Source of the DNA: Natronospira proteinivora
Lineage (GTDB): Bacteria; Pseudomonadota; Gammaproteobacteria; Natronospirales; Natronospiraceae
Assembly: GCF_024170465.1 (NCBI RefSeq)
Contig: NZ_JALJYF010000002.1
Span: 682,001 to 746,000, forward strand
Reading direction: 5' to 3'
DNA length: 64,000 bases
Position 1 is the first letter of the stretch. Every line of letters starts with the position of its first letter. The translations under genes were made by a program, and so were the position numbers. Below, one piece after another: positions 1-64,000 of this stretch. The notes beneath the pieces are model-generated. The model was not told the origin of the DNA and made no database searches. It was given only the letters and a program-made list of their open reading frames with translations.

Positions 1-3000
1 AGATGACCGGGGTATTCATACACCACGGTTCTTTCACCCGCCGAGCCGGTAATCATGAAGCGGCCGTCGGCATCGGTTTCCATGGAACCGTGTTCCGGCT
101 CATTCAGGAAGGACACCTGGACCCCGGGTAGGGGGTCTCCATCGCGGTCCGTGACTAAACCGGTGTAGACCGCCATGGCCATGGGCTCATAGCGCTCTAC
201 GGTGGCATTGCCCGCCACATGGCGACGCAGCGATTCGGCGGGCGTACCGACCAATTGATCGGTATCCGCGGCCTCACGGACCCGCACATGCAGGCGGTTG
301 GAGCGCATGCCCTCCAGCCGTGCCAACACCCGGGCGTGGCCTACGCGCTCGGCGCTGATGCGGCCATTATCCACGGAGACGATGGAACGACTATCAGGCG
401 TGAACTGGGCATAAGGGCTGAGATCAACCTCACCCCCATTATCCATCAGGCCGGTGACCTGAATAGCATGGCTGTCGCCCAGGGCCATGAACAGGGTATT
501 GGGCTCGATTCGCAGCCCCGTTAGGCTATCGACGTCCACGTGCTGCGGATCAACATGGATCACATGATCGGTATTGCAGCCCTGGGCCTGGCGGGTATCC
601 ACGCTCTGAATCCGCTCCGCGTCCCAGCTCTCGCCTTGATTAACGGTCTTCAAGACGGTGACATAGCCATAGTCGTTCACGCCATCCAGGGGGTAGTCGC
701 CCCGGGAAAGACCAAAGCCGAGCACGCCTTGCTGGTGTGGATCATGACTGCTATCGGCCAATCCCACCTGAAAGACATGATCCCGATGGCCCCAAGCAGG
801 CCCATCTGCGCCCTCGAACTCCTCAAACCAATCGGCGTCTTCATAGATCCACTGGTAGATGGCCCGAGCAACGGCATAATCCTCGGACGGTATTTCGCTG
901 TCTAAACCGTAGGCCAGGGACTCGGGATCGATCGGCTGGTTATGGCGATGCTCATCGATGTAGGGCACCGCATCCATGCGTTCCTGAGGGGAGCGCCCAT
1001 CCGCGAAATGATCAATCATCAAGACATTGTCGCGGGTATAGTCGGCGAATTCCTGGGCTGCCGTCACCACCGCGGGGTCAAAGCCGCTGAAAGGCTTGAG
1101 GCCACGGGCCATGCGTTCTGCATTGACCAGATACAGGCCCTTCTCGGAGACGCTCATGGCATCCCAATCGGCTTGATCGGGCATGACGAGATATTGGAAG
1201 ACACTGTCGTCCTGGGCACGGGCGTAGTTGAAGGCCTGGGTGATGGCCTCCACGGTCTCGGCCTGGCCACCCTGCCAGTCGATATTACCGTCCGGGTGGG
1301 TGGGCAGACGGTCCCGATCATCTTCCACCGGATTGTAGGGGCAAGCGCTCAGCCCTCGGCCAGCCTGAACCACCAAGGTGGCCTCAGCGGTGTCTTGCAT
1401 ATCGGCCGCGGAAGTCACGGTCAACTCGATGGCGTACTCGCCGGGCGCCAAGTCGGCCAGATGCAGCTCCGATTCGCTGCCCACAGGTTCGCCATCCAAA
1501 AGCCACTGATAGCTCAACTCGCCTTCCGGGATGTGGCTTTCGGAGGCATCCAAGACCGCTTCGCGGCCTTCATAGACAAACAGATCACCGCGAATTTCGG
1601 CGGTGGGCTGGTGGACCACATCCACGGTCACCGTCTGGCTTGCCGACACCCCTGCCACGGAGGTCACTACAAGCTCGTAGACCCACTCACCAAGGGGCAG
1701 ATCATCCAGCGCCAACACAGGGTCTTGCCCCACGACCTCGCCGTCGTGGAACCACTGGAAGCTTTCAATCTCCCCATCGGGCACATGACTTTCATTGGCA
1801 TCCAGGGTCACAGGCGCGCCTTGGGCAACGGTGACGGCCTCTTCAAGGACGATCACGGGGCGTGGCGGTTGAACATCCACGTCCACCAGTTGTTCGTATT
1901 CCAGGCCATTGGCGTCGGTCATGCGCAGCAGCAGTTGATGCTGCCCCTGGGCCAGACCGGCCAGACTCAGGGTGCCGGATTCACCCAAGACCTCGCCCGT
2001 CTCCGGGTCGATCCACTGGTAGGAGACGATATCGTGCTCCGATTCGGAGGCGTCGGCCTCCAGCTCCAGATCGTCACCGACATGGATTTCCGTGGCACCG
2101 CCGATATTCACCATCGGTGGATTCAAAAAACTCAGGACAATGCTTTCCGAGGCTTCCAGTCCCCGTTCATTGCGAACCGTAACCTCGTAGTGAAATTCTC
2201 CAGCGGACGTGGGCGAAACAAGGAACTCAGCACTGTCACCTACAACTTCGCCGGAATGGCTGTTCATCCACTGAAATTCGACTTCACCGAGCTGATCCTC
2301 CAGAAACTCGATCGATAAATGGATAGTCTCACCTATCCAGGCAGCCTTGGGACCGGTAATTTCGAACGTTGGTTCAGAATAAACCGCAACTTCTACCGGC
2401 TGATCAAGACTTTGGCCCAGGCCATGCTGATCCCAAATGGTGAATTGGAGACGATATTCACCAGGAGCCTGGAAGCTCGTTTCCAGAGATTCCGACTCAC
2501 CCAGGACCTTGTCTGAGTCGATTTCTCGCCACTCATAGGAGACGATCTCACCATCCACATGATGGCTATTCGATCCATCCAGGCTCAGTTCCTCACCCAC
2601 TGCCAGCTGGTACTCGAAAGCACCTTCATACTCTAGAGTGGCCTCTGCATAAGTTCTCACACAGCGAGGGTAGGCATCGCCGGCATTATTCCTAATATTT
2701 TGACTATCGCTGAGGAAATGTTTCGGTCTGTCCTGATAGCGGAACTTAAACGCGGCCGGTTCACCTTCGCTAAACGAATCCGAGAACCAATCTGTCAGTG
2801 TCGAACTATGCCACTCATCCCTCTCATCGCTCACGTTTGGAACAAATCGAAATATACGGCGCTGCTGCCGACCGTACAACCGATTTATGACATCCATCAA
2901 AAGGGTATGGGATTCATTGTAATTTGGAACGCGCCAATCCTCATACCCTGCATGATCAAGGGTATTGCAGTAATTAAGGACTTCGGAGAGTGGCTTCTTA

Positions 3001-3860
3001 GTTTCTCTATTTACCTCAAGGTCTTGCCACATTAGGCGATTAACACGGTCGACAACTAGACCATCTGTATCTGGACGCTCAAACTCTGGCAGAAATCTTG
3101 GCGCACCTGACACGCATCGAATATTATGCTCTGTCGGCTCATTCCCCGGGGAAACAATCCCTGTCAGTTGAACACCGCCCGAATTGAAATTTACAGCAAA
3201 ATCTTCCCTGCTTCTTCCCGGGCCTGATGGGACACCTTTTGCCAGGTAGTCTGTTCCCTTGACGTTCTCGAAACCAAGTTGTCTGAAGTTATTTTCAGTG
3301 GCCACAGCATCTGATGAACCTTTGTGGCTCATCAGGAAAATCAACTCCAATCGGTCCGGCACACGCCAATCATCAATTCCGCCTAGGTCCAGCGAATCGC
3401 AATAAGCGTGCCCGGCATTCTTGCTCATTCTTTGTTCGATCGCATCCTTGTCATCTTGCCAAACCAAATCATTGACTTTGTCGAAGACAATTTGACGTGC
3501 ATCATCTCGCTCAAAAACGCGCTGAGTACCAAATTGGTGATCACCATCATCACCGTCTAATAGTGAATGACGAAAGCCTGTCCGTGGCACTCTGGAAACA
3601 CCTTCCGATAAGGCCTCAATCCGTTCCAATGCAACAACGTTAAGGTCAAATTGCTGGTTAATTACAGTCCCGAATTCGTCGGTGGCTTCCAGCTTTACTA
3701 GATGCTCGCCAAGCAGAGCTTCATCTGTAGGCCGCCACTCTAAAGCGCCACTCTTCAAACTCATGCCCTCTGGACTGCTCACCAGGGCATATTCAACTGA
3801 AGCCCGGTCTGCCTCATCCACGACCCTCGGGAGATATCGAAGCAGTTGACCGATCACAAC
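1..3860 (-). CDS. C-terminal part of giant secreted multidomain protein (DUF1566, PKD/Ig, CAP, Big-2), downstream of an in-frame stop, truncated by window edge
   Basis: The frame stays open for about 1286 codons from just after the TAG at 3861-3863 to the window edge, in the same frame as the upstream gene. Order by position: remainder of an Ig-like (He_PIG type) domain about 3860-3640; two DUF1566-type domains about 3570-3110 and 3085-2650, each with a DWRVP motif and a late Cys; four or five PKD/Ig-like domains about 2640-1380; a CAP/SCP-like domain about 1180-560 with LVNAERMARGL and DHFADGRSPQERM; a Big-2-like domain about 520-270; and a carboxypeptidase-regulatory-like domain from about 190 to the edge. 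There is no signal peptide and no convincing start: a GTG lies two codons after the stop but inside a domain. It is therefore best read as the rest of the 3861-7253 gene. It is probably extracellular and adhesive; the biochemical function is unknown. Confidence 0.75.
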
Positions 3861-3863
3861 CTA
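3861..3863 (-). other. In-frame TAG codon interrupting the giant gene
   Basis: The codons read ...GAG CCA CCT AGA TAG GTT GTG ATC GGT... The residues before it (FITEPPR) and after it (VVIGQLLRYLPRVVDEAD) form the normal start of an Ig-like He_PIG domain, as in the preceding domain. The stop is thus inside a domain, not at a gene boundary. It may be a nonsense mutation, a sequencing error or a readthrough codon. Confidence 0.85.
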
Positions 3864-6800
3864 TCTAGGTGGCTCGGTAATAAACTCCATTCCGCGAAGC
3901 GGATCTTCAACAACGACTTCCAGGGAAATGGGCAACTCATTTCCTATGGAGTTCCGAACGATGACCTCAACATCATGACGACCTAGAGCCGTTCTTTCTG
4001 GAGACCACTCAAGGATTCCGGCTTCTGGTGAAAGACCCATTCCATCGGGCGCGGAAACGAGGTCGAAACATAGGGCACGATTATTGGGCTCATCAATTTG
4101 AATTATTTCGAAGAGGTCCTCCCCAGCCACCACAGACAGGGTTCCAGGGGAGGCCAAGGACATTGGCCCATCTTGTTCTGAGGCGACCGGGGTAAACCCC
4201 TCAACACCAGCAGGCAGCTCAACTCCGGAGCAAGCGCTCACAGCCCTGTCTCTTAGCAACAAGTTACCTTCGGCCTGAACTGCTCTCGGACCCGCTCCAA
4301 TCCATGCCTGCATGTCATTGTGTGTTACGCGGGTCTGAGGCAATCGCCCTGATTGGCTGATTTCGCCGAAAAAGAAATATCGGACCTGAGGGGTCCGTGA
4401 AAAGTAATCGAGCACAATAACCTCACCCGTACCGATGGAAGAGGAGATGTGAAGATCGCTGCCGTGCCTGGAGAATAGCGCCTCAACCTCTTCCTCGGGG
4501 ACCTCCTCCCGAATGACTACGATATTGTCGCCGCCGTAAGTGACAATTTTTTTATCGTCAAAATCAGGTCCAATCTCGAAAACTATCCCTTCTCTGGTCC
4601 ACTGACTGATCCGCGGGTCGTCTTCCAGATATAGATGATATTCCTGACCACCACCGGTGACCATGTAGTCATTGGCGCTGACGGACTTGATGCTTTGCGT
4701 AGCTAGCCGGGCGATCAGGAGCTCATCTTCATCACCTCCGGTCAAATGAATATTGTCAGCATCAGCAAGGCGCACGTCCTTTGCTGGTCGGATCTCTTCG
4801 GGTTTCAGTGTATCCATGAGATCAAAAATCTGCGGGCTCGTAATGAGGTCGCCATTGGCGAACTTGAACGCTGAGATTGTATTGTCTGCTTCGAAGAAAT
4901 AGCGGATCCGAAGCTTTTGTGCCTGACCGTCCAAAGGCACAAAAAGGTCATCACCCCGCCTCGATAGACTTTTCAGAAAGGACGCGGAGCTGACATTCTC
5001 ATCAAAGGCGACGAGATTGAATCCAGAGGTATCGGAAATAGTGGTTCGGCCGAAGAGGCTTGGAATATTATAAATATTATCCCCATCGCCCCCGATGATA
5101 AAATTCAATCCCGCCCCAGGATGCACTGTGGAATGATCATGGCCGGTTGTTATGAAGTCATCTTGGTTTGACGCTATGAGAGTCGCCCGGCCATGCTCTG
5201 GAACAGAGACCTCACCAGGCTTAGCAAGCTCGTCTAGAGCAATGCGATCTCTGACAGACAGCCAAAAATGAGTTTGCTCTTCCGGGACAGCGGTATCGAA
5301 TGATGAGAACAGTTGAGAGGCGGGTGTTCGTAGACTCGTACTCCCGCTATTAGTAAATTGCAAGGCCTCGATAGATTTGGCCTGCAAAAAATAGTCGATC
5401 ACGACGATTTCCGTCCCACTCTTCTCATGAAAAATAATGAGCGTATCGCCCATTTTTGACCACGAAACATCGGCGGGAGAAAATTGCTCGGAGAAGACGA
5501 TTTTATTACCGACCGAAGGCGCAAAGATTTGCGTTCTTCCATGGCCTGGCTCTATTTCAAAGATCACTTCCCCGTAAGGTGCGATAATGTAGTCGTCACC
5601 CGGGCTGCTTTGCATCCGGAATGTGGCGGCATCCTGGATGAGGATTTCATCATCAACGCTAGGGGCTAATAAGCCGGTGTCATCAGAAATATCGCTGATT
5701 GCGCGTTGCGGAGCGGCCTGTTCAGGTACATCCACCCCGAAAAGGTCGTATAACTGCCCGCTGCTCATAGTGTCGGCGGTTTCAAAGCGCAACTCGGCGA
5801 TGGTGTCATTGAAATCGAAGAAGGACTGGATGAAGACGGCTTGGTCGCGATTAGCGATTTCGATTCGCAGGTCCTGGCCATGGCGAATGAAACCACTGGC
5901 CACATCGGAGTAATTGATGCCTTGGCCGAAGTGCAGGATATTATGGCCGCCGCTTTCGATGATTCGGGTCTCACCTTCGCCACCCTCGACCAGATAATAA
6001 TTGTCGCCAGGGCCACCGAGGATGAAATCCTCGCCGCTTTCGATGCTGAACAGATAGTCACCATCGTCAGCAATTCGGATACTATTGGGGCCCGCAGCCG
6101 GGAGCGGTTCCAGGTGATCGCCAGGGCCATCACCATCATCGCCGTCGCCACCATCACCGCCGTCACCGCCGTCACCGGGATCATCACCATCTCCGTCATC
6201 ACCTCCACCGCCGTCTTCGTCTCCAGAATCATCGCCGCCGTCAGAGTCATCGTCACCGTCGTCGCCTTCAAAATGAAAACCTGGAGCGACGACGCGATAA
6301 GCCTGCTCATGATCAGGCGCGGGGCTGCTCATGACGTCGAACAGTTGTTCGGCCGTGATGACTTGGCCATTGGCGAATCGGATTTCGCTGATGGTATTAG
6401 CGCGGCTGAAGAATTCCCGAACTCGGACCTCGGCATCGCTGCTGGCATTCCCGAGAATCAAGTCGTCGTCTCGCCTTTGGAGCTGGGAGGCCACATCCGA
6501 GAAGGGCACGGTCTCATCGAACTGGATGATGTTGTGGCCAGTGGACGCGAAAATCAGGTTCTTGCCGTCATTAGCGCCCAACTCAAAGGTGACATCGCCG
6601 TTGGCAGCAACTAGGTAGTCATCGCCACCCAGGCCCCATAAACGGTCAATTCCTTCGTCCTGAATCAGAATATCGGGGCCGGGCGTTCCTTCCAGCAAGC
6701 CGCTGCCGTCGGCTTCAAGCCGCAAACTACGCGGTGCGCGCTCCGCAGTGGGCGGATTGACGCCAAAGACACCGAAGAGCTGGTCGGCGTTAAGGGGCTG

Positions 6801-7253
6801 GGCGTCAGAGAAATGGAACTCCGCAATAGTATTGACCAGGGAAAAGAAGTACTTGACGACAATCTGCTGATCGGTGTCCGCGACGTTCAGGATCAAATCG
6901 TCGCCGGAGCGCATCAGACCGCTGGAGATATCGAAAAAACTGATATCCGATCCGAATGCGACGATGTTTTGACCCTGCACTTCGGATATGGCCGTGCGGC
7001 TGTCTCCGGCATTGATGTGGTATTCGTTGTCACCTGGCCCACCGACCAAATAGTTCTGGCCCAGCCCTGGATAGAAGGCCGTATTTTCACTGCCACCGAC
7101 GATGAAATCGTCTGCATCGCTGCCGATGACTTCCACAGGGCCATACTCGGCACTAATAGCAGGCTCGGCATCAACCAGGAATGGGACCGTGACGACGACG
7201 AGAATGGCAAACAGAAACACGCACCCGACGGATGCAGGAAGCTGGACCTTCAT
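3861..7253 (-). CDS. N-terminal part of giant secreted protein with six RTX-derived repeats
   Basis: 1130 codons. I chose the ATG at 7253 because AGAGGGG lies just upstream and the protein then starts with a clear Sec signal peptide (MKVQLP, a hydrophobic core, then cleavage near VDA-EP). An ATG at 7307 would add 18 residues before the signal. Six units of about 120 residues follow (about 44-160, 190-320, 405-520, 535-655, 690-815, 830-960). Each ends in a YFF...NTI.E.rFaNG-like block typical of haemolysin-type calcium-binding-related domains. Odd units carry GGPGDNxY-like loops; even units carry ILIQD...DDYLVA. An Asp/Gly-rich linker spans about 330-381. An Ig-like He_PIG domain (about 1038-1125) precedes the TAG stop at 3861. 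The second copy of that domain continues in frame after the stop, so this looks like the broken front half of one gene. Probable role: calcium-binding surface or secreted adhesin. Confidence 0.8.
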   Translation of the reverse strand: MKVQLPASVGCVFLFAILVVVTVPFLVDAEPAISAEYGPVEVIGSDADDFIVGGSENTAFYPGLGQNYLVGGPGDNEYHINAGDSRTAISEVQGQNIVAFGSDISFFDISSGLMRSGDDLILNVADTDQQIVVKYFFSLVNTIAEFHFSDAQPLNADQLFGVFGVNPPTAERAPRSLRLEADGSGLLEGTPGPDILIQDEGIDRLWGLGGDDYLVAANGDVTFELGANDGKNLIFASTGHNIIQFDETVPFSDVASQLQRRDDDLILGNASSDAEVRVREFFSRANTISEIRFANGQVITAEQLFDVMSSPAPDHEQAYRVVAPGFHFEGDDGDDDSDGGDDSGDEDGGGGDDGDGDDPGDGGDGGDGGDGDDGDGPGDHLEPLPAAGPNSIRIADDGDYLFSIESGEDFILGGPGDNYYLVEGGEGETRIIESGGHNILHFGQGINYSDVASGFIRHGQDLRIEIANRDQAVFIQSFFDFNDTIAELRFETADTMSSGQLYDLFGVDVPEQAAPQRAISDISDDTGLLAPSVDDEILIQDAATFRMQSSPGDDYIIAPYGEVIFEIEPGHGRTQIFAPSVGNKIVFSEQFSPADVSWSKMGDTLIIFHEKSGTEIVVIDYFLQAKSIEALQFTNSGSTSLRTPASQLFSSFDTAVPEEQTHFWLSVRDRIALDELAKPGEVSVPEHGRATLIASNQDDFITTGHDHSTVHPGAGLNFIIGGDGDNIYNIPSLFGRTTISDTSGFNLVAFDENVSSASFLKSLSRRGDDLFVPLDGQAQKLRIRYFFEADNTISAFKFANGDLITSPQIFDLMDTLKPEEIRPAKDVRLADADNIHLTGGDEDELLIARLATQSIKSVSANDYMVTGGGQEYHLYLEDDPRISQWTREGIVFEIGPDFDDKKIVTYGGDNIVVIREEVPEEEVEALFSRHGSDLHISSSIGTGEVIVLDYFSRTPQVRYFFFGEISQSGRLPQTRVTHNDMQAWIGAGPRAVQAEGNLLLRDRAVSACSGVELPAGVEGFTPVASEQDGPMSLASPGTLSVVAGEDLFEIIQIDEPNNRALCFDLVSAPDGMGLSPEAGILEWSPERTALGRHDVEVIVRNSIGNELPISLEVVVEDPLRGMEFITEPPR

Positions 7254-7307
7254 CTTTTTCCCCTCTTGACCACCAAAATGGCCCAAAATAAAACCCCAAT
7301 AGGCCAA

Positions 7308-7464
7308 CTAATACGGGCTAAGAATCCGTAATTGGGCTTAAATTTTCAAATATCGTGAAAGAAAAGGGCCGACGAGGGTGAACGACCAATGACTCTGAAG
7401 GAAGATACCCAAGCCGGGTGATGTTAGAATCAGCGCTTTTAACCCCCGACCCCGGACGCCAATC
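7308..7464. other. Divergent intergenic region between the giant gene and argS
   Basis: This AT-richer spacer separates two divergent genes. On the minus strand TTGAAA, 17 bases, then GATTCT could serve the giant gene. On the plus strand TAGAAT near 7429 could be the argS -10 box, without a clear -35. Both are weak sequence matches only. Confidence 0.3.
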
Positions 7465-9222
7465 GTGAAGGAAGACATCAGCCAGCTCCTGCAACAGGCC
7501 CTCACCGCCCTGCCCGAAGACCTTCTGCCCCTGGATGCCCGAGAAGTGGCGATTCAGGTAGAGCGGGCGCGGGACCGAAAACACGGGGACTTCGCCAGTA
7601 ATCTGGCCATGATGCTGGCCAAACCGGCGCGCAAGAATCCCCGGGCGCTGGCCCAGGCCATTGTCGATCACCTGCCCGGGTCGGCCCTGGTGGATCGGGT
7701 GGAGATTGCCGGTCCCGGCTTTATCAACTTCTTTCTGAGCCCGCAGGCTTGGCATGCCGTGGTGGAGCGGGTCTTTGAGCAGGGCGAGCGCTTTGGCCAC
7801 AGCGATGTGGGTGCGGATGAGAAGATCCTGCTGGAGTTCGTCTCCGCCAACCCCACCGGGCCATTGCATGTGGGCCATGGCCGGGGCGCGGCCTACGGCA
7901 GCACTGTGGGCAATCTGCTGGAGGCCATCGGGCATCCGGTGCACCGGGAATACTACGTCAACGATGCCGGCCGCCAGATGGATATCCTGACCACCAGCAT
8001 CTGGCTCCGTTACCTAGAGCAGGGCGGTGCCGAGTTCACCTTCCCCAGCAACGGCTACCGGGGGGATTATATCCTCGACATCGCTCGTGCCCTTCGCGAG
8101 GAATACGGAGATCGCTTTGAGCAGTCGGTGGATGCGGTCTTTCACGGCATTGCCGCCGATGCCCCGGACGGCGACAAGGAAGCCCATATTGATGGCCTGA
8201 TCCAGCGGGCCCGGCATCTGTTGGGCGGGGATGATTTCGAGTGCGTGTTCAAGGCCGGGCTGGACGGGATCCTGGCCGATATCCGGGATGATCTGGCCGA
8301 CTTCGGCACCACCTTCGATGAATGGTTCTCGGAACGTTCCCTGACTCACAACAAGCTGGTGGATCACGCCCTGGATGTGCTCAAGGAACGGGGCGATGTC
8401 TATGAAAAGGACGGCGCCCAGTGGTTTGCCGCCGAGAAGTACGGGGACGAGAAGGACCGGGTGGTGGTCCGGGACAACGGCCAGCCCACCTATTTCGCCT
8501 CGGATATCGCCTATCACCTGAACAAGCGGGAGCGGGGCTATGACCGCCTGCTGGATGTGCTGGGCGCCGACCACCACGGCTATATCGCCCGCCTGAAAGC
8601 GGGCCTGGAAGGCATGGGCCATCCCGGCGATGCCCTGGAGGTACGGCTGGTACAGTTCGCCAATCTTTACCGGGGCCAGGAAAAGATCCAGATGTCCACC
8701 CGCTCCGGCTCCTTCGTGACCCTGCGGGAACTGCGGGAGGAAGTGGGCCGGGATGCCGCCCGCTTTTTCTATGTGATGCGCTCCAATGAACAGCATCTGG
8801 ACTTTGACCTGGAACTGGCCAAGTCCCAGTCCAGTGATAACCCGGTCTATTACGTCCAGTATGCCCATGCCCGCATCTGCTCGGTCTTCGATCAGGCCGA
8901 GGAAAAGGGCTTTCAATATTCCCGGGATACCGGCCTGGCCAACCTGGAGCAGCTGGATGAAAGCCATGAGGATGAACTCATGGTGACCCTGTCCCGCTTC
9001 CCGGAAGTGGTGGAATCGGCGGCCCGAAATCGGGCTCCCCACCAGCTGACCCAATACCTGCGGGATCTCGCCAACGACCTGCACACCTATTACAACGCCC
9101 ACACCTTTCTGGTGCTGGAGGAAGAGATTCGCAATGCCCGCCTCTGCCTGGTGGAAGCCACCCGGCAGGTCTTGGTCAACGGTTTGCGCCTGATCGGTGT
9201 GTCCGCACCGGACAGCATGTAA
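7465..9222 (+). CDS. argS: Arginyl-tRNA synthetase
   Basis: 585 residues, the usual size for bacterial ArgRS, with a GTG start. This class I synthetase charges tRNA-Arg with arginine in the cytoplasm. The N-terminal additional domain covers about residues 1-110. The HIGH signature is HVGH at 135-138 within SANPTGPLHVGHGRG. The KMSKS-equivalent is QMSTR at about 411-415, typical of ArgRS forms lacking canonical KMSK. The C-terminal DALR anticodon-binding domain ends with LRLIGVSAPDSM. A SPOR-domain gene follows after 9 bases, an arrangement common in gammaproteobacteria, and is probably cotranscribed. Confidence 0.97.
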   Translation: MKEDISQLLQQALTALPEDLLPLDAREVAIQVERARDRKHGDFASNLAMMLAKPARKNPRALAQAIVDHLPGSALVDRVEIAGPGFINFFLSPQAWHAVVERVFEQGERFGHSDVGADEKILLEFVSANPTGPLHVGHGRGAAYGSTVGNLLEAIGHPVHREYYVNDAGRQMDILTTSIWLRYLEQGGAEFTFPSNGYRGDYILDIARALREEYGDRFEQSVDAVFHGIAADAPDGDKEAHIDGLIQRARHLLGGDDFECVFKAGLDGILADIRDDLADFGTTFDEWFSERSLTHNKLVDHALDVLKERGDVYEKDGAQWFAAEKYGDEKDRVVVRDNGQPTYFASDIAYHLNKRERGYDRLLDVLGADHHGYIARLKAGLEGMGHPGDALEVRLVQFANLYRGQEKIQMSTRSGSFVTLRELREEVGRDAARFFYVMRSNEQHLDFDLELAKSQSSDNPVYYVQYAHARICSVFDQAEEKGFQYSRDTGLANLEQLDESHEDELMVTLSRFPEVVESAARNRAPHQLTQYLRDLANDLHTYYNAHTFLVLEEEIRNARLCLVEATRQVLVNGLRLIGVSAPDSM

Positions 9223-9231
9223 GGATCCACC

Positions 9232-9801
9232 ATGCCTCGCGATTACAAGCACAGCGGAGCCAGTCAGCGACGCAAGAAAAGCCATGAAGGCAACACCGGT
9301 TGGGTGTGGCTGATCGTCGGCTTCGCCCTGGGTTTTGCCACCGCCATGGCGGTCACCTGGCTTCAGCAATCGGAAAACGAGTTGCCGCGCCTGGATCTGG
9401 AACCCGCCGAGGGCGAGACCCGGGGTGATACCGAAGACGAGGAAGACGAGCGGGGGCGCTTCAACTTCTACCGCATGCTGGAAAGCTTCGAGGTGGTGGT
9501 ACCGGAGGAGGAAGTCCGGGTCCGGGAGAGCGATCGGGAGCAGGAACAGCCGGTAGAGGAAGGCCGTTACATCCTGCAGGTGGGTTCCTTCCGCAGCGAG
9601 TCGGATGCCGAGCGCATGCGCGCCAATCTGGGCCTGGCCGGTTTCGAATCCCGCATCCAGCGGGTCAGCATTGATGACGGCCAGACCTATTACCGCGTCC
9701 GGGTGGGGCCCATCGAGAACCCCACGGAACTGGAACGGACGCGGGAACGGCTGGAAGACCAGGGCATCGAACCGCTATTGATTCGCCTGCGGGAAGACTA
9801 G
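9232..9801 (+). CDS. SPOR-domain inner-membrane protein (FtsN-like)
   Basis: 189 residues. A basic cytoplasmic N-terminus (SQRRKKSH) is followed by one membrane helix at about 24-43, a strongly acidic periplasmic linker at about 48-110, and a SPOR domain at about 113-187 (YILQVGSFRSESDAERMRANL ... YYRVRVGPIEN). SPOR domains bind denuded septal peptidoglycan, so the protein probably acts at the division site. Its size and position directly after argS match the small FtsN/SPOR proteins found there in other gammaproteobacteria. Whether it is the essential FtsN cannot be told from sequence alone. Confidence 0.88.
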   Translation: MPRDYKHSGASQRRKKSHEGNTGWVWLIVGFALGFATAMAVTWLQQSENELPRLDLEPAEGETRGDTEDEEDERGRFNFYRMLESFEVVVPEEEVRVRESDREQEQPVEEGRYILQVGSFRSESDAERMRANLGLAGFESRIQRVSIDDGQTYYRVRVGPIENPTELERTRERLEDQGIEPLLIRLRED

Positions 9802-9871
9802 ACAGCCGGTTCCCGTGTGGAGGCCGGTGCCTCCCAGGCTCGGCCAAGCTGCACCACTGTCCGGAGCGTCA

Positions 9872-10594
9872 ATGCAAAGCAGTCAGCCCACCCCGCCCTA
9901 TCATCTGCGGGGCGATCGTATCGGCCGGGAATTCCTCCAGCTTTTGCCCATGGGCTTGTTCGTGGCCATCTTCGGCATCGCCTACGGACTGGCCGCGGTA
10001 CAAACCGGATTGGCCCCCTGGCAGGCCACCCTGATGAGCACCACGGTCTTCGCCGGAGCGGCCCAGTTCGCGGTCTTGGGCATGTGGGGCAGTGAGGTAG
10101 CCCTGCTGGCCATCATCGCCATCACCCTGGCCATCAACTCCCGCCACATCCTCATGGGCGCGGCCCTGTTCCCCATGCTGCAAAAGCTGCCCGCCGGCCG
10201 CCGTTACGGGCTGTTACTGCTATTGACCGATGCCAACTGGGCACGCAGCTATCAGCAATATCAAAGCGGGCGGGAGAATCTGGAGGCCATTATCGGCGGG
10301 GGGCTGGCCCTGTGGCTGGCATGGATCGCCGGCACCGCATTCGGCACCTATTTCGGCCGACTGCTGGCCGACCCCGAAGCCATGGGGCTGGACATGGTGC
10401 TGGGCTGTTTCCTGCTGGCCATGGCCCTGAGCGGTCCGCGCTCACGACGGATCCTGCTGGTCTGGCTGGTGGCGGGGGTGAGTGCGGTGCTGGCCTGGTA
10501 CTGGCTACCACCCCACGTGCATGTGGTGGTGGGGGCCCTGGCCGGTGGCCTGGTGGGGCTTTTCTGGCGGGAGAAACCCCATGTTCATGATTGA
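9872..10594 (+). CDS. azlC: AzlC-family branched-chain amino acid exporter subunit
   Basis: 240 residues from the ATG at 9872. An upstream in-frame ATG at 9815 would add an unconserved tail. It is an integral membrane protein with five or six hydrophobic segments and the AzlC signatures MGLFVAIFGIAYGLAAVQTGL-like and FAGAAQFA, followed by INSRHILMGAAL. AzlC and AzlD form an exporter for branched-chain amino acids or their analogues. The stop overlaps the start of azlD by 14 bases, so the two are translationally coupled. Confidence 0.88.
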   Translation: MQSSQPTPPYHLRGDRIGREFLQLLPMGLFVAIFGIAYGLAAVQTGLAPWQATLMSTTVFAGAAQFAVLGMWGSEVALLAIIAITLAINSRHILMGAALFPMLQKLPAGRRYGLLLLLTDANWARSYQQYQSGRENLEAIIGGGLALWLAWIAGTAFGTYFGRLLADPEAMGLDMVLGCFLLAMALSGPRSRRILLVWLVAGVSAVLAWYWLPPHVHVVVGALAGGLVGLFWREKPHVHD

Positions 10595-10895
10595 AACCAC
10601 GCCTCTGGGGATTCTCCTCATCATCGCGGTGATGACGGTGGTAACCATCGCCACCCGCTGGCTGGGCAGCTTTTTGATGGAACACATTCCCCTGAGTCCG
10701 AGGACCGAGCGCTTTATCGCGGCCATGGCCTCATCGGTGCTGATCGCGGTGGTAGTGCCCATGGCCGTCGCCGGGGATTGGGGTGCCCGGGCGGCATTGA
10801 TTACCACCGGGGCACTGGTGTTGATCAGTGGTCGGATTCTGCCGGCCATTGCCGCCGGCCTGGGTGCCGCCGCCCTGGTGCGTTACCTCTATTGA
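10581..10895 (+). CDS. azlD: AzlD-family small membrane subunit
   Basis: 104 residues, starting at ATG 10581 (or 10587, two codons later) inside the end of azlC. Three or four hydrophobic segments and the conserved TRWLGSF and MASSVLIAVV regions place it in the AzlD family. It is the small partner of AzlC. It ends 24 bases before the convergent ntrX stop. Confidence 0.86.
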   Translation: MFMIETTPLGILLIIAVMTVVTIATRWLGSFLMEHIPLSPRTERFIAAMASSVLIAVVVPMAVAGDWGARAALITTGALVLISGRILPAIAAGLGAAALVRYLY

Positions 10896-10919
10896 AGACA
10901 GGATATCCGGCGTCAGTGG

Positions 10920-12287
10920 TCACTGATTCTTCTGGATTTCGATACCCAGGGCCTTGAGCTTGCGATAGAGATGGGTCCGTTCCAGGCCCACGCGCTCGGC
11001 CAGCTTGCCCACGCGCCCGCCACAGAGTTCCAGCTGCTGTTCCAGGTAGGCGCGCTCGAACCGCTCCCGGGCGTCCCGGAGGCTCAGCCCCAGAAGATCC
11101 TGTTTCACCAGGGGCTCCACCTCCCGCTCGGATTCCCGTCGCAGTTCGGCTTCCACATCCTCCAGTGAAATATCTTCCCGGTCCGACAGGGCCAGAAAGC
11201 GGTGGACCATGTTCTTCAACTCCCGGATATTGCCCGGCCAGGGGTAATTGCGCAGTCGGTTCTGGGCCCCCACGGAAAAACGCCGGAAGGGCAGGCCTTC
11301 CTGGTCCACCAGCACATCCACGTAATAGCGAATCAGGTCGGGGACATCCTCACGGTACTGGCGCAGCGGCGGGACCTGGACGGGCAGGACATCCAGCTGA
11401 TTAAGGAGGTCCTGACGGAACCGGCCAGCCTCCACGAGACGGGCAATAGTGGGTGGGGCCGATGCCACCAGACGAACATCCAGGGCCTCGCTCTGCTCAC
11501 TGCCCAGCGGGGTAAAACGCCTGGATTCCAACACCGACATCAACAGGCGCTGGACCTTTTCACTCATATCACCCAGCTCATTCAGGAACAGGGTCCCGCC
11601 CCGGGCCTTTTCCAGAAAACCCGGTTCCAGACTATCGCCCGCATGGCGACCAAACAGCTGGCTCTCGGCATCCTCATCCCGCAGGCTGCTGAGGATAACA
11701 TTGACAAAACGCGCCTCCCGCTGGGGGCTTTCCGAGTGCAGAAAACGGGCCAAGGTTTCCCGTCCGGTCCCGGCTTCACCCAGCAGCAGCACCGGGGAGC
11801 CCTCATCAGCAACCTTCTTGACCCGATCCCGGACCTGGCGCATCAAAGGCGACTTGCCCACCGGTTCCACCAGAGGAGAAAGAATGGAGCGGGCCTTGCG
11901 CCGTTCCCTTTCCTCGCGGCCGGACTCCAGGGCCTCGCCCACGATCTGCAGGAGCTTGGCCATGGACAGGGGCTTTTCCAGAAACTCATGGGCGCCCAGG
12001 CGGGTGGCCTCCACTGCCGTATCCACCGTACCGTGTCCCGACATGATCACCACTGGGCAATCCAGCTGACCGCTTCGGGACCAATCCCGCAGCAGTGTGA
12101 TGCCGTCCACATCCGGCATCCAGATATCCAGCAGGATCAGATCGATTTCCTCGGCATCATGGGCCCGTCGGGCCGCAGCCGCGTCCTCGGCCACGGTAAC
12201 CCGGTAGCCCTCATCCTCAAGGATATCCCGAACCATGCCGCGAATATCCGACTCATCATCCACCACCAGGATGTGGGCTGCGCTCAT
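10920..12287 (-). CDS. ntrX: NtrX-family response regulator with degenerate AAA+ domain
   Basis: 455 residues. The receiver domain (about 5-118) keeps the acidic pocket D10/D11, the phospho-acceptor D54 and K105. The central AAA+ domain (about 145-375) is altered. Walker A is GEAGTGRE, with Arg176 in place of the usual Lys. GDSLEP (217-222) stands where GAFTGA should be. Walker B is LFLNEL, with N236 for Asp. The sensor I Asn is Pro278, and the second arginine of FR.DL..RL is Gln297. A Fis-type helix-turn-helix closes the protein (about 410-450). It lies 64 bases after ntrY, its likely kinase. With these changes it is unlikely to hydrolyse ATP or to activate sigma-54 polymerase, so it may act as a phosphorylation-controlled DNA-binding protein; that is inference. 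Confidence 0.88.
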   Translation of the reverse strand: MSAAHILVVDDESDIRGMVRDILEDEGYRVTVAEDAAAARRAHDAEEIDLILLDIWMPDVDGITLLRDWSRSGQLDCPVVIMSGHGTVDTAVEATRLGAHEFLEKPLSMAKLLQIVGEALESGREERERRKARSILSPLVEPVGKSPLMRQVRDRVKKVADEGSPVLLLGEAGTGRETLARFLHSESPQREARFVNVILSSLRDEDAESQLFGRHAGDSLEPGFLEKARGGTLFLNELGDMSEKVQRLLMSVLESRRFTPLGSEQSEALDVRLVASAPPTIARLVEAGRFRQDLLNQLDVLPVQVPPLRQYREDVPDLIRYYVDVLVDQEGLPFRRFSVGAQNRLRNYPWPGNIRELKNMVHRFLALSDREDISLEDVEAELRRESEREVEPLVKQDLLGLSLRDARERFERAYLEQQLELCGGRVGKLAERVGLERTHLYRKLKALGIEIQKNQ

Positions 12288-12351
12288 GCCGATCCTCCGC
12301 TATTGATTCGCTGGGATGACAACCTTATAGCGCGGAGACGCTCAAGTGAAG

Positions 12352-14550
12352 TCAGGAAGTCTCCATCGGTGCATTAATGGGAATCTGCATGATGATCTGG
12401 GCCCCGCCGGCCTCACGGTTGCCCGCCCGGATCAGGCCCCCATGCTCCTCCACCAGTTTCTTCACGATGGCCAGGCCCAGGCCCGTTCCCTTGGGCTTGG
12501 TGGTGACATAGGGTTCAAAGACCGTATTGCCCATATCGTCGCCGAAACCGGGCCCGTCGTCCTCCACCACCACTTCCACCTGGTCGGTCTGGACATCGGA
12601 TACCAGACGGCGGCTGACAATTCGTACCCGGGCCCCGTCCTCGGACCGGGAAGCCTCCTGGGCGTTGCGAACCAGATTGTGCAGGGCCTGGCGGATACGC
12701 CCGGCGTCCGCCCGAACCCGCGGCAAGTCCGTATCGAGATCAAGGGAGAGATGGGGACCATCATCCAGTCCTCGATAGAGATCCGCCACCTCCATGATCA
12801 ACTGGTTGATATCCAGCAGGGTGAACTCCAGGTCGGGACTGCGGGCATAGTCGCTAAAGGCCTTGACCATGGCCTTGAGGGCCTCCACCTGCTGAACGAT
12901 GGTGTGGGTGGCCCGGTCCAGGGTACCGGCATCATCCACCCGCTCCAGATACTTGTGCCGAATCCGCTCCGCCGCCAGCTGGATGGGGGTCAGGGGATTA
13001 CGAATTTCATGGGCCAGTCGCCGGGCCACCTCCCCCCAGGCTGAATCCCGCTGTGCCTGGACCAGCATGGTGATATCGTCAAAAACGATCACATGACCCG
13101 GCTCGTCCTCGCCCGGGAACGGCAAGGCCTTGCAACGGCAGATGAGCAGTCGCCTCAGGGTGCGACCGGGCAGGGCCAGCTCTTCATGCCATTCGGCATC
13201 GCCCTGATGAATATGCGCCATAACCCGGTCGGCCAGCACCTTCAGGCGGGGCGAGGTGCCGGCCAGCTCCATCAGCGGCCGGCCGGTCTCCGGTAACAGC
13301 TCCAGTTCCAGAATCTGCTCGGCGGCAGCATTGGCCGCCCGAATCTTGAGATCGGAGTCCAGGGCAATCACCCCCGAGGTGAGTCGGGCGAGTACCGCCT
13401 CCAGATAAGCCCGCTCTGCTTCCACTTCCCGGCGGCTGCGCGCCGCCTGCTCCCGGGCCTCCTGCAAACGACGGGTCATTTCATTGAAGGACAGGGCGAG
13501 AAAGCCCACCTCATCATGGGCCCGTAGCGGTAATCGGGTGTCCAGCTCGCCCCGGGCCACGGCCCGGGTCCCGGCGGCCAAATCCTGGATCGGTGCCACC
13601 AGGCGACGAGCGAAGTGAAAGGCACCGACGATGGCCAGCAAAAGACTGAGCAGCAAAACCAGTGACAGGGTCAACACGAAACTGATGCGGATCGGCGCCC
13701 GATAGAAATCCAGCTCCCGGTATTGCTGCCAGGCGGTCTGGACCCGCTCGGCCAGCTGGCTCTGGCGGGCCGGCACCGGGAAACGGGCCTGCAGAATTCT
13801 GGGGGAAGCCAGTCGCTCCGGCTCCGGCAAAGTCACCAGGGCACGCACGTGGATCAGTTCCCCCTCGGCTTCCGGCGAATCCAGCCCCACATAACTGCCG
13901 CTGCGACGGGCCTGGCTGATCAACTCCCGGGGTGGCTGGCTGGGCAGAAAGCCCCGGCCGAACTCGCCGCTGGTGGCCAGTATCTGTCCATCACTGGAAA
14001 ACACGGTCAGTTCCGTGGCTTCCAGCTCACGACGATAGGACTCCAGCCGGGAGGCCAGAACATCCATCGAAAGTCCGGCCACATTCTGTGCCACCACTTC
14101 GGTCTGGGCTTCCTGATCCCGCATCCGGCTTTCCAGTGCGGCACGACTGAGGGCCAGGGATTCCTCCAGGGCCGACTCGATGCGGACATCAAACCAGGAA
14201 TCAATGCCCTTGGTGATGAACTGCAGGGAGAAATAGAACACCAGGATGACCGGCACGAGCGCCAGTACCGCAAAGACGCCGACAAAACGAGCGGTTAATC
14301 GGGAGCCGGGCCGACGAGCTCGGTACTGAATGATCAGATGACCGAGATTGAAACCCAGCAAGATGACCAGCAGGGCCACGCCCAGAATATTGAAGCCCAG
14401 CAACCAGTCGTGCAGGCGATCAAAATCAGTGGCCTCCCGCTGGGTGGTTTCCGCCAGCATCCAGAGCGCGGCCAGCATCAAGGCCAAGCCGAACAGCGTC
14501 AGCAGGGTAAGACCGAGTTTTCTCAGGAACGAAGGGTCCACTGATACCAT
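12352..14550 (-). CDS. ntrY: NtrY-family membrane sensor histidine kinase
   Basis: 732 residues. Three N-terminal membrane helices (about 14-33, 49-72, 89-112) are followed by a periplasmic segment and a fourth helix (about 290-312). Then come a HAMP linker, a PAS domain (LEAVLARLTSGVIALDSDLKI), a HisKA dimerisation domain with H514 in RLAHEIRNPLTPIQ, and a HATPase domain with N, DDGPGFG and GTGLGLAIVKK boxes. It should autophosphorylate and pass phosphate to NtrX. The start overlaps the DUF4390 gene by 28 bases. The periplasmic signal is unknown. Family knowledge links NtrYX to nitrogen, redox and envelope control in various proteobacteria. Confidence 0.9.
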   Translation of the reverse strand: MVSVDPSFLRKLGLTLLTLFGLALMLAALWMLAETTQREATDFDRLHDWLLGFNILGVALLVILLGFNLGHLIIQYRARRPGSRLTARFVGVFAVLALVPVILVFYFSLQFITKGIDSWFDVRIESALEESLALSRAALESRMRDQEAQTEVVAQNVAGLSMDVLASRLESYRRELEATELTVFSSDGQILATSGEFGRGFLPSQPPRELISQARRSGSYVGLDSPEAEGELIHVRALVTLPEPERLASPRILQARFPVPARQSQLAERVQTAWQQYRELDFYRAPIRISFVLTLSLVLLLSLLLAIVGAFHFARRLVAPIQDLAAGTRAVARGELDTRLPLRAHDEVGFLALSFNEMTRRLQEAREQAARSRREVEAERAYLEAVLARLTSGVIALDSDLKIRAANAAAEQILELELLPETGRPLMELAGTSPRLKVLADRVMAHIHQGDAEWHEELALPGRTLRRLLICRCKALPFPGEDEPGHVIVFDDITMLVQAQRDSAWGEVARRLAHEIRNPLTPIQLAAERIRHKYLERVDDAGTLDRATHTIVQQVEALKAMVKAFSDYARSPDLEFTLLDINQLIMEVADLYRGLDDGPHLSLDLDTDLPRVRADAGRIRQALHNLVRNAQEASRSEDGARVRIVSRRLVSDVQTDQVEVVVEDDGPGFGDDMGNTVFEPYVTTKPKGTGLGLAIVKKLVEEHGGLIRAGNREAGGAQIIMQIPINAPMETS

Positions 14551-15104
14551 CCACTGGAAAGACGGGAATTGGCGAACAGGCGGGCAATCAGGCCGAGCCC
14601 GTCAGGGCGCTCTTCGATCTCCAGATGCACCCGCATGCGGATTTCGTAACGAGTGTCCGGATCCAGCCGCGCCTCATCGATGACCGGGACATCTTCAATA
14701 CGACTGACTTCGGAGATGGCCGCCCCGTAGGTTTGAAAGCTTTGCCGTCGCTGAGTCTGGGCGTTTTCCACCACGTACAGACGCGTCAGCGGCTGGAACT
14801 GGATTTTGTGGGAACGCTCAAAGCCGGTTTCAGTGGCATCCCGCCACATGAAACGTGGCCGAATCACTTCCACTTCCACCTTGACCCGCAGGGGCAAGCC
14901 GTTTTCCAGGGCATCCAGGGCCTCGTCGCTGAGACTATAGCGTACATCCGCATTGAGATAATGGACGCCATCCACTTCTTCGGTAAAGCCGGTAATCAGG
15001 GTAATGCTGCCGGCGTACAGCTTGGCGGCAAACAGGCACAGCACAATCACCAGCAGCCAGCTAAGCGCCGATACAGGAAAAGATTTATGCGAGGCCTGAT
15101 ACAT
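14523..15104 (-). CDS. DUF4390-family exported protein
   Basis: 193 residues from the ATG at 15104, which gives a signal peptide or membrane anchor (SWLLVIVLCLFAAKLYAGS). A GTG at 15230 overlaps the rsmB stop as GTGA and would add 42 residues, so the start is uncertain. The body has the DUF4390 features: LNADVRYSLSDEALDALENGLPL, a VEVIRPR stretch, and an EIRMRVHLEIEERPDGL end. Function is unknown. Members of this family lie between rsmB and ntrY in many gammaproteobacteria, which suggests an envelope role tied to NtrY sensing (inference). Confidence 0.85.
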   Translation of the reverse strand: MYQASHKSFPVSALSWLLVIVLCLFAAKLYAGSITLITGFTEEVDGVHYLNADVRYSLSDEALDALENGLPLRVKVEVEVIRPRFMWRDATETGFERSHKIQFQPLTRLYVVENAQTQRRQSFQTYGAAISEVSRIEDVPVIDEARLDPDTRYEIRMRVHLEIEERPDGLGLIARLFANSRLSSGWYQWTLRS

Positions 15105-15226
15105 GGAGCGGTCACGTCTTACAAGGGCGTTGCGGGAAACAGACACCGTTGCGTTATCAATACAGGATTGTGTATCGATCACGGCGAAAAAGATAGGTTC
15201 CCGGAAAATTTTTCTTGCCCTGATGT

Positions 15227-16549
15227 TCACGCCCGCTTCGGCTTTCCGGTTTTCTCCAGAGCCCCATAGTAAAAGCCGTCCCCTCCATCGATCCGGGGCA
15301 GGTACTGGATTCCGGGGCCGGCTGGCACGGCCGCAGGCAATGTCAGGGATTGGGGCAAGGCATCCGGTTGCGCTGCCAGGAAACGCTCAAGAACGCCCTC
15401 GTTTTCCTGCCGAAAAATGGAGCAGGTGGTATAGAGCAGACGTCCGCCCGGCGCCAGCATGGACCAGGCCCCCGCCAGGATCGCGGCCTGCTTTTCCGCC
15501 AGGCCAGCTGCGTCATTCGACCGGCGCAGATACTTGATATCCGGATGGCGCCGAATCACGCCCGTGCCGGAACAGGGCACGTCCAGCAGGATGCGATCAA
15601 AGGACTCGCCATCCCACCATGACTCGGGATGGGCCACATCCCCCGCCCGAATGTCCGCCGACAAGCCAAGGCGATCGAGATTCTCGCGAACCCGCCCCAG
15701 TCGATCCGGATCGACATCCAGGGCCAGCATATGAGCGATGTCCGGACAGGACTCCAGCATATGGGCGGTCTTGCCACCGGGGGCAGCACAGGCATCCAGC
15801 ACCCGCTGGCCGGGAGCCAACTGCATCAGTCCGGCCACCTGCTGGGCAGATTCGTCCTGAACAGAAAAGAGGCCCTCGGCAAAGCCGGGTAACTGATCCA
15901 CGCTGCAAGGCTGTGACAGCCAGACCGCGTCCGGGGCATGGGGTCCAGGGCGAGCCTCGATGTCGGCCTCGGCTAGTCGTGCCAGAAAGGCATCCCGCCC
16001 GCCCTGCTGCTGATTGACTCGCAGAATCATGGGGGGCGGGGCGTTGCCCGCCGCCAGAATGCCTTCCCAGTCCCCGGGCCAATCCGACTGACATTGGCGA
16101 ATCAACCATTCCGGATGCTGCCATCGGGCGGTGGGAACGGCTTCAGCAGCCTCCCAGAGGGCTTCCTTTTCGCGCTGGAAACGGCGCAAAACGGCATTCA
16201 CCAGACCGGCCGCGCGGGGCCGGCCCAAGGCTCGGGCCGCCTCCACGGTTTCAGACAGAGCCGCATGGGTGGGAACGCGGGTGGCGACCAGTTGGTGAAG
16301 CCCCAGCAGCATCACGGCATTGATAATGCGGTCCCGCTTACGTAGGGGTTTGTCCAGCAGGCGGCCCAGTATCCACTCCAGCCTTGGACCCTGACGCAGG
16401 GTACCGAACACCAGGGCCTGCAACAGGGCCCCATCACGGGCCGACAAGCCCTGGCGGGCCCGCGGCAGGCGATCGCTGAGGCTTGCCTGCTCCGCCATGA
16501 CAGCGTGAATCAATTCGGCGGCCCGGGCCCGGGTGTCGGCTTTTTTCAT
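15227..16549 (-). CDS. rsmB: 16S rRNA (cytosine-967-C5)-methyltransferase
   Basis: 440 residues. An N-terminal NusB-like domain (about 1-140) is followed by a Rossmann SAM-dependent methyltransferase domain with the SAM loop [32 protein letters not shown] carrying the release Cys, and [14 protein letters not shown] carrying the catalytic Cys. It methylates C967 of 16S rRNA. It overlaps the end of fmt by four bases (ATGA), showing translational coupling within the def-fmt-rsmB operon. Confidence 0.96.
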
Positions 16550-17523
16550 CGCGTATTCGTCTCCGCATCCCGGCCCAACATCACCCCGGCCTTTAGCCCG
16601 GCATTGGCCAGGTCCCGCGCGGAAATGGGGCGTTTACCGGGCAACTGCACAGTCTCCAGTACCAGCGCCCCCTCGCCACAGGCAATCACCACCCCCGACT
16701 TGCCGGCCCGTATCACTCGCCCCGGGGCCGCCTGCCTATCGCCTTGATGAAGGTGGGCAGAATGAATACGAAGTACGCGTTTCCCCCATTGGGTCTGAGC
16801 CACAGGCCAGGGATTGAAGGCCCGCACTTGTCGTTCGATATTCATCGCTGGCGCATTCCAGTCAATCAAGGCTTCGGCCTTCGTTAACTTACGGGCGTAA
16901 CAGACCCCGGTCTCGGGTTGCGGCTCGGCCTTGATACGTCCCATGGCGAGACCGTCCACCACATCCAGAATGCAGTTCCCCCCAAGCGCGGCAAGCTTGT
17001 CATGCAGACTGCCGCCGGTTTCATCGGCGGCGATGGGTAGCGGGCGGCGCATCAGCATGGGGCCGGTATCCAGGCCTTCATCCATCTGCATGATGGTGAT
17101 GCCGGTCTCGTCATCGCCAGCCTGAATGGCCCGCTGAATGGGGGCAGCCCCACGCCAGCGAGGCAGCAGGGAGGCATGAATGTTAATGCAGCCCATCCGG
17201 GGCAGTATCAACACCGCCCGGGGCAGTATCAGACCATAGGCGGCCACCACCATGAGATCCGGGGCCAGGGCCTTTAGGTCGGCCTGCGCCTCGGCGTCCA
17301 GCCGCTGAGGCTGGTAAACGGGGATATCCAGCGACTGGGCGGCCTGCTTGACGGGGGAGGGCTGCAGACGACGCCCGCGACCCGCCGGTCGGTCCGGCTG
17401 GGTAAAGACGCCCACCACCTGATGCCCGGCATCATGCAGGGCATCCAGGGCGGGGACGGCAAAATCCGGCGTGCCCGCATAGACGATGCGCAGGCCGCCG
17501 GCGGCGTTATCGGGCAAGGACAT
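16546..17523 (-). CDS. fmt: Methionyl-tRNA formyltransferase
   Basis: 325 residues from ATG 17523. A longer open frame to 17688 runs antisense-like through def and is not conserved, so it was not used. The start [23 protein letters not shown] is the Fmt N-terminus; [17 protein letters not shown] carries the catalytic Asn/His and the loop; the C-terminal OB-like domain follows. It formylates Met-tRNA(fMet) using 10-formyl-tetrahydrofolate. It begins 5 bases after the def stop. Confidence 0.96.
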
Positions 17524-17528
17524 CCGGC

Positions 17529-18074
17529 TCAAATAACCGGCTGGGCGGGTTTTTCGGGTTCCTTGCGGCCAGCCTGGATGGCCCGGCGCTCCTTTTCCAG
17601 GCGTTTCCGGACCATGCGGCGCTTGAGCTCGGACAGATAATCCACAAACAGCTTGCCGTTGAGATGGTCGATCTCGTGCTGGATGCACACCGCCAGCAAG
17701 CCATCGGCTTCCATTTCAAAAGACTCACCATCCCGGCCCAGTGCCTTAACCCGGACCCAATCCGCTCTCTTGACCTCGGCAAAGATCCCGGGGACGGACA
17801 AACAGCCCTCTTCCATGACCTCTTCGCCCCGCTTTTCCAGAATCTCCGGATTGATAAAGACCCGGGGCTCGGAACGGTCATCAGAGACATCAATCACCAG
17901 TACGCGCTTCTGGACATTAACCTGGGTTGCCGCCAGACCGATGCCGGGAGCGTCATACATGGTCTCAAGCATGTCATCCGCCAATTGCCGGATCTCATCA
18001 TTGACCTCCGCCACGGGCTCGGCCTTGCGACGCAGACGATGGTCGGGATAGCGCAGAATAGTGAGTTTCGACAT
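17529..18074 (-). CDS. def: Peptide deformylase
   Basis: 181 residues. All three metalloenzyme motifs are present: [17 protein letters not shown] (metal Cys) and [12 protein letters not shown] (two metal His and the catalytic Glu). It removes the N-formyl group from nascent proteins, undoing the product of the adjacent fmt. The C-terminus carries a short basic, Pro-rich extension beyond the usual 168-170 residues. It is first gene of a minus-strand operon. Confidence 0.96.
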
Positions 18075-18301
18075 GACGGCTCCGACGCGAAACGGATTGG
18101 TAAAATTCGTGCAATTCCAGATAGATTGCTGCTATTGTTACTATTGTACTAGAAACCGACCCGAATCTGCAGGCCGCTCAATGCCTGAGACAAGCCGAGC
18201 GGCAGGGGGTTCCGAGCCTGACAGGCGCAGCCGAAACCGCCCACCTCGAGCGGTTTCGTAACACAGCATCAGCAAGTATAGGACGAGGGGAGCGAACGAT
18301 C
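18075..18301. promoter_or_regulatory. Divergent spacer between def and the LysM gene
   Basis: The spacer must hold promoters for both directions. TACAAT on the minus strand (18143-18148) is a plausible -10 box for def, but no good -35 lies 16-18 bases upstream. AGGACGAGGGGAGCGA before 18302 contains a purine-rich ribosome-binding site for the LysM gene. No other feature is seen. Confidence 0.3.
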
Positions 18302-19585
18302 ATGGCCAAGGCAGTCCATCATGGCCCGGCAGCGGCAAACCCGGTGAATTCTTCCATCCATGCCGCCCGAGGCCTGAGCGACCCCCTTCCCGCCACCGCG
18401 CCCCGGATCCTGATCCGCGGGCTGGCCTGGGCGAGCATCGCCGTGTTGGCGCTGACCACCGCCTGCGGGGGCACCCCGGAACCGGCACCGGAAGAGGCCG
18501 AAGAAACGGTCGAAGAAGCACCGCCGGAAGAGACCTTTGTCTCCGACCCGGCCCCGGTGGAACCGGCGGAAACCGCCCCCCGGGAGTACATTGTCCAGCG
18601 GGGCGATACCCTATGGGACATCTCCGAGATGTTTTTGCAGGACCCCTGGCTATGGCCGGAGATCTGGCACATCAATCGCCAAATCCGGGACCCTCATCTG
18701 ATCTATCCGGGTGATGTCATCACCCTGTTCTACCGGGATGGTCGTCCTCATCTGCAGATCGAGCGCGACGGCGAGATTTACCAGACCACTCTGCCCATTG
18801 AACGGCTGAGCCCGCAGGTTCGGGTGGAAGGCCTGCCCCGGGCGATCCCCTTCATCCCCATCGACACCATCCGCCCCCTGCTGCGTCGGCCCCAGCTGAT
18901 GACCCGGGAGATGATCGATGATGCCCCCTATCTGCTGCGCTCGGAGGACGGCCGTCTGATGACCAGCGCCGGTGACCGGATCTATGTTCGCAATCTGAAC
19001 GATACCGATGCCCGCCGCTTCACCATCATGCGCCCGGGCCAGGATTACCGTGACCCGGAAACCGGCCGCCTGCTGGGCCAGGAAGCCATTTACGTGGGGC
19101 AGGCCGAGCTGCAGCGCGGCGGCGACCCGGCCACCTTCTTTGTCACCCAGGCGAATCGGGAAGCCTTGGAAGGGGATCGGCTTTTCTCGGTGGAAGACCG
19201 GGTGTTGGAGCGGGATTTCTACCCCCGCGCGCCGGACGATGAAATCGACGGCCAGGTGATCACCTCTATTGAGGAAGGCGAGCTGATCGGCCAGTACCAG
19301 ACGGTGGTCTTCAATCGCGGTAGCGATCATGGCCTGGCCATGGGCCATGTCCTGGAGATCCTGGAACGGGGCGAACGAGTCCGGGATCGTGAGCAGGGCC
19401 GCTTTAGTCGCCAGGTTCGCTTGCCGGACGAGACCATTGGCCTGGCGCTGATCTACCGGGTAGAAGAGGAAGTAAGCTTTGCCTTGGTGATGCGGGCCGA
19501 AAAGGAAATATCGGAAGGGGACATGATCCGCAATCCCCGTCAAAGGATCCGCACGCCGCAAACCCGTGAACGCCGTTTCAACTGA
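18302..19585 (+). CDS. LysM-domain putative lipoprotein
   Basis: 427 residues. An N-terminal hydrophobic segment (LAWASIAVLALTTAC) ends in a lipobox-like Cys near residue 57, after an unusually long N-terminal stretch, so a later start is possible. An acidic Pro/Glu-rich linker precedes a LysM domain (YIVQRGDTLWDISEMFLQDPWLWPEIW ... LIYPGDVITL), which binds peptidoglycan glycans. The long C-terminal part has no recognised catalytic domain. Genes of this architecture commonly sit just upstream of dprA in gammaproteobacteria. The role is probably envelope structure. Confidence 0.82.
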   Translation: MAKAVHHGPAAANPVNSSIHAARGLSDPLPATAPRILIRGLAWASIAVLALTTACGGTPEPAPEEAEETVEEAPPEETFVSDPAPVEPAETAPREYIVQRGDTLWDISEMFLQDPWLWPEIWHINRQIRDPHLIYPGDVITLFYRDGRPHLQIERDGEIYQTTLPIERLSPQVRVEGLPRAIPFIPIDTIRPLLRRPQLMTREMIDDAPYLLRSEDGRLMTSAGDRIYVRNLNDTDARRFTIMRPGQDYRDPETGRLLGQEAIYVGQAELQRGGDPATFFVTQANREALEGDRLFSVEDRVLERDFYPRAPDDEIDGQVITSIEEGELIGQYQTVVFNRGSDHGLAMGHVLEILERGERVRDREQGRFSRQVRLPDETIGLALIYRVEEEVSFALVMRAEKEISEGDMIRNPRQRIRTPQTRERRFN

Positions 19586-19596
19586 ACGATAGCGAT

Positions 19597-20724
19597 TTGA
19601 GCCAGGAATCCAAGGACGAAGAACTGGCGGCCTGGTTGGCCCTGGCCCGCATACCGGGCCTGGGTGCAACAGCCAGGGAGCGCCTGCTTGAGCACTTTAT
19701 GTCGCCCCGAGCCGTGTTTCAGGCGTCGGAGCGGACGCTGTCGGGCTTTCAACTGGGAGAGGCCACCCGCCGCCAGCTGGGCGAACCGGACTGGGCCGGG
19801 GTGGAAGCGGACCTGCGCTGGCTGGAAGCCGAGGACCACCATGTCCTGCATGAATTGGACCCGGCCTATCCCCAACAACTGCGTGAGCTGAACGACCCAC
19901 CCCCCCTGCTGTATTGCCGCGGACAAACCGAACACCTCCACGATCCGGGCTTGGCCATGGTGGGCAGCCGCAACCCCACCCGGGGGGGTCGCGAGACCGC
20001 CGAGGCTTTCGCCGCCGCTCTGTCCCGCATGGGGCTGGTGATCACCAGCGGTCTGGCCATGGGCGTGGACGCCGCCGCCCATCGGGGTGCGGTCAAGGCC
20101 GGCGGCCCCACGGTGGCTGTACTGGGCTGTGGCGTGGACATCCCCTACCCCCGATCCAATGCCGAACTGGCGGAACAAATAGCCGCCCAGGGCTGTCTGG
20201 TGAGCGAGTATCCGCCGGGCACCCAGCCCCGCCGGAGGCATTTTCCAAGCAGAAACCGTATAATAGCGGGTTTGTCCTTGGGCACCCTGGTGGTGGAAGC
20301 CGCCCTTCGCAGCGGTTCTTTGATCACCGCCCGCCTGGCTGGCGAACAGGGCCGGGAGGTATTTGCGGTGCCGGGATCGATTCACAATCCGTTGGCGCGG
20401 GGCTGCCATCGCCTGATTCGCGCCGGGGCCAAGCTGGTCGAGTCCACTGACGACATCTTCGAGGAGCTGCGGGACGTGGTGTCCCTGCAGTCACCGACTC
20501 CGTCCTCCCCTGAGGCAAAGGCGGCACCCTCTGACAGTCATACGGAGGGCGATCCGACTTACACACGCCTGCTGGAAGCGGTGGATTACTCGCCCACACC
20601 GGTGGACCTGATCGTGGAACGGTCTGGATTGACCGCCGCCACGGTATCCTCCATGCTGCTAATGCTGGAGTTGGAAGGTCGCATTGAATCCGCCCCGGGT
20701 GGTCGCTACACGCGCAGGAGCTGA
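19597..20724 (+). CDS. dprA: DNA-processing protein DprA (Smf)
   Basis: 375 residues with a TTG start 12 bases after the preceding stop. An N-terminal SAM-like helix-hairpin region is followed by the DprA Rossmann core with GSRNPTRGG, TSGLAMGVDAAAH, GCGVDIPYPRSN and SEYPPGTQP, and then a C-terminal winged-helix (DprA_WH) domain at about 315-375. DprA loads RecA onto incoming single-stranded DNA during transformation. It is also present in non-competent bacteria. It is followed by smg, as in E. coli. Confidence 0.95.
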   Translation: MSQESKDEELAAWLALARIPGLGATARERLLEHFMSPRAVFQASERTLSGFQLGEATRRQLGEPDWAGVEADLRWLEAEDHHVLHELDPAYPQQLRELNDPPPLLYCRGQTEHLHDPGLAMVGSRNPTRGGRETAEAFAAALSRMGLVITSGLAMGVDAAAHRGAVKAGGPTVAVLGCGVDIPYPRSNAELAEQIAAQGCLVSEYPPGTQPRRRHFPSRNRIIAGLSLGTLVVEAALRSGSLITARLAGEQGREVFAVPGSIHNPLARGCHRLIRAGAKLVESTDDIFEELRDVVSLQSPTPSSPEAKAAPSDSHTEGDPTYTRLLEAVDYSPTPVDLIVERSGLTAATVSSMLLMLELEGRIESAPGGRYTRRS

Positions 20725-20731
20725 CAAGAGC

Positions 20732-21217
20732 ATGCGAACCAAAGAAAACGTCCTCGACGTGCTCATGTATTTGTTCGAGAACTACATGGGCGAGGAAATG
20801 GAAGAACAGGAGACCGACCAGGCCACCCTGTTTAGCGAACTCGAGGAAGCCGGTTTCCCTTCCACCGAGATTCAAAAGGCCTTCCAGTGGCTGGAAGATC
20901 TGGCCGACGGGGGCCAAATCCTGGAGTCACAGACGGTGACCCGGGAGTCGGTACGGATATTCAGCCCCCTGGAACAGATTCGGATTTCCCCGGAATGCCG
21001 TGGATTTCTCATCTATATTGAACAGATTGGCATCCTGGATCCCCTGCAGCGTGAACGGGTGATTGATCGCATCATGGCCCTGGAGTCCCCCTCGGTGGAC
21101 CTGGACCAGGTGAAATGGATCGTGCTGATGCTGCTGTTCAACCAGCCGGGCCAGGAAGAAGAATATGCCCGAATGGAAGACCTGGTCTTTGACGACACCC
21201 CGGGCCACGTGCACTAA
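20732..21217 (+). CDS. smg: Smg family protein (DUF494)
   Basis: 161 residues from ATG 20732, eight bases after dprA. It is full length for the Smg/DUF494 family, with ENVLDVLMYLFENYM at the start and a WIVLMLLFNQPGQE block near the end. No enzyme motif is visible and no function is established. The dprA-smg-topA order is conserved widely in gammaproteobacteria. Confidence 0.92.
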   Translation: MRTKENVLDVLMYLFENYMGEEMEEQETDQATLFSELEEAGFPSTEIQKAFQWLEDLADGGQILESQTVTRESVRIFSPLEQIRISPECRGFLIYIEQIGILDPLQRERVIDRIMALESPSVDLDQVKWIVLMLLFNQPGQEEEYARMEDLVFDDTPGHVH

Positions 21218-21281
21218 AGCGGCTCGGATGGCTTCCGGGCCCGTCATCCCACTTGCGTTTAGCTGACAACAAAAAGGCGCC

Positions 21282-23741
21282 ATGAGCAGTCATCTGGTTA
21301 TCGTCGAATCCCCGGCCAAGGCCCGCACCATCGAGAAATATCTCGGCAAGGACTTCAAGGTCCTGGCCTCCTACGGCCATGTCCGGGACCTGGTCCCCAA
21401 GGAAGGCGCGGTCAAGCCGGATGAAGGCTTCGCCATGCGCTATGACGTCATCGAGCGCAACAAGAAACATGTGGATGCCATCGAGAAGGCCCTGAAAAAG
21501 GCCGATGCCCTCTACCTGGCGCCTGACCCCGATCGGGAAGGGGAGGCCATTGCCTGGCATCTGCTGGAGTTGCTGCGGGAACGCAACGCACTCAAGGGCA
21601 AACAGGTGTATCGGGTGGTCTTCCACGAGATCACCAAGAGTGCCATTAAGAAGGCCATTGAGGACCCGCGAGAGATTTCCGCCGAGCTGGTCAATGCCCA
21701 GCAGGCCCGCCGGGCCCTGGATTATCTGGTGGGCTTTAATCTCTCCCCCCTGCTTTGGAAAAAGATCCAGCGCGGCCTGTCCGCCGGCCGGGTCCAGTCG
21801 CCGGCCCTGCGCATGATCGTGGAGCGGGAGCGGGACATCGAAGCCTTTGAACCGCAGGAATACTGGAGCATTGACGCCGAAGCCGACAAGGACGGTCAAG
21901 GCTTCCAGGCCAAGCTCACCGAATACCAGGGCGAGAAGGTCAAGCAGTTCTCCATCACCAATGGGGAGCAGGCGCAGGAAGTGGAAGCGAAGCTGAAGGC
22001 CGCCGCCAACGGCGCGCTGAAAGTGGCCAAGGTCGAGAAGAAGCAGCGCAAGCGGAACCCGGCCGCGCCCTTCACCACCTCCACCCTGCAGCAGGAAGCC
22101 TCGCGCAAGCTCGGTTTCGGCGCCCAGCGCACCATGCGTCTGGCCCAGCAGCTGTATGAAGGCCTGGACCTGGGCGAAGGCGCCACTGGTCTGATTACCT
22201 ATATGCGTACCGACTCCCTGGCCCTGGCCGGCGAGGCGGTGAGTGAAATCCGCGACGTGATCAAGCAACGCTACGGCAGCGAGAATGTGCCGGAGGCCCC
22301 GCGCACCTATCGCACCAAGGCCAAAAACGCCCAGGAGGCGCATGAGGCCATCCGCCCCACCTCTGCGGCCCGCACGCCGGACAGCCTCAAGCAGGTGCTG
22401 GATCGGGATCAGTTCCGTCTCTATGAGCTGATCTGGAAGCGGACCGTGGCCTGTCAGATGGTGCATGCCCTGTTCAATACCGTGGGCGTGGATCTGGCCT
22501 GCGGGCCCGGCAATACCTTCCGCGCCACCGGCTCGGTGCTGGTGGAGCCCGGCTTCATTGCTGTCTATCAGGAATCCTATGACGACAAGAAGGCGGACGA
22601 CGACGAAGACAAGCTGCTGCCGCCGCTGGAAGAAGGCGAGACGGTGACACTGCAGCAACTGATCACCGAACAGCACTTCACCGAGCCGCCGCCGCGCTTC
22701 ACGGAAGCCAGCCTGGTGAAAACCCTGGAAGAATACGGCATCGGTCGCCCGTCTACATACGCTTCGATCATCTCCACCCTGCAGAACCGGGAATATGTGG
22801 AAATGGATCGCAAGCGCTTCTTCCCCACCGATGTGGGCAAGGTGGTCAATGACTTCTTGACCAAGCACTTCACCCGTTACGTGGATTACGACTTCACCGC
22901 CAAGCTGGAAGACGAGCTGGATGCGGTCTCCCGTGGCGAGAAGGACTGGATTCCCCTGATGCAGGATTTCTGGGGCCCCTTCCATGAACGGGTGGAAGAC
23001 AAGGAAAAATCGGTCAGTCGGGAAGAAGCGGTACAAGCCCGCGACCTGGGCACCGACCCCAAGAGTGGCCGGCCAGTCAGTGTGCGTTGGGGCCGCTTCG
23101 GGCCCTTCGTCCAGATCGGCACCAAGGACGATGAGGAAAAGCCCAAGTTCGCCGGCCTGCGGCCGGGTCAGAAGATCGACAACGTCGAGCTGGACGAGGC
23201 CCTGGCCCTGTTCAACCTGCCCCGGGAACTGGGCGAGACGCCGGAAGGTGAGCCGGTGCAGGCCAATATCGGCCCCTATGGCCCCTATGTGAAATACGGG
23301 CGCAAGTTCGCCTCCCTGGGGGAAGAAGACGATGTCTACACCATCAAGCTGGACCGGGCCCTGGAAATCGTCGCCGAGAAGAAAAAGGCCGATGCCGAGC
23401 GCATCATCCATGACTTCAAGGACGAGGGGATTCGCGTCCTCAAGGGACGCTTCGGCCCCTATGTCACCGACGGCAACAAGAACGTCAGTGTGCCCAAGGA
23501 TCAGGAACCCAAGGACCTGACCCTGCCCCAGTGCCGGGAGATGATTGCCAACGCCCCCGAGAAAAAGGGCCGCTTTGGGCGTCGCAAGAAGGCAGGCAAA
23601 AAAGCCGCCAGCAAAAAGACCACGAAGAAAACCGCCAAGAAGAAGGCGAGCAAGAAGAAAGCCGGCAAGAAAAAGTCGGCGAAGGAAAAGGCCGCCAAAA
23701 AGAAAAAGACCGGCAAGAAACAGGCGGTCAAGGAAAGCTAG
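21282..23741 (+). CDS. topA: DNA topoisomerase I
   Basis: 819 residues. This type IA topoisomerase relaxes negative supercoils. The TOPRIM domain has ESPAKARTIEKYLG and APDPDREGEAIAWHL; the active-site Tyr is near residue 307 in GLITYMRTDS; IGRPSTYA follows. The C-terminus has three TopoI C-terminal repeats with GPFVQIG, GPYVKYG and GPYVTDG loops, in place of the tetra-cysteine zinc fingers of E. coli TopA. It ends in a Lys/Ala-rich tail of about 55 residues resembling histone H1 or AlgP. The tail probably gives non-specific DNA binding. Confidence 0.96.
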   Translation: MSSHLVIVESPAKARTIEKYLGKDFKVLASYGHVRDLVPKEGAVKPDEGFAMRYDVIERNKKHVDAIEKALKKADALYLAPDPDREGEAIAWHLLELLRERNALKGKQVYRVVFHEITKSAIKKAIEDPREISAELVNAQQARRALDYLVGFNLSPLLWKKIQRGLSAGRVQSPALRMIVERERDIEAFEPQEYWSIDAEADKDGQGFQAKLTEYQGEKVKQFSITNGEQAQEVEAKLKAAANGALKVAKVEKKQRKRNPAAPFTTSTLQQEASRKLGFGAQRTMRLAQQLYEGLDLGEGATGLITYMRTDSLALAGEAVSEIRDVIKQRYGSENVPEAPRTYRTKAKNAQEAHEAIRPTSAARTPDSLKQVLDRDQFRLYELIWKRTVACQMVHALFNTVGVDLACGPGNTFRATGSVLVEPGFIAVYQESYDDKKADDDEDKLLPPLEEGETVTLQQLITEQHFTEPPPRFTEASLVKTLEEYGIGRPSTYASIISTLQNREYVEMDRKRFFPTDVGKVVNDFLTKHFTRYVDYDFTAKLEDELDAVSRGEKDWIPLMQDFWGPFHERVEDKEKSVSREEAVQARDLGTDPKSGRPVSVRWGRFGPFVQIGTKDDEEKPKFAGLRPGQKIDNVELDEALALFNLPRELGETPEGEPVQANIGPYGPYVKYGRKFASLGEEDDVYTIKLDRALEIVAEKKKADAERIIHDFKDEGIRVLKGRFGPYVTDGNKNVSVPKDQEPKDLTLPQCREMIANAPEKKGRFGRRKKAGKKAASKKTTKKTAKKKASKKKAGKKKSAKEKAAKKKKTGKKQAVKES

Positions 23742-23749
23742 CCCCGACC

Positions 23750-25251
<1,502 letters not shown>

Positions 25252-25285
25252 GGAGTTGACGGAGACTGGCTGTGGGAGGGCCGTG

Positions 25286-25369
25286 GTAGGAGCGGATTCA
25301 TCCGCGATTGGCGTGGCTGGATAGTTTGGTGGCAGCATAAAGCATAATCGCGAATAAATTCGCTCCTAC
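25286..25369. repeat. REP-like inverted repeat downstream of hemF
   Basis: Arms at 25286-25309 (GTAGGAGCGGATTCATCCGC...) and 25346-25369 are inverted with a few mismatches and a 36-base loop. The arm belongs to the same family as 58112-58175 and the inner arms at 63851-63916. Lying after hemF it could act as a transcript 3' stem-loop. The next bases (25381-25423) hold CTTCGTGT-type short repeats. Confidence 0.75.
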
Positions 25370-25490
25370 GGGCTTTTCCATCCTTCGTGTCCTTCTGCCT
25401 TCCTTCGTGTTCTTCGTGTCCGCCTTTCCTTACCCGCTACACCCCCCAGCATTTGTTAAACTGCCCACGCACTCGACACAGGACACCCCG

Positions 25491-26171
25491 ATGAATCAGC
25501 AGAGCATTGATTGCGTGGAAATGAGCACCGGCGATGAGCCGGAGGTGAGCATTATCTGGCTGCACGGCCTGGGAGCCGACGGCCATGATTTCGAGCCCAT
25601 GGTGCCCCAGATGCAGCTGGACGGGGCCTTATCGGCTCGCTTTATCTTCCCCCACGCACCGGTCCGCCCCGTGACACTGAACGGCGGCATGCCCATGCGG
25701 GCCTGGTATGACCTGGTGAGCCTGGAACGCAACTCCCCCCAGGACCTGGCCGGCATCGACGAATCCGCCGCCACCGTCACCCGCCTGATTGAACAGGAAC
25801 GCAAGCGGGGGATTGCCGACGACCGCATTGTGATTGCCGGCTTCTCCCAGGGCGGCGCGGTGGCCCTGCATACCGCCCTGCGCCACCCCCATCGCCTGGC
25901 CGGGCTGATTGCCCTGTCCACCTATCTGCCCAAGGCCGAATCGCTGGAAGAAGAAGCCAGCAGCGCCAACCGTGAGCTACCCATCTTCATGGCCCACGGC
26001 GCCCAGGACCCGGTGGTGGCCCCCAATCTGGGCGAGGCCTCCTTCCGCCACCTGGAACGGCTGGGCTACCCGGTGAAATGGCGCACCTACCCCATGCCCC
26101 ATGCGGTCTGCCCCCAGGAGATCGGCCACATTCGAGCCTGGCTGCTGAGTCTGTTCGGGAAGGGCGAATGA
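25491..26171 (+). CDS. Carboxylesterase/phospholipase-type alpha/beta hydrolase
   Basis: 226 residues from ATG 25491. Motifs of the carboxylesterase EstB / acyl-protein thioesterase family are present: WLHGLGADGHDF, the FPHAPVRPVTLNGG block, the nucleophile GFSQGGAVAL, the acid in HGAQDPVV, and the His in YPMPHAVCPQEI. It hydrolyses short-chain acyl esters; the natural substrate is unknown. It overlaps the next gene by four bases (ATGA). Confidence 0.92.
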   Translation: MNQQSIDCVEMSTGDEPEVSIIWLHGLGADGHDFEPMVPQMQLDGALSARFIFPHAPVRPVTLNGGMPMRAWYDLVSLERNSPQDLAGIDESAATVTRLIEQERKRGIADDRIVIAGFSQGGAVALHTALRHPHRLAGLIALSTYLPKAESLEEEASSANRELPIFMAHGAQDPVVAPNLGEASFRHLERLGYPVKWRTYPMPHAVCPQEIGHIRAWLLSLFGKGE

Positions 26172-26932
26172 ACACCACCTTCGAGGGTTACCGGGTCCTG
26201 GTCACCGGCGCCAATCGGGGCATCGGCCTGGCTTGTGCCCGCGGCTTCGCCCAGGGCGGGGCCACGGTAGGGCTGCATTATGCCAGTGACCGGGAAGCCG
26301 CCGAGTCGGCCCTGTTGGACCTGCCCGGCGACAGCCATCAGCTGTTTCAAGCGCGTCTGGATGAAGTGGCCGACTGCCAACGCCTGGCCGATGAAGTCGA
26401 GACGACACTCGGTCCGCTGGATGTGCTGGTGAACAATGCCGGCGTTTTCCGCCACAAGCCGGTCTCGGAGATGGATTTCACGGAATGGCAGAAGATCTGG
26501 GACGAAACTCTGGCGCTCAATCTCAGTGGCCCGGCCCACTTGAGCTTTCTGCTGGGCAAGACCATGGCGGCGAGCGGCCAGGGACGGATCATCAATATCT
26601 CCTCCCGGGGTGCCTTCCGGGGTGAGCCCGAAGCCCCGGCCTATGGTGCCAGCAAGGCCGGGCTCAATGCTCTGACCCAATCCCTGGCCCAGGCACTGGG
26701 TGGTGATGGCGTAAGCGTCTCGGGTGTGGCGCCGGGCTTTGTGGAGACCGACATGACCCGAGACCTGCTCAACAGCCTGACGGGAGACGCCATCCGCGCC
26801 CAAAGCCCCCTGGGCCGCACCGCCAGACCCTCCGATGTGGCCGCCGCCGTTTTATGGCTAGCCTCGCCTGGTGCTGAATTCGCCACCGGGACGATTATTG
26901 ATGTGAATGGGGCCTCCCACCTGAGGCAATAA
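26168..26932 (+). CDS. Short-chain dehydrogenase/reductase (FabG-like)
   Basis: 254 residues. This classical SDR has the NAD(P)-binding TGANRGIGLA, the NNAG motif, a catalytic Ser in NISSRG and the YGASK pair. The C-terminal GTIIDVNGASHLRQ is typical of FabG-type enzymes. It is coupled to the esterase gene. It is unlikely to be the essential FabG, since no fatty-acid genes are nearby; the substrate is unknown. Confidence 0.88.
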   Translation: MNTTFEGYRVLVTGANRGIGLACARGFAQGGATVGLHYASDREAAESALLDLPGDSHQLFQARLDEVADCQRLADEVETTLGPLDVLVNNAGVFRHKPVSEMDFTEWQKIWDETLALNLSGPAHLSFLLGKTMAASGQGRIINISSRGAFRGEPEAPAYGASKAGLNALTQSLAQALGGDGVSVSGVAPGFVETDMTRDLLNSLTGDAIRAQSPLGRTARPSDVAAAVLWLASPGAEFATGTIIDVNGASHLRQ

Positions 26933-27014
26933 ACCAAAAAACTGATCACCGATTTAATGACTATCCCACGGCCCTAGCCGACACCTCCACTCCCACAGTT
27001 TCAATACACTCTCC

Positions 27015-30000
27015 CTAACGGGCTTCCCGGAAATCAATCCGGCGATCCGGGCCACGGTGGATACCGAAGGTAATGATGCCATCGGGTGCCTGATCATGGG
27101 CATCGTCATCACCGGACCAATCGTATCGCAACCATTCGGGCAGGGTCTCGGCGTTCACACGGTGACTACCCACCTCGTTGCTGCACTGGAACCAGGCATT
27201 GAAATCGCCGTCCTGGGCCGTCTCGCGCCATACCTTGTCAAACCCTTCGGGGAAACCGCAGCCGTCACCGCTCTCAATGAGCGTAGCGGGGGTGGAGGCG
27301 GTTTGCGCTTCCACGGTCAGCTCAACCTCATCACTACAGGCATCGTCACTGTTAACGCGCCACCACGCCTGACCCGATGTATCTTCCTGGAAGGATTCCA
27401 CCACCACCCGGGCTTGCAGATCGAGCAGCTCGGAGCCGTGGGCATTGCCGATGGCCAGGCGGCCATGCCGTTGTTCGGCATCCTCTTCCACCGGCAGGGT
27501 CAGCTCATACCAGGTCTCTTCCACCACACTGTCGTTCTCGAAGCGGCGGAAGGGAATATCATCCTCATCCACAATGCGGACACGGGTCCGGAAATCGGCC
27601 TGAAACGGTGGGATATCCGGTGCACCGTTGGCCGAAGTCCAGCGGTGGCCGAACAGACCATTGCCGCCGCCATCACCAAAAACCAGACGAGCCGTGCCAC
27701 CGCTGACAGAATCACCGGTGTTCTCGGCAATGCTTACTGCCCCCGGGTCCACCGCCAGGGCCGGGATGGTGTCAGCCAGGCCATCACAATCGGTAAAGTC
27801 ATCATCGTTCTCGATCTGGCAGTCCCGGTAGCGAAAGTCTCCTCCAGAACGGCTAGTCTCGCCGCTTCGGTCCTCAAAACGCCACCATACTCCCTCGGCA
27901 TTCTCGGTCAGCAGACCATCGCTGTTACGCGCGGTTACCGTCAGCTCGGCATTGTCATTGAACGACATGGGCCGGGTCAGATAGTTGTAAGGCTCGTCCT
28001 GGGTGCAGGCAGCGGCCAGCTCGGGGCCGCTACGGCTGACACTATAGTAAGCAGGCACGAAGCGGCCGATATTATCCGTGCTCTGCCCCACCACATCGCT
28101 ATCCGGCATGGTCAGATATTGCCCGCCAGCCAGGCGCGGGGTGATTGCCAGAATCCCCACTTCCGCCCAACTGAATTCACCACAGGCAAGGCCCGGGGCT
28201 TCATCCCCATCGCAATCACTGCCGAAGGGGTTGAGATCCCCACTCAACGGGGGATTGTTGCCACCACTTGGCTCGGCCAGGTCCACCTCAAGCTCAACCG
28301 TCTCCGCCGGGCTTTCCTGACCGAAATTGGGCGTCACATCGCCACTCAGGTTACGAGCCGAGACTTCAATCTCGAATTCATCCCCGGCAGTAGCAAAGAT
28401 GGGCCCATCCGGACCACTGGCGCCACTGTCTTCGGGAATACTCATATTCTCCGACCGCGCCACCACCGTAAAGTGATCCGGCCGAGCGATGAAACTGCCC
28501 TGGCCCAGCATGACCAGCCCCTCTTCCAGATCATCTCCTTCATAGCGAGCGTTGAGCTGCACTTCCCCCACGTCTGGATACTGCAAATCCACCTCGGCCA
28601 CCCCCTCGGCATCGAAATCCAGGCTCAGCGGCGTGTAGTCATTATCATCGCCCAAGGCTGTGCCGTTGAGTAGCACCGAGAGGAAACCACTATCCGGATT
28701 GCTATAGCTTTGAGAAAAGCCCACCGACTTGCTTTCATCGCTAAAGCCGGGCACACATTGTGGACTCTCATCATCTTCCCGAACCGCTGTTACGGTGCCG
28801 CCGACTACCTCATCGGAAACATGGTCGGGGACATCCAGCACGAATCCGGCACTGGCAATGTCCATCTCACAATTTGTTTCCACACCCGCCGAGAAACAAC
28901 GGGTGGGGTTGGCCGCCTCCGGTTCCGTGGCCTCGGCAAACACGGTGATGGTTTCGGCCTGGGTGTATTGCAGAAGTACGGATGCGGTATCCGTGAAGCT
29001 GATGGGGTTGTCACTCCAATTGCCCCCGGGTGAAGTGAAAGCCAGATCCACTACTTCCTCGAAGAATTCATTACAAGCAGCGTCGGCACAAGCTTGCACG
29101 GAGACTTCAGAAGGGCTACAGGTCAATCCACTTTGGGGGTGAGTCAGGCGTATATGATCGAGTTGAGCTGTGGGGCAGGGAAGGTCGCGATCCCTCAGGA
29201 ATTCAATCCCATCCTGAGCCAAGGCACCCTCGGCAAAAACCACATCATCGTAGTCTGCTGCCCCCGAGTAGGCACCTGGCAGGCCACCGATATGGATATC
29301 ATCAGCCATCATCAAGGAAGGGGGGTTAGGCCGTTCATCATCATTGAAATCCACCAACTCCCCATTCACATAGAGCTGCTCCACGACTTGCTGATTGGCC
29401 CCGGGCGCATCACCGAGACGTCGGGTGACTGCAATATGTACCCACTCACCACTGAAGGCGCTGGCATCATGGCCCAATGTCTGCTCATTATTTCCTTCAT
29501 CGGTGATCACGACTCGAAGAATGCCATCCGCATTACGCAGGATTTCCACCGGCCGAGCATAGGTACCATTCAGCTCGCCGATACTTAATATGGAATCCTG
29601 GGGGGAAACGTCCTGGGCACGAAACCAGAAAGCGACGCTGAATTCATCGGGCTGTTGTAGCTCCGAAGGGGCCGACGTACTGATCCGACCATCGGAGGGA
29701 ATACTTGCGTATCGGCAGGTGCCGGGATCACCCGATCTAACCGGGCTCTCGTCGTCCGTATCGGCGCCATCAAAAGCGGTCCCATCATTGTCATATCCCG
29801 AGCTGTCTTCCACCTCCCCGCTTGCGCCGTTCCAGGACTCAGCCTCCATGCGATAGTCAATCACGGTTTCTGCATCAATTGCTTCGTCTTCGACGATTAT
29901 CGTAACGGTATCGCTTCCATGTTCTGCCCAACTACCGGCACAAAAGAAGAACAACCAGAAGGTACAATACTCACTAGTAAAGCTGGCCTCATACGTTCCC

Positions 30001-30815
30001 GGGGAATCATAGACTCTTGATTGTTCGATGGGTGATCGCTCGCAGCTGGAGGATGCCAGCTGTTGCGTGTCCATGCTTCCGTCACCATAGTCCCAACTAT
30101 CACGCCATTGCCCCGAATCTGGACAATTGTTCGCTTGAGCTTCGAACACTACAGTCTCACCCGCGGCCACGGTGAGCTCTTCCAAGGCGCCATTTGCGGT
30201 TAGGACAACCGCTTCATCCATACCCACTTGATTCAGGAAGCCCCAGCTAGTGGTGCCAGCCTGAACATTGTCAATTTGGGAGGTGCCTTGATGCACAATG
30301 TGACCGGAAGCAGGAGGATCAAGCTGCTGAGGGCGGACCCGCAGACCTTCAAATGTCAGCCTATTGGAATTTCTGCCGCCGCTGCTGGCATGGGTGATGG
30401 TGAAGGTGATTTGTTCTTCGGTGACCGAGCTTGCGGTGATTCGCTCACCCGAACTAAGCCGGTTGATATTCTGCCCCCCTGTCCCTGTACGCTCAACCAG
30501 AGCAGTAGGAAGCGGTGCGGAAGTATCCCATTCAAAGCCATTGGGCACCGTGAGGACAATGGTTCCAGTGCTGATATCCTGAGAATTGGCTTCTTGATAG
30601 ACAGGGCCGGTCAATGACGTGTACTCACCCCCTGCAGTTTCTGAGGGAATGGCCTCGCCGCCCGTTGCCGGGGTCAGGGTCCCAGCTGTCCCGATTCCGG
30701 GCAGACAGAGCATGCACCCAAGAAGGGCGAGCAACGTCCATCGCTTAATTTGTTGAGCAGGCATCTGTCTGGTCATGTGAACGATTGTCACTGTGTTGAG
30801 GCGGTGATTAACCAT
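27015..30815 (-). CDS. mshQ: MSHA biogenesis protein MshQ (LamG and DUF6701)
   Basis: 1266 residues from ATG 30815. None of the candidate starts has a good ribosome-binding site, and the signal peptide (RWTLLALLGCMLCLPGIGTAG) fits starts at 30776 or 30764 equally well. The order is an N-terminal beta-rich domain, a PKD-like segment (about 190-290), a LamG/concanavalin-like domain (about 320-530), then a long DUF6701 region to the end with many Cys. It is the last gene of the pilus locus. MshQ is thought to be a pilus-associated surface or tip protein, but its role is not well established. Confidence 0.87.
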   Translation of the reverse strand: MVNHRLNTVTIVHMTRQMPAQQIKRWTLLALLGCMLCLPGIGTAGTLTPATGGEAIPSETAGGEYTSLTGPVYQEANSQDISTGTIVLTVPNGFEWDTSAPLPTALVERTGTGGQNINRLSSGERITASSVTEEQITFTITHASSGGRNSNRLTFEGLRVRPQQLDPPASGHIVHQGTSQIDNVQAGTTSWGFLNQVGMDEAVVLTANGALEELTVAAGETVVFEAQANNCPDSGQWRDSWDYGDGSMDTQQLASSSCERSPIEQSRVYDSPGTYEASFTSEYCTFWLFFFCAGSWAEHGSDTVTIIVEDEAIDAETVIDYRMEAESWNGASGEVEDSSGYDNDGTAFDGADTDDESPVRSGDPGTCRYASIPSDGRISTSAPSELQQPDEFSVAFWFRAQDVSPQDSILSIGELNGTYARPVEILRNADGILRVVITDEGNNEQTLGHDASAFSGEWVHIAVTRRLGDAPGANQQVVEQLYVNGELVDFNDDERPNPPSLMMADDIHIGGLPGAYSGAADYDDVVFAEGALAQDGIEFLRDRDLPCPTAQLDHIRLTHPQSGLTCSPSEVSVQACADAACNEFFEEVVDLAFTSPGGNWSDNPISFTDTASVLLQYTQAETITVFAEATEPEAANPTRCFSAGVETNCEMDIASAGFVLDVPDHVSDEVVGGTVTAVREDDESPQCVPGFSDESKSVGFSQSYSNPDSGFLSVLLNGTALGDDNDYTPLSLDFDAEGVAEVDLQYPDVGEVQLNARYEGDDLEEGLVMLGQGSFIARPDHFTVVARSENMSIPEDSGASGPDGPIFATAGDEFEIEVSARNLSGDVTPNFGQESPAETVELEVDLAEPSGGNNPPLSGDLNPFGSDCDGDEAPGLACGEFSWAEVGILAITPRLAGGQYLTMPDSDVVGQSTDNIGRFVPAYYSVSRSGPELAAACTQDEPYNYLTRPMSFNDNAELTVTARNSDGLLTENAEGVWWRFEDRSGETSRSGGDFRYRDCQIENDDDFTDCDGLADTIPALAVDPGAVSIAENTGDSVSGGTARLVFGDGGGNGLFGHRWTSANGAPDIPPFQADFRTRVRIVDEDDIPFRRFENDSVVEETWYELTLPVEEDAEQRHGRLAIGNAHGSELLDLQARVVVESFQEDTSGQAWWRVNSDDACSDEVELTVEAQTASTPATLIESGDGCGFPEGFDKVWRETAQDGDFNAWFQCSNEVGSHRVNAETLPEWLRYDWSGDDDAHDQAPDGIITFGIHRGPDRRIDFREAR

Positions 30816-30857
30816 CCTGATACTGTGAACGCCACTTACACAATAGCTTGCCAGGCA

Positions 30858-31283
30858 TTACTGACTAATGGCCGTTTTCTCCACGGACCGGGATACAAAA
30901 TTGCCGCTTCCGTAGGTGCCACGACTGGCAGTGGTGGTAATGCGATAGATACTGAAAGTGTCACCAGCTTCCTGGTGACTACTCACTTGCTGGCAAGTCA
31001 TCTCTAAATCGAAGTCATTCAGGGAATCGGGAAAGCTGGCCGGACAGGCATTGTTTTCCGAGGCCTGAAAGCCAGCAGCCTCAGCAGCGCCACGAGCGAC
31101 ATAGTAGGCGCGAGCGGCATCGGCCGAGAGGGTGGGGGTTTGCTGCTGGACGCCGCTGATGGTCACCAGATAAACCGCCAGGGCACCCAAGGCCACCAGC
31201 AGGAACAAGGCAGCAATCAGCGCCACCCCTCTCTGCGCCTCAGCGCCTCCGCGCGCCACCGCTTTTCGCTGTTGGACCATCAT
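30858..31283 (-). CDS. mshP: MshP-like minor pilin
   Basis: 141 residues. The N-terminus has a prepilin-type segment (QRGVALIAALFLLVALGALAVYLVTI). After cleavage at Gly, position 5 is Ala, not the Glu conserved in major pilins, as in PilX/GspK-type subunits. Its start overlaps mshO by four bases. It is a probable minor pilin that helps initiate or cap the MSHA pilus. Confidence 0.82.
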   Translation of the reverse strand: MMVQQRKAVARGGAEAQRGVALIAALFLLVALGALAVYLVTISGVQQQTPTLSADAARAYYVARGAAEAAGFQASENNACPASFPDSLNDFDLEMTCQQVSSHQEAGDTFSIYRITTTASRGTYGSGNFVSRSVEKTAISQ

Positions 31284-32125
31284 GGCGCGTTATCCACATG
31301 AACCTGATGAAGCAGACGAACCTGCTCGCCCTCGTCTTCCAACACCAACTTGAGACTCAACAAGCCGGCCCGGGTGGACGTACCTGGTATGTAGTCGAAA
31401 CGGCAGTCTTCCACATTGCTTGCCAGCACGGCGCTGTCGCCGTTAGTGAAGTCGTCACCCGGCGCATAGTCGCTGAAACGTCGCAGTTCCCGCCCCTGGC
31501 AGGCGAAGGCCACCGGGGCATCCACCAGATGGAAACGCTGGCGGGGCGAGGCCAGGGGAAATTGATGCGCATTGTTTAATGTCACGCGGGTTTCACCGGC
31601 CACATTCGGATCGGCCGCTAGGGTGACACCGGGGGCGCTCATGCTCTGACCACTTTGCCAGGCATCATTGCCGGCCTGCCCCGTGTTGTAGACCGAGACC
31701 CGCAGGCCTGAATAACTGCCATCAGCGAGTCCCAACGGGCCGGTGCTGTTGAAGCTATCATCGGCCTGATTGAAGCGCAGCCGCCGCGCCGGGTCGCCGC
31801 CCACCGGGGCAGGGCCGGGCCCGACTCGATAGCGGGCGCCGGCCACGGTGGGCAGAAACTCGATACAGCTATCGCCGGCACAGGTGCGCAGGCTGTTGGG
31901 CAGGGCGGGACGAATCTCGCGGCTCATGCGGCGCAAAGCTCGGTCGGCGGTATCCACCAGTTCGGCGCGGCGCGTTTGGTCCAGATAACCATCGACTGTA
32001 CCGGTAATCAGAATACCCCCCACCGCGGCCACGATGCCGGTAATGGCAATTACTATGACCAACTCCACCAGGGTGAAGCCAGCCTGAACTGATCTTAAAG
32101 CGGACGGACGATGGGAGTGCGGCAT
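31280..32125 (-). CDS. mshO: MshO-like minor prepilin
   Basis: 281 residues. The type IV prepilin signature QAGFTLVELVIVIAITGIVAAV includes the processing Gly and Glu5, followed by a large beta-rich globular domain with paired Cys (LRTCAGDSC). The large head and the place between mshD and mshP match MshO. It is expected in the inner membrane and assembled pilus after prepilin peptidase cleavage. Confidence 0.85.
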   Translation of the reverse strand: MPHSHRPSALRSVQAGFTLVELVIVIAITGIVAAVGGILITGTVDGYLDQTRRAELVDTADRALRRMSREIRPALPNSLRTCAGDSCIEFLPTVAGARYRVGPGPAPVGGDPARRLRFNQADDSFNSTGPLGLADGSYSGLRVSVYNTGQAGNDAWQSGQSMSAPGVTLAADPNVAGETRVTLNNAHQFPLASPRQRFHLVDAPVAFACQGRELRRFSDYAPGDDFTNGDSAVLASNVEDCRFDYIPGTSTRAGLLSLKLVLEDEGEQVRLLHQVHVDNAP

Positions 32126-32128
32126 CCT

Positions 32129-32575
32129 CTATTCCCCCACCCGCCAGCTACTGAGGGTGATATTCACGGTACCGGCCTGATCCGCGACACTGACATCAAT
32201 GCGAAATTCATTGCCGGTGGCAAAGGTGTTATCGGCCGTGACCAAGACGTCGACCTGATAATCCTCCAGGCCGTCAATGGGCTCACCCTCGGCATTGTGC
32301 GCGCCACTGTCCGACAGCTCGTCATAGGCCGGGACATTGTCCAGATCGGCCCGGTCATCACCGGGGCTGGCGGAACCCGAGATGGGCTGGGCCAGGATCT
32401 CTTCCATATAGGCCTCGCCAATGGCGATGGCCTGGGCGCGGATCATGGGGTCGGCGCTGGCGCGGATCACGGTGGTATAAACAGCGAGAATGGCGGCAGC
32501 GGCAATGCCGATCACCACGATGCTGATGATCAGCTCGATCAGGGTGACGCCACGCTGTCGCAGAAGGCCCTTCAT
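32129..32575 (-). CDS. mshD: MshD-like minor prepilin
   Basis: 148 residues. The prepilin motif RGVTLIELIISIVVIGIAAA includes Glu5. The C-terminal domain includes YQVDVLVTADN and ends in LSSWRVGE. It overlaps mshC by four bases and is a minor pilin of the MSHA set. Confidence 0.84.
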   Translation of the reverse strand: MKGLLRQRGVTLIELIISIVVIGIAAAAILAVYTTVIRASADPMIRAQAIAIGEAYMEEILAQPISGSASPGDDRADLDNVPAYDELSDSGAHNAEGEPIDGLEDYQVDVLVTADNTFATGNEFRIDVSVADQAGTVNITLSSWRVGE

Positions 32576-33084
32576 TGCCTCACCACATGGCCGGTCTGAT
32601 CATGAATAAGAAAGCTGCCCGAGAAACCGCCACCGGACACCGTCACGGCACTGCCGCCACCGCTGAGCGGCACACCCAGGGCATCAAAGACCACCGTCAC
32701 ATCCGAGGCCGAAACCCCGCTGGGCAGGCTGCCCTGGAAAGGGCCACCGCGGCTGGGATGGGGAATAGGGGTATTGCCGAAATCGCCGGGGCTACAGTTA
32801 TCTGCATGATCCAGGCGGTAATCACCGCCGGCCACCTGAAAACGGGCCTGACAGCCGGTCACCGTGGCCTGCAGCTGGGCGTAGCGGGCGGCCGAGCTTA
32901 ACTCGTCCAGATAGCCCCGGGCCTCGTAGGGGGTCCCACCGGTAAAACGGGGCACGGCCACCACGGCCAATACGCCCAGGATGACCAGCACCATGACCAG
33001 CTCCACCAGGGTGAAGCCGGCTTGAGACCTGAAGCGCCGCCGTGTTGGCAAAAACCCCAAGGTATTTTGGAATGAGCGGAACAT
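32572..33084 (-). CDS. mshC: MshC-like minor prepilin
   Basis: 170 residues. The prepilin motif is QAGFTLVELVMVLVILGVLAVVAVPRF. It starts 73 bases after the mshA stop, beyond a strong hairpin terminator. Two Cys (about 90-110) may form a disulfide. It is a minor pilin encoded right after the major pilin, as in Vibrio. Confidence 0.85.
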   Translation of the reverse strand: MFRSFQNTLGFLPTRRRFRSQAGFTLVELVMVLVILGVLAVVAVPRFTGGTPYEARGYLDELSSAARYAQLQATVTGCQARFQVAGGDYRLDHADNCSPGDFGNTPIPHPSRGGPFQGSLPSGVSASDVTVVFDALGVPLSGGGSAVTVSGGGFSGSFLIHDQTGHVVRQ

Positions 33085-33099
33085 GGGCTAAGTATGAAT

Positions 33100-33127
33100 G
33101 AAAACGCCCACCGGAGTGGGCGTTTTC
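33100..33127 (-). terminator. Hairpin terminator between mshA and mshC
   Basis: GAAAACGCCCAC and GTGGGCGTTTTC form a perfect 12-bp stem with a 4-base loop and a T-rich descending arm on the minus strand. It lies 31 bases after the mshA stop. Partial termination here would raise mshA mRNA above the minor pilin genes. Confidence 0.85.
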
Positions 33128-33157
33128 GCTACTTCAGACTGCATGACCCGATACTGA

Positions 33158-33538
33158 TCAGTCAGTATCGACAGCAATCAGTTGGAAAGTAGCGGAAACA
33201 TCGTTGTCATCATCTGTCACGGTGCATTCCGCAGTATCACCATCATCCAAGTCGCTGGGGCCAGAAGGGGTAAACCGGTCTTCGTCCAGGCCACCTTGCA
33301 ACAAGCCACCAGCATCGTCACAGGCATCAATATTGGTCGCCTCTTCGGAGCCAGCCCGCGAAGCAGCATAGTTAATTGCAGCGGCGGAGCTCAAAGAACC
33401 AGCAACACCTTCGACAGCTGCCTGAGAAGCTTCCTCACTCAAATCAATAAACCGCGGCACGGCCACGGCGGCGAGGATGCCGAGGATGACCAGCACCACG
33501 ACCAGTTCGATCAGGGTAAAACCTTTTTGATTACGCAT
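33158..33538 (-). CDS. mshA: MSHA major pilin
   Basis: 126 residues. A short basic leader (MRNQKG) is followed by FTLIELVVVLVILGILAAVAVPRF with Glu5, the classic type IVa/MSHA major pilin N-terminus. The head is small and acidic, with a Cys pair (CDDAGG ... ECTV) for the D-region disulfide. It is cleaved by a prepilin peptidase not encoded here. It has its own leader and downstream terminator, so expression separate from the assembly genes is likely. Confidence 0.92.
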   Translation of the reverse strand: MRNQKGFTLIELVVVLVILGILAAVAVPRFIDLSEEASQAAVEGVAGSLSSAAAINYAASRAGSEEATNIDACDDAGGLLQGGLDEDRFTPSGPSDLDDGDTAECTVTDDDNDVSATFQLIAVDTD

Positions 33539-33721
33539 TATTCAATGACCTCTTTCAGGTCGGCCGCAGCCGACATATGTTACGTACTTTTGAGACACCC
33601 GGACGGCAGCCGCAGCCGCCACCTGGGGACGATGGGAGAGTAGCGGTTTTTTGGCTAAATTAACAGCCGTTTTATGTCAAAATATGCCAATTGGTGGTGA
33701 TTTCAGGATGGATGGTTCGGT
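33539..33721 (-). promoter_or_regulatory. mshA upstream region with possible promoter and RBS hairpin
   Basis: On the minus strand this spacer contains TGTTAA, 17 bases, then TACTCT as a possible sigma-70 promoter; a TTGACA also occurs but has no good -10. Near the gene, GACCT-GAAAG-AGGTC (33547-33561) can fold with the AGAGG ribosome-binding site in its stem. It overlaps a second hairpin, GTCGGCTGCGGCCGAC (33559-33574). Confidence 0.45.
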
Positions 33722-34312
33722 TCAGCCGGTCGTGTACAGGACGCCGAAGCTCACCAACAGGAATCCCCCGGCCAGCAGCAGCAGGAAACCCACGGCCCGG
33801 TGGTGTCGGCGGGCCAGCTGTTCCACCCCGTGAAACACAGGATTCAGACCGCGGGTGGCCCGGCGCACGGACACCCAGCGATTGGCGGCCCGCTCCAGGG
33901 GTTTGAGGGTGCTGGGGCGCATCAGGATTACCAGGGCCAGGACAGCGGCGGTTAGATTGGCCACGATCAAAAGCCAGAAAACGCTTTCCCAGACCCAAGC
34001 CAGGCCCGGCAATGTGGCCCCCAGCTCCGCCGGGCTGTGCTGCAGGGCGAAGGCCAGAAAGAAATAGGCTGCCGCGGCCAGCAGCAGACCGCCGGTCCAG
34101 CGGTGGTGGCGGTAGAAGAAGCGCTCGTAGTAGCGGGGGATCTCCAGGTCCTTCATGGCCCGGCGGGTGGACCACTCCCGATTCATGCCGGCGGCGATGC
34201 GCTCAAAGCCGTCGGGGGCGAGCATAAGGATAAGCCCAAGGGCGGCGGCCATCAGGCCTACCAGCATGAAAAACAGGGTCAGGGCTTCAATAATCAGGGC
34301 CTGAACGTCCAT
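33722..34312 (-). CDS. Unrecognised membrane protein with internal duplication, inside the MSHA locus
   Basis: 196 residues, with about four hydrophobic helices (about 8-30, 72-93, 108-132, 172-193). The halves look duplicated: FERIAAGMNREWSTRRAMK ... FFYRHHRWTGGLLLAAAAYF matches LERAANRWVSVRRATRG ... LARRHHRAVGFLLLLAGGF. Each half has a basic cytoplasmic-looking segment, an RHH motif and a helix. I do not recognise the family. It sits between the mshB/F-position prepilin and mshA on the same strand, so it may be carried with the pilus genes. It has no prepilin signature. Confidence 0.75.
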   Translation of the reverse strand: MDVQALIIEALTLFFMLVGLMAAALGLILMLAPDGFERIAAGMNREWSTRRAMKDLEIPRYYERFFYRHHRWTGGLLLAAAAYFFLAFALQHSPAELGATLPGLAWVWESVFWLLIVANLTAAVLALVILMRPSTLKPLERAANRWVSVRRATRGLNPVFHGVEQLARRHHRAVGFLLLLAGGFLLVSFGVLYTTG

Positions 34313-34400
34313 GACGGTCCTTTTCTGCCAGCGGCGGATGAAGTTGACATAACTTTAAAGAGGCAACTTTAGCATTGGCACCGTCATCCGCCAATCGGGC

Positions 34401-34943
34401 TCAATCTGCCCCGCCCGGCAGCCAGCGGGCCAGCTCACTGCCGTCGGTCTCCCAGTGATAATCGTGGCTGCGACGCAAATAGAGGCCGAACAAATCCTGG
34501 GAGCCTTCCCGGGCCAGTTGGAAGCGAATGTGGGCCGGCTCGCCGGCCTCGCTATGAAAGTAGCGGCTATGGCGAACCCGATAAATCAGGGCTTGGCGAG
34601 CCGGGTCCCAGACCCAGTGGGCCGGGGGAATCTCCGCGGGGTCCGCATTAGCCCGCTCGCCGAGGTAATTCGCCGGTGGCCGGGCCAGCAGCGACACGGG
34701 GTTGTGGCCCTCCAGGTCCATCACTGCCTCCCGACCTTGCCCCAGCAAACGTTGGGCGGCTTCGCCACGCAAGGCGGTATCCACTGCTACCCGGTTACGC
34801 TCCACCGCCACCCGCTCGGCCTCGCCGGCCAGGGGCAGGAGGTTCTCGATGGCGGTGGCCACCAGCACGATGACCAGGGTGATCACCACCACCAGCTCGA
34901 TCAGGGTAACGCCGGACTGGCGAACATGGGTCGTGCGCATCAT
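34401..34943 (-). CDS. MSHA prepilin in the mshB/mshF position
   Basis: 180 residues from ATG 34943, overlapping the mshG stop (TGATG). An open frame to 34970 exists but is less likely. The prepilin motif QSGVTLIELVVVITLVIVLVATAIENL includes Glu5. The C-terminal half is a globular domain with HWVWDPARQALIYRVRHSRYF. In Vibrio, mshF and mshB lie between mshG and mshA; only one such gene is found here, so it could be either. Confidence 0.8.
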   Translation of the reverse strand: MMRTTHVRQSGVTLIELVVVITLVIVLVATAIENLLPLAGEAERVAVERNRVAVDTALRGEAAQRLLGQGREAVMDLEGHNPVSLLARPPANYLGERANADPAEIPPAHWVWDPARQALIYRVRHSRYFHSEAGEPAHIRFQLAREGSQDLFGLYLRRSHDYHWETDGSELARWLPGGAD

Positions 34944-36160
34944 CAGAAGGCGACCGTGGCAAGATCCCACATGGGCAGGAAAATACCCAGGGCCAGGAGC
35001 AATACCAGAATACCGACGAAAACAATCAATATGGGCTCGATGATGGTGCTCAGATTCTCGATATCGTATTCCACTTCCCGCTCGTAGAAGTCCGCCGCCT
35101 CTTCCAGCATGTCATCCACCGAGCCGGTTTCCTCACCCACCTGGATCATCTGCAGCACCAGGGGCGTGAAAATCCCGGCGGCACGGGCGGTGCGATGCAG
35201 GCTTTCGCCACGCTCCACCCCGTTGCGCATATTGGCCACCCGGTCACCCAGCCAGTTGTTGTCCAGGGCCCGGGAAACCAGGGTCAGGGCCTGGACCAGG
35301 GGCACCCCAGAGCGAAAGCACATGGCGAAGGTGCGGGCGAAACGGGCCAGGGTGGCCCGCAGCACGATATCGCCGATGGCGGGAATCTTGAGCTTCCATT
35401 TCCCCCAGTAGCGACTGCCCGTATCGGTGCGGGACCACCAGCGAAACCAGATCAGCCCCCCGATAATGCCGCCGACGATCACATACCACCATTGCTGGGC
35501 AAAGCCCGAGACCGCCAGGATGCCCCGGGTGGGCAGGGGCAGTTCGGCATCGAAAGTGGCGAACATATTGGAGAAGGCCGGAATCACCCATATGGTGACA
35601 ATGCCGATGGCGATCATGATGGCGGCCACCACCATGGTGGGATACATGAGTGCGCTTTTAACCTTGCGGCGGGTATCCCGGTCCAGCTGCAGGTACTGGG
35701 ACAGGCGCAGGAAGGATTCTTCCAGGTTACCGGCGTTCTCCCCCACCCGCACAATATTCACGTACAAGGGCCCGAAGATATCGGCGTGTCGGGCCAGGGC
35801 GCCGGACAGATCCCGCCCCGATTCCAGCAGCTCCACCACCTCTTCCAGGGCCTCGGCCAGAATTTCATTGCGGGTGGATTCGATCAAGCCCCGCAGGCCC
35901 CGGATCAGGGGCACTCCGGCCTTGGTGAGGGAATACATCTGGCGGGTGAAGAGGATCAGGTCATCGGTCTTGGGCTTGGGTCTCAGCAGTTGATGGCGAA
36001 TACCCTCGCCGGCCTGCTTCTCCTCGCTTTGCTCGATATCAATCGGGGTGATGCCGGTGTTGAACAGCTGCTGGGCCACGGCATCGGCGCTCTCCGCTTC
36101 CAGCCGGCCATTGACCGCTTCACCGCGTCCGGTTCGTCCCTTATAGCGATACATGGGCAT
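34943..36160 (-). CDS. mshG: MSHA inner-membrane platform protein MshG
   Basis: 405 residues of the GspF/PilC family: two homologous cytoplasmic helical domains (about 65-190 and 270-395) and three membrane helices (about 170-192, 220-242, 375-398). PLIRGLRGLIEST and VPLVQALTLVSRALDN are the paired GspF motifs. The platform couples the MshE ATPase to pilin insertion. It starts 3 bases after mshE ends. Confidence 0.94.
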   Translation of the reverse strand: MPMYRYKGRTGRGEAVNGRLEAESADAVAQQLFNTGITPIDIEQSEEKQAGEGIRHQLLRPKPKTDDLILFTRQMYSLTKAGVPLIRGLRGLIESTRNEILAEALEEVVELLESGRDLSGALARHADIFGPLYVNIVRVGENAGNLEESFLRLSQYLQLDRDTRRKVKSALMYPTMVVAAIMIAIGIVTIWVIPAFSNMFATFDAELPLPTRGILAVSGFAQQWWYVIVGGIIGGLIWFRWWSRTDTGSRYWGKWKLKIPAIGDIVLRATLARFARTFAMCFRSGVPLVQALTLVSRALDNNWLGDRVANMRNGVERGESLHRTARAAGIFTPLVLQMIQVGEETGSVDDMLEEAADFYEREVEYDIENLSTIIEPILIVFVGILVLLLALGIFLPMWDLATVAF

Positions 36161-36163
36161 GAA

Positions 36164-38014
36164 TCAGCCCCTCCCCTGAGGGTTATTTTCGGGGGATTCG
36201 CCTTCCGGGCTCAGACTGAGGCCGGTCTCCGGATCCACGGGCTGGTCTTCATGCGCCTCCGCGTCTTCAGCATGCACATCCAGGCGCAAGTCCGGGGTGT
36301 AATCCAGGTTTTCCATACCGCCGGCCAGGCGAATTACCTCGGACAATGAGGTCACCCCCTGCTCGGCATAATCCAGGGCACACAGGACCAGGGGGCGGTA
36401 ACGACTGCGGCGATGGGCCTGTTCGGAAAATTCATCCAGGTCTTCCCGCCGCAGGGCGTCGGTCAGACCTTCATCCATTTCCAGCAGTTCATAGACACCC
36501 ACACGGCCGCGATAACCGGTATTGCCGCAATAGGGACAGCCCCGGCCTTCCTTGAAACGCATCGTTTCTGCCTGTTCCGGCCCCACCTTGGCCCGCAACC
36601 AGGCCAGCTGCTGGGGCTCGGGATCCTTGTCACGGCCACAGCTGTCGCAGACGCGGCGGACCAGGCGCTGGGCAATCACCGCATCCAGGGAGGCAGCCAG
36701 CATGTAACCGGCCGCGCCCATGTCCAGCAGGCGGTTGATGGTGGCCACAGCGTTATTGGTATGCAGGGTGGAGAAGACCATGTGACCGGTCATGGCGGCC
36801 CGCAGGCCGATATCCACGGTTTCGTGATCCCGCATTTCCCCCACCAGAATGATGTCCGGATCCTGGCGCAAGGCGGTTCTCAGCACCCGAGCGAAATCCA
36901 GGCCGATGCGGGGATGGACCTGGACCTGATTGACCCGGGGCAGGCGGTACTCCACCGGATCTTCCACCGTGATGATCTTGTTGTCGGGCCGGTTCACATA
37001 ATTGACGGCGGCATACAGGGTCGTGGTCTTGCCGCTGCCGGTGGGGCCGGTGACCAGGACCATGCCCTGAGGCTTGCTGATCATACGCTTGAAACGGGGG
37101 AGCATGTCGCTGGGAATCCCGAGCTGCTCCAGGGACATAGTGCCGGCGGATTGATCCAGCAGCCGCATCACCACTGATTCACCATGACTGATGGGCATGG
37201 TGGAAAGGCGCACATCCAGGGTTCGGCCCTTGACGTTGATAGAGAAACGACCGTCCTGGGGCAGGCGCTTCTCCGAGATATTGAGCTGGGACATGAGCTT
37301 GAGCCGGGTCACCAGGGCCGAGGCAATACGCTTACCCTCGATCACCTGCTCCTGCAAGATCCCATCCACCCGCTGGCGGATGCGCAGCACCTGCTCGTCG
37401 GGTTCGATATGAATGTCGGAGGCATTCACCTGCACCGCGTCCTCGAACATGGACTGCAGCAGGCGGATCACCGGGGCATCGCTAACCTCTTCCTCCGACA
37501 TCAGCTGATCAAGATCATAGTCGCCGTCGGACAGCTCTTCGCCCAGCTCCTCGGCCAGGTTGGAGATCTCCTCGGTACGGCGATAGACCAGATCGATGGT
37601 GCGTAGCAAATCCGTCTCGCGGACAATGCCGATCTTCACCGAGGCACTCAGCAGACGGGAGACTTCGTCGAAAGCAAAGATATCGGTGGGATCGGCCATG
37701 CCCACCAGCAGGCTGCCGTCTTCATTCTGACTCAAGGGCAGGGCACGATAACGGCGGGCATGGGTTTCCGGCAGCCGCCGGGCGGTTTCCGGGTCGAATC
37801 GGAAATGGCGGATATCAATGTGAGGGATGTCCAGCTGCTTGGAGAGCAGCTCCAGGATTTCATCCTCGGTGGTATAGCCCAGATCGATCAGCACCTTGCC
37901 CAGCTTGCGGCCACTGCTCTTCTGCTCGGCCAGGGCCTGCTCCAGCTGGCTTTCGGAAATCGCCTTGTGCTGGACCAGCAGGTCGCCAATCCGGATCTTC
38001 TGCTTGCGGTTCAT
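36164..38014 (-). CDS. mshE: MSHA pilus extension ATPase MshE with c-di-GMP-binding domain
   Basis: 616 residues. The N-terminal MshEN domain has two tandem RxGxxL...L...L..Q motifs (RIGDLLVQ...LEQALAEQ, then KLGKVLIDLG...ILELLSKQ), known in Vibrio MshE to bind c-di-GMP. The GspE core follows with Walker A GPTGSGKT (about 323-330), the Asp/His boxes, Walker B (ILVGEMRD), and a tetra-Cys zinc site (CDSCG ... CPYCG). A C-terminal tail of about 70 acidic residues is unusual. The enzyme powers pilus assembly at the inner membrane and should respond to c-di-GMP. It overlaps mshN by four bases. Confidence 0.95.
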   Translation of the reverse strand: MNRKQKIRIGDLLVQHKAISESQLEQALAEQKSSGRKLGKVLIDLGYTTEDEILELLSKQLDIPHIDIRHFRFDPETARRLPETHARRYRALPLSQNEDGSLLVGMADPTDIFAFDEVSRLLSASVKIGIVRETDLLRTIDLVYRRTEEISNLAEELGEELSDGDYDLDQLMSEEEVSDAPVIRLLQSMFEDAVQVNASDIHIEPDEQVLRIRQRVDGILQEQVIEGKRIASALVTRLKLMSQLNISEKRLPQDGRFSINVKGRTLDVRLSTMPISHGESVVMRLLDQSAGTMSLEQLGIPSDMLPRFKRMISKPQGMVLVTGPTGSGKTTTLYAAVNYVNRPDNKIITVEDPVEYRLPRVNQVQVHPRIGLDFARVLRTALRQDPDIILVGEMRDHETVDIGLRAAMTGHMVFSTLHTNNAVATINRLLDMGAAGYMLAASLDAVIAQRLVRRVCDSCGRDKDPEPQQLAWLRAKVGPEQAETMRFKEGRGCPYCGNTGYRGRVGVYELLEMDEGLTDALRREDLDEFSEQAHRRSRYRPLVLCALDYAEQGVTSLSEVIRLAGGMENLDYTPDLRLDVHAEDAEAHEDQPVDPETGLSLSPEGESPENNPQGRG

Positions 38015-39423
38015 CGTCCGCTCTCCAATTCCGTGATTCGATCATGCAAATAGTCTCGCACCGCCGGGCGCAGCCCGTCGCCGGCCAGGGCGTTTTCGTA
38101 GGCCTCGATGGCGCCAGTGCGATCAGCCAGGCCTTCCCGGGCCAGCCCCAGGCCCATCCACCATGCTCCCTCGCTGGGGTTGCGGCGGACCAGAGTCTCG
38201 TAATGCCGGACGGCGGCTTCATGGCGACCGGCCTGATACAGCAAGCCGGCCAAAAGGGCCCCGCTGCGATCCGCATCGTCCAGGGTCGGATACACGGCCT
38301 GGAGGGCCTCGATGGCCCGGTGCGAATCCTCCCCCTCCATCCACAGCCGGGCCCGCTGGCGGGCCAGATAACCAACGTCGGCAGGCGCCATGTCGGCCAC
38401 GGTCATGGCTTCGGCCAGCAATTGATCGGCCTGATTCAGGCGGCCACTGTGAACCAGCAGTTCCGCCAGAATATCCCGGGCCGTGACATGGGCCGGCTGA
38501 AGCGCCAGGGCGTGGCGCAGCAGGGTCTCTGCCTCGCCAGTCTGACCGTCATCCCAGGCGCGCTCAGCGTCGGCAACGGCCTGTTCCGCCTGCTCGCCGG
38601 CATCCGGCACACGGCGCTCGCGCAACATGGCCTGCGAGGCCTCCGGCGATGTGTCGCCGTCAGCCTGAGGCGATTCCGCAATGGTTTCGACCACTTCATT
38701 CTCAGATGATGCCGCCTCATCCGCCACTTGGGGTTCGCGCGTTGATTCCCCGCCGTTGGCCTCGTCCTCCGAGGCGGGGGCGGTTTCCTCGCGCACCGCT
38801 GAGGTGGGCGCCGCTGGGTCTGGCTCGGCCGGGGGTTCGGCCTCCGACACGGCCTCAACGCGGGGCAGCGCTGCAGGATGAAGTACCAGCATCAGGCGAT
38901 CACCCCCGTCCGGAGTGCTTTCCCGGTACAGGGGTCCGGCCTGCCAGACGGGGTCCAATGCCAGGCGAAGCCGCGGCGGATCCTCGTCCCAATCTACTTC
39001 TATCGATTCAATCCCGGGCGGGGTCAGGGCCATGACCGCCTCCGGCAGTTCGGCTTCCAGCGCCAGCGCCAATTCGTGATCGCTGGCCGGACGACGGCGA
39101 TAGCCGCTCTCACCCTCAAAATCCAGGCGCAGGCGGCTGCCTTCACGGGTCTGGACCACACTCATCTCCCGCAGACGGGCACGGACCGGCGAGACAGGAT
39201 CCGGAGCCTCGGCCTGGCGGGTTTCACCGGCGTCCGTGCCGGTCGGCACGGTGGCGGGCCAAAGCAGCCAGGTGGCCAGAGCCACCACGCCAAGGGCGCC
39301 CAAAGCAATGGCCCAGCCTGTATTGCGCCGCCGCTCTGCGGTCACGGCACGCACAGTGCCGTTGCCACGCTCATCATCGCGGCGACTGTCCAGATCCCGC
39401 AGCATCTGGTTGATCAGGCTCAT
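38011..39423 (-). CDS. mshN: MSHA biogenesis TPR protein MshN
   Basis: 470 residues from ATG 39423 (MSLINQMLRDLDSRRDD), overlapping the mshM end; an upstream ATG at 39450 was not used. After a short cytoplasmic N-terminus there is one membrane helix (about 43-62). An AMIN-like region, an acidic Pro/Glu/Ala linker (about 195-290) and a run of tetratricopeptide repeats (about 290-465) follow. It is an inner-membrane periplasmic scaffold of the pilus machine. Confidence 0.9.
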   Translation of the reverse strand: MSLINQMLRDLDSRRDDERGNGTVRAVTAERRRNTGWAIALGALGVVALATWLLWPATVPTGTDAGETRQAEAPDPVSPVRARLREMSVVQTREGSRLRLDFEGESGYRRRPASDHELALALEAELPEAVMALTPPGIESIEVDWDEDPPRLRLALDPVWQAGPLYRESTPDGGDRLMLVLHPAALPRVEAVSEAEPPAEPDPAAPTSAVREETAPASEDEANGGESTREPQVADEAASSENEVVETIAESPQADGDTSPEASQAMLRERRVPDAGEQAEQAVADAERAWDDGQTGEAETLLRHALALQPAHVTARDILAELLVHSGRLNQADQLLAEAMTVADMAPADVGYLARQRARLWMEGEDSHRAIEALQAVYPTLDDADRSGALLAGLLYQAGRHEAAVRHYETLVRRNPSEGAWWMGLGLAREGLADRTGAIEAYENALAGDGLRPAVRDYLHDRITELESGR

Positions 39424-40361
39424 GGCGCCACCTCGACAAAATCCGGCCATAGACCCCAGGCGATCAGGCCGCCGGCCACCCCAATCAGCAGTACAAGACC
39501 CAGGGCTGTGCGCCAGTTCAGGCAGGCGGACCCCCAGGCGGCGAGGCCCACGCCCTCGGTGTCATCCGCAGCCCGGCGCACATGGCGCCCTTCCACCTGA
39601 TCACTGCCTTCTCCCCAGGCGGCCATCAGGGCCTTATGGGCGAGCACGTTGACCAGTCGTGGTGTGCCTTCGCTGCGGCGAAACAGGGCCCGCCGGGCCG
39701 GACGGGTAAACAGTGGGGCTCCACGATAGCCGGCCACCCGCAGACGGTGACGCACGTAATCCTCCACCGTGTCCCGATCCAGGGGCAAGAGCCGATAGCT
39801 GAAGGTGATGCGCTGGCGCAGCTGGCGGACCGATGGCCGGGCCAGGCGCTCTTCCAGTTCCGGTTGGCCAAACAGCACCACCTGAATCAACTTGCGTTTC
39901 TCGGTTTCCAGGTTGGTCAGCAGCCGGACCGCTTCCAGGGTAGCTTCCGGCAGCTGCTGGGCTTCGTCCAGCACCAGCACCACCGGTTTTTCCTCGCCAG
40001 CCAGGGCCATGAGGCGGTCCTGGATCACCTGCAGCAGCTGTTCCTGGCTCAGGTCTTGGTCGGGATTCAGTCCCAGTTCCCGGGCCAGGCTCAGGCGCAT
40101 GGAGGCGGGCGAGAGATGGGGGTTGGGAATGTAGGCGGTGACCGCTTCTTCCTTGAGGGCATCCAGCAGCATGCGACACAAGAGCGTTTTACCCAGGCCC
40201 ACCTCCCCGGTGACCTTGAGAAAGCCCTCGCCCGAACGCAAGGCCACCAGCAGAACATTCAATGCCTCCTGGTGGGGCCGGCTGTCGTAATAGAAGCCAG
40301 TATCCGGCGTCAGAGAGAAGGGGAATTCCTTGAGACCGAAATGGGAGAGATAGAGACTCAT
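39420..40361 (-). CDS. mshM: MSHA AAA+ ATPase MshM (ExeA-like)
   Basis: 313 residues. The LSHFGLKEFPFSLTPDTGFYYDSRPHQEAL start is that of the ExeA/GspA AAA family. Walker A is GEVGLGKT and Walker B is VLVLDEAQQLP. A C-terminal membrane helix (about 285-305) ends the protein, with no peptidoglycan-binding domain. It probably helps assemble or position the pilus complex. Confidence 0.9.
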   Translation of the reverse strand: MSLYLSHFGLKEFPFSLTPDTGFYYDSRPHQEALNVLLVALRSGEGFLKVTGEVGLGKTLLCRMLLDALKEEAVTAYIPNPHLSPASMRLSLARELGLNPDQDLSQEQLLQVIQDRLMALAGEEKPVVLVLDEAQQLPEATLEAVRLLTNLETEKRKLIQVVLFGQPELEERLARPSVRQLRQRITFSYRLLPLDRDTVEDYVRHRLRVAGYRGAPLFTRPARRALFRRSEGTPRLVNVLAHKALMAAWGEGSDQVEGRHVRRAADDTEGVGLAAWGSACLNWRTALGLVLLIGVAGGLIAWGLWPDFVEVAP

Positions 40362-40420
40362 GGCGCGCCCAACGTCGCTGCGTTCAATCGCTCACCATTC
40401 ACGAGCAGCCGGGCCGGCAT

Positions 40421-42163
40421 TCATCGCCGCCCTGGCCGCCGCATGTCACGGATCTGGCCCTGGTATTCCCGGGTCATGTCATCCCACTGGCGCTCATCTT
40501 CCACCACCACCGGGCGCAGCAGGATGACCAGTTCGGTCTTGGCCTCCCGCTGACGGGTCTGGCGGAAGAGATGACCCAGCACCGGGATATCGCCGAGGAT
40601 GGGCGTGCGGAACGTTTCATCCCGCATCTGGTTCTGCATCAAGCCGCCAATCACCACGATCTGGCCACTGCTGGCGCGAACGATGCTGTCCGATTCCCGC
40701 ACTTCGCTCAATGCCAGGGGCAGGCTGTCGGTTTCCCCGCCCACGGTCAGGTCCTTGCGCTGGTCGGTGACCTGACTGACGGTGGGATGGATGTGCAGGG
40801 TGACATCATTGTTGGCGCTGATCTGGGGGGTCACATCCAGGGCAATCCCCGAGAAGAAGGGGGTGAGTTCCACATTGCGCTGGGAGCTGGCCCCGGCGGC
40901 GCCAAAGGTGCCACCGGACTGAATGCCGGTAACGAAGAACTCGTCACTGCCCACTTTGATCACCGCTTTCTGATTATTCACCGTCGAAACCCGGGGACTG
41001 GACAGGACCCGAGTCTCGCCCTGGCGAGACAGCAACTCCACAAAGGCACGAAAATCATTGCCGATATTCAGAGTGGCGGCAAAGGTCCCACCAATGGATT
41101 CGGTGGTCATGCCTTCCAGGGCATCCCCGGGATTAAGGCTTCGAGCGGTACCACGAATCGAGGAGACCCCGTCCTCGAAGAGATCCGGGCCGCCGGTCTG
41201 GCCAATGAAGGCGGCATCATCGCCATCCGAGTACAGACCGCCCCAGTTGATGCCGGAACGGAATTCATCCCGCAGCTCCACTTCCAGAATCTTGGCCTCC
41301 AGCACCACCTGACGACCCACACTTTCCTGGATGGTGGCCAGGTATTCCTGGATCTCGCGAAGCTCGGCGGGCAGGGCGCGGACCGCAACGGTGCCGGATT
41401 GGGGGTTGAGTATGACCCGACTACCATCCCGATCGGCCACGATGGCCTCCAGGGTGGATTCGATATCCGCCCAGAAATCGGATTTGGACTCGGTTTCAAT
41501 GCGAGTGCCGGTGGTGCGATCGCTCTGATCTCCCCCACCGCTTCCGCCAAAGCCCCGGGTGCCGCCAAAACCACCACTGCGCTGGCCCGTGTGACCATCA
41601 CTGACCGAACCGGAGCTCACCCGGGTGCTGGAAGAGCCTTCCCGGGTAATGGTCAGGTAATCCACGGTGAACACCCGCGTCTGCAGGCCGGCGGGACGAA
41701 CCAGATAGCCACCGGCCAATTCCCGATATTCATAGCCATAGGCCGCTTCAACGGCCTCCATCACTTCCGGGATGGTCACATTGCGAAGACTGAGGCTTAT
41801 CCGGCCTTCCACAGCATCGTCCACGATCATGTTGTAGTCGGTGTCTTCCACCAGGCCCATGAAGAAGGTTTCCGCATCCACATTACGCACGGAAATATCG
41901 AAACGATCTTCCTCCTCGGCTGGCGCGCGCCGACTACGACGTTCCTCCTCCCCGGGCAGCAGGGCCTCGGAAACTTCCGCCGGCGGACTGCGTTCCTCGG
42001 TGGCCCGCAGGCTGTCCTCCAGCACGTCATCCATGCGCTGGCGGGTATCTTCACCGAAGGGCTGTGCGCAGGCGCCCAGCACCAGGCTTAAGCCAATGCC
42101 CAGTACCACCAGACCCGTCTTGAAACGGTATTGTTCGATCATGCCATTCCTCGAATACTTCAT
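40421..42163 (-). CDS. mshL: MSHA secretin lipoprotein MshL
   Basis: 580 residues. ATG 42163 overlaps the mshK stop (ATGA), but ATG 42142 has a better GAGGA site and places the signal peptide directly at the N-terminus; either may be used. The lipobox is LGAC. A secretin N-terminal (STN) domain follows, then a Gly/Ser-rich loop (about 175-215), an N1/N3-like domain, and the secretin pore region ending in LVILLRPVVVEDERQW. It forms the outer-membrane pore for the pilus. Confidence 0.94.
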   Translation of the reverse strand: MKYSRNGMIEQYRFKTGLVVLGIGLSLVLGACAQPFGEDTRQRMDDVLEDSLRATEERSPPAEVSEALLPGEEERRSRRAPAEEEDRFDISVRNVDAETFFMGLVEDTDYNMIVDDAVEGRISLSLRNVTIPEVMEAVEAAYGYEYRELAGGYLVRPAGLQTRVFTVDYLTITREGSSSTRVSSGSVSDGHTGQRSGGFGGTRGFGGSGGGDQSDRTTGTRIETESKSDFWADIESTLEAIVADRDGSRVILNPQSGTVAVRALPAELREIQEYLATIQESVGRQVVLEAKILEVELRDEFRSGINWGGLYSDGDDAAFIGQTGGPDLFEDGVSSIRGTARSLNPGDALEGMTTESIGGTFAATLNIGNDFRAFVELLSRQGETRVLSSPRVSTVNNQKAVIKVGSDEFFVTGIQSGGTFGAAGASSQRNVELTPFFSGIALDVTPQISANNDVTLHIHPTVSQVTDQRKDLTVGGETDSLPLALSEVRESDSIVRASSGQIVVIGGLMQNQMRDETFRTPILGDIPVLGHLFRQTRQREAKTELVILLRPVVVEDERQWDDMTREYQGQIRDMRRPGRR

Positions 42164-42519
42164 TGGCTGCTACTCCGGGAAATGCCCAGATTGCTGCTCA
42201 GGCTGAGTGTTTCCTGGCCGCGGGCGTGGCGGATCACCACGCCACCGGCATCGATTCTTATCAGTCGGGCCCCGTCCACCGATTCCCCCACCCGCAGCAC
42301 CTGACCATTGATCACGGCCAGACGGCGATTCTCGGCAATCAGTACGGAGGTGAGAGTCCAGTCGCTTAGCGGACTGGGCTCAGCTATCTGCTGAGACTGG
42401 GCCGGTGGCCGCATGGGATCATCCACCTCGGCCAGGGCAGCCATTGGCGTGAGCAGACTGAGGCCAAGCATCAGGGCTACACAACGGAGGCATCGGCTGT
42501 GGAATGGAATATCAAACAC
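42160..42519 (-). CDS. mshK: MSHA biogenesis protein MshK
   Basis: 119 residues. An N-terminal signal peptide (ALMLGLSLLTPMAALA) precedes a small domain, DPMRPPAQ ... LTSVLIAENRRLAVINGQVLRVGESV, resembling PilP/GspC-like periplasmic linkers. It likely bridges the inner-membrane complex and the MshL secretin. It overlaps mshJ by eight bases. Confidence 0.85.
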   Translation of the reverse strand: MFDIPFHSRCLRCVALMLGLSLLTPMAALAEVDDPMRPPAQSQQIAEPSPLSDWTLTSVLIAENRRLAVINGQVLRVGESVDGARLIRIDAGGVVIRHARGQETLSLSSNLGISRSSSQ

Positions 42520-43162
42520 CGATCCAGCCCTCCCTCAGACTCAGGGTATGCACCACCAGCACAATACGATTGTCCGGGTATCGTTCCATGCTGATTTTCA
42601 GCCGCCCCCAGAAAAGATTGGAGTCCAAACCTTCCAGGACCCGCAGATAGGCCAGGGTGTCACTGAAACTGCCCGTCAATTCCATGCGAACCCCGTGGCG
42701 ATAGATATTACCCACGCCACTCAGCTCATCGTCATCCAGCAAGGGACGGGCGGACAAGGCCTGCAGGCTGCGCAGCTCCAAGCCCGACTGGCGATCCAGC
42801 ATCTGTTCCAACACCCCGGCCATGCGCACCGGCTCCACCAGATCACCAGTCAGGTCATCCAGGCGCTCATCCAGCTCGGCCAAGTCGGATTGCAGTTCGG
42901 CCAGGCGAGCCCGATACTCGGCATCCGGGTCTTGCTCACGGGCGCGCACCATCTCGGCAATGGCATTGTTGGCCTGGCTGATGCGCTCGCGCAGGTCCTG
43001 GATCTCGGTCTCAGTCTGGGCTTGACGCTCCGACAGGGGCTCCATGAACAGGGTATTCCAGAGAAAGGCCACCACTGCGGCCGCTGCGAGAAACACCAGC
43101 ACCCGCTCCCGAAGGCTCAAGGCATTGATCCGGTCCCGAAGCTTGTCCAGCTGCGCCTTCAT
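42512..43162 (-). CDS. mshJ: MSHA biogenesis protein MshJ (PilO-like)
   Basis: 216 residues. A cytoplasmic start, one membrane helix (about 21-40), a coiled coil rich in Arg/Glu (about 42-110) and a ferredoxin-like periplasmic domain match the PilO/GspM type. It partners with the PilN-like protein to form the inner-membrane alignment complex. It overlaps both neighbours. Confidence 0.86.
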   Translation of the reverse strand: MKAQLDKLRDRINALSLRERVLVFLAAAAVVAFLWNTLFMEPLSERQAQTETEIQDLRERISQANNAIAEMVRAREQDPDAEYRARLAELQSDLAELDERLDDLTGDLVEPVRMAGVLEQMLDRQSGLELRSLQALSARPLLDDDELSGVGNIYRHGVRMELTGSFSDTLAYLRVLEGLDSNLFWGRLKISMERYPDNRIVLVVHTLSLREGWIGV

Positions 43163-43782
43163 GGTCGATCCTCCCCGTCCTCATCCGGGCGGGTGGAGAG
43201 GCGGAACTCCAGTACCGAGCCGCCCTCCGACAGCTCGGCGCGATCCATTCTCAGGGTCCGGAAATCGGTGCCGGCATAGCTGGGTTCATCGGACAGACGT
43301 TGAAGATAGATGGGCATTTGTTCAGCCTGACGGGTGCGCCCCCGCAGGCTGATATGCTGGCCGCCCTCTTCCAGGCTGATATGAGTCAGCCAAACCGGAT
43401 CAATGCGCTGGCGGCCCAAGGCTTCCAGGTAACGGGAAAATCCCTGCTGCTGACCCAGCTCCCCGTTCCGCAGGACATTCAGGGCCTGTTCCTTGACTGC
43501 TCGCTCGGCCTCACTGTCCTGAACCGCCCGGCGCAGGGCCGGGCTCTCCTCCCGGGGCGGCAGGGTCTCTTCCAATGATGACAGACGGGCCAGGGCCTCG
43601 GTCTCCTGATTCTGAAGATGGTCCACGCGCTCAGCCATCTGGGCATAACGCCACTGACTCCAAACCGTCATCAGAGCCAGACCCAGGATCAACAGGCCCA
43701 GCATCATTAACATGGTTTCAGCAGAAAAGACCTTGCGCTGGCGCCGGAAGATGGGCTGGTAAAGATTGATGTTCTGATTCAC
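43159..43782 (-). CDS. MSHA PilN-like protein (MshI2)
   Basis: 207 residues. The cytoplasmic N-terminus MNQNINLYQPIFRRQRKVFS is the PilN-type peptide that binds the PilM-like protein. One helix (about 26-46), a coiled coil and a small periplasmic domain follow. It is a member of the MshI-I2-J alignment set and is coupled by four-base overlaps to mshI and mshJ. Confidence 0.87.
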   Translation of the reverse strand: MNQNINLYQPIFRRQRKVFSAETMLMMLGLLILGLALMTVWSQWRYAQMAERVDHLQNQETEALARLSSLEETLPPREESPALRRAVQDSEAERAVKEQALNVLRNGELGQQQGFSRYLEALGRQRIDPVWLTHISLEEGGQHISLRGRTRQAEQMPIYLQRLSDEPSYAGTDFRTLRMDRAELSEGGSVLEFRLSTRPDEDGEDRP

Positions 43783-44732
43783 AGCGCCACCTCCTCTTTT
43801 CGAAGCGCTGCGCCCAGGGCCAGCAGACAGCGCGCCTGAAGGGGCTTTTCCATGGGGATTTCGGACTCCAGCAGTTCATTCAGGTCCACTTGCTGGACAT
43901 TGACCCCGAGGCTGGATTCCAGATGCTCGGCCACGAAGGGCAGCTCCACCGCCATGGGCATCAGGGCGATACTTCCCACCGGGGGCTGCTTGAAGTGGCT
44001 GTCGTAATAATCCAGGGAACGTTGCAGTTCCAGGGCGATGGTTTCCATCAGCAGGGTGCGCTCGTCTACGGAAGCCGCCGCCAATTGATCTTCACCCACT
44101 TCGAAACTGCGAGCCAGGAACAAGGTACCCTGGCGGCTGATAATGATCAGGCCATGATTTACCCCGATATAAAGAGTCGCCAGGCCACGCACATCCCCGT
44201 CCAGCAGGGCCGCCACATTGCGCACCGCCATCTCCGGCAGATCAATGACCTTGAGCTTGAGGCCGGCGCCGGATACGCCATCGATGATTTCCTTAAGGCG
44301 GGGGCTCTTGGCCGCCACCGCATACATCAGTCGTCCGGCCTGACTCTTCTGGTCGGGGATTTCAAAAACATCAATGGTGGCATCATCCACATGGAACCGG
44401 ATCAGGTCCTTGATTCGCCAGCGGATGGCTGAACGCAGTTCTTCGGGGGGCACATCGGGGGCTTCCACCAGCATCAACTGGTAGTGGTCACTGTCTGCCA
44501 GGACGGAGGCCGGTGTCCGGGACAGACCATGATCACCCACTAGCTTTTCCAGTCGGCGCCAGCGGTCATCACCGGCCCTGGGTCCGGCCTGTGCCTGGGC
44601 CAGGGCCTTGACCATGGGCACGTCCCCCGCGCCACGCTCGACGCAGGCCAGGCTGATACCGCTCTCGGATACCACCGCACCCGCCAGTCGCCGGTCGCGT
44701 TTGTGGTTTCTTAAAAATGACAGCAGGGGCAA
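43779..44732 (-). CDS. mshI: MSHA biogenesis protein MshI (PilM/actin-like)
   Basis: 317 residues with a TTG start at 44732 preceded by a GGGAG site. The fold is actin-like, with VSESGISLACVERG (phosphate-1-like) and LYIGVNHGLIIISRQG (phosphate-2-like). It should bind the PilN-type protein at the cytoplasmic face. It is the first gene of the assembly operon; the usual mshH is not present upstream. Confidence 0.9.
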   Translation of the reverse strand: MPLLSFLRNHKRDRRLAGAVVSESGISLACVERGAGDVPMVKALAQAQAGPRAGDDRWRRLEKLVGDHGLSRTPASVLADSDHYQLMLVEAPDVPPEELRSAIRWRIKDLIRFHVDDATIDVFEIPDQKSQAGRLMYAVAAKSPRLKEIIDGVSGAGLKLKVIDLPEMAVRNVAALLDGDVRGLATLYIGVNHGLIIISRQGTLFLARSFEVGEDQLAAASVDERTLLMETIALELQRSLDYYDSHFKQPPVGSIALMPMAVELPFVAEHLESSLGVNVQQVDLNELLESEIPMEKPLQARCLLALGAALRKEEVAL

Positions 44733-45055
44733 AGCCTACACTCCCGGTGGCAACGGGGCGCTGAGGGGAAGGAGGGAATTCGGGCCACAGACCGGCATTC
44801 ACTCTTCGCGCAGTAACCGCGAGTGGATCTATCACCTCGCGAAGCCGCTTTGCATCCCTGCCGTCGGCGCGCCCCCCTGACGCCTCACACGTTAATTTAA
44901 CTTAATGTGGATGTCACACGGCAGAAATAATAATCCATTCACGACTGCAGTGTAAATCACTCTTTATCCATAATGTGGGATTTTCTCGGGTCATGAACAG
45001 GGAAGTGCGTCTCTCGTCAGCGGCGGGAAACCGTAACCGTGCTTCACACCTTGCA
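44733..45055 (-). promoter_or_regulatory. MSHA operon promoter and structured leader
   Basis: A 323-base spacer upstream of mshI. The minus strand has TTTACA (44951-44956), 18 bases, then TATTAT (44927-44932), a good sigma-70 candidate. The leader of about 190 bases contains two hairpins that cannot form together: CTTCGCG/CGCGAAG (44838-44844 with 44804-44810) and CGCGAG/CTCGCG (44836-44841 with 44818-44823). Both lie inside an outer CGGCA/TGCCG pair. An AT-rich TTAA-repeat tract lies near 44890-44905. No gene is supported here. Confidence 0.55.
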
Positions 45056-46009
45056 TCAGGGCAGCTGCAGGGTCCCCACCAGCTCGGAAACCGAGGCCAT
45101 GCCATGGCGGTCCAGATAATCGGCGATGCCGGCATTAATTCGCTGGCAGGCGTGAGGCTCATAAAAGAGTGTGGTGCCCACCCCCACCGCACTGGCACCG
45201 GCAATCATGAACTCCAGTGCATCCTGAGCGTTTTGAATGCCGCCCTGGCCCAGAATGGGAATGTTTTTCGGTCCCGCCACCTGATAGACCTGATGCACCT
45301 TGAGCAGGGCAATGGGCTTGATGGCGGGGCCGGACAACCCTCCCTGGACATTGCCGATTACCGGCCGCCGGGCCTCGGCATTGATAGCCATGCCGGAGAC
45401 GGTGTTGATCACCGCCAGGGCATCGGTGCCGGCCTCAATGCAATAGGCGGCGTTGCGTGCGATATCGGTTTGATTGGGAGAGAGTTTGGTAATCAGGGGT
45501 TTGTCGGTCTCGGCACGAACCGCTTCCACCACCCGGGCGGACATTTCGGGCACATTACCGAACTGGACCCCACCCTCCTTCACATTGGGGCAGGAGATAT
45601 TGATCTCCATGGCGTCGATGGGTGAATCATGAAAACGCCGCGCCACCTGGGCATACTCTTCAATGGTGGAGCCACAGACATTGGCAATAAATCGGGTTTC
45701 AGCAAAATCCAGGGTGGGCAGAATCTCGTCCACCACATGATCCACCCCGGGATTCTGCAGACCGATGGCATTGAGCATGCCCTCGGGAGTCTCGTAAATC
45801 CGGTGGGGCGGGTTGCCCAGGCGAGGCTGGCCAGTGGTGCCCTTCAGGCAGATGCCACCCACGTCCCGGTTGGAAAACCCCGCCACCCGGGTATATTCCT
45901 CGCCAAAGCCCACACAACCGGACAACAGCACCAGGGGTGAGGCAAAATCCAGTCCGCAGAAACGGCTGGCCAGGGATTGGGGCACACGGGGCTCGCTGGT
46001 CTGGGTCAT
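45056..46009 (-). CDS. pyrD: Class 1B-like dihydroorotate dehydrogenase (PyrD catalytic subunit)
   Basis: 317 residues. This FMN TIM barrel has LVLLSGCVGFGEEY at the front, the catalytic-Cys motif NISCPNVKEGG, KLSPNQTD, and a C-terminal GGIQNAQDALEFMIAGASAVGVGT phosphate site. The Cys and the lack of an N-terminal amphipathic membrane helix place it with class 1 (soluble) enzymes, unlike the quinone-linked class 2 form usual in gammaproteobacteria. No PyrK electron-transfer subunit is next to it. A related dihydropyrimidine or other DHOD-like oxidoreductase role is possible. Confidence 0.82.
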   Translation of the reverse strand: MTQTSEPRVPQSLASRFCGLDFASPLVLLSGCVGFGEEYTRVAGFSNRDVGGICLKGTTGQPRLGNPPHRIYETPEGMLNAIGLQNPGVDHVVDEILPTLDFAETRFIANVCGSTIEEYAQVARRFHDSPIDAMEINISCPNVKEGGVQFGNVPEMSARVVEAVRAETDKPLITKLSPNQTDIARNAAYCIEAGTDALAVINTVSGMAINAEARRPVIGNVQGGLSGPAIKPIALLKVHQVYQVAGPKNIPILGQGGIQNAQDALEFMIAGASAVGVGTTLFYEPHACQRINAGIADYLDRHGMASVSELVGTLQLP

Positions 46010-46032
46010 CTCGCAACCTTGAGGGACACTGA

Positions 46033-46488
46033 ATGTTTCACATTGTACTGTATGAACCGGAGATTCCGCCCAATACCGGTAATGTCATGCGGCTGGCCGC
46101 CAACACCGGCGCCTCCCTGCATCTGCTGCATCCCCTGGGCTTCACCATGGATGCCAAGGCGCTGCGTCGGGGGGGACTGGATTATCGGGACAGCGCCGTG
46201 GTTCGGGAACATGCAGACTTTGCGGCTTTCATGGACTCCGTCCAGCCGGAACGCGTCTTCGCACTATCGAGCAAAGTCAGCCGCCCCCTGCATGAACAGC
46301 GCTTCAAACCCGGAGATGCCTTTCTGTTCGGCCCCGAGACCCGCGGCCTGCCCGCGGAGATCCTGGCCCATCCAGCGATCGCCCAATGCCTGAAGATTCC
46401 CATGAAACCTGGTAACCGCTCTCTGAACCTGGGCAATGCTGTGGCCGTCACCGTTTACGAAGCCTGGCGGCAAAACGGCTTTGCCTAA
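46033..46488 (+). CDS. trmL: tRNA (cytidine(34)-2'-O)-methyltransferase
   Basis: 151 residues. This SPOUT-family methyltransferase starts MFHIVLYEPEIPPNTGNVMRL, with FLFGPETRGLP and a C-terminal knot KIPMKPGNRSLNLGNAVAVTVYE. It methylates the wobble nucleotide of tRNA-Leu isoacceptors. It is convergent with gpsA. Confidence 0.95.
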   Translation: MFHIVLYEPEIPPNTGNVMRLAANTGASLHLLHPLGFTMDAKALRRGGLDYRDSAVVREHADFAAFMDSVQPERVFALSSKVSRPLHEQRFKPGDAFLFGPETRGLPAEILAHPAIAQCLKIPMKPGNRSLNLGNAVAVTVYEAWRQNGFA

Positions 46489-46508
46489 GCACTACAGAAT
46501 CCGCCGGC

Positions 46509-47519
46509 CTAGCCCTCTTCCTCGGTCCGGGACCGATTAAGCAGGGACTCGGCGGCCAACCGGGGACTAACACCGTCATAGACCATGGCGTGAACCTGGG
46601 CGGCGATGGGCAGATCGATTCCCAACTGTTCGCCCAGGCGTCGAACCTCGGCAGCCGCCAGGGCCCCTTCCACCAGTCCGATTTCGGACTTGGCCTGCTC
46701 CACGCTACGACCGGCCGCCAGAGCCAGGCCGAAGCGCCGATTGCGGGATTGATCATCCGTGCAGGTGAGCACCAGGTCGCCCATGCCGGCCAGGCCGGTG
46801 AGGGTCTGGGCCCGACCACCCAGGGCCTCGCCCAATCGCATCATCTCGGCCAGCCCCCGGGTAATCAGCGCCACACGGGCATTGGCACCAAAGCCCAGGC
46901 CATCCGAGACCCCGGCCCCGATGGCGATGACATTCTTCACGGCCCCGCCCACCTCGGCACCGATCACGTCATCACTGGTATAAGCCCGGAACTGCTCACC
47001 ATGAAGCGTGGCAGCCAGATCATCGGCCAATGCCGTATCGCTGGCGGCCACGGTCATGGCCGTGGGCTGGCCCCGGCCGACTTCGGCGGCGAAGGTGGGG
47101 CCGGTCAGAACCGCCATGGGCAGGGCATCGCCCAGCACTTCGGCGACCACCGCCTCGGCCAGGCGCCCGGTGCCCGGCTCAAAGCCCTTGGTGGCCCAGG
47201 CCAGGCGCAGACCAGGGATTGCCCGCTGGGCCAGCTGGCCCAACATCTCACGAAAGGCATGACTGGGCACGGCCACCAGCACATCCCTCACCCCATCCAG
47301 GGCCCGATCCAGATCCGGCTCGGCCTGAAGTGACGCGGGAAAAGCAGCCCCGGGAAGACGGCGGCGGTTTTCCCTCGCCTCAACCATCTCGGCGAGGTGT
47401 GCCGGGTCACGGCCCCACAGGCGCACCGAACGGCCACTTCGGGCCATCTGGATGGCCAGGGCCGTCCCCCAGGCGCCGGCACCCAGCACGGCAATGGGTT
47501 GGTCGGGTCGGGAAGTCAT
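46509..47519 (-). CDS. gpsA: Glycerol-3-phosphate dehydrogenase [NAD(P)+]
   Basis: 336 residues. The Rossmann motif GAGAWGTALAIQMA, TGPTFAAEVGRGQPTAM and GAVKNVIAIGAGVSDGLGFG (catalytic Lys region) identify GpsA, which makes sn-glycerol-3-phosphate for phospholipid synthesis. It begins 3 bases after secB, forming the yibN-grxC-secB-gpsA unit known from E. coli. Confidence 0.96.
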   Translation of the reverse strand: MTSRPDQPIAVLGAGAWGTALAIQMARSGRSVRLWGRDPAHLAEMVEARENRRRLPGAAFPASLQAEPDLDRALDGVRDVLVAVPSHAFREMLGQLAQRAIPGLRLAWATKGFEPGTGRLAEAVVAEVLGDALPMAVLTGPTFAAEVGRGQPTAMTVAASDTALADDLAATLHGEQFRAYTSDDVIGAEVGGAVKNVIAIGAGVSDGLGFGANARVALITRGLAEMMRLGEALGGRAQTLTGLAGMGDLVLTCTDDQSRNRRFGLALAAGRSVEQAKSEIGLVEGALAAAEVRRLGEQLGIDLPIAAQVHAMVYDGVSPRLAAESLLNRSRTEEEG

Positions 47520-47522
47520 GGC

Positions 47523-48029
47523 TCAGGCCTGCCCGCCGGACTCCTGAGCAGCGGCTTGCTGCTGCTCTTTCTGGCGATGACGCAAAAGGTCGAAATTCAC
47601 CGGTTGCAGACGTGGCGCCGGGAAGCCGCCGTTGGTAACCATGGTGGTGATCACTTCCCGGGCGTAGGGGTAGAGCTGAGCCGGGCAAAAGGCGCCCAGC
47701 ACGGCCTCCTTTTCTTCCCCGGTGAAACCATCCAGCTGGAACAGCCCGGATTGCTGCAGCTCAATCAGGAACACGGCTTTGTCTTCGTGGCGTGCTTCCA
47801 CTTCGATATTCAGAGTGACCTCATACAGACTCTCAGCGACTTGCGCGGCCCGATTACCCATATTCATGCTGAACTCCGGGGTCACCTGTTGAGTGAAAAT
47901 CTGCGGCGCCTGCGGTGATTCAAAGGAAAAATCCTTCACATAGATATTATGCAGCTGCACGTCCTTGCTGGCGGCGGCATCCTGTCCGCCAGCCTGGTTG
48001 TTGGCGTTGTCCTGCTTGTCTTCTGCCAT
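47523..48029 (-). CDS. secB: Protein-export chaperone SecB
   Basis: 168 residues. IYVKDFSFESPQAPQIF and the LDGFTGEEKEAVLGAFCPAQLYPYAREVI block are SecB hallmarks. A Gln/Asn/Ala-rich N-terminal tail and a Gln/Ala-rich C-terminal tail extend it slightly. It keeps preproteins unfolded and passes them to SecA. A strong GGGAGGT ribosome-binding site precedes the ATG. Confidence 0.96.
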   Translation of the reverse strand: MAEDKQDNANNQAGGQDAAASKDVQLHNIYVKDFSFESPQAPQIFTQQVTPEFSMNMGNRAAQVAESLYEVTLNIEVEARHEDKAVFLIELQQSGLFQLDGFTGEEKEAVLGAFCPAQLYPYAREVITTMVTNGGFPAPRLQPVNFDLLRHRQKEQQQAAAQESGGQA

Positions 48030-48080
48030 TATTACCTCCCGAGAAAAAATCAGTCCGGGCCCGACCTGGGGAACAGACCG

Positions 48081-48344
48081 CTATAAACCCAAACGCTTGT
48101 TCAGTTCGCCGACTCGCTCAAGGGCGGCCAGCTCGTCATAGCCGCCGATCCCTTCCCCCTGGATGAAGATTTGGGGCACGGTCCGACGGCCATCGGCTTT
48201 CTCGATCATCTCCTGACGGCGCTCCGGCGCCACCAGAATATCGATCTCTTCAAACGCCACTCCCTTTGCCTCCATCAGGGCCTTGGCTCTGACACAGAAA
48301 GGGCAGCTACGCTTGGAATACATCACCACGGGCTTTTCAGACAT
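48081..48344 (-). CDS. grxC: Glutaredoxin 3
   Basis: 87 residues with the redox motif CPFC in YSKRSCPFCVRAKALME, then the cis-Pro glutathione site TVPQIFIQGEGIGGYDELAAL. It reduces disulfides using glutathione. It lies 3 bases after the rhodanese-like gene and 51 bases before secB. Confidence 0.95.
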   Translation of the reverse strand: MSEKPVVMYSKRSCPFCVRAKALMEAKGVAFEEIDILVAPERRQEMIEKADGRRTVPQIFIQGEGIGGYDELAALERVGELNKRLGL

Positions 48345-48347
48345 GTA

Positions 48348-48788
48348 TCAACCCTTCTTTTTCAGCGGCAGGTTTTCCCGCTGCCAGGCGGTCAAGCCAC
48401 CCTTGAGGTTGTAGATCTCCACACCCAGCTCCTGTTTCACCAGCGCGGCGGCCGCCTTGCCGGCACCCATGCCCATGTCGTCATAAATCAGAATGGGCTG
48501 ACCCTTGGCCTTTTTGACCCGCTTGGCAATGTCATCGGCATGGGCCTCGATGCGGTCGACCGGATAATTGGCCGCTCCCGCGACATGGCCCTTGCGATAG
48601 GCATCCGGCTGGCGCACATCGATCACCACCGCACCATCATTGATCATGCGGGTAGCAGGGCCGGTTTCCACATCCTTGTAACCACGACTGGCCCGCCGAA
48701 TTTCAGTGAAGATGAAAACAAGCAGCAGGGTGATGAAAGCCATCACCAGCAAAGGATTCTGGCTGGCAAACTCGACAACTCTGTCCAT
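48348..48788 (-). CDS. Membrane-anchored rhodanese-fold protein lacking the active Cys (YibN-like)
   Basis: 146 residues from ATG 48788; an open frame to 48845 was not used. One N-terminal membrane helix (about 13-29) anchors a rhodanese domain ([26 protein letters not shown] ... [18 protein letters not shown]). Where the active-site Cys loop should be, the sequence is [12 protein letters not shown], with no Cys, so sulfurtransferase activity is not expected. It matches E. coli YibN in topology and in its place before grxC-secB-gpsA. Confidence 0.88.
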
Positions 48789-49071
48789 GACCGCAGGGGA
48801 CTCTCGCTTGCAGGAAATCCAGGCATCCGGCACCGCCGGAGCCACGAAAAGCGGGCATTATAACAGCCTGAAAATCGCCCGCAGCCCAGGTGAGTCCGGA
48901 CCCTGGGCGAAGGCTGGCCGGCCTGGAAAGGACAAATCGGGACGAGGACGGGATATTCGGGGGCCGCACTGGGATAAGCATGAGGCGACAATGGGCCGTA
49001 AACTTCCGAAACAGGGCTATTTTCAATACACTACACGCCCCTCCCAACCCGCATCACAGGCAGTGTCCGAC
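48789..49071. promoter_or_regulatory. Divergent promoter region of yibN-grxC-secB-gpsA and gpmI
   Basis: A perfect TATAAT (minus strand, 48857-48862) lies about 69 bases before the yibN-like start, with a poor -35. For gpmI, TTCCGA, 17 bases, then TACACT near 49027-49032 is a possible promoter. An upstream open frame joined to gpmI has no conserved content. Confidence 0.5.
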
Positions 49072-50607
49072 ATGAGTGAGAGCAAGCGACCGATCATGCT
49101 GGTGATTCTGGACGGCTGGGGCGAGGCCCCGGACGCCGAGGATAATGCCATCAGCCAGGCCCGGACCCCCAACTGGGACCGCATGAGCCAACAATATCCC
49201 AAGACCCTGATCCACACCTCCGGGCCCCGTGTAGGCCTGCCGGACGGCCAGATGGGCAACTCCGAGGTGGGGCATATCAATCTGGGTGCCGGGCGGGTGG
49301 TGCCCCAGGAGTTCGGTCGCATCTCCGGCGCCATCGAGGACGGCAGCTTCTTCGACAACCCGGCCTTCCGTGAAAGCGTGGACCGGGCCGTGGGCCAAGG
49401 TCGCGCCGTGCATATCACCGGCCTACTCTCTCCCGGCGGTGTCCATAGCCACGAATCCCACCTCCACGCCATGGTGCGCCTGGCCGCCCAGCGGGGCGCC
49501 AAAGACATCTTCGTCCACGCCATTCTGGACGGCCGGGACATGCCTCCGCGCAGCGCCAAGGCCTCCATTGAAGCCCTGGAAGCGGTGTTCACCGAGCTGG
49601 GCCGGGGCCGGATTGCGAGCCTGGTGGGCCGCTTCTATGCCATGGACCGTGACAATCGCTGGGATCGAATCAAAGCGGCCTATCGCCTGATGACCGAAGG
49701 CGCGGGCGAACACCGGGCCGAATCCGGCCTGGCCGGCCTGCAAGCCGCCTATGACCGGAACGAGAACGACGAATTCGTGGCGCCCACCTGGATTGATGGC
49801 GAGGGGGGCCGCGTCCGTGACGGGGATGCGGTGATCTTCATGAACTGGCGAGCCGACCGGGCGCGGGAACTGACCCAGGCCTTTACCGACCCGGCCTTCG
49901 AGGGCTTTGAGCGCAAACGCCTGAATCTGGCCGGTTTTGTGACCCTTACCCAGTATCAGTCGGATTTCGACGTACCGGTGGCCTTCCCCCCCAGTCATCC
50001 CAAGAACAACCTGGGCGAGTACGCCGCCAAGCTCGGCCTGCGACAATTGCGCATCGCCGAGACCGAAAAATATGCCCATGTGACCTTCTTCTTCAACGGC
50101 GGGCAGGAAACCAAGTTCGAGGGTGAGGACCGCATTCTGGTGCCGTCCCCCGACGTCCGGACCTATGACCTCAAGCCCGAGATGAGCGCCCCGGAGGTCA
50201 CCGACAAGCTGGTGGAGGCCATCGAATCGGATCAATACGATCTGATTGTCTGCAACTACGCCAATGCCGACATGGTGGGCCATACCGGTGACATGAAAGC
50301 GGCCATCCTGGCCATTGAAACCCTGGATGAAAGCCTGGGCCGGCTGGAATCGACCATTCAGGCCGCCGGCGGCGAGATGCTAATCACCGCGGACCACGGC
50401 AATGCCGAAAAGATGCGGGATGCCAACACCGGCCAGGCCCATACCGCCCACACGACCAATCGGGTACCGCTGCTCTACGTGGGCCGGGAGGCCGAGATGG
50501 TGAATGATGGCGGGCTGTGCGATCTGGCCCCCACCCTGCTCACCCTCATGGGCCAGCCCCTTCCCGAGGAGATGACCGGCCACACTCTGGTCAAGCTCAA
50601 GCACTGA
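49072..50607 (+). CDS. gpmI: 2,3-bisphosphoglycerate-independent phosphoglycerate mutase
   Basis: 511 residues from ATG 49072 ([17 protein letters not shown]), the normal family length. It has the metal-binding DGWG, the catalytic Ser in [27 protein letters not shown], and a C-terminal [10 protein letters not shown] metal site. It interconverts 3- and 2-phosphoglycerate in glycolysis. It heads a gpmI-envC-ctp-DUF610 run found in many gammaproteobacteria. Confidence 0.97.
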
Positions 50608-50644
50608 GCCTTGCACGGTGCGAGAAACCACACTGGACCATTTC

Positions 50645-51811
50645 ATGTTCCGCCTACTGCCACTGCTGCTTCTGTCATGCTGCCTGCTGGCCACGACTTT
50701 CGTGCCCGTGGCCGATGCCAGGCAATCGGACCAGGCTGAGGCTCGTGAAGCGGAACTGGAAGAACTGAAGGAGCGCATCGAAGGCCTGCGCCATACCCTG
50801 GAAGAAGAACGCGGCCAGCGGGACGATGCCAGCCGGGCCCTGCAGGCCGCCGAAGAGGAAGTGGGCCGCCTGGGCCGGGAATTGCGGCAAACCGAATCGG
50901 ATATCCAGTCCCATCGCAATCGATTATCGGAACTGGAAACCGAGCAGGCGGAACGGGAATCGGAAATCGAAGCCGAACGGGAAGCACTGGCACGCCAGAT
51001 CCAAGGGGCATACCGCACCGGCCGGGAAGAGCAGATCAAGCTATTGCTGAATCAGGAAGACCCGGCAGCCTTCGGCCGCATGCTGGTGTACTACGACTAT
51101 CTCAACCAGGCCCGCAGCGATCGGATTGACCGCATCAGCGAGCATCTGGAACGCTTGGCCGGCCTGGCCGAGGAAGTGGATGAGACCCTGGCGGAACTGG
51201 CCGAAGCCCGGCGACGGCAATCCAATGCCCTGGAAGCTATGGAGGAGACCCGGGAATCACGGGAAGAGGCGGTGAGCCGCATTGAGCAGCGCCTGCAGGA
51301 ACGCGGCACCCGGCTGGAACAGCTGGAGGAAGATGAAGCCGAACTGCAACGCCTGATCCGCTCTCTGCAGGATGCCTTGGAAGACATCCCCTCAGACCTG
51401 CACGAAGGCAGGCGTTTTGCGGATCTGCGGGGATCCTTGCCCTGGCCGGTGTCCGGACGAGTCAACCGGGCCTTTGGAGACGAGCGGGCCGGCGGCCGGA
51501 TGCGCTGGCGCGGGCTGTTCATCAATGCCGAGTTGGGCAGCGATGTGCGCGCCGTCTCCCATGGTCGGGTAGCCTACGCGGGCTGGTTACAGCATTACGG
51601 CCTGGTACTGATCATCGACCACGGCGATGGCTATCTCAGTCTCTACGGTCATAATGAATCCCTCTACCAGGACGTGGGGGACTGGGTCGGGGCCGGAGAT
51701 GTGATTGCCTCGGTGGGTGACAGTGGCGGTCAAGACAATACCGGGCTGTATTTCGAGATTCGTAACGGCCGGGATCCGGAAGACCCGGCACGATGGCTGG
51801 GACGCCGCTGA
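50645..51811 (+). CDS. envC: Murein hydrolase activator EnvC (M23 family)
   Basis: 388 residues from ATG 50645; a GTG at 50618 would add nine residues and has no ribosome-binding site. It has a signal peptide, a long Glu/Arg-rich coiled coil (about 30-240), and a C-terminal LytM/M23 domain (VNRAFGDERAGGRMRWRGLFI ... VLIIDHGDGYLSLYGH). The first metal His of active M23 enzymes appears replaced (RMRWRG), as in EnvC, so it likely activates amidases at the septum rather than cutting peptidoglycan. Confidence 0.92.
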   Translation: MFRLLPLLLLSCCLLATTFVPVADARQSDQAEAREAELEELKERIEGLRHTLEEERGQRDDASRALQAAEEEVGRLGRELRQTESDIQSHRNRLSELETEQAERESEIEAEREALARQIQGAYRTGREEQIKLLLNQEDPAAFGRMLVYYDYLNQARSDRIDRISEHLERLAGLAEEVDETLAELAEARRRQSNALEAMEETRESREEAVSRIEQRLQERGTRLEQLEEDEAELQRLIRSLQDALEDIPSDLHEGRRFADLRGSLPWPVSGRVNRAFGDERAGGRMRWRGLFINAELGSDVRAVSHGRVAYAGWLQHYGLVLIIDHGDGYLSLYGHNESLYQDVGDWVGAGDVIASVGDSGGQDNTGLYFEIRNGRDPEDPARWLGRR

Positions 51812-51961
51812 ATGGATAGAGGAAGCGGCTAGTCGGATGAAACGCCAACTGCCGGGAAAGGTCCAAATTCAGCAGCCGCCATTGACCCGACACGGCTCGA
51901 CGGTAGTATCGAAGGCAACGGGAATCGTCCTGGCAGCCCATTTGCAAAGCGGAAGAGGTCC

Positions 51962-53230
51962 ATGCATCCCATGTCGATCAAAGCACGTACCGGCCTGGTT
52001 CTGGCCATTGGCTTCCTGCTTGGCAGTCTGGTATCGGTGACCCACTCGGTTTTCGCGGACCGGGGCAACAATGCAGAGCTGCCTTATGAACAGGCCCGCA
52101 TGCTGGCCGAAGTACTGGAACGAGTTCGCCAAGGCTATGTGGATCCGGTGGATGACGAAGAACTCATGGAGCATGCCATTCGCGGCATGCTGTCGAGCCT
52201 GGATCAACATTCCAACTTCATGGACCCGGAAGAGTTCCAGCAGATGCAGGAAAGGACCTCGGGTCGCTACGGCGGTCTGGGCATTGAGGTCACCCAAGAG
52301 GACGGGGTTATCACCGTGATCGCCCCGATTGCCGATTCCCCCGCCGCTGCAGCCGACATTCGCAGCGGTGATCGCATCCTGACCGTGGACGGGGAACCCC
52401 TGGAGGGCATGAGCCTGAGTGAAGCGGTCAGCAAGATGCGCGGCGAGCCCGGCAGCAGCGTCGTGCTGGGTATTCTCTCCGAAGACGAAGAAGAAGCCCG
52501 GGATGTGGAGCTGGTACGGGAGCGCATCCAGACCCGCAGCGTCCGGGAGCGGATGATCGAGCCCGGGATCGGCTACATCAACATCACCCATTTCCGGGAT
52601 CAGGTGGGCAATCAGACCCGGGACGCCATGGCCCGTCTAACCAGCGAGAACGGTAGTCATCTCGACGGCCTGGTGATTGATATGCGAAACAATCCCGGCG
52701 GCATACTGCGGGGTGCGGTGGAGGTATCGGACCTGTTCCTGGACGAGGGCATCATCGTCACCGCGGAAGGCCGCGCCCCCTCCTCCCAGCTCAGTCGTGA
52801 AGCCTCGCGGGGCGACTTGATGCTGGGTGCACCCATCGTGGTGCTGGTAAATCGGGGCAGTGCCTCCGCCGCAGAAATCGTGGCCGGTGCCCTGCAGGAC
52901 CATGGCCGAGCCGTGGTGCTGGGCCAGACCTCCTTTGGCAAGGGTTCGGTGCAGACCATCATGCCGTTGCCCGACCAGGCGGCCATGAAACTCACCACGG
53001 CCCGTTACAAGACCCCTTCCGGCCGGGCCATTGAGAAGGACGGTGTGCATCCGGATTTGAGCTTCACCAACGGTGTACCCAGTCTCCGGGACGGGGCTGT
53101 TCTGGGGGAACGGGCCCGTGAGGCATGGGAGCGGGGCAGCGAAGCGGATGCTGGTGATGATCAGGATCTGGCCCATGCCCTGCGGATTCTGCGCGGCATG
53201 AGTGGACTGGCTTTGGCGGAGGATGGCTAA
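51962..53230 (+). CDS. C-terminal processing peptidase (S41 family)
   Basis: 422 residues with a signal peptide or anchor (LVLAIGFLLGSLVSVTHSVFA). ATG 51962 follows GGAAGAGG; ATG 51971 is an alternative. Order: N-terminal helices; a PDZ domain (about 95-175, GLGIEVTQEDGVITVIAPIADSPA); and the S41 core with the catalytic Ser in NRGSASAAEIVAGAL and Lys in SFGKGSVQTIMPL. It is a periplasmic protease. In this position, next to envC, it probably takes part in cell-wall enzyme turnover (inference). Confidence 0.94.
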   Translation: MHPMSIKARTGLVLAIGFLLGSLVSVTHSVFADRGNNAELPYEQARMLAEVLERVRQGYVDPVDDEELMEHAIRGMLSSLDQHSNFMDPEEFQQMQERTSGRYGGLGIEVTQEDGVITVIAPIADSPAAAADIRSGDRILTVDGEPLEGMSLSEAVSKMRGEPGSSVVLGILSEDEEEARDVELVRERIQTRSVRERMIEPGIGYINITHFRDQVGNQTRDAMARLTSENGSHLDGLVIDMRNNPGGILRGAVEVSDLFLDEGIIVTAEGRAPSSQLSREASRGDLMLGAPIVVLVNRGSASAAEIVAGALQDHGRAVVLGQTSFGKGSVQTIMPLPDQAAMKLTTARYKTPSGRAIEKDGVHPDLSFTNGVPSLRDGAVLGERAREAWERGSEADAGDDQDLAHALRILRGMSGLALAEDG

Positions 53231-53238
53231 TTAACGGA

Positions 53239-54036
53239 ATGTTTCAAGCATCTGCGTTGGTATTCTTTTTGAGCGGGCTGTTTACCAGCACCGCCTGGGC
53301 CGATCAGCCGCCCGCCCAGCATCCGCAGCCACGCCTGGCCGTGATCATTGACGACTTGGGAGATCGGGCAGACCTGGACTTTCAGGTAGTAAATCTGCCG
53401 GTGCCGCTCAGTTGCGCGATTTTGCCTCATACCCCCCATGGCGCCCTCGTCGCCCGGCGCTGCCAGGAGCAGGACAAGGATGTGATGCTGCACATCCCGC
53501 TCCAGGCCGAGTCCTTCAATGAACTATTGGGCCCCGGACGACTGGAACTGGATATGGATGAGGCAACCTTTCGCGAGACCTTTCGCGAAAGCCTGGCTTC
53601 GGTCCCTGGCGCCGTCGGCGTCAACAATCACATGGGCAGTCTGCTCACTCGTCATCCCGGCGCCATGACCTGGCTGATGGAAGAGCTGAATGAGGCGGGC
53701 CTATTCTTCGTCGACAGCCGCACCACAACACAGAGCGTGGCCATGAAGATGGCGCAAGAACAGTCCGTGCCGGCAACTCAGCGAGACATCTTTCTGGATT
53801 CCGATCAAGACATTGATGCCATTGAAGCCGAACTGGAGAGAGCGATTCGCATCGCCCACGACCACGGCGAAGCAGTGGTCATTGGCCATCCCTACCCCGA
53901 GACCGTAGAGGTGCTGAGCCGTCGCTTGCCCTGGCTGGAACTGGAAACCGGCATTCAACTCATCTCCATCACCGAGCTCATCGGTCGAGAGGCCGCATTT
54001 CCGATGAATGATTACATTCTGAATCAGGAGGAATAA
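53239..54036 (+). CDS. Divergent polysaccharide deacetylase family protein (DUF610/YibQ)
   Basis: 265 residues with a signal peptide (ALVFFLSGLFTSTAWA). The domain begins LAVIIDDLGDRADLDF and contains VMLHIPLQAES, VGVNNHMGSLLT and VVIGHPYPETVEVL, the conserved positions of the divergent NodB-like deacetylase family. It is probably periplasmic; substrate unknown. It lies 8 bases after ctp in the gpmI-envC-ctp-yibQ arrangement. Confidence 0.9.
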   Translation: MFQASALVFFLSGLFTSTAWADQPPAQHPQPRLAVIIDDLGDRADLDFQVVNLPVPLSCAILPHTPHGALVARRCQEQDKDVMLHIPLQAESFNELLGPGRLELDMDEATFRETFRESLASVPGAVGVNNHMGSLLTRHPGAMTWLMEELNEAGLFFVDSRTTTQSVAMKMAQEQSVPATQRDIFLDSDQDIDAIEAELERAIRIAHDHGEAVVIGHPYPETVEVLSRRLPWLELETGIQLISITELIGREAAFPMNDYILNQEE

Positions 54037-54044
54037 ATCAGCTT

Positions 54045-54599
54045 ATGAGCAAACGGATTCTGGTGCCCTTGGCCGAGGGCTGTGAGGAACTGGAAGCGGT
54101 CACCATCATCGACCTGCTGCGGCGGGCCGAACTGGACGTCACCATTGCCAGTCTGGATGCCACCGCGGTAACCGGCAATCACGGGATTCGCCTGGGCGTG
54201 GACATGGGGCTGGACGAGGCCCTGAACCTGGATTACGACATGGTGGTCCTGCCCGGCGGCATGCCCGGTGCCGGGCATCTGCAGGAAGACGAACGGATCA
54301 TGACGTTGCTGAAAAAAATGGCCGAGTCGAAGAAATTTACCGGCGCCATCTGTGCCGCGCCCAAAGTGCTGGCCGAGGCGGGCCTGCTCAAGGGCAAAAA
54401 AGCCACCAGTTTTCCCGGCTTTCTGGATGACAGTGCCGATCAGGTAGGCGATTACGTGGAAGAGTCGGTGGTCCAGGACGGCAAGGTGATCACCTCCCGA
54501 GGGCCGGGCACGGCCATGGACTTTGCCCTGCATCTCATTGAACAGCTGGCCGGCAAGGCCAAGCGGGATGAAGTGGAGGGCCGCCTGCAGCGGCCCTGA
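54045..54599 (+). CDS. yajL: DJ-1/PfpI family protein (YajL-like)
   Basis: 184 residues. The DJ-1 fold is clear: ILVPLAEGCEELEAVTIIDLLRRA with the conserved Glu, VVLPGGMPGAGHL, and the nucleophile elbow GAICAAPKVL with Cys near position 105. YajL/DJ-1 proteins protect against oxidative and electrophile stress; the exact reaction is disputed. It is convergent with the small gene at 54639. Confidence 0.92.
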   Translation: MSKRILVPLAEGCEELEAVTIIDLLRRAELDVTIASLDATAVTGNHGIRLGVDMGLDEALNLDYDMVVLPGGMPGAGHLQEDERIMTLLKKMAESKKFTGAICAAPKVLAEAGLLKGKKATSFPGFLDDSADQVGDYVEESVVQDGKVITSRGPGTAMDFALHLIEQLAGKAKRDEVEGRLQRP

Positions 54600-54638
54600 A
54601 TCAACACCCGACGGTCAACGTAGCCGTGTTTCAAGCCC

Positions 54639-54728
54639 TTACCAAGCGCTGCCGACCCGGGCCAAGACAAACAGCACGGCCATGATGATGGCGATGATGA
54701 GAATGGTTCGAGGCTGGGGTCGCCACAT
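54639..54728 (-). CDS. 29-residue small membrane protein downstream of ubiB
   Basis: A 30-codon gene including the TAA. It starts at ATG 54728, 10 bases after the ubiB TAG, with AGGAG seven bases before the ATG and overlapping the end of ubiB. The peptide has a basic, Trp/Pro-containing start (MWRPQPRT), a hydrophobic helix (ILIIAIIMAVLFVLA), and an RVGSAW end. The strong ribosome-binding site, tight spacing and membrane-like peptide make it a credible gene despite its size. Function is unknown; it is likely translated with ubiB. Confidence 0.7.
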   Translation of the reverse strand: MWRPQPRTILIIAIIMAVLFVLARVGSAW

Positions 54729-54738
54729 GGTCTGACTC

Positions 54739-56382
54739 CTACTTCTCGCCGCGATAAAGGCCGAACAGCAACAGCAGGCCGCCGATCACGCCCCCGCTCA
54801 CGCTGGCCCAGAGAGGAACGGTGCCCAGGGTGAAACCACCGGCCACGATCAGGCTGCCACCGCCGATCACCGCCCGGGTAGCCCGATGCTGGCGGCGATT
54901 GTCCCGCTGGATATCGGTGAACTGGCGGCTGTGGGCGGCGAAATCCAGCTCCCCTTTCTCCATGCGGGTCAACACACTCTCGGCCAGCACCGGCACCCGG
55001 TGCAGGGCATCGCCCAGTTCCGGCAAGGCATCTCGAAAGCGGGAAAACACTGCCCGGGGCCCCACCTGCTGACGCATCCAGTTTTCCAGGAAAGGCTTGG
55101 CGGTTTGCCAGAGATCCAGGTCCGGGTACAGCTCACGACCCAGGCCCTCGATATTAAGCAGGGTCTTTTGCAGCAGCACCAGCTGGGGCTGAACCTCCAT
55201 CTGAAAACGACGGGCCACTTGGAAGAGACGCAGCAACAGCTTGCCGAAGGAAATCTCCTTCAGGGGCCGATCGAAAATGGGCTCGCAGACGGTGCGGATG
55301 GCCGCCTCGAATTCATCCACCCGGGTGCTGGCCGGCACCCAGCCGGATTCCACATGCAGCTCGGCCACCCGGCGGTAATCCCGGTTGAAAAAGGCCAGGA
55401 AGTTCTCGGCCAGGTAATGCTGGTCCCGGGGATTGAGGGTGCCGACGATGCCGAAGTCCACCGCCAGGTATTTGGGATCGGCCGGGTTGCTGATGTCCAC
55501 GAAGATATTGCCGGGGTGCATATCGGCGTGGAAGAAGTTGTCGCGAAAGACCTGGGTGAAGAAGATCTCCACGCCCCGCTCGGAGAGCTTTTTCATGTCC
55601 ACGCCGGCATCACGCAGGCGATCGATGTGGCTGACCGGCACCCCGTTGATGCGTTCCATCACCATCACATTGGGATGGCAGAGATCCCATTCCACATCCG
55701 GCACATAAAGGATGGCGGAATCCTTGAAATTACGGCGCAACTCGGAGGCATTGGCCGCTTCCCGCATCAGGTCCAGTTCATCGATGATGGTCTTTTCGTA
55801 CTCGGCCACCACCTCCACCGGCCGCAGGCGGGGCCCCTCACTCCAGTAGCGCTGGGCCAGATGGGCGATCAGATACATCAGGGCGATGTCGCGGCGAATA
55901 AGACGCTCGATGCCGGGACGCAGCACCTTGATCACCACATCCTCGCCGGTCATCAGACGCCCGGTATGGACCTGGGCAATGGAGGCCGAGGCCAGAGGCG
56001 TCTCATTGAAGTCGTGCATGACTTCGGCCACGGGCAATTCCCAGGCCTGCTCGGCGATCCGGCGGGCCTGCTCGCCGGAGAAGGGCGGAACCCGGTCCTG
56101 CAAGCGGGCCAACTCATCGGCGATATCCCCCGGCAGCAGATCCCGGCGGGTGGAGAGCATCTGGCCAAACTTGATGAAGATCGGGCCCAGATCCTCCAGG
56201 GCCAAGCGAATTCGGACCGCCCGGGGCGTCTTGCGGCGCCCGAACCAGGTCCAGGGTGCGAGAAACAGTAGAAAGCGGAAGGGGCGAAATACCCGGGTGG
56301 CGAACAGCACCTCGTCCAGGCCGTGGCGGACCAGGACCCACTGGATATGAATCAGGCGAATGAAATGGCGGGGACGAATCAA
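54739..56382 (-). CDS. ubiB: Ubiquinone biosynthesis atypical kinase/ATPase UbiB
   Basis: 547 residues of the ABC1/ADCK/UbiB family: [14 protein letters not shown] is the KxGQ motif; the nucleotide-binding lobe includes an Ala-rich loop ([15 protein letters not shown]); [11 protein letters not shown] and VDFGIVGTL are the catalytic and metal sites. Two C-terminal membrane helices (about 495-540) anchor it. It overlaps ubiJ by four bases. It supports ubiquinone synthesis. Confidence 0.96.
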
Positions 56383-57005
56383 GAGCGCGGCCCCCGGCGA
56401 CGTTCACCGGAACCGAAGCGGTCGATGCGGGCGGCAAGACGGTCCACGTCCTCCCGCAGGCGGTCCACCGCATCCATGAAGGCATCCATCTCGCTACGGT
56501 CGGGTACCACCCGCAATTCATCACGCAGGTATTCGGCCAGGTTGCGGGAGAAGGCATCGCCGGTCTCCCGGCCCCAGCGCAGCCCGTTCCGGGCCGCTTG
56601 TCCGAGGCCATGGGCCACGCCATCCCCGGTGATGCCGGCCAGTGCCTCTTCCCAATCCGGGTCCAGGGCCTTCAGGAGATGCTGGACCTGGCGGGCGGTA
56701 TCCATATTGCCTTCCACGGTCACCTCGCTGGGGAACTGCCCGCCGGCCCGGCCTTCCAGAGCCGCCTTGAGCAATTCCGGCGCCCGACCGGAGAGCTTGA
56801 GATCCTGATGCCCGGGGTCCACCGCGGACAGGCGCAGGCTACGGCCATTGGACGCGACCCAGACGCTCAGATCCAGATCACTGAGATAAAGCTCAAGGAC
56901 CTTGCCATCCAGGCCCTGAATCGCCGCCGGCCCGCCGGCCGCAGTGGCCAGTACCCGGTTGATGGAGCGTTCCAGAGTGGTCAGCAGCATATGCGGAATC
57001 TTCAT
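56379..57005 (-). CDS. ubiJ: Ubiquinone biosynthesis accessory factor UbiJ
   Basis: 208 residues. The N-terminal SCP2-like lipid-binding domain (about 5-110, [23 protein letters not shown]) and C-terminal coiled coil with [36 protein letters not shown] match UbiJ. It binds isoprenoid intermediates in the Ubi complex. It overlaps both ubiE and ubiB by four bases. Confidence 0.93.
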
Positions 57006-57760
57006 AGCTTGTACCCCCGATGCAGGGCCACGACACCGCCGGTAAGATCAAACCAGTTCACCCGTTCAAACCCCACCGTCTCCATCATGGCGCCCAGGGT
57101 GGGCTGGTCCGGGTGCTTGCGAATGGATTCGGCCAGATAGCGGTAACTCTCGCCGTCCCCTACCACCCATTGCCCCATGCGGGGCAGGACCTTGAAGGAG
57201 TAGAGATCGTAGAAGGGCCGGATCAGGTCATTGGGCCGGGAGAATTCCAGAATCAGCAGCCGCCCGCCGGGCTTGAGCACCCGGTACATCTCGGCCAGGG
57301 CGTTTTCCTTGCGGGTCACATTGCGCAGACCGAAGGCCATGGTCAGGCAATGAAAATGGTGGTCCGGGAAGGGCAGCCGCTCGGCATCGGCCTGGACCAC
57401 GGAGAGATTGTTGCCGGCCCCCTCGTCCACCAGACGATCCCGGCCCCGGCTGAGCATGGCGGCATTGATGTCGGAGAGCACCACCCGGCCCTCATCGCCC
57501 ACCTGCTTGAGCAGGCCGCGGCTGAGATCCCCGGTGCCGCCGGCCAGATCCAGGGCCCGCTGGCCCGGCTGAAGGCTCGTCCGGGACAGGGTAAAGGCCT
57601 TCCAGGCCCGGTGCAGGCCACCGGACATGAGGTCGTTCATGAGGTCATAGCGCTCGGCCACGGAATCAAAGACCCCGCGCACCCGCCGGGCCTTCTCACC
57701 CAGGGGCACTTCCTGATAGCCGAAATCAACGGTCTCCCGCTCCTGCTCAGCCATGACCAC
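57002..57760 (-). CDS. ubiE: Ubiquinone/menaquinone biosynthesis C-methyltransferase
   Basis: 252 residues. The SAM motif is ALDLAGGTGDLSRGL, with YDLMNDLMSGGLHRAWK before it and AFGLRNVTRKENALAEMYRVLKPGGRLLILEFS after, diagnostic of UbiE. It methylates the demethoxyquinol ring. It is the first gene of ubiE-ubiJ-ubiB. Confidence 0.96.
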   Translation of the reverse strand: MVMAEQERETVDFGYQEVPLGEKARRVRGVFDSVAERYDLMNDLMSGGLHRAWKAFTLSRTSLQPGQRALDLAGGTGDLSRGLLKQVGDEGRVVLSDINAAMLSRGRDRLVDEGAGNNLSVVQADAERLPFPDHHFHCLTMAFGLRNVTRKENALAEMYRVLKPGGRLLILEFSRPNDLIRPFYDLYSFKVLPRMGQWVVGDGESYRYLAESIRKHPDQPTLGAMMETVGFERVNWFDLTGGVVALHRGYKL

Positions 57761-57849
57761 CTCCTCCGTAATGGGCCCTCATTCTAGCAAGGCTGACGCG
57801 GGGCGTGGGGTATCGCTTGGCGTCCTTCCCGGGAAGGCGTTTGGGTTTT

Positions 57850-58081
57850 GGAACACGGAGATCACGGAGGGGCACGGAGGACACGGAGAAATGCAATGGG
57901 GTGTGGAAGCGGCCGTCCGCCGCGATAAACAGCAAGCTTCCTAGGAGTCGCGGTGGACGCCGCTCCCGCAGCCAGCTCAGCGAATAATCGCAAAGCCAGC
58001 GGAAAAGTCGGGCCAGGAATGGCCCTCCCACAACACCCCCTCTCCGTGCTCTCCGTGGCTCCTCCGTGTCCTCCGTGTTCC
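57850..58081. repeat. Nested palindromic element, copy A
   Basis: Outer arms of CACGGAGG-type repeats at about 57850-57889 and 58040-58081 are imperfectly inverted. Inside, AGCGGCCGTCCGCCGCGAT (about 57909-57927) faces an inverted partner, TCGCGGTGGACGCCGCTCCC, near 57948-57968. The same layout and core sequence recur at 63787-63984. It is about 230 bases with no coding content, resembling a MITE or a composite REP element. Confidence 0.8.
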
Positions 58082-58111
58082 AACCCCCCAACCCGCTACC
58101 CCCCAAAACCC

Positions 58112-58175
58112 AATCGCGGATAAATCCGCTCCTACGAGCCGATGCGTCTCCGTAGGAGCGGATTTATCCGCGATT
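58112..58175. repeat. REP-like perfect stem-loop after the DUF971 gene
   Basis: Arms at 58112-58136 and 58151-58175 (CGTAGGAGCGGATTTATCCG...) are perfectly inverted over 25 bases, with a 14-base loop. It begins 23 bases after the DUF971 stop, so besides being a REP family member it could end the hslVU-DUF971 transcript. Confidence 0.85.
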
Positions 58176-58197
58176 GTTCGGCAGGACGATAGAAGGC

Positions 58198-58584
58198 TTA
58201 TTTGCCGGGGTGGCGGCCGACGCCGCCTTTGGCGGCTTTGGCGGTGCGTTCCTTGTAGTCGGCCCAGTTCTTTTCGAAGTCGCGGCCCATCTCGTAGAGG
58301 AATTGCCAGCCGTAGAGGCCGGAATCATGGCCGTCATCGAAGACCAGGCGGACGGCGTAATTGCCCACCGGCTCGATGCGTTCAATGGCCACCTCCTCCT
58401 TGCCGGTGACCAGCATCATGGGCCCGCCATGGCCGCGCACCTCGGCCGAGGGAGAATAGACCCGCAGGTATTCCGCCGGCATCTCGAAGCGTTCCCCGGA
58501 ATTGAACGCCACTTCCAGCACCTTGGACTGGCGGTGATAGATGATGTCGGTGGGGCGGGGGGCTTGGGGCGTGTTGTCGCTCAT
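58198..58584 (-). CDS. DUF971 family protein
   Basis: 128 residues from ATG 58584; the frame is open further upstream but runs into the heptamer repeats. The DUF971 (GBBH-like N-terminal) domain covers about 15-100 with DIIYHRQSKVLEVAF, LPAEYLRVYSPSAEV-like and YAVRLVFDDGHDSGLYGWQFLYEMG. Related domains bind metal, and Fe-S or oxygenase links are proposed. It sits between hslU and ubiE, as in many gammaproteobacteria. Confidence 0.9.
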   Translation of the reverse strand: MSDNTPQAPRPTDIIYHRQSKVLEVAFNSGERFEMPAEYLRVYSPSAEVRGHGGPMMLVTGKEEVAIERIEPVGNYAVRLVFDDGHDSGLYGWQFLYEMGRDFEKNWADYKERTAKAAKGGVGRHPGK

Positions 58585-58640
58585 GGTGATTCCGGTGGTT
58601 TTGTTGCGGGTTTCAGTGAGTGGGGCTTCGAGCCCCGCCA

Positions 58641-58687
58641 GCTGCAAGCTGCAAGCTGCAAGCTGCAAGCTGCAAGCTGCAAGCTGC
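58641..58687 (+). repeat. Tandem heptamer GCTGCAA array
   Basis: Six exact copies of GCTGCAA (58641-58682) plus a partial seventh. An inverted, degenerate partner made of GCTTGTA, GCTTGAA and GCTTGCA units lies at about 58774-58804. Between them are about 90 bases without a gene. The pair could fold into a large hairpin just downstream of hslU. Confidence 0.85.
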
Positions 58688-58806
58688 CGGGAGCATGGAT
58701 TCCAACCATTAAGGTAACAAGCTCATCACGCCAACTCAGGCACTATAAACACCATCAAGAACCCTGGAAGGATCGCTTGTAGCTTGAAGCTTGCAGCTTG
58801 TAGCTC

Positions 58807-60174
58807 CTACAAAATATACCTCGACAGATCCTCGTCCACGGCCAGATCCTTCAAGGCCTTGTCCACATACTCGGCGTCGATCTTGACCCGGGTGCCGCTC
58901 TTGTCCGGGGCGGAGAAACTGAGTTCTTCCAGCAACCGCTCCATGATGGTGTGCAGACGACGGGCACCGATGTTCTCCGTGCTTTCATTCACCTGGTAGG
59001 CAATCTCGGCCAGGCGTTTGACCCCATCCTCGGTGAAGTCCAGTTCCACCCCTTCGGTGCCCAACAATTCCCGGTACTGACGGGTCAGGGAAGCGGAAGG
59101 CTCGGTGAGGATACGAATGAAGTCGGCGGTATCCAGGGCCTGGAGCTCCACCCGGATGGGCAGACGGCCCTGCAACTCGGGGATCAGGTCTGAGGGCTTG
59201 GACAGGTGAAAGGCGCCCGAGGCGATGAAGAGGATATGGTCGGTGCGCACCGTGCCGTGGCGTGTGGTGACCGCTGCCCCTTCCACCAGGGGCAGCAGAT
59301 CCCGCTGCACCCCTTCCCGGGAGACATCGGCCCCACCCCGGTTTTCCTGGCCGGAGGCGACCTTGTCCAGCTCGTCCAAAAAGACGATGCCGTTCTGCTC
59401 CACGTTATCCAGGGCTTCGTGCTTGATCTCTTCCTCATTGACCATGCTGGCTGCCTCTTCATCGGTAAGCAGCTGCAGGGCCTCGCGCACGCGCACCTTG
59501 CGGGTGCGGCGCTTCTCATTACCCATGTTCTGAAACATGTTCTGGAGCTGGCTGGTCATTTCCTCCATGCCCGGGGGCGCCATGATTTCCACGCCGGGGG
59601 GCATGGCCGAGACCTCGATCTCGATCTGGCGGTCATCCAGCTCGCCCATGCGCAGCATCTTGCGGAATTTCTCCCGGGTCTCGCTGCGCTCCGCCGGGCG
59701 TTGTTCCGGCTGGGGCTCGTTGGTAAAGCCGGTCTGGCGCGACTGGGGTGGGGGCAGCAGGGCATCCAGCACCCGTTCCTCGGCGGCCTCCTCGGCCCGG
59801 AAACGCACCTTTTCCATGGCCGCCTCGCGGGTCATCTTGATGGAGGCATCCACCAGGTCCTTGATGATGGAGTCCACTTCCCGGCCCACATAGCCCACCT
59901 CGGTGAACTTGGTGGCTTCCACCTTCACGAAGGGGGCATCGGCCAGCTTGGCCAGGCGCCGGGCAATCTCGGTCTTGCCCACCCCGGTGGGGCCGATCAT
60001 CAGGATATTCTTGGGCGTGATCTCTGGACGCAGCTTTTCGTCCACGTTCATCCGCCGCCAGCGATTACGCAGGGCAATGGCCACCGAGCGCTTGGCCTGG
60101 TCCTGGCCGATGATGTGACGGTCCAGTTCCTGGACGATTTCCCGCGGGGTCATCATGGGGGGTGTGGTCGACAT
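58807..60174 (-). CDS. hslU: ATP-dependent protease ATPase subunit HslU
   Basis: 455 residues from ATG 60174. This AAA+ unfoldase of HslUV has Walker [16 protein letters not shown], the pore motif [10 protein letters not shown], an inserted I-domain (about 110-240), Walker [10 protein letters not shown], and the C-terminal DLSRYIL tail that docks into HslV. It follows hslV by 57 bases. Confidence 0.97.
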
Positions 60175-60231
60175 GGATACTCCCAATCTCAATTAAGGCG
60201 TTGATCGCGACATCACAAGGGCGCGCCGGGC

Positions 60232-60771
60232 TTATTCGGCCAGCGACTCCAGCACGATGTTGTGGTTGGTATAGACACAAATGTCGGCGGCGATCTCCAG
60301 GCCCTTCTGGGCCACCTCAGCGGCCGCCAGTTCGGTATTGGCCAGCAGTGCAGTGGCGCCAGCCTGGGCGAAGGCACCGCCGGAGCCGATGGCCATGATG
60401 CCGCCTTCCGGCTCGATCACATCGCCGTTACCGGAAATGATCAGCGACACTTCCTTGTCGGCCACGCAGAGCAGGGCCTCCAGGCGACGCAGGGCCCGGT
60501 CGGTGCGCCAGTCCTTGGCCAGTTCCACCGCCGCCCGGGTGAGGTTGCCACCATGCTTTTGCAACTGGCCCTCAAAACGCTCGAACAGGGTGAAGGCATC
60601 GGCGGTGCCGCCGGCGAAACCGGCCAGCACCTTGTTCTCGTAGAGGCGGCGGACCTTGCGGGCATTGCCCTTCATGATGGTGCTGCCGAGAGAGACCTGG
60701 CCGTCGCCGGCCATGGCCACATCCTGTCCACGCCGCACGCAAAGGACGGTGGTGCCTCGATACTGCTCCAT
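60232..60771 (-). CDS. hslV: ATP-dependent protease subunit HslV
   Basis: 179 residues. The propeptide MEQYRG is followed by TTVL, giving the N-terminal catalytic Thr after processing, as expected for this proteasome-like peptidase. [25 protein letters not shown] and [13 protein letters not shown] are typical. With HslU it degrades misfolded proteins. No clear heat-shock promoter is seen in the 71 bases before it, so transcription may come from upstream. Confidence 0.97.
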
Positions 60772-60842
60772 TGGTCTGCTCCAGAATCCGGAAAGTGCAT
60801 TGATTGTACGTCAGCCGACAAGGCCCCTTCCGCTGATCGATC

Positions 60843-61766
60843 TCAAGGCTTGCGGCGGCGGGCCCTGGGATGGGCCTTGTCATATGTGCGGGCGAGATGC
60901 TGGAAATCAAGGTGGGTGTAGATCTGGGTGGTGCTGATATCGGCATGGCCGAGCAATTCCTGGACCGCCCTCAGGTCGCCGCTGGACTCCAGCAGATGAC
61001 TGGCAAAGCTGTGTCGCAGCTGGTGGGGATGGGTGGGCACATCCAGACCCAGCTGACGGGACCAATGGGCCAAACGGGCCTGGATATTGCGATGGCTGAG
61101 CCGGGTACCGCGATTGCTGACGAAAAGCGCCGATTCGGCCACATCCGCCATGGACGCCCGGTCCCGCAGCCAGGCCTTCAAGGCGGCTTCGGCCTTGCGC
61201 CCCATGGGCACGATGCGGGTTTTCTCGCCCTTGCCGGTGACCCGCACGGTGCCGTCGGCGAAATCCACTGAATCCAGGTCCAGACCGGCCAGTTCCGCCA
61301 GCCGCAAGCCGGCCCCGTAGAACAACTCCATCACCGCCTTGTCGCGGCGCGCCAGGGGCGTCTCGGCGGGCATGTCCAGCAGGGCCCCCACCTGATCGGC
61401 GTCCAGGGTGTTGGGCAGGCGGCGGGGGGATTTGGGGGCAGTAATCTCGTCGGCCGGGTTGTGCTGGGCCTTGTGCTCTCGAATCAGGAAACGAAAAAGG
61501 CTGCGCACGGCCGACAGACGGCGCTGAATACTGCGCCCGGAATGGCCCCGGCGGCGCTGTCCGGCCGCCCAGGCCCGCACATGCTGAGCGTCCACCATCA
61601 GCCAGTCATCCACGCCCTGGGTGTCCAGCCAGGCGAGAAAATCGTCCAGGTCCCGGCCATAGGCCGACAGGGTGCGCGGCGAAAGCCGCCGCACCTGGGC
61701 CAGATAATCGAGATAGCGCTGACTGTCGGCCCGCAGGGCCTCAGCGGCGGTGGCGGCGGTCGTCAT
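60843..61766 (-). CDS. xerC: Tyrosine recombinase XerC
   Basis: 307 residues. The N-terminal SAM-like core-binding domain (about 10-95) is followed by the catalytic domain with Arg in GAGLRLAELAGLDLDSVDF, HQLRHSFASHLLESSGD, LLGHADISTTQIYTH and the active Tyr. It resolves chromosome dimers at dif with XerD. It overlaps the DUF484 gene by 26 bases, the conserved dapF-DUF484-xerC order. Confidence 0.95.
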   Translation of the reverse strand: MTTAATAAEALRADSQRYLDYLAQVRRLSPRTLSAYGRDLDDFLAWLDTQGVDDWLMVDAQHVRAWAAGQRRRGHSGRSIQRRLSAVRSLFRFLIREHKAQHNPADEITAPKSPRRLPNTLDADQVGALLDMPAETPLARRDKAVMELFYGAGLRLAELAGLDLDSVDFADGTVRVTGKGEKTRIVPMGRKAEAALKAWLRDRASMADVAESALFVSNRGTRLSHRNIQARLAHWSRQLGLDVPTHPHQLRHSFASHLLESSGDLRAVQELLGHADISTTQIYTHLDFQHLARTYDKAHPRARRRKP

Positions 61767-62460
61767 GCCGGGCCAGGGCGGTGGCGATGAGATCGGCCAT
61801 GCGCTCCAGGAACACCGTGCCTTGGTTGGCGGTGAAGTGATCCTTGGTGCGGTTGCCGATGGCGATCATCCCCTGGCGGGCATCGGCGCCCAGGGGCAGC
61901 AAGGCCGCGGAACCCACCCGACCCTCGGCCTGATCCCCGAACAGGAAGGCCAGCTGCTCGGTACTCAGGCGACCGAGCTGGGGACGGGCATTCTTGAGGA
62001 AATTGCGAAAGGCCGACAGGCCCGGATCATCCGGGGCCACCACCCGGGCGGGCAGCTGGCCGGCATCCGAATGCTGTTCACTGAACAGGCAAATGATGAC
62101 CTCGTCGGCGCTGAAGCGGGCTCGGAGGACCTCGTCGATTCCAGCCAACAGTTCCTGGCGGTCTCCCGCATTTACCAGGGCCAGGGCCAGATGATGCATG
62201 CGGTCGATCAGGGTGTCATTACTGCGTGCCACTTCCACCAGATCCACCAGGCGTCGCTCCAGCTGGCGGTTTTGCTGGCGCAGCACGGCCACCTGTTTTT
62301 CCACCAGAGAGACCGCATCCCCGCTGTCGTGGGGCACCCGCAGGCGACTCACCAGTTCGGGATGTTGGTCGAAGAACTCCGGATGGGCGGTAAGGTAGTC
62401 CACCACACCCTGTTCTTCCGGTTGAAGTTCCTGACTGCCCAGTTTGCGTTCAGTGCTCAT
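61741..62460 (-). CDS. DUF484 family protein
   Basis: 239 residues. VVDYLTAHPEFFDQHPELVSRLRVPH is the DUF484 N-terminus, followed by a coiled coil (about 45-80) and a GAF-like domain (about 95-230) with LPLGADARQGMIAIGNRTKDHFTANQGT. Function is not established. It overlaps dapF by four bases and xerC by 26. Confidence 0.92.
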   Translation of the reverse strand: MSTERKLGSQELQPEEQGVVDYLTAHPEFFDQHPELVSRLRVPHDSGDAVSLVEKQVAVLRQQNRQLERRLVDLVEVARSNDTLIDRMHHLALALVNAGDRQELLAGIDEVLRARFSADEVIICLFSEQHSDAGQLPARVVAPDDPGLSAFRNFLKNARPQLGRLSTEQLAFLFGDQAEGRVGSAALLPLGADARQGMIAIGNRTKDHFTANQGTVFLERMADLIATALARHDDRRHRR

Positions 62461-63275
62461 AGCCGGATGCTTCCCGTGAATGCGTATTCAGCCGGACCCT
62501 GCATCCACAGCGGCCTGCCGTCTCCCTCAAAGCTTATCATGAGTTCGCCGCCTTGCAGCCTTACTTTTACGCTGGATTCCAGCCAGCCGGCGACGCGTCC
62601 AGCAGCCACCGCGGCGCAGGCGCCGCTGCCACAGGCCAGGGTCTCGCCTACGCCCCGTTCCCAGACCCGCAGGCTGACTTTCTCGGGGTTGTCCACCACC
62701 ATGAAACCCACATTTACCCCTTCCGGAAAGGCGGCATGGTGCTCCAGGGCCGGGCCCAGACTGTCCACCGGCGCATCAAGCACCGAATCCACACGGATCA
62801 CGGCATGAGGATTGCCCATATCCACCAGGTGCAGCATGGGGGCCCGATCCTCGATTTGAATGATGGCCGGGTTGTCATCCAGTTTGGCCGGCAGATCGAC
62901 GGGCTGGAATCGGGGAAGCCCCATATCCACCCGGATCTGGCCACCTTCGGCGGGCTCGGCCCGCATCAATCCGGTGCGGGTGCGCAGGCGAACGGGTCCG
63001 GTCTCGATATGGCCCTGGTCCATGGCCAGCCGGGCCACGCAGCGGGCGCCGTTGCCACACTGGGCCACCTCGCCCCCGTCGGCGTTGTAGACCCGATAGT
63101 AGAAATCGCTCTCTTCATCCCGGGCCGCTTCCAGGATCAGCAGCTGGTCGCAGCCGACGCCGTAACGGCGATGGGCGATATGGCGGACCTGCTCCGCCGA
63201 CAAGGTCACCGGCGTTTTCACCGCATCAATGACCACAAAGTCATTGCCCAGGCCCTGCATCTTGAAAAAATCCAT
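62457..63275 (-). CDS. dapF: Diaminopimelate epimerase
   Basis: 272 residues. The two catalytic Cys are present in GNGARCVARL and ACGSGACAAVAAG, and the start MDFFKMQGLGNDFVVID is diagnostic. It converts LL- to meso-diaminopimelate for lysine and peptidoglycan. Its ATG directly follows the yccU stop with no gap. Confidence 0.97.
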   Translation of the reverse strand: MDFFKMQGLGNDFVVIDAVKTPVTLSAEQVRHIAHRRYGVGCDQLLILEAARDEESDFYYRVYNADGGEVAQCGNGARCVARLAMDQGHIETGPVRLRTRTGLMRAEPAEGGQIRVDMGLPRFQPVDLPAKLDDNPAIIQIEDRAPMLHLVDMGNPHAVIRVDSVLDAPVDSLGPALEHHAAFPEGVNVGFMVVDNPEKVSLRVWERGVGETLACGSGACAAVAAGRVAGWLESSVKVRLQGGELMISFEGDGRPLWMQGPAEYAFTGSIRL

Positions 63276-63701
63276 TTAGCCCGCCTGCATCAAGGGGACG
63301 CCGTCACGATAAATGCAGCGGTCCATGACCACAAAGAGCCCGGCCTGGCGGGCCTTTTCTGCCGCCTCACGATCCACCACGCCATCCTGAAGCCAGAGGG
63401 CCGGGATATTGGCGGCGATGGCATCATCCACCACCTCGGCCACGTGCTCCGGGCGGCGGAATACCACCGCCATATCTACCTTGTCAGGCAGATCCCGAAG
63501 GGTGGGCACCGCCGGCACCCCCATCACCTCATCGGTGCCCGGGCGCACCGCCAGCAACTCGAAGCCCAGGCGCTTGAGCGCAGAGCCCACGCCATGACTG
63601 GGCCGACCTTCCTTGGGCGACAAGCCCACCACGGCAATCCGCCGGGTCTCCGCCAATCGCTTGGCGATGGCCTCATCACTCGGGTTTTCAAACTCACTCA
63701 T
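63276..63701 (-). CDS. CoA-binding domain protein (YccU-like)
   Basis: 141 residues from ATG 63701; an open frame to 63725 was not used. It is a single CoA-binding Rossmann domain, IAVVGLSPKEGRPSHGVGSALKRLGF ... ALWLQDGVVDREAAEKARQAGLFVVMDRCI, as in E. coli YccU. It binds CoA; no catalytic role is known. It is joined to dapF. Confidence 0.9.
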   Translation of the reverse strand: MSEFENPSDEAIAKRLAETRRIAVVGLSPKEGRPSHGVGSALKRLGFELLAVRPGTDEVMGVPAVPTLRDLPDKVDMAVVFRRPEHVAEVVDDAIAANIPALWLQDGVVDREAAEKARQAGLFVVMDRCIYRDGVPLMQAG

Positions 63702-63786
63702 GCCGGCACTCCTTTGAACGACCACGCCGTCATTATGGGCACAGTGCCCGGAACCACGCTAGCCTGTAGGTAGTTTGGTTTTTGCT

Positions 63787-63984
63787 AACACGGAGGGCAC
63801 GGAGGTTTCACGGAGAACACGGAGGAATGCGATGGGGGTTGGGGAGGCTCGTGGGAGCGGCGTCCGCCGCGATAAACAGAGAGCTCCCTGGCAATCGCGG
63901 CGGACGCCGCTCCCACAAGGCACTGCTACTTCTCAACAATAATCCCCTCCGTGTTCTCCGTGAAACCTCCGTGCCCTCCGTGTT
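63787..63984. repeat. Nested palindromic element, copy B (perfect arms)
   Basis: Outer arms at 63787-63825 and 63946-63984 are perfect inverted repeats over 39 bases, made of CACGGAGG-type units. Nested inside, 63851-63873 and 63894-63916 are perfect 23-base inverted repeats (GTGGGAGCGGCGTCCGCCGC...). No open frame fits. It is the sharper copy of the element at 57850-58081, lying upstream of the yccU-dapF operon. Confidence 0.88.
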
Positions 63985-64000
63985 CAAAAACCCAACCCCT

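Follow-up and report, generated by a model that had tools for sequence, protein, structure and literature searches.

Erosion of the AAA+ domain in an NtrX response regulator of Natronospira proteinivora

The window, a 64,000-nucleotide stretch of the Natronospira proteinivora genome, carries the gene order def-fmt-rsmB-plrP(DUF4390)-ntrY-ntrX, the whole set lying on the minus strand; def, fmt, and rsmB were identified from their own sequence. This order is also present in genomes of the same genus and order. The ntrX reading frame runs from 12287 to 10920 on the minus strand, and the plus-strand reading of the same stretch is interrupted. The genes of the block and the domains of NtrX are as follows:

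15227..16549, minus strand: rsmB, 16S rRNA methyltransferase, start of the rsmB-plrP-ntrY-ntrX block (translated sequence, and the block in PMC13001219)
14523..15230, minus strand: plrP-like gene for a DUF4390 protein with a signal-peptide-like N terminus (Pfam PF14334)
12352..14550, minus strand: ntrY, cognate membrane histidine kinase (Pfam NtrY_N, HAMP, HisKA, HATPase_c)
10920..12287, minus strand: ntrX, response regulator of 455 aa, receiver (REC) - AAA+ - Fis-type HTH (open reading frame and Pfam)
11940..12272, minus strand: receiver domain, residues 6-116, phospho-acceptor Asp54 at 12126-12128 (Pfam PF00072)
11379..11861, minus strand: AAA+ core, residues 143-303, eroded (Pfam PF00158)
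11121..11363, minus strand: AAA+ lid, residues 309-389, sensor II Arg355 kept (Pfam PF25601)
10950..11069, minus strand: Fis-type HTH, residues 407-446, with the RTHLYR recognition segment (Pfam PF02954)

In Bordetella, a three-part system is encoded by the rsmB-plrP-plrSR block, and its periplasmic member PlrP holds the kinase's phosphatase activity in check (PMC13001219). Judging from synteny and this role of PlrP, the DUF4390 protein is a probable third component of the NtrYX system. Within the genus, ntrX is more strongly conserved (83%) than rsmB (60-64%) or fmt (63-67%), indicating that ntrX is in use.

Annotations usually present NtrX as a sigma-54 activator that regulates nitrogen assimilation. 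The window protein matched the AAA+ sigma-54 interaction fold (PF00158) at 132.7 bits. Its best NCBIfam match was NF051870 (NtrX) at 414.2 bits, under the curated equivalog cut-off of 600 bits, which is an annotation threshold and not a biological trait. The protein has a receiver with phospho-acceptor Asp and switch residues, an ntrY neighbour within the rsmB-plrP-ntrYX layout known from beta/gamma-proteobacteria, and an HTH with RTHLYR, features that mark it as NtrX. It is a divergent NtrX that falls under the curated cut-off, its orthology being established by synteny and the tree. The initial annotation had described the receiver and DNA-binding domains as intact; D10, D11, D54, S83, K105, and the HTH are indeed all present.

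The AAA+ sites were assigned by aligning window NtrX with the canonical enhancer-binding proteins of the same genome. The changed sites are:

11760..11780, minus strand: Walker A GEAGTGR, residues 170-176, Arg176 replacing Lys
11622..11639, minus strand: GDSLEP, residues 217-222, remnant of a shortened L1 (GAFTGA) loop
11580..11582, minus strand: Asn236 replacing the Walker B Asp
11454..11459, minus strand: sensor I Ala277-Pro278 replacing Thr-Asn/His/Arg
11397..11399, minus strand: Gln297 replacing the second Arg of the arginine-finger region

All five changes named in the initial annotation (Arg176, loss of GAFTGA, Asn236, Pro278, and Gln297) were recovered at the residues given there. The Walker B motif, LFLNE, carries Asn236 where Asp is canonical and retains Glu237; sensor I is SAPP, whose Pro278 occupies the Asn/His/Arg position; and in the arginine-finger region, FRQDLLNQL, Arg291 remains and Gln297 takes the place of the second Arg. 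Beyond those five changes, sensor I has lost its canonical Thr as well (Ala277). The annotation had taken GAFTGA to be replaced by GDSLEP. The motif is gone, but the L1 loop that contacts sigma-54 has been shortened by 5 residues and not altered by substitution: the P-loop and Walker B are 68 residues apart in window NtrX versus 73 in NtrC. Window NtrX therefore has neither the GAFTGA loop 1 nor the Walker A Lys, Walker B Asp-Glu pair, sensor I, and arginine finger of a sigma-54 activator. It keeps the P-loop glycines, Glu237, Arg291, and sensor II Arg355. We also considered that the motifs had shifted elsewhere or that the alignment was an artefact. This was ruled out: in all 161 orthologues, and in Brucella NtrX too, the sites fall in matching alignment columns.

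These orthologues were drawn from loci adjoining ntrY and from named genome contigs, which gave 166 distinct NtrX sequences, 161 of them with a scorable AAA+ domain; outside the site counts were L116 and L117 (no AAA+ domain), L074 (cut by a contig end), and L093 and L107 (large AAA+ gaps). A GAFTGA-like motif was found in none of the 161, and all six scored catalytic positions were intact in only 12, window NtrX having lost four of the six. The proposed check for clade-wide loss thus showed that the loss is family-wide and not peculiar to the window gene. Receiver residues D10, D11, D54, and K105 were present in 166/166 sequences, and HTH residues R437/T438 in 165/166. An eroding AAA+ domain is the normal, gradual state of the whole NtrX family in these bacteria and not the mark of a broken gene. 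The joint alteration of several catalytic residues would be expected of a pseudogene or of a sequencing or assembly artefact. However, the frame is open, independent genomes of the genus and order are in the same state, and purifying selection is strong; the probability of either is negligible, and the orthologues together with the selection pattern refute a pseudogene.

Selection was measured as pairwise dN/dS within the genus, from three genomes by a simple counting method at synonymous divergence near 0.6-1.1. On this basis the value in NtrX was highest in the AAA+ core (0.20-0.25), lower in the receiver (about 0.10) and lid (0.07-0.11), and lowest in the HTH (0.01-0.05), whereas NtrC of the same three genomes gave 0.07-0.09 for AAA+, 0.18-0.37 for the receiver, and 0.25-0.42 for the HTH. 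Mean identity across ten genomes of the window's order followed the same pattern: 0.52 for AAA+ and 0.89 for the HTH in NtrX, versus 0.79 and 0.60 in NtrC. AAA+ is thus the fastest-evolving domain of NtrX and the slowest of NtrC. These opposite domain rates indicate that constraint on NtrX has shifted away from the motor and onto the receiver and DNA-reading helix. The NtrX AAA+ fold is nevertheless still under purifying selection (dN/dS about 0.2). NtrC keeps the AAA+ motifs in the same genomes, and the NtrC of the window genome is intact.

At the far end of the series, NtrX has no AAA+ domain at all; it is 230 aa long in G124 and 191 aa in G126. Among 41 sampled genomes of the order of G124, which from its gene order is probably Burkholderiales-like, the matching frames were shorter than 300 aa in ten and at least 419 aa in the other 31. 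Nineteen full-length NtrX proteins of this order, matched by Pfam mainly as PF14532, had lost the sensor II Arg, and 18/19 had lost the Walker A Lys/Arg; their L1 region falls short of that of window NtrX by about ten residues, and RTHLYRK is intact in 19/19. Beta-proteobacterial NtrX is said to lack the AAA+ domain (PMC13001219). If the order of G124 is beta-proteobacterial, that absence holds only for a minority (about a quarter) of the sampled genomes. The full-length proteins of loci L253-L271, in which the nucleotide pocket is almost unrecognisable, sit badly with that statement.

Besides rpoN, the gene for sigma-54, the window genome codes for at least seven activator domains of the sigma-54 type that carry GAFTGA or something close to it. 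Since sigma-54 and an intact NtrC are both present, the change in NtrX did not come from losing the sigma-54 system. With regard to sigma-54 INDEPENDENCE, NtrX is present in G126, a single-contig genome with a completeness score of 100%, which does not figure in the set of genomes with a detected rpoN. In the window's order, rpoN was not detected by two Pfam domains in the near-complete draft genomes G005 and G012 (99 and 98% complete), both of which have NtrX. G005 and G012 also carry NtrC; their rpoN is either lost or in an assembly gap.

The initial annotation had viewed the protein as probably a phospho-switch with no remaining part in driving sigma-54 transcription. The absence of GAFTGA from 161 sequences, the repeated loss of hydrolysis residues, and the highest constraint on receiver and HTH all support this view, and on sequence grounds NtrX of this class cannot be a sigma-54 activator. 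A sigma-54 role could in principle persist if window NtrX joined NtrC or another intact enhancer-binding protein in hetero-oligomers, and the rpoN gene and the GAFTGA-type domains of the genome would make partners available. However, the HTH sequences of NtrX and NtrC differ, window NtrX no longer has the AAA+ interface residue at position 297, and G126, G005, and G012 keep NtrX with no detectable rpoN. Such hetero-oligomers are therefore very improbable.

We consider it very probable that window NtrX is a phosphorylation-controlled, sigma-54-independent DNA-binding regulator whose AAA+ domain serves as a non-hydrolysing scaffold and may still hold nucleotide. NtrY, modulated by the DUF4390/PlrP protein, would phosphorylate Asp54, and phosphorylation would alter self-association and DNA binding through the Fis-type HTH. 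NtrX would then activate or repress ordinary (sigma-70-type) promoters with neither sigma-54 contact nor an ATP-hydrolysis cycle; between receiver and HTH, the AAA+ domain would persist as a folded scaffold whose Arg-containing P-loop may still take up nucleotide. The loss of L1 and of hydrolysis residues, the retained receiver, HTH, and P-loop, and the selection pattern were observed directly; from these we infer action at sigma-70 promoters, service as a scaffold, and nucleotide binding by window NtrX. Precedents exist for the main steps: in Rhodobacter and Caulobacter, NtrC proteins that lack GAFTGA work at sigma-70 promoters (PMC10274813), and phosphorylated Sinorhizobium NtrX binds promoters directly and needs its Asp to do so (PMC9223101). 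The order of G124, where AAA+ mostly lacks the Walker A Lys/Arg or is deleted and the HTH is unchanged, also supports this reading of window NtrX. Against the reading stand the presence of sigma-54 in the window genome, which by gene content would permit a sigma-54 link, the intact Glu237, Arg291, and Arg355, and the absence of CAAN2-5TTG and GCAN9TGC from the region upstream of the operon.

A quick maximum-likelihood tree of NtrX, built with the scored columns removed, grouped window NtrX with Woeseiaceae, Steroidobacteraceae, and Thioalkalivibrio sp. XN8 in a clade of 36 rows (SH-aLRT 98). All 36 members have GxxGxGR as Walker A, and sensor I position 277 is Ala, Val, or Ile in 35/36. The minimum numbers of changes on the tree were 12 at the Walker A residue, 26 at the Walker B Asp, and 20 at the finger Arg. 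None of six pairings of catalytic sites showed significantly correlated loss, informative pairs being few.

An AlphaFold2 model of window NtrX from ten sequences had a mean pLDDT of 77, with most of the AAA+ core at 85-93. Its closest solved relative is Brucella NtrX (5m7n, Z 29-29.5), although other full-length NtrC-family regulators score equally well. Among the Brucella structures are complexes with ATP and with ADP (5m7n, 5m7p); binding of nucleotide in the absence of GAFTGA is thus an established property of the family, albeit from a member whose pocket is canonical.

The AAA+ domain of window NtrX had been called dead-looking. This fits the predicted loss of hydrolysis; it fits nucleotide binding less well, as the P-loop glycines are nearly always kept and the Walker A residue is Lys or Arg in 154/161 orthologues (96 Lys, 58 Arg, 7 other). 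Proteins with a Lys-to-Arg change in Walker A sometimes remain weakly active, which counts against a loss of ATPase. Weighted frequencies were 0.95-1.0 for the three P-loop glycines (GxxGxG) and 0.76 for the sensor II Arg, versus 0.34 for the Walker B Asp and 0.28 for the second Arg of the finger region; the Glu after the Walker B Asp stood at 0.52 (Asp 0.30).

Within the preferred reading of a sigma-54-independent regulator, the AAA+ domain admits two sub-readings. The first takes it as a nucleotide sensor, in which the Arg P-loop binds ATP or ADP with no turnover, and nucleotide and phosphorylation together set the oligomeric state or DNA binding. The selective retention described above points this way, as do the fixation of Arg throughout the window's clade and the nucleotides bound by Brucella NtrX in crystals; Rhodobacter capsulatus NtrC at sigma-70 promoters needs ATP binding and not hydrolysis (cited in PMC10274813). 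However, the glycines may be kept only for the fold of the loop, and in the order of G124 nearly all full-length proteins have lost Lys/Arg and about one genome in four lacks the domain itself, which means that NtrX does not depend on nucleotide as a general rule. We give this sub-reading somewhat less than an even chance. The second takes the domain as a pure relic with no ligand and no regulatory input, its fold kept only since the protein would suffer from its unfolding. In favour, no domain of NtrX evolves faster than AAA+, its catalytic residues were lost many times with no detectable association between sites, and some lineages deleted it; yet a relic would not be expected to keep Lys/Arg so widely or fix Arg in a 36-member clade, and its dN/dS is still about 0.2. 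This is quite possible, falling a little short of probable. A narrower proposal for the 36-member clade seems rather unlikely: that its NtrX is a non-hydrolysing nucleotide sensor whose Arg P-loop and sensor I Ala/Val bind ATP or ADP and so gate phospho-dependent DNA binding at sigma-70 promoters.

Alpha-proteobacterial NtrX (Brucella abortus 5m7n/5m7o/5m7p, Caulobacter, Sinorhizobium) resembles window NtrX in domain order, NtrY partner, absence of GAFTGA, and full-length fold. However, Brucella NtrX keeps the Walker A Lys, Walker B Asp-Glu, and arginine finger, which window NtrX does not, and ntrYX follows ntrBC in alpha-proteobacteria (PMC13001219) but rsmB-plrP in the window. Beta-proteobacterial PlrR/NtrX (Bordetella PlrPSR, Herbaspirillum NtrYX) shares the rsmB-plrP-ntrY-ntrX order (PMC13001219), the receiver, and the HTH; it reportedly lacks AAA+, whereas window NtrX has a recognisable one, and both states occur in the sampled order of G124. 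The GAFTGA-less NtrC of Rhodobacter and Caulobacter, which works at sigma-70-type promoters, shares the L1 deletion with window NtrX (PMC10274813), but NtrC is paralogous to NtrX and that of Caulobacter keeps and needs the Walker A Lys and Walker B Asp. VpsR of Vibrio cholerae and FleQ are structural neighbours of the window NtrX model. Both are AAA+ regulators able to act with no sigma-54 contact, and both are c-di-GMP effectors.

The loss of GAFTGA in NtrX is already known. New here are the graded erosion, the inverted constraint relative to NtrC, and the Arg-P-loop clade, no description of which was found in the searchable literature, a body that excludes most subscription journals. NtrX forms a natural series, from an intact pocket with no GAFTGA, through an Arg P-loop and then no pocket, to no AAA+ domain, while the DNA-reading helix stays nearly constant. 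The series thus allows a direct test of the part that an AAA+ domain plays in a response regulator once its sigma-54 work has ceased.

Neither CAAN2-5TTG nor GCAN9TGC, the known NtrX sites, was found upstream of def, the probable operon head, in four genomes. Between the SPOR/argS pair and ntrX, the window carries azlC/azlD (branched-chain amino-acid exporter, 9815-10895, plus strand), which was not seen at the corresponding place in the stretches of four relatives, among which that of G002 stops soon past ntrX and is a weak test. The window also encodes a long, repetitive, secreted-looking protein of 1148 aa (3861-7307, minus strand) with repeated GGxGDN/GDDYL-type calcium-binding-like segments. 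Upstream of def (minus strand), at about 18090-18160, a block of ~55 bp is near-identical in three genomes of the genus and partly so in G005, within a divergent intergenic region that shows no other conservation. This block likely serves the def...ntrYX operon or the divergent LysM gene as a promoter or regulator site.
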